Assembly (NCBI GenBank): GCA_903873135.1
Contig: CAIQNH010000113.1
Coordinates: 1-33,457 of the forward strand
Source of the DNA: an uncultured Actinomycetes bacterium
Lineage (GTDB): Bacteria; Actinomycetota; Acidimicrobiia; Acidimicrobiales; Microtrichaceae
Reading direction: 5' to 3'
DNA: 33,457 nucleotides
Shown: positions 1-33,457 of the stretch, piece by piece
Layout: every line of letters begins with the position of its first letter
Numbering within the stretch: position 1 is the stretch's first letter
Made by a program: the position numbers and the translations under genes
Notes under the pieces: generated by a model
The model's input: the letters and a program-made list of their open reading frames with translations, nothing else
Told to the model about the DNA's origin: nothing
The model's database searches: none

Positions 1-2
1 GG

Positions 3-635
3 GTCACCTACACGACCATCCAGAACTGGTCCTCCAACGTCTTCAACCTGGTCACCAAGCGGGCGGTGGTCGAGGCCGAGGGTCACATGGAGTGGATCGA
101 CGGCAACATCGGCAGTCGACTCACCATGAAGTACCCGAGCGTGGTCATGGTCGGTCCGAAGGCCTCCGGTGAGGTCCTCTCGGTCGCCTACGCCGGCCCG
201 GGCCAGCACCAGGACACCGGCGCCAAGATGGTCCACGCCGCCCCGGAGACCACGTCGAAGGTGGTGTCGAAGTCCATCTCGTCCGGCGGCGGGCGGACCT
301 CCTACCGCGGGCTGGTGCGGGTCGAGGACGACGCCCACGACTGCGTGAGCCACGTCCAGTGCGACGCCCTCATCCTCGACGAGGACTCGATCTCCGACAC
401 CTACCCCTACACCGAGGTCGGATCGCGAGACGCGGTGATCGGCCACGAGGCGAGCGTGTCCAAGGTGGCCGACGAGCAGCTCTACTACCTGATGAGCCGG
501 GGCCTCTCGGAGGAGCGCGCCATGTCGATGGTCGTCAACGGCTTCATCGAGCCGATCACCCGGACGCTGCCCATGGAGTACGCGGTGGAGTGGAGCCGGC
601 TGATCGAACTCCAGATGGAGGGCAGCGTCGGCTGA
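3..635 (+). CDS. sufB: Fe-S cluster assembly scaffold SufB, C-terminal part (cut by window edge)
   Basis: The reading frame is open from base 3 and gives about 210 residues of the SufB C-terminal half, a beta-helix scaffold that assembles Fe-S clusters with SufD and the ATPase SufC in the cytoplasm. Family-typical segments are [20 protein letters not shown] at the start, then [13 protein letters not shown], the D-S-I-S-D-T-Y-P-Y stretch, [21 protein letters not shown], and the ending [22 protein letters not shown]. The ending closely matches Gram-positive SufB proteins. The 5' end lies outside the window. Unusually, sufD does not follow directly: an opposite-strand gene and a small four-Cys gene come between. 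A strong hairpin follows the stop codon, so this transcript probably ends there and sufD has its own promoter. Confidence 0.96.
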
Positions 636-643
636 GGTCCGTC

Positions 644-664
644 CCGGGAGCGTGCGGCTCCCGG
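644..664. terminator. Bidirectional hairpin between convergent sufB and the PAS/GGDEF gene
   Basis: An 8-bp GC-rich stem CCGGGAGC / GCTCCCGG (644-651 with 657-664) encloses the 5-base loop GTGCG. It sits 8 bases after the sufB stop and immediately before the stop of the opposite-strand gene. There is no U tract, which is common for terminators in high-GC actinobacteria. The position between two convergent stops supports a shared terminator. Its function is inferred. Confidence 0.6.
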
Positions 665-665
665 C

Positions 666-1541
666 TCAGGCCTGGGCGAGGGCCCCGAGCGCCCGGACCC
701 GGAACCCGCCCCCGTCGGCCATGGCCTCGGCCTCGAGGTGACGGGCGGTGGCGACCACGTCCTCCGGGTCGGTCGAGCCGTCGTCGACGGCGATGCCGGC
801 GACCAGTCCCAGGTCGACCTGCTCGCCCCGGACCTCGACGGGCTCCATGGCGGTCGACAGCAGTCGGTAGCAGACGCCGGCCGCGTCCTGGACGTCGCCG
901 AGTCGGGTGGCCACCACGGCGCAGGCACCCTGGTGGTGCCGGACGACGGTGTCGTTGGAGCGCAGCTGCTGCCGCATCCGGTCGACGAGCAGGGCGGCCG
1001 CCATCCGGAGGTCCGCAGCCTCGAGCGCCGGACCCGTCAGGCCGAGCTCGATGAGCGCGTAGGGGCGTCCCGTCTCGAGGGTCTCCCGGCGAGCCGCGGC
1101 GAGGGTCTGCGACAGGTCGGGGCACAGCGTCGCTCCCGACTCGCTGCCCGGTTCGCTCGCGTCGCGACGTCGGTCGGCGGTGAGATCCCGGCCGACCACC
1201 ACGATCGAGTCGATCCGGGCGCTGCCGGCTCCGTCCCCGAGGTGCTCCGCCCCCATGACCAGCCGGACCCGGCGGCTGGTACCGGTGACCGAGCGCAGGC
1301 TCACCTCGGCGTGTGCCACCGGTGCGTGGTGGCCCAGCAGGGTGATGAGCGCGGTGAGGACCTCGGGCTGGTCCGCCTCGGTGCACAGCGAGGCGGCGTG
1401 CGCCCCGACGAGCTCGCCGGTGGCCCGTCCGCACAGGCGTGAGAAGGCCGGGTTGAGGGAGGTGATGCGCCCGTCGGGGTCGAGCGTGCACGTGGGCACG
1501 TCGGCGGCGTCGAGCAGGAGTCGCGGCACTGCGAGGTTCAC
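666..1541 (-). CDS. PAS domain protein with degenerate GGDEF-like domain
   Basis: This 291-residue protein has no signal peptide or membrane segment. Residues about 5-120 form a PAS sensor domain (LDPDGRITSLNPAFSRLCGR, then a closing VVVGRDLTADRRR). Residues about 140-285 have the length and secondary pattern of a GGDEF domain, including the late G-I-A-V-D-D-G-S-T-D-P-E-D-V-V-A-T-A-R segment. The active-site signature expected after DTVVR is replaced by H-H-Q-G-A-C, so diguanylate cyclase activity is unlikely. The domain may bind a ligand or partner. The GTG at 1541 was chosen because a GGAG motif lies just upstream and the PAS fold begins there. A longer frame reaching 1808 would overlap the convincing opposite-strand gene at 1647. 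The gene sits inside the suf locus, convergent with sufB. A redox or iron-linked role is possible but unsupported. Confidence 0.75.
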   Translation of the reverse strand: MNLAVPRLLLDAADVPTCTLDPDGRITSLNPAFSRLCGRATGELVGAHAASLCTEADQPEVLTALITLLGHHAPVAHAEVSLRSVTGTSRRVRLVMGAEHLGDGAGSARIDSIVVVGRDLTADRRRDASEPGSESGATLCPDLSQTLAAARRETLETGRPYALIELGLTGPALEAADLRMAAALLVDRMRQQLRSNDTVVRHHQGACAVVATRLGDVQDAAGVCYRLLSTAMEPVEVRGEQVDLGLVAGIAVDDGSTDPEDVVATARHLEAEAMADGGGFRVRALGALAQA

Positions 1542-1646
1542 GTCTCCAGCATCGGTCCGGTGGCACGTCGCGTTGAGCGGCCCACGCTGGGCGAATGTTC
1601 CCGGCCGTGCCCGGTCGACGGGGTGCCGGCGCGCCACAATGTCGCC

Positions 1647-1997
1647 ATGCCCATGCGGGAGAGCTGCAAGTTCTTCGAGAGCCGCACCTACCCGAACGGG
1701 GACACGGTGCGGAAGTGCGACCTCGACCTGGCCCCGGAGGCCCCGTGGCGCTGCCCCGAGGACTGCGCTGCGTTCCAACCCCGACTGGCCGACGTCAACT
1801 GGGCGCACGGCACGCTCGTGACGCCACCGCCGCCTGCGGAACCGGAGGGCCTGGGCGAGGACGACTCGATCGCCGCCCTGCTCGACGAGGCCGAGGACGT
1901 GGTCAACGCCGCCGGACCCAAGGTGCTGGCCGACCTGGAGGCGGAGCGACGGAAGGGTCGGGGGTGGCGGCGGTTCCTACGACGTTCCTCCGACTGA
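1647..1997 (+). CDS. Small four-cysteine protein in the suf locus, function unknown
   Basis: This 116-residue soluble protein starts MPMRESCKFFESRTY. Four cysteines (C7, C24, C36, C40; spacing C-x16-C-x11-C-x3-C) lie in the first 40 residues, in a well-formed block ending APWRCPEDCAAFQPR. This suggests a zinc or Fe-S site. The middle is acidic and the tail very basic (RRKGRGWRRFLRRSSD). ATG 1647 is preferred, with ATG 1653 a second possibility. No Shine-Dalgarno is visible. CACAAT, a weak -10-like box, lies 6 bases upstream, compatible with a leaderless start. The gene lies 50 bases before sufD on the same strand and is separated from sufB by an opposite-strand gene. I do not recognise the family. 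An Fe-S-related role is suggested only by location and cysteines. Confidence 0.75.
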   Translation: MPMRESCKFFESRTYPNGDTVRKCDLDLAPEAPWRCPEDCAAFQPRLADVNWAHGTLVTPPPPAEPEGLGEDDSIAALLDEAEDVVNAAGPKVLADLEAERRKGRGWRRFLRRSSD

Positions 1998-2005
1998 GCC
2001 CTGGC

Positions 2006-2040
2006 TCGACTGAATAATCACTACGCCCGTAGGGTAAATT
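2006..2040 (+). promoter_or_regulatory. sufD promoter with CACTAC-N4-GTAG candidate operator
   Basis: A dyad CTAC-GCCC-GTAG (2021-2032) is embedded in CACTAC-N4-GTAGGGTAAAT, in an AT-richer patch. A -35-like TCGACT (2006-2011) and a -10-like TAGGGT (2030-2035) are 18 bases apart. An alternative -10, TAAATT (2035-2040), would put the transcript start at the GTG of sufD (2048). The dyad overlaps the -10 region, as expected for repression. A closely related element covers the promoter of sufC2-sufS-sufU at 7818-7850. Confidence 0.6.
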
Positions 2041-2047
2041 CTCCCCC

Positions 2048-3262
2048 GTGAGCGCCGCCGTCGAGACCGGACCCTTCGCCCACCTGGGCGAGGCGCTGTC
2101 CGAGCTGCAGCTCCCGTCCACCGAGGCCGAGGAGTGGCGCTACAGCCGGGTCGACGGGATCGATCCGTCGCGGTTCGCCGCTGCGTCGGCCGAGCTCGAC
2201 GAGTCGACCGTCACCGCCGTCCTGGCCGAGGTCGAGCGCCTGGTCGACGGCGTGGACGGCGTGCCGGCCGCGCTGGTCGTCCTCGCCGACGGCGTGGTGG
2301 TGCGCTCCACGGTGTCCGACGACGGGGTGCAGGTCGAGGCCGTGGACGCGCAGGCGGACCCTGCTGTTCCCGACGTCTTCGCCTCGGTCAACGAGCACGT
2401 GACCCCGTCCGAGATCCGCGTCCGGATCCTGCAGCACGCCCGTCCGACCGCTCCGGTCCTCGTCGTCAGCCTCGCGGTCGGCGACGACGTGCTGGTCGCT
2501 CCCAGGCTGCGGGTCGAGCTCGGGGCGGACAGCGAGGCGTGCGTCGTCGAGCTCCACCGGAGTCTGGGTGCGGCCACCTCGCTGGTGGTGCCGGTCACGC
2601 ACCTCGAGGTGGGTCGTGACGCCACCGTGCACCACGTGGTCGTCCAGGACGTGGCCGTCGGGTCCGACGTGGTCGGGTCCGTGTCGGCGACCGTGTCGTC
2701 CTCCGGAACCTACGACGGGTGGCTGGCGGCGATCGGCGGTCGCTACGCCCGGGCCCGGGTCGACTGTCGCCTCGGGGGTCGGGGCGCGTCCGGCCGGCTC
2801 GCCAGCCTCTACGCCGGGGGTGCGGACCAGATGCGGGACCTGCGGACCTTCCAGGACCACCTCGACCGGGACACCACGTCGAACCTGGCGTTCAAGGGGG
2901 CCGTGGGCGGCCGGGCCCACGCCGTCTACACGGGGCTCATCCGGATCCACCCGGAGGCGAGGGGGTCCAACGCCGAGCAGTCGAACCGGATCATGACCCT
3001 CAGCGACGAGGCGTGGGCCGAGTCGGTGCCGAACCTCGAGATCGAGCACAACGACGTCCGGTGCGCCCACGCGTCGACCGTCGGGCCGGTCGACGCCGAC
3101 CAGCGCTTCTACCTGGAGAGCCGGGGCGTGCCGACCGAGGTGGCCGAGCGGCTGATCGTGGCGGGATTCTTCGACGAGGTGCTGGACCGGTGCCCCGTGC
3201 CCGGCGTCGCCGATCTGGTGCGTCCCCGCGTCGCTGCGCTGCTCGAGGCGGTCACGTCGTGA
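2048..3262 (+). CDS. sufD: Fe-S cluster assembly protein SufD
   Basis: SufD pairs with SufB and SufC in the SufBC2D scaffold and is thought to help iron entry. The 404-residue product is normal for the family. It opens with the SufD-type helical region (EAEEWRYSRVDGIDPSRF), passes through a variable middle, and ends with the conserved beta-helix: TFQDHLDRDTTSNLAFKGAV, GLIRIHPEARGSNAEQSNR, and IEHNDVRCAHASTVGPVDAD followed by QRFYLESRG. The GTG at 2048 is just after the conserved promoter patch, with no Shine-Dalgarno, so the mRNA is probably leaderless. Its stop overlaps the Rieske gene start by four bases (GTGA), so sufD, the ferredoxin and sufC form one tightly coupled operon. Confidence 0.95.
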   Translation: MSAAVETGPFAHLGEALSELQLPSTEAEEWRYSRVDGIDPSRFAAASAELDESTVTAVLAEVERLVDGVDGVPAALVVLADGVVVRSTVSDDGVQVEAVDAQADPAVPDVFASVNEHVTPSEIRVRILQHARPTAPVLVVSLAVGDDVLVAPRLRVELGADSEACVVELHRSLGAATSLVVPVTHLEVGRDATVHHVVVQDVAVGSDVVGSVSATVSSSGTYDGWLAAIGGRYARARVDCRLGGRGASGRLASLYAGGADQMRDLRTFQDHLDRDTTSNLAFKGAVGGRAHAVYTGLIRIHPEARGSNAEQSNRIMTLSDEAWAESVPNLEIEHNDVRCAHASTVGPVDADQRFYLESRGVPTEVAERLIVAGFFDEVLDRCPVPGVADLVRPRVAALLEAVTS

Positions 3263-3585
3263 GCGCCGTGCGGGTGTGTGCCCTCGACGAGCTCGACGAC
3301 GGCGAGGCCCGCCGGGTCGAACTCGTCGACGGGGTGGTGGTGGCGCTGGTGCGCATCGGCGACGAGGTCTACGCCATCGGTGATCGGTGCAGCCACGCCG
3401 ACGTCTCGCTGTCGGGAGGGATCGTGGACGAGCGGGCGTGCACGCTCGAGTGCCCCAAGCACGGCAGCGAGTTCGACCTGCGCACCGGCGTGCCGCAGTC
3501 GCTCCCAGCGCTCCGGCCGGTGCCGACCTACGAGGTCAGGGTGACCGACGGACAGGTGGTCGTGGCGATCGGAGGCGAGTCGTGA
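3259..3585 (+). CDS. Rieske-type [2Fe-2S] ferredoxin of the suf operon
   Basis: This 108-residue cytoplasmic protein consists of a single Rieske fold. The two metal-binding motifs are complete: C-S-H-A-D-V-S-L-S-G-G (C-x-H, near residue 44) and C-P-K-H-G-S-E-F-D (C-x2-H, near residue 65). Proteins of this type are annotated as ferredoxin subunits of non-heme dioxygenases, but in actinobacteria such a gene commonly lies between sufD and sufC. A role as electron donor or cluster carrier in Fe-S assembly is therefore more likely than oxygenase service. No oxygenase gene is nearby. Both ends overlap neighbours by GTGA (3259-3262 with sufD and 3582-3585 with sufC), pointing to translational coupling. 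Confidence 0.93.
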   Translation: MSAVRVCALDELDDGEARRVELVDGVVVALVRIGDEVYAIGDRCSHADVSLSGGIVDERACTLECPKHGSEFDLRTGVPQSLPALRPVPTYEVRVTDGQVVVAIGGES

Positions 3586-4313
3586 GCGAGCTCGTCGTGG
3601 AGGACCTCCACGCGGTGGTCGGCGACACGCCGATCCTGCACGGTGTCACCCTCACCGTCCGCTCCGGCGAGGTCCACGCCGTGATGGGGCCGAACGGCTC
3701 CGGCAAGTCCACGCTGTCCAACGTGCTCATGGGGCGCCCCGGGTACCGGGCCACCTCCGGCAGCGCCACGCTCGACGGCGTCGACCTGCTCGCCCTGCCC
3801 ACGTGGGAACGGGCGCGAGCTGGACTGTTCCTGGCCTCGCAGTACCCGACCGAGGTGCCGGGCGTGTTCGTGACCGACGTGCTCGCCGCTGCCTACGAGG
3901 CGTCGGGTCGGGATCCGTCGCTCGTCCCGGCGAGGATGGCCGAGGAGGCCGACGCCATCGGGTTCGGCCGTGACTTCGCCGACCGGGCGCTCAACGTGGA
4001 CCTGTCCGGTGGCGAGCAGAAGCGGAACGAGACCCTCCAGCTCGCCGTCCTCGAGCCGCGCATCGCCATCCTCGACGAGCTCGACTCCGGGCTCGACGTC
4101 GACGCCCTGCGGGCCGTGTCCCGGCGGCTGGAGGCCGCCACCGACGGTCCGGCCCCGTTGGGGATCCTGGCCATCACGCACTACAGCCGCCTGCTGCAGG
4201 AACTCCACCCCGACGTCGTCCACATCTTCGCCGGTGGGCGGATCCTCGAGACGGGTGGTCCGGAGCTGGTCGACCGCCTCGAGGCCGAGGGCTACGCGGC
4301 CTGGGACGCCTAG
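3582..4313 (+). CDS. sufC: Fe-S assembly ATPase SufC (first of two copies)
   Basis: This is the ABC-type ATPase that drives conformational change of the SufB-SufD scaffold; it is not a membrane transporter. The 243-residue product has Walker A GPNGSGKST, the Q-loop in LFLASQYPTEVPG, signature LSGGEQKRNE, Walker B IAILDELDSGLD and the H-loop in ITHYSRLL. Walker B reads D-E-L-D-S-G-L-D where most SufC proteins, including the second copy at 7033-7809, have D-E-T-D-S-G-L-D. The substitution is mild. The gene overlaps the Rieske gene by four bases. Its TAG stop forms the first bases of a -10-like TAGGCT for the next gene. Confidence 0.95.
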   Translation: MSELVVEDLHAVVGDTPILHGVTLTVRSGEVHAVMGPNGSGKSTLSNVLMGRPGYRATSGSATLDGVDLLALPTWERARAGLFLASQYPTEVPGVFVTDVLAAAYEASGRDPSLVPARMAEEADAIGFGRDFADRALNVDLSGGEQKRNETLQLAVLEPRIAILDELDSGLDVDALRAVSRRLEAATDGPAPLGILAITHYSRLLQELHPDVVHIFAGGRILETGGPELVDRLEAEGYAAWDA

Positions 4314-4316
4314 GCT
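4311..4316 (+). promoter_or_regulatory. -10 box of a probable leaderless promoter for the PCD gene
   Basis: TAGGCT lies 6 bases before the GTG at 4323 and includes the TAG stop of sufC. There is no Shine-Dalgarno in between. This is the same layout seen at many other genes in this window. Confidence 0.5.
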
Positions 4317-4322
4317 GCGTCC

Positions 4323-4616
4323 GTGGCGCGACCGAAGCTGCTGGATCCCGGCCGGATCGAGGCCGCGCTCGACGAGCTGGCGGGCTGGCAGGTCGTCGAC
4401 GACCGGCTGCACAAGGTGTTCACGTTCGGGGACTTCGGCTGCGCGTTCGGCTTCATGGCCGCGGCGGCCACCTACGCCGAGAAGGTGGACCACCACCCCG
4501 AGTGGTCCAACGTCTACGCCACCGTGACGGTCGACCTGGTGACCCACGACGCCGGCGGCATCACCGAGCTCGACGTGGACTTCGCTCGTCGGCTCGACGA
4601 GCTCGCCGGTCACTGA
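4323..4616 (+). CDS. Pterin-4a-carbinolamine dehydratase
   Basis: The 97-residue product dehydrates 4a-hydroxytetrahydropterin during cofactor recycling for aromatic amino acid hydroxylases. In bacteria without such hydroxylases its role is less clear. The family signature is complete: H-H-P-E-W-S-N-V-Y, then T-H-D-A-G-G-I-T-E-L-D, with the catalytic His pair and the downstream His and Asp in place. The GTG at 4323 fits both protein length (family about 95-110) and the -10 box 6 bases upstream. The gene follows sufC by 9 bases and may also be read from the suf operon. No pterin-dependent hydroxylase is in the window, so the link to Fe-S genes may be only positional. Confidence 0.92.
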   Translation: MARPKLLDPGRIEAALDELAGWQVVDDRLHKVFTFGDFGCAFGFMAAAATYAEKVDHHPEWSNVYATVTVDLVTHDAGGITELDVDFARRLDELAGH

Positions 4617-4619
4617 TCG

Positions 4620-4634
4620 CCGGCCGCGAGCCGG
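4620..4634. terminator. Weak hairpin between two convergent genes
   Basis: CCGGC-CGCGA-GCCGG forms a 5-bp GC stem just after the dehydratase stop and just before the opposite-strand stop at 4638. The stem is short and there is no U tract, so this is only a candidate terminator. Confidence 0.3.
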
Positions 4635-4637
4635 TGT

Positions 4638-5153
4638 TCAGGCGACGACCGCTGCCGCCCCTGCGGCCAGCAGCGCGATCGCGAAGGCGAGCCCGGCGAG
4701 CGCCGGCCCCGGTCGACGGTCCGCACCACCGCGGAGTTCGAGGAGGTGGAGCACTGCGGCGCCCAGCATGTAGACGCCGAAGGAGAGCGTGATCGCTCCG
4801 GCCGCCACCGGCCCCCAGCCGAGCGCCCACGACAGGATCCCGAGCAGGCCCCAGGACAGGTTGGCGATGCCCACCTCGATCTGGAAGTCGTTGCGTCGGC
4901 CGTAGTCCCAGCCCATCCGGGCGGCGTCGCTCCGGTGGAACACCGAGTGGCGGACGAAGGAGATCAGCCCGACGCCTCCCACGCAGCCGGCGGCGGCCCA
5001 GTAGGCAGCAGCAGTGGCGTCGGCGGACTGTCTCGAGAACGAGACGGCGAGCATCACGCCCCCGACGAGGTACGTGACCGCCATCAGGCGGGCGCTGATC
5101 CGGGGGTCGGCGGCGGTCGCCCCGCCGTCCGGAGGAGTCGGTGTCGAGGTCAC
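4638..5153 (-). CDS. Four-helix integral membrane protein, DUF6790-like
   Basis: This 171-residue protein has about four hydrophobic segments: residues about 24-42, 52-66, 93-115 and 150-170, with a further helix around 118-137. The conserved-looking loop R-H-S-V-F-H-R-S-D-A-A-R-M-G-W-D-Y-G-R-R-N-D-F-Q-I-E-V-G-I-A-N lies between the second and third helices and resembles the DUF6790 family, whose function is unknown. The N-terminal 20 residues are Thr/Pro-rich and probably cytoplasmic. GTG 5153 is preceded by TACGGT five bases upstream. The gene is convergent with the dehydratase and lies downstream of sufU on the same strand, but with its own promoter box. It may have nothing to do with Fe-S assembly. 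Confidence 0.75.
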   Translation of the reverse strand: MTSTPTPPDGGATAADPRISARLMAVTYLVGGVMLAVSFSRQSADATAAAYWAAAGCVGGVGLISFVRHSVFHRSDAARMGWDYGRRNDFQIEVGIANLSWGLLGILSWALGWGPVAAGAITLSFGVYMLGAAVLHLLELRGGADRRPGPALAGLAFAIALLAAGAAAVVA

Positions 5154-5158
5154 GCCGC

Positions 5159-5164
5159 ACCGTA
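5159..5164 (-). promoter_or_regulatory. -10 box of a probable leaderless promoter for the membrane protein gene
   Basis: On the minus strand TACGGT is followed by 5 bases and then the GTG start at 5153. No Shine-Dalgarno lies in between. Confidence 0.4.
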
Positions 5165-5195
5165 ACCGGCGGGCGGATCGAGGGTCGGGAGTGGA

Positions 5196-5699
5196 TCAGC
5201 TGCCGGAGTCGTCGAACCCCTGGAGGAGGGTGTTCCAGCCCAGGGTGGCGCACTTGATGCGCACGGGGAACTTCACCACGCCCTTCAGCGCGTCCAGGTC
5301 GCCCAGCGCGATCTCACCCACCTCGGCGGCGTCGCCGTCGAGCTCGCTCTCGCTGCCGTCACCGCCGAGCTCTCCCTCGTGGATCGACATCATCGCCTTG
5401 AACGCACGCGTGAGGTGGCGGGCGTCCGCGACCGTGTGGCCCTTCACGGCGGCCGACATCATCGAGGCCGACGACTGCGAGATCGAGCAGCCCTGGCCGC
5501 CGATGCGGATGTCGTCGATCACGGCGTCGTCGCCCTTGGCCGGGTCGTCGAGCTGGAGGTAGACGACGATCTCGTCGCCGCAGAGCGGGTTGAACCCCTC
5601 CGCCCGGGTCGCCGGAGGCACGGGGAGCTCGCCACGGTTCCGCGGGCTGCGGTAGTGGTCGAGGATGATCTCCCGGTAGAGGTCTTCGAGTCCTGACAT
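5196..5699 (-). CDS. sufU: SufU, zinc-dependent sulfurtransferase partner of SufS
   Basis: SufU accepts persulfide sulfur from SufS and delivers it to the SufBCD scaffold. The 167-residue product begins MSGLEDLYREIILDHYRSPR and carries the three conserved cysteines in NPLCGDE, GGQGCSISQSSASMM and RIKCATLGW. The Asp in CGDE completes the usual zinc site. Between the second and third Cys is the insertion (HEGELGGDGSESELDG and neighbouring residues) that distinguishes SufU from IscU. It is here unusually rich in Gly, Ser and acidic residues. ATG 5699 is the natural start. The open frame extends far upstream only because stops are rare in this GC-rich DNA. The gene lies 83 bases after sufS in the same direction. 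Confidence 0.95.
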   Translation of the reverse strand: MSGLEDLYREIILDHYRSPRNRGELPVPPATRAEGFNPLCGDEIVVYLQLDDPAKGDDAVIDDIRIGGQGCSISQSSASMMSAAVKGHTVADARHLTRAFKAMMSIHEGELGGDGSESELDGDAAEVGEIALGDLDALKGVVKFPVRIKCATLGWNTLLQGFDDSGS

Positions 5700-5782
5700 G
5701 TCGTCTCGTCCGGTCCGGTGGTCGTTGACCACCTCAGTCTGCTGGTTGGTCGGTCCCGAGGGGAATCCTGCGGTCGGTCCGC

Positions 5783-7032
5783 CTAGACGGCGAAGAACTC
5801 CCGGGCGTCGGCGAGGGCGTCGGCCAGGGCGTCGATGTCCGAGGTGTCGTTGTAGAGGTACCACGACGCCCGAGCCGTCGCACCCACCCCGAGGAACCGC
5901 ATGAGGGGCTTGGCGCAGTGGTGGCCGGGTCGCACGCACACGCCGTGCGAGTCGAGCACCTGGGAGAGGTCGTGGGGGTGGATGTCGGCGAAGGCGAAGC
6001 TGACGATGCCGCCCCGGTGCTCGGTGTCGGTCGGCCCGAAGATGGTGAGGTCGTCGCCGAGCCGGTCGGGGAGCGACTCGAGTGCGTACTCGGTCAGGGA
6101 CCGCTCGTGGGCGGTGATCCGGTCGATCCCGACGGCCTCCAGGTAGTCGATCGCAGCGGCCAGCCCGACGATCTCGGCGATCGGCGGGGTCCCGGCCTCG
6201 AACTTGTGCGGCACGGCGGCCGGTGTGAACCCGTCGGTGCGCACGTCGAGGATCATCCCGCCGCCACCCAGGAACGGCGGCATGGACTCGAGCAGCTCGG
6301 ATCGGGCCCAGAGGACCCCGACCCCGGTGGGACCGCAGAGCTTGTGGCCGCTGAACACCAGGAAGTCGGCGCCGAGGTCCTCCACCCGGGTCGTGGTGTG
6401 CGGCGTCGACTGGCACGCGTCGACGCACACGAGCGCCCCGGCGGCGTGCGCCCGCTCGGCCAGCTCGGCCACCGGGGGCACGGTGCCGAGCACGTTCGAC
6501 ATGCCGGTCACGCTGAGCAGCGACGCACCCCGGAGCAGGTCGTCCACGTCGTCCAGGTCGAGTCGGCCGTCGGGGGTGAGGCCGATCCAGCGGAGCTCGA
6601 CGTCGTGTGACTCGGCGAGCTGCAGCCACGGCACGATGTTGGCGTGGTGCTCGAGCAGCGTGAGCACGACGACGTCACCGGGCCGCAGGTTGGCGACACC
6701 CCACGAGCGCGCCACCAGGTTGAGCGACTCCGTGGCGTTCTTGGTGAACACGATCTCGTCGGCGCTCGGCGCGCCGACGAACGCTGCGACCCGGCGTCGG
6801 GACGACTCCATGGCGTTCGTCGCCCGCTCCGCGAGGGCGTAGGCCGCCCGGTGCACGTTGGCGTGGTCCTCGGAGTAGTAGCGGTCCATGGCCTCGAGCA
6901 CGGCGGTGGGCCGTTGGGAGGAGGCGGCCGAGTCCAGGAACACGAGGTCGTGACCATCGACCGGCCGGCCGAGGATGGGGAAGTCGGCCTTGATGCGGGT
7001 GACGTCGAGCGGCTCGAGGCCGGTCGAGGAGC

Positions 7033-7036
<4 letters not shown>
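5783..7036 (-). CDS. sufS: Cysteine desulfurase SufS
   Basis: This PLP enzyme removes sulfur from L-cysteine and hands it to SufU. The 417-residue product is family length. It shows FLDSAASSQRP near the N terminus, TKNATESLNLVARSWG, the EHHANIVPW PLP region, VDACQSTPH, the PLP lysine in FSGHKLCGPTGVG, and the catalytic cysteine loop RPGHHCAKPLM. The alanine after the Cys and the short loop are typical of group II (SufS) enzymes. GTG 7036 overlaps the stop of the second sufC by four bases (GTGA), so translation of the two is coupled. With sufU this forms a sulfur-mobilising operon apart from the SufD-SufC operon on the other strand. Confidence 0.96.
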
Positions 7037-7809
<773 letters not shown>

Positions 7810-7815
7810 CGGCCG

Positions 7816-8265
7816 TCAGTCTATTTCCACTACCGCAGTAGTGGAAATAGCGTCGGGGTGGTCGCGCAGGTCCTCCTTCCACGTGCGGAACCGCTCGTGG
7901 CGGGTGCCGCTCGGTCCGACGCCGTCACCGGTGCCGTCCGGGAACAGCCGGAACGTGTGGACCCGTCCCAGGTCGCGGTGGTCGACCGCGGCGTAGCGGG
8001 CGTCGGCGCCCCGGGCCGGCCCGGCCCGCCAGAGCAGCCACGGCCCGAGGCGGCGCTTGTAGGCGATCCGGGGTGGCCCGCCGTCCGGTCCGGACCGCAG
8101 GTCGTCCCCGAGGGCGAGCAGCTCCGCCGGCGCCTCGACCCACGCCGTCGCCGGGATGTTCCGGTCACGCGTCGGCGTGGGTGGCAGGTCGTCGGTGTGG
8201 ACCCACGAGTCGTCCCAGGGGCGTTCGTCGGCGGGGACGGCCGGTGTGTCGTCGGCGGGACTCAC
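7816..8265 (-). CDS. Unknown soluble protein between an MBL hydrolase and sufC2
   Basis: This 149-residue protein has no membrane segment or recognised motif. The N-terminal 40 residues are Asp/Pro/Thr-rich and probably disordered (MSPADDTPAVPADERPWDDS). The rest has a more ordered look, including RIAYKRRLGPWLLWRAGPAR, RYAAVDHRDLGRVHTFRLFP and RHERFRTWKEDLRDHPD. The GTG at 8265 overlaps the stop of the upstream hydrolase by four bases (GTGA), so the two are probably co-translated. The last ten codons coincide with the inverted repeat serving the sufC2 promoter and use AT-rich codons (ATT, ACT, GTA, GAA, ATA) unlike the rest of the gene. Codon pattern, coupling and length support a real gene. 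The function is unknown. Confidence 0.7.
   Translation of the reverse strand: MSPADDTPAVPADERPWDDSWVHTDDLPPTPTRDRNIPATAWVEAPAELLALGDDLRSGPDGGPPRIAYKRRLGPWLLWRAGPARGADARYAAVDHRDLGRVHTFRLFPDGTGDGVGPSGTRHERFRTWKEDLRDHPDAISTTAVVEID
7818..7850 (-). promoter_or_regulatory. sufC2 promoter under a 30-bp inverted repeat (candidate operator)
   Basis: A perfect inverted repeat has 13-bp arms CTATTTCCACTAC (7821-7833) and GTAGTGGAAATAG (7838-7850) around the spacer CGCA. Read on the minus strand, TTTCCA (7847-7842) and TAGACT (7823-7818) are -35-like and -10-like boxes 18 bases apart. The -10 ends 8 bases before the sufC2 ATG. The dyad therefore covers the whole promoter, as a repressor site would. Its core CACTAC-N4-GTAG-N-G-N-AAAT is repeated upstream of sufD. 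The element also forms the last codons of the upstream gene. It could alternatively act as an RNA hairpin. Confidence 0.65.
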
Positions 8266-8879
8266 CACCCCCGGTCCACCCACTCCTGCAGGTGGGGCGA
8301 CTCGGCGCCGATCGTCGTGTCGTCGCCGTGGCCCGGCAGGACCAGCGTGTCGGGCGCCAGCGGCGCGAACAGTCGGTCCTCGATCGAGGTGATGATCGTC
8401 GGGAAGTCGCCGCCCTCGAACCCGGTCGCGCCCGGTCCGCCGGGGAACAGCGTGTCGCCGCTGAACAGCAGGGGCGTGTCCTCGACCACGAAGCACATGG
8501 AGCCCGGCGTGTGCCCCGGGGTGGCGACGGTGCGGACCCGCAGGCGACCGACCTCGAGCACCTCGTCGTCGCCGAGCACCTCGTCGTAGCTCGGGAGCAT
8601 GGCGGCGTCGGCCTCGGTCACGCCGACGGAGTAGCCGGCGTCGCGGAGCTCCGTGACCGCCTGGACGTGGTCCCAGTGGCCGTGCGTCTCGACGATCCTC
8701 CGCACGCCCAGCGAACGGGCCAGGTCCAGCAGCAGGCCGTGCTCGTTGGCGGCGTCGACGAGCAGCGCGTCCCCGCTGGCGGTGCAGCGGAGCACGAACA
8801 CGTTGTTGTCCACGGGTCCGACGACGACCTTGTGGACCTCCCAGCCGGAGTCGGACAGGTGCAGGGTGGAGTCGCTCAC
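8262..8879 (-). CDS. Metallo-beta-lactamase-fold hydrolase, glyoxalase II-like
   Basis: The 205-residue cytoplasmic protein has the full zinc-binding set: T-H-G-H-W-D-H (H66, H68, D70, H71), the third His in ATPGHTPGSMCFV, the bridging Asp in LFSGDTLFPGG and the last His in LVLPGHGDDT. This layout is typical of small glyoxalase II-type thioester hydrolases. The true substrate cannot be read from sequence. Related hydrolases act on hydroxyacyl-glutathione, other thioesters or lactones, and actinobacteria generally lack glutathione. The gene is the first of a same-strand run leading into sufC2, and its stop overlaps the next start (GTGA). GTG 8879 is chosen because the following gene on this strand ends at 8919. 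Confidence 0.88.
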   Translation of the reverse strand: MSDSTLHLSDSGWEVHKVVVGPVDNNVFVLRCTASGDALLVDAANEHGLLLDLARSLGVRRIVETHGHWDHVQAVTELRDAGYSVGVTEADAAMLPSYDEVLGDDEVLEVGRLRVRTVATPGHTPGSMCFVVEDTPLLFSGDTLFPGGPGATGFEGGDFPTIITSIEDRLFAPLAPDTLVLPGHGDDTTIGAESPHLQEWVDRGW

Positions 8880-8918
8880 CGCACCAGTGTCGCGCCGTGG
8901 TCCGGTGTCCGCACCGGA

Positions 8919-9332
8919 TCAGCCGGTGCCGGGTGAGGGAACCTCGAACCCCAGCGCGAGCGCCACCGGGATCTGCGCCGGGTCGAACGTGACGTACGTG
9001 ACCGGGCGGGGGAGTCGGTCGGCCGCCGCCAGGTGGACGGCGTCGACCGTGCGCAGCGGTTGCGTGCGGCCGAGCTCGGCGGCGCGGTCGAGGCACTGCT
9101 GGTCGACGGGCACCACGTGGACCCGCTCCCAGTCGTCCCGTACGGCTCGGCGCACTGCGGCGGTGCGTTCCGGGTCGTCGCCGAGCCGCTCGAGGAGCAT
9201 GAGGGTCTCGGTCAGGACGAGCGCGCTGGCGCACCAGTCGGGGTCCGTCCGCATGGCCTCGAGCGTCACGGCGTGGGTCGGTCCGTCCAGGAATCGGGCG
9301 AGCCAACCCGAGGTGTCGAGCGCGACGGTCAC
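8919..9332 (-). CDS. PIN-domain toxin (VapC-like ribonuclease)
   Basis: This 137-residue PIN protein shows the acidic quartet of the nuclease site: D6 (ALDTSGWL), E42 (LTETLML), D97 (TVDAVHLAAA) and D117 (TFDPAQI). PIN toxins cut tRNA or other RNA when released from their antitoxin. Start GTG 9332 overlaps the antitoxin stop by GTGA, the standard toxin-antitoxin layout with the antitoxin first. A palindrome upstream of the antitoxin probably governs both. The cognate target RNA cannot be predicted. Confidence 0.9.
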   Translation of the reverse strand: MTVALDTSGWLARFLDGPTHAVTLEAMRTDPDWCASALVLTETLMLLERLGDDPERTAAVRRAVRDDWERVHVVPVDQQCLDRAAELGRTQPLRTVDAVHLAAADRLPRPVTYVTFDPAQIPVALALGFEVPSPGTG

Positions 9333-9607
9333 CGTCCGCGCACCTCGCGCAGCAGCCGGTCGAGCCGGGCGCCGACCCAGAGCCCCATGACCTCGCCCGG
9401 GTCGGGTCGGTCGTCCCGTCGGGCCGGCAGCAGCTGTCCCCGGGCGACCAGGTCGTCCAGTCCGAGGGTCCCGGGTCCGCCCTCGAGCGGTCCGAGCTGG
9501 GCCACGGGTCGACCGCCGACGGTGACGACGATTCGCTCGCCGCGCTCGGCTCGGTGCAGCTGGGCGGCGAGCTGGGCCCGGAGCTCGCGGGCGTTGACCT
9601 GCTCCAC
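9329..9607 (-). CDS. Phd/YefM-family antitoxin
   Basis: The 92-residue product begins MEQVNARELRAQLAAQL and continues RAERGERIVVTVGGRPVAQL, which is the DNA-binding half of the Phd/YefM family. The C-terminal part (GLDDLVARGQLLPARRDDRP and onward) is the flexible toxin-neutralising tail. GTG 9607 fits the family N terminus and is 6 bases after a TACGGT box. A longer frame from 9625 would run through that promoter. The pair is expected to repress its own promoter at the adjacent palindrome. Confidence 0.9.
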   Translation of the reverse strand: MEQVNARELRAQLAAQLHRAERGERIVVTVGGRPVAQLGPLEGGPGTLGLDDLVARGQLLPARRDDRPDPGEVMGLWVGARLDRLLREVRGR

Positions 9608-9613
9608 CTCCGC

Positions 9614-9619
9614 ACCGTA
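9614..9619 (-). promoter_or_regulatory. -10 box of the toxin-antitoxin promoter
   Basis: On the minus strand TACGGT is followed by GCGGAG and then the GTG of the antitoxin at 9607, suggesting a leaderless transcript. The 22-bp palindrome lies immediately upstream, over the expected -35 region. Confidence 0.55.
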
Positions 9620-9626
9620 CCCCACT

Positions 9627-9648
9627 GTGCGTACACATGTGTACGCAC
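9627..9648. promoter_or_regulatory. Perfect 22-bp palindrome, probable antitoxin operator
   Basis: The half-site GTGCGTACACA (9627-9637) is followed without spacer by its exact reverse complement TGTGTACGCAC (9638-9648). It contains facing GTACA / TGTAC units. Sites bound by YefM-type antitoxins have a TGTACA core, so autoregulation of the toxin-antitoxin pair fits well. It also lies about 90 bases upstream of the divergent acyl-CoA dehydrogenase, so an effect on that gene, or a TetR-type regulator, is possible. Confidence 0.75.
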
Positions 9649-9696
9649 GCCGACGTGCGACCGGGGCGCCGTTCGCGGCAGACTCCCGGGAGCGGA

Positions 9697-9714
9697 GGGC
9701 CGGACGGCCGGCCC
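9697..9714 (+). other. GC hairpin in the leader of the acyl-CoA dehydrogenase gene
   Basis: GGGCCGG-ACGG-CCGGCCC forms a 7-bp stem, and CTCCCGGGAG (9683-9692) is a 10-bp palindrome just before it. Both lie in the 128-base gap upstream of the GTG at 9736. They may be leader structure, a repressor site or chance in GC-rich DNA. Confidence 0.3.
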
Positions 9715-9735
9715 CGGGAACAGGAGCGAGCAGCA

Positions 9736-10851
9736 GTGAACTTCGCCTTCAGTGAGGAGCAGGAGGAACTCCGGGGGATCGTCAGGGCGTTCCTCGACGA
9801 CAAGTCCTCCGAGGCCACCGTCCGCGAGCTCATGGAGACCGAGGACGGCTACGACCCGGCCGTGTGGAACCAGATGGCCGAGCAGATGGGCCTCCAGGCG
9901 CTCGTGATCCCCGAGGAGTTCGGCGGACAGGGCTACGGCTTCGTCGAGCTCGTCGTCGTCCTCGAGGAGATGGGCCGCCGACTGCTGTGCGCACCGTTCT
10001 TCTCCACCGTGGTGCTCGGCGCCCAGACGCTCGTCCACTCGGGTGACGAGGCCGCCGCCCAGGAGTACCTGCCCGGGATCGCCGCAGGTGAGACGATCGC
10101 GACGCTCGCCTACACCGAGCCCAACGGGAAGTGGGACGAGTCCGCCGTGACCATGACGGCCACGAAGGACGGTGACGCCTGGAAGCTGAACGGCACCAAG
10201 CTCTACGTGCTCGACGGGCACACCGCCGACCTGATCATCACCGCCGCCCGCACCGACGCCGGCGTGAGCCTGTTCGCCGTGTCGGGCGACGCCGACGGTC
10301 TCACCCGGACGTCGCTGTCCACGATGGACCAGACCCGCAAGCAGGCCCGCCTCGAGTACGCGGACGTCGAGGGCCGGCTGATCGGGACCGACGGGCAGGG
10401 CTGGACCGTCCTCGAGCGGGTCCTCGACCTCGCCGCCGTGGCGCTGGCCGCCGAGCAGATCGGCGGCGCCCAGGAGGTGCTGGACTCCTCGGTGCAGTAC
10501 GCCAAGGACCGTGTGCAGTTCGGCCGCCCGATCGGCTCGTTCCAGGCCATCAAGCACAAGTGCGCCGACATGCTGCTCGAGGTCGAGTCGGCCAAGTCCG
10601 CCGCCTACTACGCGGCCTGGTGCGCCGCCGAGCTCAACGACGAGCTGCCGGCCGTCGCCTCGCTCGCCAAGGCGTACTGCTCCGAGGCCTACTTCCACTC
10701 CGCTGCGGAGAACATCCAGATCCACGGTGGCATCGGCTTCACCTGGGAGCACCCCGCGCACCTGTACTTCAAGCGGGCCAAGAGCTCCGAGCTGCTCTTC
10801 GGTGACCCCACCTACCACCGGGAACTGCTGGCCCAGCGCATCGGCATCTGA
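9736..10851 (+). CDS. Acyl-CoA dehydrogenase family protein (FadE-type, non-canonical C terminus)
   Basis: The 371-residue flavoprotein begins MNFAFSEEQEELRGIVRAFL and has the acyl-CoA dehydrogenase fold: IPEEFGGQGYGFVELVVVLE, a central beta domain with LNGTKLYVLDG, and the helical domain with KDRVQFGRPIGSFQAIKHKC and IQIHGGIGFTWEHPAHLYFK. The usual C-terminal catalytic glutamate motif (I-Y-x-G-T-x-E-I) is absent. The end reads KSSELLFGDPTYHRELLAQ. This resembles mycobacterial FadE subunits that work as alpha2beta2 partners. It may therefore need a second dehydrogenase, possibly encoded elsewhere, or use another base. GTG 9736 follows AGGAG by about 10 bases. The substrate is unknown. Confidence 0.9.
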   Translation: MNFAFSEEQEELRGIVRAFLDDKSSEATVRELMETEDGYDPAVWNQMAEQMGLQALVIPEEFGGQGYGFVELVVVLEEMGRRLLCAPFFSTVVLGAQTLVHSGDEAAAQEYLPGIAAGETIATLAYTEPNGKWDESAVTMTATKDGDAWKLNGTKLYVLDGHTADLIITAARTDAGVSLFAVSGDADGLTRTSLSTMDQTRKQARLEYADVEGRLIGTDGQGWTVLERVLDLAAVALAAEQIGGAQEVLDSSVQYAKDRVQFGRPIGSFQAIKHKCADMLLEVESAKSAAYYAAWCAAELNDELPAVASLAKAYCSEAYFHSAAENIQIHGGIGFTWEHPAHLYFKRAKSSELLFGDPTYHRELLAQRIGI

Positions 10852-10880
10852 GCCCGGTCCGAGCGGCCGTCGGGTCGACC

Positions 10881-11330
10881 GTGCTCCCCTGGATCATCCT
10901 CGCGTCGGTCCTCGTGTTCGTGATCGCCGCGGCGTCGATCGGCTCGGTCAGCGGGTCGCTCGCCGAGCGACCGCGGCGCAGCGTCTACGACCTCGAGGAG
11001 GCCGTCGAGTTCGTCGCGGAACGACTCCCCGACGACCTCACCGCCCGGCTCTCCTACGACGACGTGCGCGCCGTGCTGTCCGCCCACTGCGACTACCTGG
11101 CCGACAAGGGGGTGGCCTCGAGCGCGACGGCCGACGACATCGGCACCGAGCTGCTCCTCGTCCCCGACGACGAGCCGCTCGCGTGGATCCTCGGTCGGCT
11201 CGAGTCGGCGTCGGTGCGGCTCGCGGACGAGGACGTGGCGACGGTCCTCGCCGTCGAGGAGCGCTACTACCGGGCGATCGGCGCGATCGGCGGTCAGGTG
11301 GAGGGGCCGGCCGACCCCGCCCCGGGGTGA
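10881..11330 (+). CDS. Single-pass membrane-anchored protein of unknown function
   Basis: This 149-residue protein has an N-terminal hydrophobic helix (LPWIILASVLVFVIAAASIG, residues about 2-21) that serves as an uncleaved anchor. It is followed by a soluble domain of mostly acidic helices (YDLEEAVEFVAERLPDDL, LSYDDVRAVLSAHCDYLADK, ADEDVATVLAVEERYYRAIG). No enzymatic motif is visible. GTG 10881 lies 29 bases after the dehydrogenase stop, same strand, without a clear ribosome site. I do not recognise the family. Confidence 0.72.
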   Translation: MLPWIILASVLVFVIAAASIGSVSGSLAERPRRSVYDLEEAVEFVAERLPDDLTARLSYDDVRAVLSAHCDYLADKGVASSATADDIGTELLLVPDDEPLAWILGRLESASVRLADEDVATVLAVEERYYRAIGAIGGQVEGPADPAPG

Positions 11331-11365
11331 CGTCGGCGAGGTTCGCGTCCGTCCCCGTCGGTCGG

Positions 11366-11371
11366 TAGCCT
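11366..11371 (+). promoter_or_regulatory. -10 box of a probable leaderless promoter
   Basis: TAGCCT is followed by 8 bases and then the ATG at 11380. No Shine-Dalgarno is present. Confidence 0.5.
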
Positions 11372-11379
11372 GAGCGACC

Positions 11380-11598
11380 ATGGACCGACCGTCGAAGTTC
11401 GAGCACCACCGCTACCTGGGTGACAAGCGGACCCAGGTCGTCTACGACGTCGACTCGCTCGACGACGCCGACGCCCACCTGATCGACGAGCTGATCGAGG
11501 CCGAGGCCGCCCTGTGCTTCGGTCCCGACACCCTCCCCGAGGCCCGCAACCGCGGCTACCGCCTGTTCGCCAAGCAGCGCGCCGCCGCCAGCGACTGA
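11380..11598 (+). CDS. Small conserved-looking protein of unknown function (72 aa)
   Basis: The product is 72 residues, soluble and charged: MDRPSKFEHHRYLGDKRTQV at the start, then an acidic helix (DDADAHLIDELIEAEAALCF) and a basic end (RNRGYRLFAKQRAA). The clear -10 box 8 bases upstream of ATG 11380 and consistent third-position GC support expression. The alpha/beta hydrolase gene follows after 5 bases, so the two may be co-transcribed. No function can be assigned. Confidence 0.72.
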   Translation: MDRPSKFEHHRYLGDKRTQVVYDVDSLDDADAHLIDELIEAEAALCFGPDTLPEARNRGYRLFAKQRAAASD

Positions 11599-11603
11599 GC
11601 GCT

Positions 11604-12413
11604 GTGGAGGAGCAGGCCGATGCCGAGTTGGCGGCACCGGCCATGGACCACACGTTCGCGTCCGGCTCGCTCCGGCTGAGGGGCCACCTCGCCGAGCCGG
11701 TCGACGCCGTGTCCGACACGCCGGGTCTCGTGCTCTGCCACGGGTTCCCGACCCGGGGGCGTGAGGCCCCGCAGTCCGGTCTGTCGTTCCCCGAGCTCGC
11801 GCAGCGCATCGCCGCCGAGGTGGGCTGGATCGTCCTGACCATGAACTTCCGCGGCTGCGGTCGCTCCGAGGGGCAGTTCTCGCTCGGGGGCTGGTTGGAC
11901 GACGTCCACGCCGGGTTCGAGCACGTGCGCTCCCTCGGGGTGGAGCGGGTGTGGCTGTGCGGGTTCGGCACCGGCGGCTCGCTCGCACTGTGCGAGGCGG
12001 GTCGCAACCCGGCGGTCCGCGGCGTCGCCGCGCTGGCGACGCCGGCCGACTTCGACGACTGGGCCCGGCACCCGAGGCGGTTGGTCCTCCACGCACGTGA
12101 GGTCGGCGTGGTCAGCGACCCGGAGTTCCCGCCGTCGGTCGACCGCTGGTCGGCGGAGCTCCGCCAGATCCGCCCGGTGGAGGGTGCCGAGCGACTCTCG
12201 CCCCGTCCGCTGCTGGTGGTGCACGGTGACTCCGACGACCTCACGCCGCTCGGCGACGCCGAGACGCTCGTGGCCGCGCACGGCTCCGCAGAGTTCCGGG
12301 TCATCGGGGGAGCCGGTCACGAGCTCCGCCACGATCCCCGGGCGGTGGCGGTCCTGCTGGGGTGGCTGGCGCGTCAGCGTCTGGCGGACGCCCTGGACGA
12401 CGCCGGCGTCTGA
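11604..12413 (+). CDS. Alpha/beta-hydrolase-fold protein with Gly at the nucleophile position
   Basis: The 269-residue product shows the oxyanion-side LCHGFPT, the FRGCGRSEG strand-loop, the acid region LLVVHGDSDDLTPLGDA, and the His loop GGAGHELRHDP. The nucleophile elbow reads C-G-F-G-T-G-G (residues 119-125), so the expected Ser/Cys/Asp is Gly122. Asp and His of the triad appear intact. It may be a non-hydrolytic family member, or use another residue such as Ser126. Start GTG 11604 is 5 bases after the previous stop. ATG 11643 (MDHTFASGSLRLRG) is a plausible shorter start nearer the fold. The last 40 bases overlap the 3' end of the convergent HhH-GPD gene. Confidence 0.85.
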   Translation: MEEQADAELAAPAMDHTFASGSLRLRGHLAEPVDAVSDTPGLVLCHGFPTRGREAPQSGLSFPELAQRIAAEVGWIVLTMNFRGCGRSEGQFSLGGWLDDVHAGFEHVRSLGVERVWLCGFGTGGSLALCEAGRNPAVRGVAALATPADFDDWARHPRRLVLHAREVGVVSDPEFPPSVDRWSAELRQIRPVEGAERLSPRPLLVVHGDSDDLTPLGDAETLVAAHGSAEFRVIGGAGHELRHDPRAVAVLLGWLARQRLADALDDAGV

Positions 12414-12991
12414 TCGGCCTTGCTGCGGGCGGCGGCCTTCATCATCTGCTTCCACTCGCGCACCTGCACGAGCGTCTCCGGTGAGCTGACGTCCGCCACC
12501 GAACGGGGCTCGTCGTCGGAGAAGGGTGCCGCGGCCTCCTCCCAGCCGGCCGGTCGCTTCCCGAGCCGCTTGGCCAGGATGGCGACGAGGATCCTCGACT
12601 TCTCGTCGCCGTAGCCCGGGAGCTCCCGGATCCGCTGGAGCAGCGTCTCACCCGAGCGCACGCCCTTCCAGATCCGGCCGGCATCGCCGTCGTAGCGCTC
12701 GACGACGAACGTGCAGAGCTCGTGGATGCGGGTGCCCATGCTGGACGGGTAGCGGTGGACGGCCGGCTTGGTGGCGCACACCGCCACGAACGCCTCGACG
12801 TCCATCGCTGCGATCGCCGCGGCGTCGAGCTCGCCGCCGAGCCGGTCCCGGAGCGTCGTCGGACCTCGGAACGCCCACTCCATGGGGACCTGCTGGTCGA
12901 GCAGCATGCCGATCACCAGGGCGAGCGGCTCCTCCTGCAGGAGCCGGTCGCTCTCGTCGTCACCGGTGATGGGGATGAGGATCTTCGCCAC
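12374..12991 (-). CDS. HhH-GPD-type protein (TIGR03252 family), possible base-excision repair role
   Basis: The 205-residue product matches an actinobacterial family annotated as HhH-GPD base-excision repair proteins. It has LLDQQVPMEWAFRGPTTLRD, then KPAVHRYPSSMGTRIHELC, and the helix-hairpin-helix segment RIRELPGYGDEKSRILVAIL. The C-terminal tail is basic and low-complexity (KAAARSKADQTPASSRASARR). Classical glycosylases of this fold use a Lys and Asp after the hairpin. Here the hairpin is followed by AKRLGKRPAGW and no clear catalytic Asp is visible. DNA glycosylase activity is therefore inferred only from the family. GTG 12991 is preceded by TAGCCT six bases upstream. Its 3' end overlaps the hydrolase gene by 40 bases, tail to tail. 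Confidence 0.87.
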   Translation of the reverse strand: MAKILIPITGDDESDRLLQEEPLALVIGMLLDQQVPMEWAFRGPTTLRDRLGGELDAAAIAAMDVEAFVAVCATKPAVHRYPSSMGTRIHELCTFVVERYDGDAGRIWKGVRSGETLLQRIRELPGYGDEKSRILVAILAKRLGKRPAGWEEAAAPFSDDEPRSVADVSSPETLVQVREWKQMMKAAARSKADQTPASSRASARR

Positions 12992-12997
12992 GTCCGC

Positions 12998-13003
12998 AGG
13001 CTA
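12998..13003 (-). promoter_or_regulatory. -10 box of a probable leaderless promoter for the HhH-GPD gene
   Basis: On the minus strand TAGCCT is followed by GCGGAC and the GTG start at 12991. No ribosome-binding site lies between. Confidence 0.5.
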
Positions 13004-13046
13004 CCCACCGGTCCGGAGCCGCTGGGCCGCCGGTGTGACCCCGGCC

Positions 13047-15782
13047 TCAGCTCAGCCAGGGTGCGGCGCGCTCGGGGTCGACACCGTGTCGGGTGATGGC
13101 GTCGGTCACCGCGGCCGGGGTCACCGCACCGTCGGCGACGAGTCCGGCGAGCACCGCCACCACGACGCTCGGTGCGTCGACCTCGAAGAACGACCGCAGG
13201 ACGGCCCGGGTGTCGGAGCGGCCGAATCCGTCGGTGCCGAGCGAGGTGAACCGGCGGGGGACCCACCGGGCCACCTGGTCCGGCACGGCCCGCAGGTAGT
13301 CCGACACCGCCACCACGGGTCCCCGGCGGTCCGACAGACGTTGCGTCACGATCGGCACCCGTGGCGTCGCCTCCGGGTGCAGACGGTTCCACCGCTCGAC
13401 CTCGAGCGCGTCCGCACGGAGCTGTTGGTAGCTCGTGGCCGACCACAGGTCGACGGCCACGCCGTAGCGGGTCGCGAGCTCGTCGCGGGCCGCCACCGCG
13501 ACCGACCACAGGGTGCCGGAGAAGAGGATCGAGGCCTGCGGTCCGTCCGACGGTGGTGCCGCCGAGACCCGGTAGAGGCCCTCGACGATCCCGCGCTCGA
13601 CACCCGGCGGCATGGCCGGCATGGGGTAGTTCTCGTTGTAGAGGGTCAGGTAGTAGAAGACGTCCTCGCCCTCGGCCTCCCGCCCGGCGGGGTACATGCG
13701 GGCCAGGCCGTCCCGCACGACGACGGCGGTCTCGTAGGCGAAGGCCGGGTCGTAGGCCCGGCAGGTCGGGATGGTCGAGGCCAGTACGTGGGAGTGGCCG
13801 TCCTGGTGCTGCAGGCCCTCGCCCAGCAGCGTGGTGCGGCCGGCTGTCGCGCCCAGCAGGAAGCCCCGGGCCCGGGCGTCGGCCGCGGCCCAGATCAGGT
13901 CGCCGATCCGCTGGAACCCGAACATCGAGTAGAAGGTGAAGAAGGGCAGCATCGGCACACCTCGGTGGGCGTACGCCGTCGCCGCCGCCGTCCACGAGGA
14001 GAACGCCCCGGCCTCGGTGATGCCCTCCTCGAGGATCTGCCCGTCGGTCGCCTCCCGGTACGACAGCAGCAGGTCGTGGTCGACCGGCTCGTACCGCTGG
14101 CCGTGGGGTGCGTAGATGGCCAGCTCCCGGAACAGCGCGTCCATGCCGAAGGTCCTGGCCTCGTCGGGGACGATCGGCACGATCCGCTCGCCGACCGTCG
14201 CGTCCCGGCACAGGTTGCGCAGGAGTCGGACGAAGGCCGTGGTCGTGGACGCTGCGATGCCGTTGGAACCGGCGAGGAGCTCGTCGAACACCTCGGGTGC
14301 CGGCACGCCGAGCGGTCGGGTGATGCGCACCCGTCGGTCGGGGAGCGGACCGCCGAGCGCCTCACGGCGCGACACGACGTAGCGGCGCTCGGGGCTCTCG
14401 GGGTCCGGCCGCAGGTACGGCGGCACGCCGCCGGCCAACGCCTCGTCGGGGATCTCGTCGGTGAAGCCGAGTCGGTCCCGCAGCTCGAGCAGCTGCTCGA
14501 CCGACATCTTCTTGATCTGGTGCGTGGAGTTGCGGGCCTCGACCCCCTCGCCGAGCGTCCAGCCCTTGACCGTCTTGGCCAGGATCACCGTGGGGGCACC
14601 CTCGGTCTCCACCGCCGCCCGGTAGGCGGCGTAGAGCTTGGCGTAGTCGTGCCCGCCCCGGGGCAGGCGCTCGAGGTCTGCGTCGCTCAGGTGCTCCACC
14701 ATGGCCCGGAGCCTCGGGTCGGGGCCGAAGAAGTGCTCCCGGATGTAGGCGCCGTCGGCGATGGCGTACCGCTGGAACTCGCCGTCGACGGTGGTGTTCA
14801 TCCGCTGGACCAGCACGCCGTCCACGTCCCGGGCCAGCAGCTCGTCCCACCCGCTGCCCCAGACCACCTTCACCACGTTCCAGCCGTTGCCCCGGAAGAT
14901 GGCCTCGAGCTCCTGGATGATCTTGCCGTTGCCGCGGACGGGCCCGTCGAGTCGTTGCAGGTTGCAGTTCACGACCCAGGTGAGGTTGTCGAGCCGCTCC
15001 CTGCCGGCGAGCGAGATGGCGCCGAGCGACTCGGGCTCGTCCAGTTCGCCGTCGCCGGCGAAGCACCACACCCGGCTCGCCGAGGTGTCGTCGATCCGCC
15101 GTTGGGTCAGGTACCGGTTGAACCGGGCCTGGTAGATCGACAGGATCGGTCCGAGCCCCATGGAGACGGTGGGGTACTCCCAGAAGTCGGGCATCAGCCG
15201 GGGGTGCGGGTACGACGACAGGCCTCGACCGACCCGGTCGGGCAGGTCCACCTCCAGGCGGAACCGGTCGAGGTCGTCCTCGTCGAGCCGTCCCTCCACG
15301 AACGCCCGGGCGTAGATGCCGGGCGAGGCGTGGCCCTGCACGTAGACGTGGTCGCCCGCCTGTCCGCCCGCCTTGCCCCGGAAGAAGTGGTTGAACCCGA
15401 CGTCGTAGAGGGCTGCGGAGCTGGCGAAGGTCGAGAGGTGACCACCGATGGCGTCGGAGGCGTGGTTGGCGCGCACCACCATGGCCGCCGCGTTCCACCG
15501 CACGTAGCGGCGAACCTCGCGCTCGAGCTCCTCGTCGCCGGGGAACCACGCCTGGTCCTCGGCGGCGATCGTGTTCACGTAGGGCGTGCTGACCGGGGGT
15601 GCCACACCGAGTCCGAGGTCCCGGGCGTGCTGTTCGAGCCGCACGAGCAGGTAGCGGGCCCGGGCCGGTCCGTGGCGCGCGGTCACGGCGTCGAGCGACT
15701 CGAGCCACTCGGCGGTCTCGACCGGGTCGGTGTCGGGCAGCTGTGCGGCGTACCCGGCGGACTCGGGGGTGTCGCTCGGCAT
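13047..15782 (-). CDS. aceE: Pyruvate dehydrogenase E1 component, homodimeric type (AceE)
   Basis: AceE decarboxylates pyruvate with thiamine diphosphate and passes the acetyl group to lipoyl-E2. The 911-residue length is typical of the homodimeric E1. Visible hallmarks are DPVETAEWLESLDAV at the start, HVYVQGHASPGIYARAFVEG, the ThDP motif beginning G243-D-G-E and ending N272-C-N, KTVKGWTLGEGVEARNSTHQ, and FYSMFGFQRIGDLIWAAAD. ATG 15782 lies 6 bases after TAGGCT, pointing to a leaderless mRNA from a promoter shared back to back with the RNase H fusion gene. Its E2 and E3 partners may be the genes at 27244 and 25769, but those could equally serve a 2-oxoglutarate or branched-chain complex. Confidence 0.96.
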   Translation of the reverse strand: MPSDTPESAGYAAQLPDTDPVETAEWLESLDAVTARHGPARARYLLVRLEQHARDLGLGVAPPVSTPYVNTIAAEDQAWFPGDEELEREVRRYVRWNAAAMVVRANHASDAIGGHLSTFASSAALYDVGFNHFFRGKAGGQAGDHVYVQGHASPGIYARAFVEGRLDEDDLDRFRLEVDLPDRVGRGLSSYPHPRLMPDFWEYPTVSMGLGPILSIYQARFNRYLTQRRIDDTSASRVWCFAGDGELDEPESLGAISLAGRERLDNLTWVVNCNLQRLDGPVRGNGKIIQELEAIFRGNGWNVVKVVWGSGWDELLARDVDGVLVQRMNTTVDGEFQRYAIADGAYIREHFFGPDPRLRAMVEHLSDADLERLPRGGHDYAKLYAAYRAAVETEGAPTVILAKTVKGWTLGEGVEARNSTHQIKKMSVEQLLELRDRLGFTDEIPDEALAGGVPPYLRPDPESPERRYVVSRREALGGPLPDRRVRITRPLGVPAPEVFDELLAGSNGIAASTTTAFVRLLRNLCRDATVGERIVPIVPDEARTFGMDALFRELAIYAPHGQRYEPVDHDLLLSYREATDGQILEEGITEAGAFSSWTAAATAYAHRGVPMLPFFTFYSMFGFQRIGDLIWAAADARARGFLLGATAGRTTLLGEGLQHQDGHSHVLASTIPTCRAYDPAFAYETAVVVRDGLARMYPAGREAEGEDVFYYLTLYNENYPMPAMPPGVERGIVEGLYRVSAAPPSDGPQASILFSGTLWSVAVAARDELATRYGVAVDLWSATSYQQLRADALEVERWNRLHPEATPRVPIVTQRLSDRRGPVVAVSDYLRAVPDQVARWVPRRFTSLGTDGFGRSDTRAVLRSFFEVDAPSVVVAVLAGLVADGAVTPAAVTDAITRHGVDPERAAPWLS

Positions 15783-15788
15783 GTGCCC

Positions 15789-15804
15789 AGCCTACGGGTA
15801 GGTT
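15789..15804. promoter_or_regulatory. Compact two-way promoter: paired -10 boxes for aceE and the RNase H fusion
   Basis: The 16-base AGCCTACGGGTAGGTT carries a minus-strand TAGGCT (15794-15789, 6 bases before the aceE ATG at 15782) and a plus-strand TAGGTT (15799-15804, 7 bases before the GTG at 15812). They are only 4 bases apart and nearly symmetric. Two polymerases could not occupy both boxes at once, so the two genes should compete for initiation. Confidence 0.6.
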
Positions 15805-15811
15805 TCGCAGA

Positions 15812-16873
15812 GTGACCGGGGCCGAGCGAGTCGTGTACACCGACGGTGCGTGCCGCGGGAACCCGGGGCCGGGTGGCTGGGCCTGGGCCGAACCCGGGGG
15901 GGCCTGGGCCGCCGGGTCCGACCCGGACACGACCAACCAGCGCATGGAGATCACCGCCACGCTCGAGGCCGCCGAGCGGTTCGACGGGCCGCTGCGGATC
16001 GTGTCGGACTCCACCTACGTGGTGCACTGCTGGCGGGACCGGTGGTGGGCCGGCTGGGAGCGGCGCGGGTGGCGCAACAGCTCCAAGCAGCCCGTCGCCA
16101 ACCGGGACCTGTGGGAGCAGCTGGTCCCGCACTTCCGGGACCGGGCCGACCTGCGGCTCGAGTGGGTCAAGGGACACAGCGGCGACGAGATGAACGACCT
16201 CGTGGACCGGCTCGCCGTGCGGGCGGCGGTGCTCGGCCGGGACGACGCGGGGGAGGAGCCGCCCCCACCCGACCTGCTGGACGAGGTCGGGCCGGACGTG
16301 GTGGGTCGATCGGCCGAGCGTCCCGCGCCCGCCGACCCGACGCAGCGGGACTCGCGCGTGCCGACGGGGTGGCGCCTGGCCGTGGTGGGGCTGCGCTCCG
16401 ACGCCCTCGCGGGGTCCCCGTCGGGAGCGTTCCTCGTCGACCGCCTCGCGGCGATCCTCACCGCCCAGCTCGAGCTGCACGAGGACCTGGTGGTGCTCAG
16501 CGGCCTGCGTCCGGGTGCCGAGGAGCTCGGCGCCCGCGCGGCCGGCCGCGCCGGGGTCCCGTGGGTGGCGGTGCTGCCGTACCCCGACCCGACGGCGGGT
16601 TGGCCCGAGGTCGACGCGGCCCGGTTCGCCGACCTGGTCGGCGGCGCGACCCGCACGGTCGTGCTGGAGCGGCGTCGTCCGGTCGACGTGGCCGGGCGAC
16701 GCGCCGCGCTGGCTCGACGGGACGGGTGGCTCCGGTCGGTGGTGGACGCCGCCGTCGTGGTCACCGACGGGCTCGACGAGGCGGCCGAGGACCAGCGGGT
16801 CCGCTACGAGCAGGCGCTGGAGCGGCGCGGACTCGAGGGTGAGGTCTGGCACCTCGAGCTCCCCGAGGTCTGA
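15812..16873 (+). CDS. rnhA: RNase HI fused to a SLOG-type Rossmann-like domain
   Basis: The 353-residue protein has two parts. Residues 1-145 are a complete RNase HI, which cleaves RNA in RNA-DNA hybrids. The catalytic residues are present: D11 (YTDGACRGNPG), E46 (QRMEI), D66 (VSDSTYV), H122 and D132 (KGHSGDEMNDLVDRLA). After an acidic Pro-rich linker (about 148-184), residues 185-353 form an alpha/beta domain. Its core is VLSGLRPGAEEL (S230 onward, with G231, G235, E237), then an Ala-rich helix and VPWVAVLPYPDP. This matches the nucleotide-binding pattern of the SLOG superfamily (YpsA/DprA-like). SLOG domains bind or process nucleotides, and the ligand here is unknown. GTG 15812 follows TAGGTT by 7 bases. 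hyuA starts 2 bases after the stop, so the three genes may share a transcript. Confidence 0.85.
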   Translation: MTGAERVVYTDGACRGNPGPGGWAWAEPGGAWAAGSDPDTTNQRMEITATLEAAERFDGPLRIVSDSTYVVHCWRDRWWAGWERRGWRNSSKQPVANRDLWEQLVPHFRDRADLRLEWVKGHSGDEMNDLVDRLAVRAAVLGRDDAGEEPPPPDLLDEVGPDVVGRSAERPAPADPTQRDSRVPTGWRLAVVGLRSDALAGSPSGAFLVDRLAAILTAQLELHEDLVVLSGLRPGAEELGARAAGRAGVPWVAVLPYPDPTAGWPEVDAARFADLVGGATRTVVLERRRPVDVAGRRAALARRDGWLRSVVDAAVVVTDGLDEAAEDQRVRYEQALERRGLEGEVWHLELPEV

Positions 16874-16875
16874 AC

Positions 16876-18732
16876 GTGGCGGACCGGTCGGATCGTCAGG
16901 TCGGGGTCGACAGCGGCGGCACGTTCACCGACGTCGTCCTGCCCGACGGCACGTTGGCCAAGATCCCGAGCACACCCGACGACCCGGGTCGAGCGGTGCG
17001 CTCGGCCGTGGAGCGCACCGGGCCGGGGCGACCGGCCCTGCTCGCCCACGGCTCCACGGTGGCGACCAACGCCCTGCTCGAGGGTCGCCTCGCCCGGGTG
17101 GCCCTGGTGACGAACGACGGGTTCACCGACGTGGTCGAGATCGGTCGTCAGGACCGCCCGTCGCTCTACGACCCGTGGGTCGACCGGCCGCCGCCGTTGG
17201 TGGCCCGGGACGACCGGCTCGGGGTGCGAGGACGACTCGACGAACGCGGGCGCGAGGTCGAGCCGCTCGGCCTGGACGAGCTGCCCGCCCCACCCGACGA
17301 CTGCGATGCCGTCGCCGTGTGCCTCCTCCACTCGGATCTGAACCCCGAGCACGAGCACCGTGTGGCGGACGCGCTCCGGTCGGCCGGCTGGGACGTGAGC
17401 GCCTCGGTCGAGGTGTCCCCCGAGTTCCGTGAGTACGAGCGGACGGTCACCACCGTGGTCAACGCCGGTCTCCGACCCGTGTGCGGTCCCTACCTCACGG
17501 GTCTCACCGACGCTGCCGACCGGGTGGTCGTGACCACCTCGGCCGGCGGTCAGGTCGGGCTCGTCGAGGCGGCCGCCCGGCCGGTGGCCCTGCTCCTGTC
17601 GGGTCCGGCGGCCGGGGTGCGGGCCGCGGCGGCGATCGCCTCTGCGTGCGGGTTCCCCGACGCCGTGACGTTCGACATGGGCGGCACCAGCACCGACGTC
17701 GGCCTCGTGCTGGACGGCGAGCCGTCGCTCGTCGGCGGCCACGACGTGGCCGGCTACCCGGTGCGGGTGCCCGCGCTGGAGGTGCACACGATCGGCGCGG
17801 GTGGCGGCAGCGTCGCCCGACTGGACGCCGGGGGAGCGCTCCGGGTGGGTCCGGAGTCCGCCGGCGCCGACCCGGGTCCGGCCTGCTACGGACACGGCGG
17901 TCGACGACCGACGGTCACCGACGCCGACGTGGTGCTCGGTCGGATCCCGTCCGGCACCGCCTTCCCGGGGCTCGGGGTGCTCGACGAGGCGGCCGCCCGG
18001 CGGGCGTGCGACGAGGCCGGCGTCGACCCCGAGGGTGTGGTCGAGGTCGTCGAGGCGCACATGGAACAGGCGATCCGCAGGGTCACGGTCGAGCGCGGGG
18101 TCGACCCGTCGCAGCTGGCGCTGGTCGCCTTCGGTGGCGCGGGGCCGATGCACGCCTGCGGTGTCGCCGAGGCGGTCGGGATCCCGGCGGTGGTCGTCCC
18201 GGCCGCTGCGGGCGTCCTCGCTGCCGTCGGCCTGCTGGTCGCGCCGCCCCGGCGAGAGGTGGTGCGGACGTGGCCCACCCCGACGGACCGGACCGGTCTC
18301 GACGCCCGCCGGGACGAGCTGGCCCGGTCGGCTGCGGCGGCGCTCGCCGACGAGCTGTCCGGTCTCGACGGCGTCGAGTTCACCGTCGAGACCTTCCTGG
18401 ACTGTCGCTACGAGGGGCAGAGCCACGAACTCCGGGTGTCGTCGGTCGAGGCGTTCGTCGAGGCCCACCTGCGCCGCAACGGATTCACGAGGACCGGGAC
18501 CCCGGTCGAGGTGGTGGCCGTCCGGGCCGTCGCCACGGGGCCGAGCACCTCGACGATCGACGACGTGCTCGGCCTGGTCGACCCGTTCGCCGGACCGGTC
18601 GACGGACCGGTGGTCGTGCAGCGGGCGGACTGCACCGTGTGGGTCCCCGGGGGCTGGCGGGGTGAGCCGGGGCCGCTCGGGTCGCTGGTCCTCCGCCGGA
18701 CCGGGGACGAGTCGGTGGGGGTGGCCCGGTGA
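16876..18732 (+). CDS. hyuA: Hydantoinase/oxoprolinase family protein, HyuA-type subunit
   Basis: The 618-residue product is the ATP-binding subunit of an ATP-dependent hydantoinase, oxoprolinase or acetone/acetophenone-carboxylase-like enzyme. It has the actin-like phosphate loop GVDSGGTFTDVVLPDG at the N terminus, HGSTVATNALLEG, EVSPEFREYERTVTTVVNA, the second nucleotide motif VTFDMGGTSTDVGLV, TIGAGGGSVARLDAGG with ESAGADPGPACYG, and VAFGGAGPMHACGVAE. Family members are often near 690 residues. This one is slightly short at the C terminus. The GTG at 16876 is 2 bases after the RNase H fusion stop, and the stop overlaps hyuB by GTGA. The substrate (a cyclic amide or a ketone) cannot be told from sequence. 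Confidence 0.92.
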   Translation: MADRSDRQVGVDSGGTFTDVVLPDGTLAKIPSTPDDPGRAVRSAVERTGPGRPALLAHGSTVATNALLEGRLARVALVTNDGFTDVVEIGRQDRPSLYDPWVDRPPPLVARDDRLGVRGRLDERGREVEPLGLDELPAPPDDCDAVAVCLLHSDLNPEHEHRVADALRSAGWDVSASVEVSPEFREYERTVTTVVNAGLRPVCGPYLTGLTDAADRVVVTTSAGGQVGLVEAAARPVALLLSGPAAGVRAAAAIASACGFPDAVTFDMGGTSTDVGLVLDGEPSLVGGHDVAGYPVRVPALEVHTIGAGGGSVARLDAGGALRVGPESAGADPGPACYGHGGRRPTVTDADVVLGRIPSGTAFPGLGVLDEAAARRACDEAGVDPEGVVEVVEAHMEQAIRRVTVERGVDPSQLALVAFGGAGPMHACGVAEAVGIPAVVVPAAAGVLAAVGLLVAPPRREVVRTWPTPTDRTGLDARRDELARSAAAALADELSGLDGVEFTVETFLDCRYEGQSHELRVSSVEAFVEAHLRRNGFTRTGTPVEVVAVRAVATGPSTSTIDDVLGLVDPFAGPVDGPVVVQRADCTVWVPGGWRGEPGPLGSLVLRRTGDESVGVAR

Positions 18733-20306
18733 CGCTGTCACCCTCGGAGCTCCAGGTGCTCGTCGCCCGGCTCACGGGGGTCGCCGACGAGATGGGAGCG
18801 GTGCTGCAGCGGGCCGCCTTCAGTCCGAACATCAAGGAGCGCGCCGACTGCTCCGCCGCCGTGTTCGACCGGCGTGGTCGCGCCCTCGCCCAGGCGGCGC
18901 ACATCCCGGTCCACCTGGGCTCCATGCCGGCGTCGGTCGCGGCGGTGGTCGACGCGTTCGCCGACGGGGCCGACTCGCTGCTCGCGGCGGGGGAGCACGC
19001 CGTGGTGAACGATCCGTTCCGGGGCGGGACGCACCTCAACGACGTCACCGTGGTCACCCCGGTTCGTGACGGTGACGAGCTGCTCGGCTGGGTCGCCAAC
19101 CGGGCGCACCACGCCGACGTGGGCGGGGCCGCCCCGGGCTCCATGCCGGCGGACGCGACCGACGTCGCCCAGGAGGGCCTGCGGATCCCACCGATCCGGC
19201 TCGACGCCGGCGTCCGGGCGCTCGTCCTCGCCAACTCCCGCACCCCGGAGGAGCGCAGCGGTGACCTCGACGCCCAGGTCGGGGCCAACGTGGTCGGGGC
19301 GCTGCGGGCCGTCCCGCTGCTGCGGCAGCCGACCGACGAGGTCCTCGACCACGGCGAGCGACTGGCCCGGGCCGCGCTGGCGGCGCTCGGCGACGGGGAG
19401 TGGAGCGCCGAGGACGTGCTCGACTCGACCGGACCCGGTGGGCCGCCGGCGACGATCCGCTGCACCGTACGGATCCGTGGCGACGCCGTCGAGGTCGACT
19501 TCACCGGCACGGATCCCCAGTCCCGGGGGAACGTGAACGCCGTCGAGGCCGTGACCGTGTCGTCGGTCGCCTACGTGGTGCGCAGCCTGCTGGGCCGGGA
19601 CCTCCCCACCAACGCCGGGGTGCTGCGGCCGGTGACGGTGGTGGCTCCAGCGGGGACCGTCGTGGCCGCCCGGTTCCCGGCGGCGGTGGGCGCGGGCAAC
19701 GTGGAGGTGAGCCAGCGGGTGGTCGACGTGGTCACGCTCGCGCTCGCGGGCGTGCCGGGTCTCGCCGTGCCCGCTGCCTCGCAGGGCACCATGAACAACC
19801 TGCTCGTCGGGGGACGCGGCGACGGCACGTCCGTGGGCGCCTGGGTCTACTACGAGACGGTGGGTGGCGGACAGGGGGGACGGCCGCCGCGCCCGGGGTC
19901 GGCCGGTGCGTCGCCGCAACCGGGGATGGGCGGCGTGCACACCCACATGACGAACACGCGGAACACGCCGGTCGAGGCGCTGGAGCGGGCCTACCCGATG
20001 CGGGTGCTGCGGTACCGGCTCCGGCGCGGCAGCGGCGGGTCGGGTCTGGCGCCGGGCGGCGAGGGCATCGAGCGGGACCTGCTCGTCCTCGAGGACGTGA
20101 CCGTGTCGCTGATCACGGAGCGGCGGGTGTCGCAGCCCTGGGGGCTGGCCGGTGGCGGTCCGGGAGCCGTGGGGGAGAACTGGCTGCTCCCCGGCGGCGA
20201 CGAGTCGGCGGCGGAGCGGTTGGGGGACAAGTGCACGCGCACGCTCCGGGCCGGCGACGTCCTGCGCGTGCTGACACCCGGCGGCGGCGGTTGGGGTGCG
20301 CCCTGA
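18729..20306 (+). CDS. hyuB: Hydantoinase/oxoprolinase family protein, HyuB-type subunit
   Basis: The 525-residue product is the partner of HyuA. Conserved stretches are LQRAAFSPNIKERADCSAAV, HIPVHLGSMPASV, VVNDPFRGGTHLNDVTVVTP, NRAHHADVGGAAPGSMP, FTGTDPQSRGNVNAVEAVT, and the C-terminal GGVHTHMTNTRNTPVEALE with RRGSGGSGLAPGGEGIERDL. The His and Asp residues in the NDPFRGGTHLND and HHADVGG motifs are the probable metal ligands. It is translationally coupled to hyuA by the GTGA overlap. Its stop lies 3 bases from the stop of the convergent fucosidase. Confidence 0.93.
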   Translation: MTLSPSELQVLVARLTGVADEMGAVLQRAAFSPNIKERADCSAAVFDRRGRALAQAAHIPVHLGSMPASVAAVVDAFADGADSLLAAGEHAVVNDPFRGGTHLNDVTVVTPVRDGDELLGWVANRAHHADVGGAAPGSMPADATDVAQEGLRIPPIRLDAGVRALVLANSRTPEERSGDLDAQVGANVVGALRAVPLLRQPTDEVLDHGERLARAALAALGDGEWSAEDVLDSTGPGGPPATIRCTVRIRGDAVEVDFTGTDPQSRGNVNAVEAVTVSSVAYVVRSLLGRDLPTNAGVLRPVTVVAPAGTVVAARFPAAVGAGNVEVSQRVVDVVTLALAGVPGLAVPAASQGTMNNLLVGGRGDGTSVGAWVYYETVGGGQGGRPPRPGSAGASPQPGMGGVHTHMTNTRNTPVEALERAYPMRVLRYRLRRGSGGSGLAPGGEGIERDLLVLEDVTVSLITERRVSQPWGLAGGGPGAVGENWLLPGGDESAAERLGDKCTRTLRAGDVLRVLTPGGGGWGAP

Positions 20307-20309
20307 GCC

Positions 20310-21788
20310 TCAGGCCGCCGTGGACCGCAGGCCGCCCCTGATCTCGAGCACGTGGGCCGCCGAGACCGGCAGCCGGTCCGGCACGGTGACGCGGAGCCTG
20401 CCGTCGTCGTCGCTCCACCCGAGGTCGTCGTCGACACCGAGCATCCGCACGGACGTGACGCGACTCGCGTCGACGCCGCGGAGACCGAACGTGGTCGCAC
20501 CGGGCTCGTCGACCAGCAGGGCGTAGACCGCGTCCCCGCGGCTGGTGAAGCGCACCTGCGAGTTCTCCGTCGTGGTGGTCGACGGCGTCGTCCACGGTCG
20601 GGTCCCGTAGATGGCCTCGCCGTTCACCGCCATCCACCGCCCCAGGCCCCGCAGCGGGGCGACCTGCTGCTCCGGCAGCCGGCCCGAGCCGTCCGGACCC
20701 ACGCCGATGAGCAGGTTGCCGTTCTTGGCGACGATGTCGCAGAACATCCGCACGAGCTCACGTGAGGTCACGATGTCCTCGGGGCGTTCGTTGCGGTTGG
20801 CGCCGAAGGAGTGGCCGACTCCCCGGGTCGACTCCCACTTCCGCTCGGAGATCCGGTCGAACGACGTGTACTCCGGGGTCGTGAAGTCGTAGTGGTGTGC
20901 GGCCGGGAACGTCAGCGACCTCGACCCGCTCGGCAGGAAGCGCCACGCCGCCTGGGCGAGCTCGCCGGCCGCCCGGACCAGGTTGTCGGTGAGCACGTTG
21001 CGGGGGATCGTCGGCTCCAACCACCTGTCGTTGACCACGCCCTCGGGGACCGTGTTGTAGTAGTGGGCGAAGAGTTCGGCCAGGTTGCCGCCCGGCGGCC
21101 AGGAGACGTCGTTCCAGAGCACGGACGGCCGGTACCGGTCGACGAGCTCCCGGACGTGCGCCGTGGCGTAGCGCAGGTACGCCTCGCCGGTCGGCGTCGC
21201 CAGGAGGGCGTCGGCCGGCCGCCGCATCACGGCGCCGTTGTAGGACCAGTCGTAGCCCCCGGAGTAGTAGAGGCCCATGCGCATGTCCCGGGCCCGGACG
21301 GCCTCGGTCAGGTCGCCGACCAGGTCCCGTGCGGCCTGGTAGCGGCCGTACCTCGGGTGCGGCACCGACGTCGGCCAGAGCGTGAAGCCCTCGTGGTGCT
21401 TGGACGTCAGCACCACGTAGCGGGCTCCCGCCTCGGCGCACACTGCGGCGATCGCGTCGAGGTCGGCGGTCGCCGTGCCCTCGTCGAACGGCGCCCGGAA
21501 GTCGTCGTAGGGCGCCCCGCCGTAGGTGTCGCGGTGGTGCTGCCAGGTGGGACTCCCCTCGAGCTGCATGGTGTTGCGATACCACTCGGCGTACGGGTTC
21601 TCCCGGAGCATCGCCACGGGTCCGTGGTGCTGGAGCATCTCCTGGATGTTGGGGACCTGCGGGGCCCAGCCCGGCACGGAGTACATGCCCCAGTGCAGGA
21701 ACACGCCGAGCTTGGCGTCGTCGTACCACTCGGGGACCCGGTGGGTGGACACCGACGCCCAGGTGGGTTCGAACCGATCCTCGCTCAC
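20310..21788 (-). CDS. GH29-family alpha-L-fucosidase, cytoplasmic
   Basis: The 492-residue product has the GH29 TIM barrel: WYDDAKLGVFLHWGMYSVPG, FRAPFDEGTATADLDAIAAV, GARYVVLTSKHHEGFTLWPT, MGLYYSGGYDWSYNG, and SVLWNDVSWPPGGNL. In the last, D227 sits where the family nucleophile is found, although the usual W-F-D-G context is W-N-D-V here. IVAKNGNLLIGVGPDGSGRL follows near the barrel end, then a C-terminal beta domain. No signal peptide is present, so it should act on imported fucosylated sugars. GTG 21788 lies 6 bases after TACGCT (leaderless). No other carbohydrate gene is nearby. Confidence 0.92.
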   Translation of the reverse strand: MSEDRFEPTWASVSTHRVPEWYDDAKLGVFLHWGMYSVPGWAPQVPNIQEMLQHHGPVAMLRENPYAEWYRNTMQLEGSPTWQHHRDTYGGAPYDDFRAPFDEGTATADLDAIAAVCAEAGARYVVLTSKHHEGFTLWPTSVPHPRYGRYQAARDLVGDLTEAVRARDMRMGLYYSGGYDWSYNGAVMRRPADALLATPTGEAYLRYATAHVRELVDRYRPSVLWNDVSWPPGGNLAELFAHYYNTVPEGVVNDRWLEPTIPRNVLTDNLVRAAGELAQAAWRFLPSGSRSLTFPAAHHYDFTTPEYTSFDRISERKWESTRGVGHSFGANRNERPEDIVTSRELVRMFCDIVAKNGNLLIGVGPDGSGRLPEQQVAPLRGLGRWMAVNGEAIYGTRPWTTPSTTTTENSQVRFTSRGDAVYALLVDEPGATTFGLRGVDASRVTSVRMLGVDDDLGWSDDDGRLRVTVPDRLPVSAAHVLEIRGGLRSTAA

Positions 21789-21794
21789 GAGCCG

Positions 21795-21854
21795 AGCGTA
21801 CCGGGCTCCCGACCGGTCCGGGGTTGGCGCCGACCGCCCGGGCCTCACTACGTT
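21795..21854. promoter_or_regulatory. Divergent leaderless promoters for the fucosidase and the SDR
   Basis: Minus-strand TACGCT (21800-21795) is 6 bases before the fucosidase GTG. Plus-strand TACGTT (21849-21854) is 8 bases before the SDR ATG at 21863. The intergenic region is only 74 bases, so the upstream elements of both promoters must overlap. Confidence 0.5.
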
Positions 21855-21862
21855 GCCCGTCC

Positions 21863-22642
21863 ATGATCGAACTCCAGGACACCTCAGCGATCGTCACGGG
21901 CGGGGCCTCGGGCCTCGGCGAGGCCACGGTTCGGGCGCTCGCCGCCCAGGGCGCACGCGTCGTCGTGGCCGACCTCGGCCACCAGACCGAGCGGGGCGAG
22001 GCGCTCGCCAAGGAGGTCGGTGGCCTGTTCGCCGTGGCCGACGTGACCGACACCGACCAGGTGATCGCTGCGGTCGAGGCGGCCAAGGAGCTCGGCCCGC
22101 TCCGGTCGGTCGTGAACTCCGCCGGCATCGGCTGGGCGTCGCGGACCATCGGTCGTGACGGGACCTACGAGTCGGCCCACAACCTCGACGCGTTCAAGAA
22201 GGTGATCGAGATCAACCTGGTCGGCAGCTTCAACGTGACGCGGCTCGCCGCCACGGCGATGTCCCAGACCGACCCGGTCGACGAGGACGGCAGTCGTGGC
22301 GCCGTGGTCAACACCGCGTCGGTCGCCGCCTACGAGGGTCAGATCGGACAGGCCTCCTACACGGCCTCCAAGGCCGGCCTGGTCGGGCTGACGCTGGTGC
22401 TCGCCCGCGACCTGGCCGCCGTGGGCATCCGGGCCAACACGATCGTGCCCGGGTTCTTCGACACCCCGATCTACGGCGGCAACCAGGACATGAAGGACGC
22501 CCTGACGACGCAGACCCTGTTCCCCAAGCGCATGGGCCTGCCCTCGGAGTACGCCTCCCTGGCCGTCGAGCTGATCCGCAACACCTACATCAACGGTGAG
22601 TCGATCCGCATCGACAGCGGGTCGCGGATGCAGCCGAAGTGA
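21863..22642 (+). CDS. Short-chain dehydrogenase, 3-hydroxyacyl-CoA dehydrogenase type 2-like
   Basis: The 259-residue classical SDR starts MIELQDTSAIVTGGASGLGE, with the Rossmann TGGASGLG motif. An acidic residue after the second strand (VVVADLG) predicts NAD(H) preference. Further features are VVNSAGIGWASR, VVNTASVAAYEGQIGQASYT with the Y-T-A-S-K active site, and VPGFFDTPI. The order and the GAVVNTASVAAYEGQIGQ segment are typical of 3-hydroxyacyl-CoA dehydrogenase type 2 (HSD17B10-like) proteins that act in beta-oxidation. ATG 21863 follows a TACGTT box by 8 bases. The exact substrate is inferred from similarity only. Confidence 0.9.
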   Translation: MIELQDTSAIVTGGASGLGEATVRALAAQGARVVVADLGHQTERGEALAKEVGGLFAVADVTDTDQVIAAVEAAKELGPLRSVVNSAGIGWASRTIGRDGTYESAHNLDAFKKVIEINLVGSFNVTRLAATAMSQTDPVDEDGSRGAVVNTASVAAYEGQIGQASYTASKAGLVGLTLVLARDLAAVGIRANTIVPGFFDTPIYGGNQDMKDALTTQTLFPKRMGLPSEYASLAVELIRNTYINGESIRIDSGSRMQPK

Positions 22643-22669
22643 TCCGGCTCGGGCTCGTCGCAGCCTGAC

Positions 22670-23341
22670 TCAGCGCAACGGCGTGGCCGCCGTCAGCACC
22701 TCGGCCCCCTCCGGCACCCTGCCGGGCCGACCCAGCCAGTACCGGTGGTCCGCGGCGCGCAGGAGCGCGTGGTCACCGGAGGTGTTGCCGTAGGCGGACC
22801 GTCGCCCCTCGGCGGGGACGATCCCGGATCGCTCCATCCAGTCGTGGAGCTGGACGACCTTCTGCTCGGCCCGGACGTTCGGTCGACGCATCGACCCGGT
22901 CAGCAGGCCGTCCCGGACCTCCGGGTCGACGCCCACCACGCCGGCCATGCCGAGCTCGCGGGCGATCGGACGCAGGTAGTACACGAGCGAGGCCGAGACG
23001 AGCACGCAGGTGTCGCCCCGGGCGCGGTGCGACCTGATCCGGTGCAGCACCAGCGGCCGGAGCTGGTCCTCGCTGAGCAGGTCGCGGGCGTACCGCTCGC
23101 CCAGCTCCTCGAGCTCGGTCTCGGCCCGTCCAGCCAGCAGGAGGTCGATCAGCTCGGCCTTCACCGCGTCCCGGTCCCGGGGGTCGACCCGGCCCCGGAC
23201 GGCCCGGAGTCCCACCTGCCGCCACCCGTCGAGGAACCGACGCCGACCGGCGGCCAGCGCCAGGAACGGCACCAGGGTGTCCCTGCGACTGACGGTGCCG
23301 TCGAAGTCGAACGCGGCCAGGCCGCCGGTGGTCTCGGTCAC
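22670..23341 (-). CDS. HAD-superfamily phosphatase, subfamily IB (SerB-like)
   Basis: The 223-residue product has the HAD nucleophile motif AAFDFDGTVSRRDTLVPFL, motif II TCVLVSASLVYYLRPIA, a Lys in EQKVVQLHDWM, and motif III YGNTSGDHALLRAAD. The subfamily IB cap (about residues 30-95) is present. Members dephosphorylate small phosphate esters such as phosphoserine or lysophospholipids; the substrate is not readable here. GTG 23341 lies 3 bases after the stop of the SRPBCC gene, so the pair is probably one transcript starting at the TAGGTT box near 23800. Confidence 0.9.
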   Translation of the reverse strand: MTETTGGLAAFDFDGTVSRRDTLVPFLALAAGRRRFLDGWRQVGLRAVRGRVDPRDRDAVKAELIDLLLAGRAETELEELGERYARDLLSEDQLRPLVLHRIRSHRARGDTCVLVSASLVYYLRPIARELGMAGVVGVDPEVRDGLLTGSMRRPNVRAEQKVVQLHDWMERSGIVPAEGRRSAYGNTSGDHALLRAADHRYWLGRPGRVPEGAEVLTAATPLR

Positions 23342-23344
23342 CGA

Positions 23345-23791
23345 TCAGGTGCCGGAGCGACGGTTGGTGACGAAGGCGTCGAGGCGCTCGAGCGTCTGCT
23401 CCATGTTGCGCTGGTTCCTCGGACCCCAGCCCGCCAGCGCGATGTAGGGCTTGGCGAGCGAGGACGACCAGTCGAACGTCTCGGTCACGAGCGTGCCACC
23501 GTCGACCGCCTCGAACTCGTAGCGCCACTTCCAGCCACCGGCGTGGGACCAGGCGATCCGACGACCCTCCTCGTACTCCACGACCTTGTTCGAGATCAGG
23601 TACGGCAGGCCGATCCGCATGCTGGCGGTGAACCGCTCACCGAGGGCGAGCTTCCGGCTCCCACCCCGCACGCCGCGCACGCTGCCGGATCCGTCGAACA
23701 CGGCGTGCATGGTCGGATCGGCGACCAGGTCGAACAGCTCCTGGGGGTCGGCGTCGACGACTCGGGAGGCAGAGATGTGCTCCGAACCCAT
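23345..23791 (-). CDS. SRPBCC-family (polyketide cyclase/dehydrase-like) protein
   Basis: The 148-residue product has the START-like helix-grip pattern: SASRVVDADPQELFDLVADP, then alternating strands (GERFTASMRIGLPYLISNKV, EGRRIAWSHAGGWKWRYEFE, GTLVTETFDWS), and the long C-terminal helix (RNMEQTLERLDAFVTNR). Such proteins bind hydrophobic ligands. No catalytic residues can be assigned. ATG 23791 follows TAGGTT by 6 bases. The HAD phosphatase gene follows after 3 bases. Confidence 0.88.
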   Translation of the reverse strand: MGSEHISASRVVDADPQELFDLVADPTMHAVFDGSGSVRGVRGGSRKLALGERFTASMRIGLPYLISNKVVEYEEGRRIAWSHAGGWKWRYEFEAVDGGTLVTETFDWSSSLAKPYIALAGWGPRNQRNMEQTLERLDAFVTNRRSGT

Positions 23792-23797
23792 GCGCTG

Positions 23798-23803
23798 AAC
23801 CTA
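23798..23803 (-). promoter_or_regulatory. -10 box of a probable leaderless promoter for the SRPBCC-HAD pair
   Basis: On the minus strand TAGGTT is followed by CAGCGC and then ATG 23791. No Shine-Dalgarno lies between. Confidence 0.5.
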
Positions 23804-23814
23804 GTGCAGCGGCC

Positions 23815-24714
23815 TCAGCGGCCGAGGACCCCCCGCAGTGCCGGTTCGAGTTCGGGGTCCGAGAAGCCGAACCCGGCGGACTCGAGCACCCGGGGAACCA
23901 CCCGCTGGCTCGTGAGCAGCAGCGAGTCGGCGAGCTCCCGGCCGAGCAGCAGGCGCGGGCCGATCATCGGGATGACGGTGGTCGGTCGTCCGAGGACGCG
24001 ACCGAGGGTCCGGGCGAACTCGGCGTTGGTGGCGGGGTTGGGGGCGGTGAGGTTCACCGGGCCGGCGACCTCGGCGGTCAGGAGGAACTCGATGGCGGCG
24101 ACCTGGTCGGCGAGGGTGATCCAGCTCCAGAACTGTCGGCCGGACCCGGATCGACCGCCCAGGCCGAGCTTGAAGAACGTCAGCTGCTTGCCCAGCGCCC
24201 CGCCGTCGGCGTCGAGGACGATCCCGGTGCGCAGCAGCGCCGTGCGGATCCCGGCGTCGCTCGCCGCACCGGTCGCCGCCTCCCAGTCCACGCAGACCTG
24301 CGCCAGGAAGTCGGTGCCGGGGGGCCGGGACTCGTCGACGACCTCGTCGCCCGTGTCGCCGTAGTACCCGATGGCGGAGCCGGAGAGGAACACCGACGGG
24401 GGGCGGTCCAGGGCGGCCAGCGTCTCGGCGAGGAGGGTCGTCCCCCGCACCCGCGAGTCCCGGATCCGTTGCTTCTGCTCGGTGCTCCAGCGGCGTTCGC
24501 CGATGCCCTCGCCCGCCAGGTTGACCACGGCGTCCACACCCTCGAGCGCCGCGGCGTCGATCCGGCCGGCCGCGGGGTCCCAGGTGACGGTGTCGCCGGT
24601 GGTGTCGGTGGTCGAGGGTCGCACCACGCTGAGGACCCGGTGGCCCGCTGCGGCGAGGCGACGCCGCAGCGCTGAGCCGATCAGACCTGACGAACCCGTG
24701 ATGGCGATGTCCAC
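23815..24714 (-). CDS. TIGR01777-family NAD-dependent epimerase-like protein (YfcH/SulA-related)
   Basis: The 299-residue product starts MDIAITGSSGLIGSALRRRL with the Rossmann glycine motif. It continues VDAVVNLAGEGIGERRWSTE, SRVRGTTLLAETLAAL, and FLSGSAIGYYGDTGDEVVDE with the S/Y region. It ends with the family-specific tail VPRVLESAGFGFSDPELEPA followed by LRGVLGR. The natural substrate of this widespread family is not established. GTG 24714 has no strong Shine-Dalgarno. The gene lies 39 bases downstream of the DprE2-like gene on the same strand and may share its transcript. Confidence 0.92.
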   Translation of the reverse strand: MDIAITGSSGLIGSALRRRLAAAGHRVLSVVRPSTTDTTGDTVTWDPAAGRIDAAALEGVDAVVNLAGEGIGERRWSTEQKQRIRDSRVRGTTLLAETLAALDRPPSVFLSGSAIGYYGDTGDEVVDESRPPGTDFLAQVCVDWEAATGAASDAGIRTALLRTGIVLDADGGALGKQLTFFKLGLGGRSGSGRQFWSWITLADQVAAIEFLLTAEVAGPVNLTAPNPATNAEFARTLGRVLGRPTTVIPMIGPRLLLGRELADSLLLTSQRVVPRVLESAGFGFSDPELEPALRGVLGR

Positions 24715-24753
24715 GACAGGGCCAACCCCGCCGCAGGGCCGGTCATTCCGGAC

Positions 24754-25521
24754 TCAACCCCTCGCTGCCACCCGTCGCCAGAGGAGCCGCGGGAGGTTGC
24801 GGAACACCGCGAAGGGGTACTTGAGCAGCGGCGGCGCCCACAGGACCTCCTGTCCCTTGGCCAGGCCGGAGGTGATCACCTCGGCCACGGCCTCCGGTGT
24901 CGTCGAGAACGGAGCTGCGTCCATGCCCTCGGTCATCTTGGTGTGGACGAACCCGGGTCGCACCACCACGACCCGCACGCCGGTCCCGGTGAGCGAGTCC
25001 CCGAGTCCCTGGGCGAAGGCGTCGAGTCCCGCCTTGGTGGAGCCGTAGACGAAGTTGTCGGCCCGTGTCCGGACGCCGGCGACCGACGACATGACCACGA
25101 TGACGCCGTGTCCCTGCGTCCTGAGTCGCCGGGCGACGGCGAGGCACGACGAGACGAGCCCGGCGAAGTTGATCTCCACGGCCTTGGCGGCGAATGCCGG
25201 GTCGGCGTCGAAGGCCTCCTGGCTGCCGAGGATCCCGGCCGGGACGTAGACGAGGTCGATGTCCCCGAACCGGTCGAAGATCTCGTCGACCACCCGCTCG
25301 TGACTCGCCGGGTCGGTCGACTCCCAGTGGACCTGCTCGACGGTGGTCGCCCCGGCGGCCCGCACCGCCTCCTCGACGGCGTCCATGCCGTCCTCGGGTC
25401 GTCCGGCGAGCACGACCGTGTGGCAGCGTCCCCGGGCCAGCCGGACGCACAGCGCCCGGCCGATGTCCGACCCGCCGCCCAGCACCAGCACCGACTGCAC
25501 CTCGCCCAGAGCGTCTCGCAC
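24754..25521 (-). CDS. dprE2: DprE2-like decaprenylphosphoryl-2-keto-ribose reductase
   Basis: DprE2 reduces the 2-keto intermediate to decaprenylphosphoryl-arabinose, the arabinose donor for cell-wall arabinan in mycobacteria. The 255-residue SDR resembles mycobacterial DprE2 along its length: MRDALGEVQSVLVLGGGSDI near the start, IVVMSSVAGVRTRADNFVYG then STKAGLDAFAQGLGD (Tyr and Lys of the active site), VRVVVVRPGFVHTKM, and the tail KGQEVLWAPPLLKYPFAVFR then NLPRLLWRRV. GTG 25521 has a good GGAGG site upstream. The partner oxidase DprE1 is not in the window, so substrate identity is inferred. Another polyprenyl-sugar or lipid reductase role remains possible. Confidence 0.85.
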   Translation of the reverse strand: MRDALGEVQSVLVLGGGSDIGRALCVRLARGRCHTVVLAGRPEDGMDAVEEAVRAAGATTVEQVHWESTDPASHERVVDEIFDRFGDIDLVYVPAGILGSQEAFDADPAFAAKAVEINFAGLVSSCLAVARRLRTQGHGVIVVMSSVAGVRTRADNFVYGSTKAGLDAFAQGLGDSLTGTGVRVVVVRPGFVHTKMTEGMDAAPFSTTPEAVAEVITSGLAKGQEVLWAPPLLKYPFAVFRNLPRLLWRRVAARG

Positions 25522-25566
25522 GGGTTCCTCCTGCTCGATCCCCGACGGTCGTCGGACCGGTCGGTG

Positions 25567-25598
25567 AGCCTAACCGGACCCCGGGCCCGGTCTAGCGT
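25567..25598. promoter_or_regulatory. Divergent -10 boxes between dprE2-like gene and the microprotein
   Basis: Minus-strand TAGGCT (25572-25567) would give the dprE2-like gene a leader of roughly 40 bases carrying GGAGG. Plus-strand TAGCGT (25593-25598) is 7 bases before the GTG of the 29-residue ORF at 25606, a leaderless layout. Confidence 0.5.
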
Positions 25599-25605
25599 GA
25601 CCGAC

Positions 25606-25695
25606 GTGAGCACCCGCACCCTGATCGTCCTCGCCCTCCTCTGCGGCCTGGCGGTCCTGGTCGCCTTCGCCGTCCAGGTCCTGCTGGTCGTCTGA
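25606..25695 (+). CDS. 29-residue single-helix membrane microprotein
   Basis: The ORF starts MSTRTLIVLALLCGLAVLVA and is almost wholly one hydrophobic helix (about residues 5-29) after a short Ser-Thr-Arg-Thr start, ending VQVLLVV. A TAGCGT box lies 7 bases before GTG 25606, the same layout as the promoters of clear genes in this window, and no other gene occupies these bases. Orientation by the positive-inside rule would put the N terminus in the cytoplasm. It ends 73 bases before lpd, which has its own -10 box. Such a short ORF could be chance. The promoter, start and uninterrupted helix make it credible. Confidence 0.5.
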   Translation: MSTRTLIVLALLCGLAVLVAFAVQVLLVV

Positions 25696-25755
25696 GCCGG
25701 CAGGACCCGGAGCGGGGCCCCGGCCCGGGCGGTCCCGACCGGCGGCAGGCGTCGC

Positions 25756-25761
25756 TAGGCT
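25756..25761 (+). promoter_or_regulatory. -10 box of a probable leaderless promoter for lpd
   Basis: TAGGCT is followed by CGCCGGT and the GTG of lpd at 25769. No Shine-Dalgarno is present. Confidence 0.55.
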
Positions 25762-25768
25762 CGCCGGT

Positions 25769-27175
25769 GTGAGTGAGACCTCGTTCGACCTGGTGGTGAT
25801 CGGTGGTGGCCCCGGTGGCTACGGCGCGGCGTTGTACGCGGCCTCGGCGGGTCTGTCCGTCGCCGTGGTCGAGCGGGACAAGGTCGGCGGCACGTGCCTC
25901 CACCGGGGCTGCATCCCGGCCAAGGAGTTCCTGGAGACGGCGTCGGTGGTCCGCACCGTCAAGCACGCCGGTGAGTTCGGCGTGGTCGTCGAGCCCCGGT
26001 CGCTCGACTGGCCGGTGGTGCTGCAGCGCAAGCAACAGGTGATCGACCGTCTCTTCGGCGGGGTCAGCCAGCTGCTCAAGGGTCGCAAGGTCGAGGTGTT
26101 CGCCGGCACGGGCACGCTCGGGGCCGACCGGACGGTCACCGTCCGCAACGACGAGACCGGGGAGTCGGCGGTGCTCACCGGCGGTGCCGTGGTGCTGGCG
26201 AGCGGCTCGGTGCCGCGGATCCTGCCGGGATTCGAGCCCGGTGGTGTGGTGGTGACCTCCGACGAGTTCTTCGACATCGGCCAGGTCCCGTACCGGTCGG
26301 TGGTGATCGGCGGCGGCGCGATCGGCTGCGAGTTCGCCTCGACGCTCGCCGACCTGGGTTCGCAGGTCACGCTGCTCGAGGCGCTCCCGAAGATCCTCCC
26401 CGGCTGCGACGAGGACGTCACCCGGGTGGTGGTGCAGTCGTTCAAGAAGAAGGGCATCGACGTGCGCACCGGCGTGGCGGTCGAGGGTCACGCCCCCAAC
26501 GGCGCCGGCGGCACCACGGTGCAGCTCGGCGACGGCTCGACGCTGGACAGCGAGCTCGTCGTGGTCTCGATCGGGCGTCGTCCGAACACGGCGTCGCTGC
26601 TCGGCCCGGGAGCCGGTGTGGAGCTGACCGACCGGGGTCACGTCGACGTCGACGACCACTACCGGACCCACGCCGAAGGGGTCTACGCGATCGGCGACGT
26701 GATCGACTCGCCCCAGCTGGCCCACGTGGCCTTCGCCGAGGCCATCTGCGTGGTGCGGCTCATCCTGGGCGAGGACGTCCCGCCGGTCGACGACGACTTC
26801 GTGCCGTGGGCGATCTACTGCAACCCGGAGGTGGCCTTCGCCGGGTACTCCGAGTCCCAGGCGAGGGAGCGGGGCCTCGAGGTGGTCACCTCGAAGCACC
26901 GGTTCGCCGGCAACAGCCGGGCCATGATCCTGGGCGAGACGGACGGGCTCGTGAAGGTCATCGCCGAGCGCGACGCCGACGGACGGGCCGGTCGGATCCT
27001 CGGGGTGCACATGGTGGGACCCTGGGTCACCGAGCAGCTCTCCGGCGGGTACCTGGCCGTCAACTGGGAGGCCACCGTCGACGAGGTGGCCGCCTTCATC
27101 CAGCCGCACCCGTCCCTGACCGAGCTGTTCGGTGAGACCGTCCTGTCGTTGACGGGTCGGTCGCTGCACGGCTGA
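25769..27175 (+). CDS. lpdA: Dihydrolipoamide dehydrogenase (E3)
   Basis: E3 re-oxidises the dihydrolipoyl group of E2 using FAD, a redox disulfide and NAD+. The 468-residue product has the FAD motif VVIGGGPGGYGAALYAASAG, the redox pair C43-x4-C48 in GGTCLHRGCIPAKEFL, the NAD motif VVIGGGAIGCEFASTLADLG, EGVYAIGDVIDSPQLAHVAF, and the C-terminal QPHPSLTELFGET with the His-Glu pair. Length and motifs are complete. It precedes the E2 gene by 68 bases in the same direction and lies in a block that also makes the lipoyl cofactor. Confidence 0.96.
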   Translation: MSETSFDLVVIGGGPGGYGAALYAASAGLSVAVVERDKVGGTCLHRGCIPAKEFLETASVVRTVKHAGEFGVVVEPRSLDWPVVLQRKQQVIDRLFGGVSQLLKGRKVEVFAGTGTLGADRTVTVRNDETGESAVLTGGAVVLASGSVPRILPGFEPGGVVVTSDEFFDIGQVPYRSVVIGGGAIGCEFASTLADLGSQVTLLEALPKILPGCDEDVTRVVVQSFKKKGIDVRTGVAVEGHAPNGAGGTTVQLGDGSTLDSELVVVSIGRRPNTASLLGPGAGVELTDRGHVDVDDHYRTHAEGVYAIGDVIDSPQLAHVAFAEAICVVRLILGEDVPPVDDDFVPWAIYCNPEVAFAGYSESQARERGLEVVTSKHRFAGNSRAMILGETDGLVKVIAERDADGRAGRILGVHMVGPWVTEQLSGGYLAVNWEATVDEVAAFIQPHPSLTELFGETVLSLTGRSLHG

Positions 27176-27205
27176 ACCCCCGGCCGTCGCTGCGTCACGG
27201 CGACG

Positions 27206-27239
27206 TAGGCTGGACCCGCGACCCCCCCCACCAGGAGGA
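27206..27239 (+). promoter_or_regulatory. Promoter box and strong ribosome site for the E2 gene
   Basis: TAGGCT at 27206-27211 could start a transcript of roughly 25 leader bases. AGGAGG at 27234-27239 is followed by ACCC and ATG 27244. Unlike its neighbours, this gene has a classic Shine-Dalgarno, consistent with high translation of E2. Confidence 0.55.
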
Positions 27240-27243
27240 CCCC

Positions 27244-28737
27244 ATGACCGACATCGTGATGCCGCAGCTCGGTGAGTCCGTCACCGAGGGCACGATCACC
27301 CGTTGGTTCAAGGCGGTGGGCGACAGCGTCACCGAGGACGAGCCGCTCTTCGAGGTGTCCACCGACAAGGTGGACACCGAGGTCCCGGCACCAGCTGGTG
27401 GGGTCCTCACCGAGATCCTCGTGTCCGAGGGCGACACCGTGGACGTGGGCACCGTCCTGGCCGTGCTGGGTGGCGCCGGGGCGGCACCGGCCCCGGCGAC
27501 CGAGGTCGCACCTGCCGCGGCCCCGGCTGCGGCCCCGGTGGAGCCGACCCCCGCACCGGCACCGGCACCCGCTCCGGTCGAGCCTGCACCTGCACCTGCA
27601 CCTGCACCCGCACCTGCGGCGGCCCCGGCCCCGGTGGAGCCGACCCCCGCAGCGGTCGAGCCGACGCCCGCCCCGCAACCGGCACCCGCACCAGCCGCAG
27701 CCGCCTCCGGCGGCGGCCCGGTGCTGTCGCCCCTGGTCCGCCGTCTCGTCGCCGAGCACGGACTCGACGTGTCGCAGATCCGTGGCACCGGCGTGGGCGG
27801 TCGCATCACCCGGGAGGACGTCTTCGACGCCATCGACGCTGCGGCTGCCGCCTCGAGCGCCCCGGCTCCGGGACCGGCTCCGGCCCCGGCACCGGCTCCG
27901 GCACCGGCTCCGGCCCCGGCACCGGCACCGGCTCCGGCACCGACCCAGGCGACGCCGGGATCTGCGCCGGCGTCCGCGGTGGGTCCCCGGACGAGCGCCG
28001 ACCCGGCGCCCATGCACCACGGCGCCGGCGACCGCGTGGTGGAGCTCAACAAGATCCGCAGGGTGACCGGGGAGCACATGGTCGCCTCCAAGGCGATCTC
28101 GCCGCACGCCGTGACCGTCGTCGAGGTCGACTTCGAGGGCGTCGACTCCGTTCGACGTGCCGTCGGCGAGGAGTTCCGGGCGACCGAGGGCTACTCGCTC
28201 ACGTACCTGCCGTTCGTGTCCCGGGCCGTCATCGACGCGCTCCACGAGTTCCCCCGCATGAACGCTGCGGTCGACGGCGGCTCCCTCGTGATCCACAACG
28301 AGGTGCACCTGGCGATCGCGGTCGACCTCGACTTCGAGGGACTCCTCGCCCCCGTGGTGCGCAACGCGCACGAGCAGCGTCTGCGTGCCATCGCCGCCGA
28401 CATCCGCTCGTTGGCCGACCGGGCCAGGTCCAGGCAGCTCGGACCCGACGAGCTCTCGGGGGGCACGTTCACCATCTCCAACTCGGGGAGCTACGGGACC
28501 GAGATCGTCATCCCGATCATCAACCAGCCCCAGGTGGCGATCCTGTCGACCGACGGCGTCCGTCGACGGCCGGTGGTCGTCGACGACGGTCGGGGTGGCG
28601 AGGCGATCGCCGTCCACTCGGTCGGCAACCTCACGCTCGCCTGGGACCACCGGGCCTTCGACGGCGCCTACGCGGCGGCGTTCGTCGCTCGCGTGCGCGA
28701 CATCATCGAGACCCGGGACTGGGCGTCCGAGCTCTGA
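27244..28737 (+). CDS. sucB: 2-oxoacid dehydrogenase E2 (dihydrolipoyl acyltransferase), single lipoyl domain
   Basis: E2 carries the lipoyl arm and forms the core of a 2-oxoacid dehydrogenase complex. The 497-residue protein has a lipoyl domain at residues 1-78 with the modified lysine K42 in STDKVDTEV. A long Ala-Pro linker follows (about 79-158), then the E1/E3-binding domain (about 160-197, SPLVRRLVAEHGLDVSQIRG with GRITREDVFDAI). A second Ala-Pro linker (about 199-250) leads to the catalytic domain (about 257-497) with SNSGSYGTEIVIPIINQPQV and the active-site H469-x3-D473-G. Whether it serves pyruvate, 2-oxoglutarate or branched-chain acids is uncertain, so the gene symbol is provisional. 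Its stop overlaps the LipB-LipA start (TGATG). Confidence 0.92.
   Translation: MTDIVMPQLGESVTEGTITRWFKAVGDSVTEDEPLFEVSTDKVDTEVPAPAGGVLTEILVSEGDTVDVGTVLAVLGGAGAAPAPATEVAPAAAPAAAPVEPTPAPAPAPAPVEPAPAPAPAPAPAAAPAPVEPTPAAVEPTPAPQPAPAPAAAASGGGPVLSPLVRRLVAEHGLDVSQIRGTGVGGRITREDVFDAIDAAAAASSAPAPGPAPAPAPAPAPAPAPAPAPAPAPTQATPGSAPASAVGPRTSADPAPMHHGAGDRVVELNKIRRVTGEHMVASKAISPHAVTVVEVDFEGVDSVRRAVGEEFRATEGYSLTYLPFVSRAVIDALHEFPRMNAAVDGGSLVIHNEVHLAIAVDLDFEGLLAPVVRNAHEQRLRAIAADIRSLADRARSRQLGPDELSGGTFTISNSGSYGTEIVIPIINQPQVAILSTDGVRRRPVVVDDGRGGEAIAVHSVGNLTLAWDHRAFDGAYAAAFVARVRDIIETRDWASEL
27475..27715 (+). repeat. Ala-Pro-rich linker repeats in E2 (first linker)
   Basis: Short imperfect tandem units such as GCACCTGCACCT and CCGGCACCGGC encode Ala-Pro dipeptides with two near-copies of A-P-V-E-P-T-P-A. 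The repeats are coding and in frame and serve as the flexible swinging-arm linker. Confidence 0.75.
27844..28010 (+). repeat. Ala-Pro-rich linker repeats in E2 (second linker)
   Basis: Tandem CCGGCTCCGG / CCGGCACCGG units encode about ten Pro-Ala dipeptides between the peripheral-subunit-binding and catalytic domains. Such arrays can change length by slippage without losing frame when the unit is a multiple of six bases. Confidence 0.7.
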
Positions 28738-30437
28738 TGGGCAGCGCTCCGCTCCGGGTCCGCTGGCTCGGTTCGGTCGCCTACCGCGAGGCGTGGTCAC
28801 TCCAGCAGGCCCTGCACCGTCGGGCGCTGGAGGTCGAGGCCCGGGGAGGGGTTCCCGACGACCACCTCCTGCTCCTCGAGCACCCGCCCACGTTGACCCT
28901 GGGTCGCCAGGCCGACCCGGCCAACCTGCTCGTCGATCGGGACTCGTCGCGCTTCGAGGTCCTCGACGTGGATCGGGGCGGGGACGTGACCTACCACGGT
29001 CCCGGGCAGCTGGTGGCCTACCCGCTCCTCGGGCTGCCGGGGAAGGGCGCCGGTGACCTCCCGGACACACCGGCCTACGTCTGCACGCTCGAGGGGGTCC
29101 TGATCGACGTCGTCCGCGCCGCCGGGGTGGAGTCGGTGGGGCGACTCCCGGGGTACCCGGGGGTCTGGGTCGACCCGGACGGACCGGACCCTCGCAAGGT
29201 GGCTGCGGTCGGGGTGCGGATCGTCGCCGGACGTTCGACCCACGGCGTGGCGCTCAACGTCGCTCCCGACCTCGGCGACTTCGCAGCGATCGTCCCGTGC
29301 GGCATCCGGGACCACGGGGTCACGTCGCTCGCGGCCGAGGGGGCCGAGGTCGACCTCCGGTGGGTGGTGGACGAGTTCGTCGACCGGTTCGTCGCCGCGT
29401 GGGCCCCGAGCGTGGTGCAGCGGAGCGACGTGGTCTGGCGCATCGACCCGGAGGGCACCGACCTGTCGGACTTCTCCCGGTCGGCCGGGTCGAGCACCGT
29501 GTCGGTCCGACTGCGCGGCCGTCTCGAGTCCGCAGGGGTGGAGGTCGGCTCCGGTGAGGTCGCCCGCAAGCCCGAGTGGATGCGGGCGCCGCTGCGTCAC
29601 GACGCCGGGGTGCTCGGGGTGAAGCGGACCGTCGCCGACCTGGACCTGGTCACGGTCTGCGAGGAGGCGGGGTGCCCCAACCTCTCCGAGTGCTGGTCGG
29701 AGGGCACCGCCACGTTCATGCTCTGTGGCGAGCGCTGCACGCGGGCGTGCGGGTTCTGCCTCGTCGACACCCGCCGGCCGGAGCCCCTGGACCCCGGCGA
29801 GCCAGGGCGGGTCGCCGACGCCGTGGCCCGGATGGCCCTCGACCACGCCGTGCTCACCATGGTGGCCCGCGACGACCTCTCCGACGGTGGAGCGGCCCAC
29901 GTCGCCGACACGGTGCGCGCCGTACGGGACCGCTCGCCGTCGTGCAGCGTCGAGGTGCTGGTCTCGGACCTCGGTGGTGACGCCGACGCCCTCGCCGTCG
30001 TGCTGGACTCCGGTCCCGCCGTGCTGAACCACAACGTCGAGACCGTGCCCCGACTGCAGCGGGCCGTCCGTCCCTCGGCCGGGTACGCCCGCTCGCTCGC
30101 GTTGCTCGGTCGGGCGGCTGCGACGGACGTGGTCGTGAAGTCGGGTCTGGTCGTCGGCATGGGTGAGGAGCTCGACGAGGTCCACGCCACCCTGGCCGAC
30201 CTGGCTGCGGTCGGGGTCGAGGTCGTGACGATCGGCCAGTACCTGCGGCCCACGGCGCGGCACCTCCCGGTGGCGCGGTGGTGGCGGCCCGAGGAGTTCG
30301 ACGAGCTCGCCGAGTTCGGCCGGGGCGTGGGCCTGCGCCACGTGGAGTCCTCCCCCTACACGCGCTCGAGCCACCACGCCCGGGAGTCGTACCTGGCGGC
30401 GCTGGCCTCCCGGGACGGGGAACCGGCGTGGGGCTGA
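28737..30437 (+). CDS. lipB-lipA: LipB-LipA fusion: octanoyltransferase plus lipoyl synthase in one polypeptide
   Basis: One uninterrupted frame encodes 566 residues with both steps of lipoate synthesis. Residues 1 to about 222 are LipB, which moves octanoyl from acyl carrier protein to E2. It has RGGDVTYHGPGQLVAYPLLG, K154 (DPRKVAAVGVRI) and C188 (IVPCGIRDHGVTSL). A linker covers about 223-277. Residues about 278-566 are LipA, a radical-SAM enzyme that inserts two sulfurs. It has the auxiliary-cluster cysteines C308, C313, C319 (C-x4-C-x5-C), the SAM-cluster cysteines C334, C338, C341 (C-x3-C-x2-C), ARDDLSDGGA, KSGLVVGMGE and the cluster-binding RSSHH near the end. Separate LipB and LipA are normal. 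An in-frame GTG at 29538 could start a free LipA, but no stop ends LipB before it. ATG 28737 overlaps the E2 stop. The LipA half depends on Fe-S clusters from the Suf genes. Confidence 0.93.
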   Translation: MGSAPLRVRWLGSVAYREAWSLQQALHRRALEVEARGGVPDDHLLLLEHPPTLTLGRQADPANLLVDRDSSRFEVLDVDRGGDVTYHGPGQLVAYPLLGLPGKGAGDLPDTPAYVCTLEGVLIDVVRAAGVESVGRLPGYPGVWVDPDGPDPRKVAAVGVRIVAGRSTHGVALNVAPDLGDFAAIVPCGIRDHGVTSLAAEGAEVDLRWVVDEFVDRFVAAWAPSVVQRSDVVWRIDPEGTDLSDFSRSAGSSTVSVRLRGRLESAGVEVGSGEVARKPEWMRAPLRHDAGVLGVKRTVADLDLVTVCEEAGCPNLSECWSEGTATFMLCGERCTRACGFCLVDTRRPEPLDPGEPGRVADAVARMALDHAVLTMVARDDLSDGGAAHVADTVRAVRDRSPSCSVEVLVSDLGGDADALAVVLDSGPAVLNHNVETVPRLQRAVRPSAGYARSLALLGRAAATDVVVKSGLVVGMGEELDEVHATLADLAAVGVEVVTIGQYLRPTARHLPVARWWRPEEFDELAEFGRGVGLRHVESSPYTRSSHHARESYLAALASRDGEPAWG

Positions 30438-31195
30438 TCGCCCGCTACCGCGAGCAGACGGCGGCCGTCCCGTCGGTGGCGACGGCACCCCCCGAGCTGC
30501 CGCACCACGCGACGGGCGTCGTCCACCACGACGCCGTCGCAGACGACGGCACGGTCACGCACCACCACCAGCGGTTCGTCGCGGGCCGACTCGTGGAGTG
30601 GGAGCTCGACGACGGACCCGGACCGTGGGCGCTGGTCCGTCCGGGTGACCCGCTCCTGCCCTGCCCGACCGACGTGGCCCCGCCGGAGCGGACGGAGGCG
30701 GCCCGGCTCCGGCTGGGCGACGAGCTCCTGTCGTTGCCCGTGGTCGACGACATCGAGGACCCGGGGTTCGCCGGTGTCGAGCGGGTGCCGGACGCGGACC
30801 TGCGCCTGCGCTTCGAGGTGCTCTCGACGCCGACGGGGGTCCAGCGCGCCGACTTCCGCTACGACCGTGGTCTCCGGACCGGGTGGCTCGTCGAGGACTG
30901 GGGTGAGCCGGAACCGGGGTCCCCCGCGGCGCACGCACCCGACCTCTCGGTGTCCATGACGTTCCGGAACTACCTGCGGATGCGGACCGGCGAGATCTCG
31001 GCGCTCGAGGCGATCGCGGACGGTGGGTCCGTCGACGGACGGTGGACGCTCATGCTCCTGCTGCACGGACTGGTGCAGGACCCCGTCTACGTGGCCACCT
31101 ACCGGGCGTCGACCCCGGTCCCGGCCGAGCTGGGGTGGTGGGGCGAGGTGGCACCCTGGATCGGCACCGATGGGCCGGTTCCCGTCCGGGGGTGA
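30428..31195 (+). CDS. Unknown protein with a possible SCP2-like C-terminal domain
   Basis: This 255-residue soluble protein overlaps the end of the LipB-LipA gene by 10 bases (GTG 30428), so it is probably co-translated. The first half is rich in His/Asp strands (HHDAVADDGTVTHHHQRFVA, VEWELDDGPGPWALVRPGDP). The C-terminal part (DLSVSMTFRNYLRMRTGEIS then ALEAIADGGSVDGRWTLMLL) resembles the shape of SCP2 lipid-binding domains, with strand, helix, G-x-V-D-G-x-W and helix. That match is by eye and weak. No catalytic motif is seen. Its place after the lipoate gene may reflect only operon convenience. Confidence 0.65.
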   Translation: MGLIARYREQTAAVPSVATAPPELPHHATGVVHHDAVADDGTVTHHHQRFVAGRLVEWELDDGPGPWALVRPGDPLLPCPTDVAPPERTEAARLRLGDELLSLPVVDDIEDPGFAGVERVPDADLRLRFEVLSTPTGVQRADFRYDRGLRTGWLVEDWGEPEPGSPAAHAPDLSVSMTFRNYLRMRTGEISALEAIADGGSVDGRWTLMLLLHGLVQDPVYVATYRASTPVPAELGWWGEVAPWIGTDGPVPVRG

Positions 31196-31200
31196 CAGAC

Positions 31201-31246
31201 TGACGTCGTCCGTGACGTCGTCGCACCGAGCGGTGCGCTGAGGAGG
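31201..31246 (+). promoter_or_regulatory. Leader of the second acyl-CoA dehydrogenase gene: direct repeat, hairpin and ribosome site
   Basis: TGACGTCGTC occurs twice with a 12-base period (31201-31210 and 31213-31222). A small hairpin GCACC-GAGC-GGTGC (31223-31236, one extra pair possible) follows, then AGGAGG (31241-31246) 5 bases before GTG 31252. The ribosome site clearly sets the start. The repeat may be a regulator site or chance. Confidence 0.5.
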
Positions 31247-31251
31247 TCATC

Positions 31252-32499
31252 GTGTTCCAGTGGTCCGACGAGCAGGAGATGGTCCGCCAGGCGGTCCGGG
31301 ACTTCGTGGACCGGGAGATCCGGCCCCACCGGGACGAGCTCGAGTTCGGCGACCTCCCGCCCTACGACCTGCTGCGGAAGCTGTTCGCCACGTTCGGCAT
31401 GGACGCCATGCAGCGCGAGAGCTTCAAGCGGCGCATCGAGCGTGAGCGGGCCGTGGAGGCGGGGGAGTCGGTCGAGGCCCAGGACGCCGAGGCGGGACGC
31501 GGGGGCAGCGCCGACGCCATCGCCTTCACGATGATCCCGATCATCGAGCTGTGCCGGGTCTGCCCCGGCATGGTGACCGCCATGGGTGTGTCCATGGGGC
31601 TGACGGCCTCGGCGATCATGTCCAAGGGGACGATCGCGCAGAAGGAGCGCTGGGCGCTCGACCTGCTCACCATGGAGAAGGTCGGCTCGTGGGCGATCAC
31701 CGAGCCCAACTCCGGCTCCGACGCCTTCGGTGCCATGACGTCCACGGCGCGCATCGACGGCGACGAGTTCGTGCTGAACGGTTCCAAGACCTTCATCACC
31801 AACGGTCCGCACGCCGACACGATCGTCTTCATCTGCAAGCTCGACGAGGGCAACCCGCCCGAGGAACGCCGCATCGTCCAGTTCGTGCTCGACGCCGGGA
31901 TGGACGGTCTCGAGCAGTCGAAGCCGCTCCGCAAGATGGGCATCCACTCCTCGCCGACGGGGCAGCTGTTCCTGACCGACGTGCGGGTGGGCGCCGACCG
32001 CCTGCTCGGCGAGTCGTTGGACGCGTACTCCGGCAAGAGCGGCAAGGACGCCTCGAAGGCGACCTTCTCCATGGAGCGAGCCGGAGTGGCGGCCATGGCA
32101 CTCGGGATCGTCGACCGGTGCCTCGAGCTGTCGCTCGACTACGCCCGGGACCGGGTCCAGTTCGGCCAGCCGATCGGCCAGTTCCAGCTCATCCAGTTGA
32201 AGCTCGCCACGATGGAGGTGGCCAGGATCAACCTGCAGAACCTGGTGTTCCGCCACATCGAGATGACCGCCGCCGGCGTGCCCATGAGCTACGCCGAGGC
32301 CTCGGCCGCCAAGCTCTACGCCGCCCGGGCCGCCACCGAGGTGGCGCTCGAGGCGGTGCAGCTCTTCGGTGGCAACGGCTACATGGCCGAGTACGAGGTC
32401 GAGCAGCTGGCCCGGGACGCCAAGGTGCTCCAGATCTACGCGGGGACCGACGAGATCCAGATCTCGGCGGTGGCCCGCTCGCTGCTCGCCCAGGGCTGA
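31252..32499 (+). CDS. Acyl-CoA dehydrogenase (FadE family)
   Basis: The 415-residue FAD enzyme introduces a double bond into an acyl-CoA during fatty acid or related catabolism. It shows WSDEQEMVRQAVRDFVDREI, the FAD/substrate loop SWAITEPNSGSDAFGAMTST, LNGSKTFITNGPHADTIVFI, YARDRVQFGQPIGQFQLIQL, LFGGNGYMAEYEVEQLARDA and the catalytic-Glu motif IYAGTDEIQISA. An inserted stretch (KRRIERERAVEAGESVEAQD and following residues) lies near residues 60-85, so it is slightly longer than the usual 380-390 residues. AGGAGG directly upstream fixes the GTG start. Unlike the homologue at 9736, the catalytic region is canonical. The two could belong to different pathways. Confidence 0.94.
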   Translation: MFQWSDEQEMVRQAVRDFVDREIRPHRDELEFGDLPPYDLLRKLFATFGMDAMQRESFKRRIERERAVEAGESVEAQDAEAGRGGSADAIAFTMIPIIELCRVCPGMVTAMGVSMGLTASAIMSKGTIAQKERWALDLLTMEKVGSWAITEPNSGSDAFGAMTSTARIDGDEFVLNGSKTFITNGPHADTIVFICKLDEGNPPEERRIVQFVLDAGMDGLEQSKPLRKMGIHSSPTGQLFLTDVRVGADRLLGESLDAYSGKSGKDASKATFSMERAGVAAMALGIVDRCLELSLDYARDRVQFGQPIGQFQLIQLKLATMEVARINLQNLVFRHIEMTAAGVPMSYAEASAAKLYAARAATEVALEAVQLFGGNGYMAEYEVEQLARDAKVLQIYAGTDEIQISAVARSLLAQG

Positions 32500-32518
32500 C
32501 GGGTCCGGGCCGGCGGTG

Positions 32519-33457
32519 GTGAGCGACGAGCCGACCTCCGTCGACGAGACGATCCCCGGTGTCCGTGGTGTGGTCGACGACGCGTTCGCCGAGCTGGTCG
32601 AGCGGATCGCGGCCGAGGCCGAGGAAGGGCTGTTCCACACCGCGGCGCAGCTGACCGTCCGCCGCGGGGGCGAGGTGCTCGTCGACGTGGCCACGGGCCG
32701 GACGCACCGGCACGAGCCGTACCGCACCGACACGCTCGCGTCGCTCTACTGCACGGCCAAGCCGATCGTGGCCGTGGCCGTGCTCCGGCTCGTGGCCGAG
32801 GACGAGCTCAGCCTCGACGACCGACTGGGCGACGTGGTCGACGGGCTGGCCACTCCCTGGATCGCCGAGCGGACCGTGGCCGAGGTGCTCGACCACACCG
32901 CCGGGCTCCACTCGGTCAACACGGTCCTCGCCCGGGTGCTGCCCCCCTCGCTCCGCGTGGGGTGGCTGCACGCCGCCGAGCCGCCGGCGGTGTGGCGGTT
33001 CGGGCTGGATCGGGCCTACGCCGAGTTCGGCGGGTGGTTCCTGCTCGGCGAGGCGATCGAGTCGCTCACGGGCGAGCCCTTCGACCGCTACTGCCGCCGT
33101 GCGGTGCTCGACCCGTACGGGGTGCCCGCCGACGACCTGTGGTTGCGGGTGGGGGCGGAGGACTACCCGTCGGTCGGGCCGCGCATCTCCGTCACCTACG
33201 ACCTGACGATGGACCACCCGGTTCCGCTCCTGGCCGAGGCGGGTCCGGAGACGGCGGGGGAGTGGAACCCGGCGTTCGGCTCCTACGGGTGCACCTCGGC
33301 GCTCGCTGCGTTCTACGAGGGCCTGCTCGGCGACCTGGCGGGCGCGGACCGGGTGCTGCCGGCCGACCTGCTCGCCGAGGCGACCCGGGTCCGACTCCCG
33401 ATCCAGCACGACGTGACCCTGGGGCGTGAGGCCGGCTTCGGGCTGGGGTTCATGACC
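32519..33457 (+). CDS. Beta-lactamase-family (class C-like) hydrolase with Cys for Ser, 3' end cut by window
   Basis: The frame is open from GTG 32519 to the window end (313 residues) with no stop, so the gene is partial. It has the class C/esterase-like layout: FHTAAQLTVRRGGEVLVDVA, TLASLYCTAKPIVAVAVLRL, LSLDDRLGDVVDGL, VAEVLDHTAGLHSVNTVL, GSYGCTSALAAFYEGLLGDL. The catalytic S-x-x-K is replaced by C78-T-A-K81, and the Y-x-N motif reads Y167-A-E (in FGLDRAYAEFGGWFLLGEAI). A Cys nucleophile is possible, or the protein may not be a hydrolase. No signal peptide is seen. It starts 19 bases after the acyl-CoA dehydrogenase stop, so co-transcription is likely. Confidence 0.85.
   Translation, partial: MSDEPTSVDETIPGVRGVVDDAFAELVERIAAEAEEGLFHTAAQLTVRRGGEVLVDVATGRTHRHEPYRTDTLASLYCTAKPIVAVAVLRLVAEDELSLDDRLGDVVDGLATPWIAERTVAEVLDHTAGLHSVNTVLARVLPPSLRVGWLHAAEPPAVWRFGLDRAYAEFGGWFLLGEAIESLTGEPFDRYCRRAVLDPYGVPADDLWLRVGAEDYPSVGPRISVTYDLTMDHPVPLLAEAGPETAGEWNPAFGSYGCTSALAAFYEGLLGDLAGADRVLPADLLAEATRVRLPIQHDVTLGREAGFGLGFMT

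Follow-up and report, generated by a model that had tools for sequence, protein, structure and literature searches.

Does the reading frame directly downstream of an E2 gene in this Acidimicrobiia genome encode LipB (octanoyltransferase) and LipA (lipoyl synthase) as one protein, and would such a protein carry out both reactions? The question arises in the window, i.e. the whole stretch of 33,457 nucleotides analysed, where the initial annotation had read both enzymes in a single chain of 566 residues.

One frame for LipB and LipA

Translation of the frame gave 566 residues without an internal stop (Table 1), and NCBIfam models were passed for both halves, in agreement with that first reading. 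The same frame is found in other assemblies, with 86% identity in G001 and 78% in G005. The dN/dS values are 0.11-0.23 for the LipB and LipA halves, indicating purifying selection on both, and 0.24-0.59 for the linker; taken together, the shared frame and these values rule out a chance open frame.

The first half belongs to the LipB octanoyltransferases: it scored 130.2 bits with TIGR00214 (cut-off 83.55) and 179.2 bits with PRK14345 (cut-off 155), remaining under the cut-offs of three further LipB models (PRK14341, 14342 and 14343), and it carries the Cys/Lys dyad. Counting along the alignment with chain 1w66, the M. tuberculosis LipB, K154 and C188 fall opposite residues 144 and 178, which we equated, through a numbering offset of 2, with the published dyad K142/C176 (PMC9307952).

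The second half is assigned to the LipA lipoyl synthases by curated cut-offs (TIGR00510, 329.9 bits against 310.25; PRK05481, 367 bits against 203; passed over about residues 273-555), by both cysteine triads and by the RSS motif. With Pfam LIAS_N it scored 23 bits in one search, below the 27-bit cut-off, and 26.9 bits (27.1 with neighbours) in the genome search, where it was reported as above the cut-off; LIAS_N has a single match in the whole 98.3% complete genome. Following the LipA literature, we take C308/C313/C319 to be the auxiliary-cluster cysteines, and the C-terminal RSS motif presumably supplies the serine ligand to that cluster, a role which is putative here.

The Lys/Cys pair of LipB and the six cysteines of LipA, which the initial annotation had already described as complete, are invariant in all 137 distinct fused homologues, and so are the LipB substrate-site residues (137/137). 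This set was obtained from 164 two-half frames after leaving out 2 partial sequences, 3 with X and 16 duplicates and setting apart 6 from Anaerolineae.

The separate LipB and LipA of E. coli and M. tuberculosis belong to the same two families, with the same catalytic residues and folds (1w66, 5exk), but are encoded by two genes and made as two chains, whereas Acidimicrobiia have one chain. The NCBIfam entry NF053790 (bifunctional lipoate--protein ligase/lipoyl synthase) by its name places lipoyl synthase behind a lipoate ligase, which shares Pfam LplA-B_cat with LipB. That LplA-LipA protein begins with the ligase, whereas the Acidimicrobiia fusion begins with LipB; the protein encoded in the window reaches 323 of the 800 bits that the entry requires, aligning only to profile positions 328-605 of 606, i.e. 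the LipA part, and falls outside it.

Table 1. Features of the fused gene and its upstream neighbours (positions in the window)
Feature	Position	Strand	Basis
Dihydrolipoamide dehydrogenase-like (E3) gene	25769..27175	+	Pfam Pyr_redox_2, Pyr_redox_dim
E2 of 2-oxoacid dehydrogenase, one lipoyl domain	27244..28737	+	Pfam Biotin_lipoyl, E3_binding, 2-oxoacid_dh; junction TGATG
lipB-lipA fused gene	28737..30437	+	566 codons plus TGA, single open frame
LipB (octanoyltransferase) domain, residues 4-227	28746..29417	+	PRK14345 4-227; Foldseek 1w66 TMt 0.85
K154, LipB catalytic lysine	29196..29198	+	1w66 alignment; 137/137 invariant
C188, acyl-accepting cysteine of LipB	29298..29300	+	1w66 alignment; 137/137 invariant
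Linker and LipA N-terminal extension, residues 225-276	29409..29564	+	domain marks 18-87 residues apart (137 homologues); model weakest about 231-260
LipA (lipoyl synthase, radical SAM) domain, about residues 277-555	29565..30401	+	TIGR00510 274-553; PRK05481 278-555; Foldseek 5exk TMt 0.95
C308/C313/C319, presumed auxiliary-cluster cysteines	29658..29693	+	137/137 invariant
C334/C338/C341, radical-SAM CxxxCxxC motif	29736..29759	+	137/137 invariant
R543-S544-S545, C-terminal RSS motif	30363..30371	+	R543, S544 invariant 137/137; S545 invariant in 111 rows of alignment A1

Proposed function and its alternatives

We propose, with a probability of roughly 0.87, that the fused protein is a single-chain bifunctional enzyme, derived from neighbouring lipB and lipA, which would octanoylate lipoyl domains and then insert sulfur. 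Octanoate would first be loaded from octanoyl-ACP by the LipB half, onto Cys188 and with the participation of Lys154, and from there be transferred to a lipoyl-domain lysine, that of E2 and probably also that of GcvH; the radical-SAM LipA half, with its two iron-sulfur clusters, would then insert two sulfurs into the protein-bound octanoate. It is from sequence that we infer both activities and the use of two substrates. Joining the halves would fix their ratio at 1:1 and keep sulfur insertion near octanoylation, perhaps in a fixed two-domain arrangement.

An E2 gene directly upstream and overlapping had been noted at the outset, and this can be read in the sequence, where the TGA of E2 (28735-28737) and the ATG of the fused gene (28737-28739) share one base. 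E2 is probably not the sole client of the fused protein, since GcvH is encoded elsewhere in the source genome, on a different contig, and among 60 fused loci there are 9 where 2 kb or more of upstream sequence contains no E2 match. At named Actinomycetes loci lipB and lipA are separate but adjoining, and 8 of 9 such loci have an E2 match in the same orientation no more than 3.1 kb upstream.

AlphaFold2 modelled the fused protein with a pLDDT of 93 and a pTM of 0.94 (111 rows), and Foldseek matched the modelled halves to known structures of LipA (5exk) and LipB (1w66). The pTM suggests that the two domains pack in a fixed arrangement. A crude covariation analysis of a shallow alignment (Neff 63) gave no sign of direct coupling between LipB and LipA, inter-half pairs accounting for 14 of the top 100 versus 43% expected from column numbers.

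We consider it unlikely that one chain is made and two enzymes are at work, either by cleavage after synthesis or through an extra internal LipA start, so that the fusion would ensure only co-expression. The variable length (18-87 residues) and weaker constraint of the linker speak for such an arrangement, as do the AlphaFold2 confidence, lowest at about residues 231-260, and the start codons with Shine-Dalgarno-like 4-mers present in 57 of 136 linkers. However, a LipB control stretch gave a comparable number of the latter (45 of 136), and without a clear excess over that stretch we rejected a separate LipA made from an internal start; the predicted packing of the halves and the open junction maintained across the sampled class likewise argue for a single working chain.

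A good deal less probable is that one of the halves has come to serve a structural or regulatory function, with LipB acting for example as a docking module. The source genome encodes a separate LplA-like protein (C20), above the Pfam LplA-B_cat cut-off and below the NCBIfam ligase cut-offs, which makes another lipoylation route possible, and in one class genome (G394) the LipB half is interrupted by a stop although the junction is intact. A LipB half repurposed in this way is hard to reconcile with a dyad and substrate-site residues that never vary among the fused homologues and with the purifying selection on that half.

The single-chain bifunctional enzyme could, as a tentative extension, be a putative lipoate-assembly station, in which LipB and LipA are held fixed and a docked lipoyl domain would be octanoylated and then sulfurated without release, and which would have evolved at least twice. 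Octanoyl-E2 may also be channelled. Both LipB and LipA reportedly co-purify with E. coli dehydrogenases. Whether the two cooperate on the dehydrogenase is an old question; it becomes directly accessible through a natural fusion that is conserved across the sampled class and probably originated a second time, as transfer and sulfur insertion could be assayed in the fused protein with and without the linker.

Distribution and origin of the fusion

The LipB-LipA fusion in Acidimicrobiia is real. Of 61 relatives searched, 56 gave a real match, and in every one of these LipB continues into LipA within a single frame; of 75 additional Acidimicrobiia genomes, 72 show the same. The fused frame also occurs on two contigs of exactly the lengths published for the finished chromosomes of Acidimicrobium ferrooxidans (2,158,157 bases; PMC3035218) and Ilumatobacter coccineum (4,830,181 bases; PMC3910706). 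The window comes from a draft of 257 contigs, but because independent genomes share the one-frame junction, the hidden stop or frameshift at 29400-29560 that the initial annotation had allowed for is excluded, and the chance that an assembly or base-calling error merged two separate genes is negligible.

Exceptions within the class are a genome with LipB alone and no LipA match (G148), a frame change shortly past the LipA start (G263) and a truncation by the contig end (G159). One genome (G110) has an additional separate lipB/lipA pair, and 32 of the 395 genomes of the class sample have no match. Outside Acidimicrobiia, the spanning matches listed for the phylum sample all contain internal stops (six checked), and the fusion may mark the class within its phylum. 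For 299 genomes of Pseudomonadota (the phylum of G794), three of the matches listed span both halves fully, each with an internal stop, and a partial fourth among them (G1321) also has one.

As to whether the fusion was already known in related actinobacteria, which the initial annotation had asked, it is general in the Acidimicrobiia sample; no paper naming it was found in the open-licence literature searched, including passages of PMC10218983, PMC3904984, PMC7186572, PMC12246082, PMC8639206, PMC7468506, PMC3917532, PMC4572677 and PMC4398509, and none of the six places with 'fusion' or 'fused' in PMC10332631 concerns LipB-LipA. Annotation pipelines should take warning, since they may name just one half of the fused protein.

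The LipA tree places the Acidimicrobiia group together with 11 stand-alone LipA rows of Actinomycetota (SH-aLRT 90, midpoint root), and ten further such rows are placed elsewhere. A single Acidimicrobiia group receives moderate support from the tree of LipA (SH-aLRT 82) and weak support from that of LipB (SH-aLRT 11). The fusion is probably older than the diversification of the class and probably arose when the stop separating adjacent lipB and lipA genes, close to an E2 gene, was lost.

A second LipB-LipA fusion, in one frame and with the same domain order, is present in at least 6 of 298 genomes of the Anaerolineae class. It differs from the Acidimicrobiia fusion in tree placement, its LipA half falling among stand-alone LipA of Anaerolineae. 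A single clade for all fused proteins was rejected for LipA (p-AU 6e-5) and not for LipB (p-AU 0.38), in tests which left out four long or doubtful LipA rows (L097, L110, L193 and L234) and three LipB rows (L097, L193 and L234). The Anaerolineae fusion is thus, judging from these sequences, probably of independent origin. AlphaFold2 gave the six Anaerolineae fusions a pLDDT of 78 and a pTM of 0.56, from an alignment of 6 rows only.

In four other genomes of Anaerolineae (G1014, G801, G935 and G895) LipA is surrounded by a long frame, which on inspection proved not to be a fusion. A fused locus labelled 'Acidobacteria' (L102) was dismissed as a third origin, as its contig equals that of the class member G065 in length and in the place of the match, which points to a label problem. 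Three contigs titled Bifidobacterium breve (L046, L055 and L056) encode fused proteins of the Acidimicrobiia type, and we take their titles to be wrong.

Fused gene and its neighbourhood

On translation, the fused gene reads as 566 codons and a stop in a single open frame, and models of both enzymes score over their NCBIfam cut-offs, bearing out the initial annotation, which had read LipB and LipA in one 566-residue protein with no stop between them. The LipB half (residues 4-227) reaches 179 bits with PRK14345 (cut-off 155) and 130 with TIGR00214 (cut-off 83.55), and the LipA half (residues about 273-555) reaches 367 bits with PRK05481 (cut-off 203) and 330 with TIGR00510 (cut-off 310.25). 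The NCBIfam fusion model LplA_LipA_fuse (cut-off 800) was not reached, matching the LipA part only, with 323 bits. The best sequence relatives in the Protein Data Bank were M. tuberculosis 5exi for LipA (over residues 255-559) and 1w66 for LipB (over residues 6-204). In the alignment with chain 1w66, K154 and C188 pair, by our count, with its residues 144 and 178; we equate the pair with the published LipB catalytic dyad K142/C176 (PMC9307952), at an offset of 2 from the 1w66 numbering. The E2 gene had been described as lying directly upstream and overlapping, and its stop indeed has one base in common with the ATG of the fused gene, in a TGATG junction.

Coordinates of the fused gene, its neighbours and the Anaerolineae fusions
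Feature	Position	Strand	Remarks
E3 gene	25769-27175	+	upstream of fused gene, same strand
E2 gene	27244-28737	+	upstream of fused gene; carries a single lipoyl domain, an E3-binding domain and a catalytic domain
Fused LipB-LipA gene	28737-30437	+	LipB half, then LipA half
253-codon stretch	30434-31192	+	downstream of fused gene; no Pfam match
Acyl-CoA dehydrogenase gene	31252-32499		downstream of fused gene, after the 253-codon stretch
Anaerolineae LipB-LipA fusions	L086 (5025-6569), L182, L183, L184, L202, L203		loci in other genomes

The junction across Acidimicrobiia

The fusion is not an assembly artefact. An assembly error hiding a stop or frameshift, which the initial annotation had named among the things that would refute its reading, was examined by following the junction through other genomes. 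In a first set of 61 genomes, the source genome included, 57 had a match, of which that in G019 is a weak radical-SAM hit and was set aside. In all 56 remaining relatives an open frame runs unbroken over the junction from LipB to LipA, or through as much of them as the contig holds; this was read off a single match or a pair of adjacent matches with equal open-frame length. None of the 56 has separate lipB and lipA genes. One of them, G028, has a frame change inside LipA, past the junction.

A sample of the class gave a match in 363 of 395 genomes and, among the matches listed, the junction was spanned in one place, in a few cases with one stop. To reach beyond the matches listed, we searched again 75 class genomes, picked mainly as unlisted before or as having two matches, and found the junction in one frame in 72 (71 by match rows, and G268, where the LipB frame continues through the linker into LipA as far as the contig end). 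G263 has a frame change just past the LipA start, and in G159 the LipA frame and linker are cut by the contig end. G148 has LipB alone, in a 267-codon frame (L194), and no LipA match anywhere in that genome, possibly reflecting loss of LipA or a missing contig. Direct reading, complete or partial, of four genomes with stop-bearing rows showed a single frame for both halves in G352, G430 and G262, while G394 (L245) has a stop inside the LipB half, due to decay or sequencing error, and an unbroken frame at the junction. For the remaining two-piece cases the evidence is the equal length of the open frames, which the loci that were fetched, such as that of G009, bore out directly. Besides the fused gene, G110 has lipB and lipA as a separate pair on a contig of 5 kb (C83, L193), which may stem from contamination or transfer. 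Fused frames were also found in G073, where the whole frame was read, and in G086; these are putatively the chromosomes of Acidimicrobium ferrooxidans (type strain; PMC3035218) and of Ilumatobacter coccineum YM16-304 (PMC3910706).

The titles of some public MAGs are at odds with the sequence, namely Bifidobacterium breve (L046, L055, L056) and Acidobacteria (L102).

Origin and a second occurrence

In a sample of 396 Actinomycetota, the stop-free spans over both halves among the matches listed all came from Acidimicrobiia; six spanning rows from outside the class carry stops, and all six, once fetched (L216-L221), proved to be separate frames. The named Actinomycetes among 80 loci (Dietzia, Rhodococcus, Nocardia, Arthrobacter, Brachybacterium, Kocuria, Microtetraspora and Antrihabitans) have separate genes, with an upstream E2 match in 8 of 9 loci. 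Among 60 fused loci, one of them from Anaerolineae, 47 show a same-strand E2 match in the upstream flank that was fetched, four had less than 2 kb of upstream room, and nine lack the match despite at least 2 kb; several of these nine have E3 directly upstream instead, and L102 has a divergent lipoyl protein there. A branch with SH-aLRT 82 sets the Acidimicrobiia group apart in the LipA tree, where 11 stand-alone Actinomycetota rows join it (SH-aLRT 90, midpoint root) and 10 other Actinomycetota rows fall elsewhere; a branch also separates the group in the LipB tree, at a support of 11. The simplest account of the origin would be that the stop separating lipB from lipA was lost in an E2-associated gene cluster.

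At seven loci (L044, L049, L052, L054, L057, L060 and L083) an E3 gene closely precedes the fused gene, with no upstream E2 match in the fetched stretch.

A search of 298 Anaerolineae genomes, prompted by the fused protein of a MAG from that class (L086), showed at least six to be fused (G791, G1074, G813, G876, G806 and G973); among the matches listed, G1074, G813, G876 and G973 have an additional LipA match on another contig. In quick trees, the LipA halves of the six fusions are interspersed with stand-alone LipA of Anaerolineae and form no single clade (three changes of label), and the AU test rejects uniting all fused proteins in one clade for LipA (p-AU 6e-5); their LipB halves cluster together (SH-aLRT 99) next to stand-alone LipB of the same class, and for LipB a single origin of all fused proteins is not rejected (p-AU 0.38). 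Because of these placements and AU tests, we regard convergence between the Acidimicrobiia and Anaerolineae fusions as probable. No fused frame was found among the matches listed for 299 Pseudomonadota genomes.

Constraint, predicted structure and working

In 137 distinct fused sequences (the window's own protein included, partial, X-bearing and duplicate rows left out and Anaerolineae fusions kept apart), R80, G81, G82, T85, H87, G90, K154, C188 and G189 are invariant in the LipB half, as are C308, C313, C319, C334, C338, C341, R543 and S544 in the LipA half. When the window's fused gene was compared with those of G001, G005 and G004, Nei-Gojobori dN/dS was 0.12, 0.18 and 0.23 for LipB, 0.11, 0.15 and 0.21 for LipA, and 0.59, 0.24 and 0.56 for the linker. 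The stretch from position 225 to 273 spans 18-87 residues (median 46). Internal initiation of LipA from the linker is not clearly indicated, because an in-frame start with a Shine-Dalgarno-like 4-mer occurs in 57 of 136 linkers versus 45 of 136 LipB control stretches.

Many members have ADVVWR...DLxxFSRGxGPG...VRLxGRLAxAGV in common at the linker (window 29409-29564 and homologues). The recurring motif is roughly DLxxF[ST]RGxGPG; 75 of 137 sequences have a loose F[ST]R pattern, which is absent from short linkers, for example on Acidimicrobium- and Ferrithrix-labelled contigs.

The AlphaFold2 model of the protein (110 homologues) has a mean pLDDT of 93 and a pTM of 0.94, with residues 231-260 as its weakest long stretch, and Foldseek matches it to LipA 5exk (TM by target 0.95) and LipB 1w66 (0.85). 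Given how pTM is defined, such a value for two domains of some 225 and 290 residues would mean that their relative placement is confidently predicted. For the six Anaerolineae fusions pTM was 0.56, from an alignment of six rows only.

The chemistry of both families is established (PMC9307952 and PMC12246082), and from it would follow a working in which an octanoyl thioester forms on C188, is transferred to the lipoyl lysine and then receives sulfur by radical-SAM insertion; the fusion may speed or channel lipoate assembly. We found no description of a LipB-LipA fusion in the open-licence literature searched, and a large survey of lipoate assembly (PMC10332631), in its passages on fusions that were located, mentions them only for ligases. 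The fused sequence itself has presumably been public since genomes of 2009 and 2013; new here are the class-wide pattern, the finding that both active sites are conserved, the packing suggested by the model and a second occurrence, in Anaerolineae.

In the source genome (3.18 Mb, 257 contigs, 98.3% complete), the single LIAS_N match is the fused gene, and there are three LplA-B_cat matches. A lipoyl/biotin family search gave E2 and one further frame, of 704 codons, on contig C136, and GcvH is encoded on contig C221. E2 and GcvH, at a minimum, are therefore probable clients of the fused enzyme. One of the three LplA-B_cat matches, on contig C20, is a 373-residue lipoate-ligase-like protein (L003 1054-2172, minus strand), over the Pfam cut-off and below the NCBIfam ligase cut-offs.
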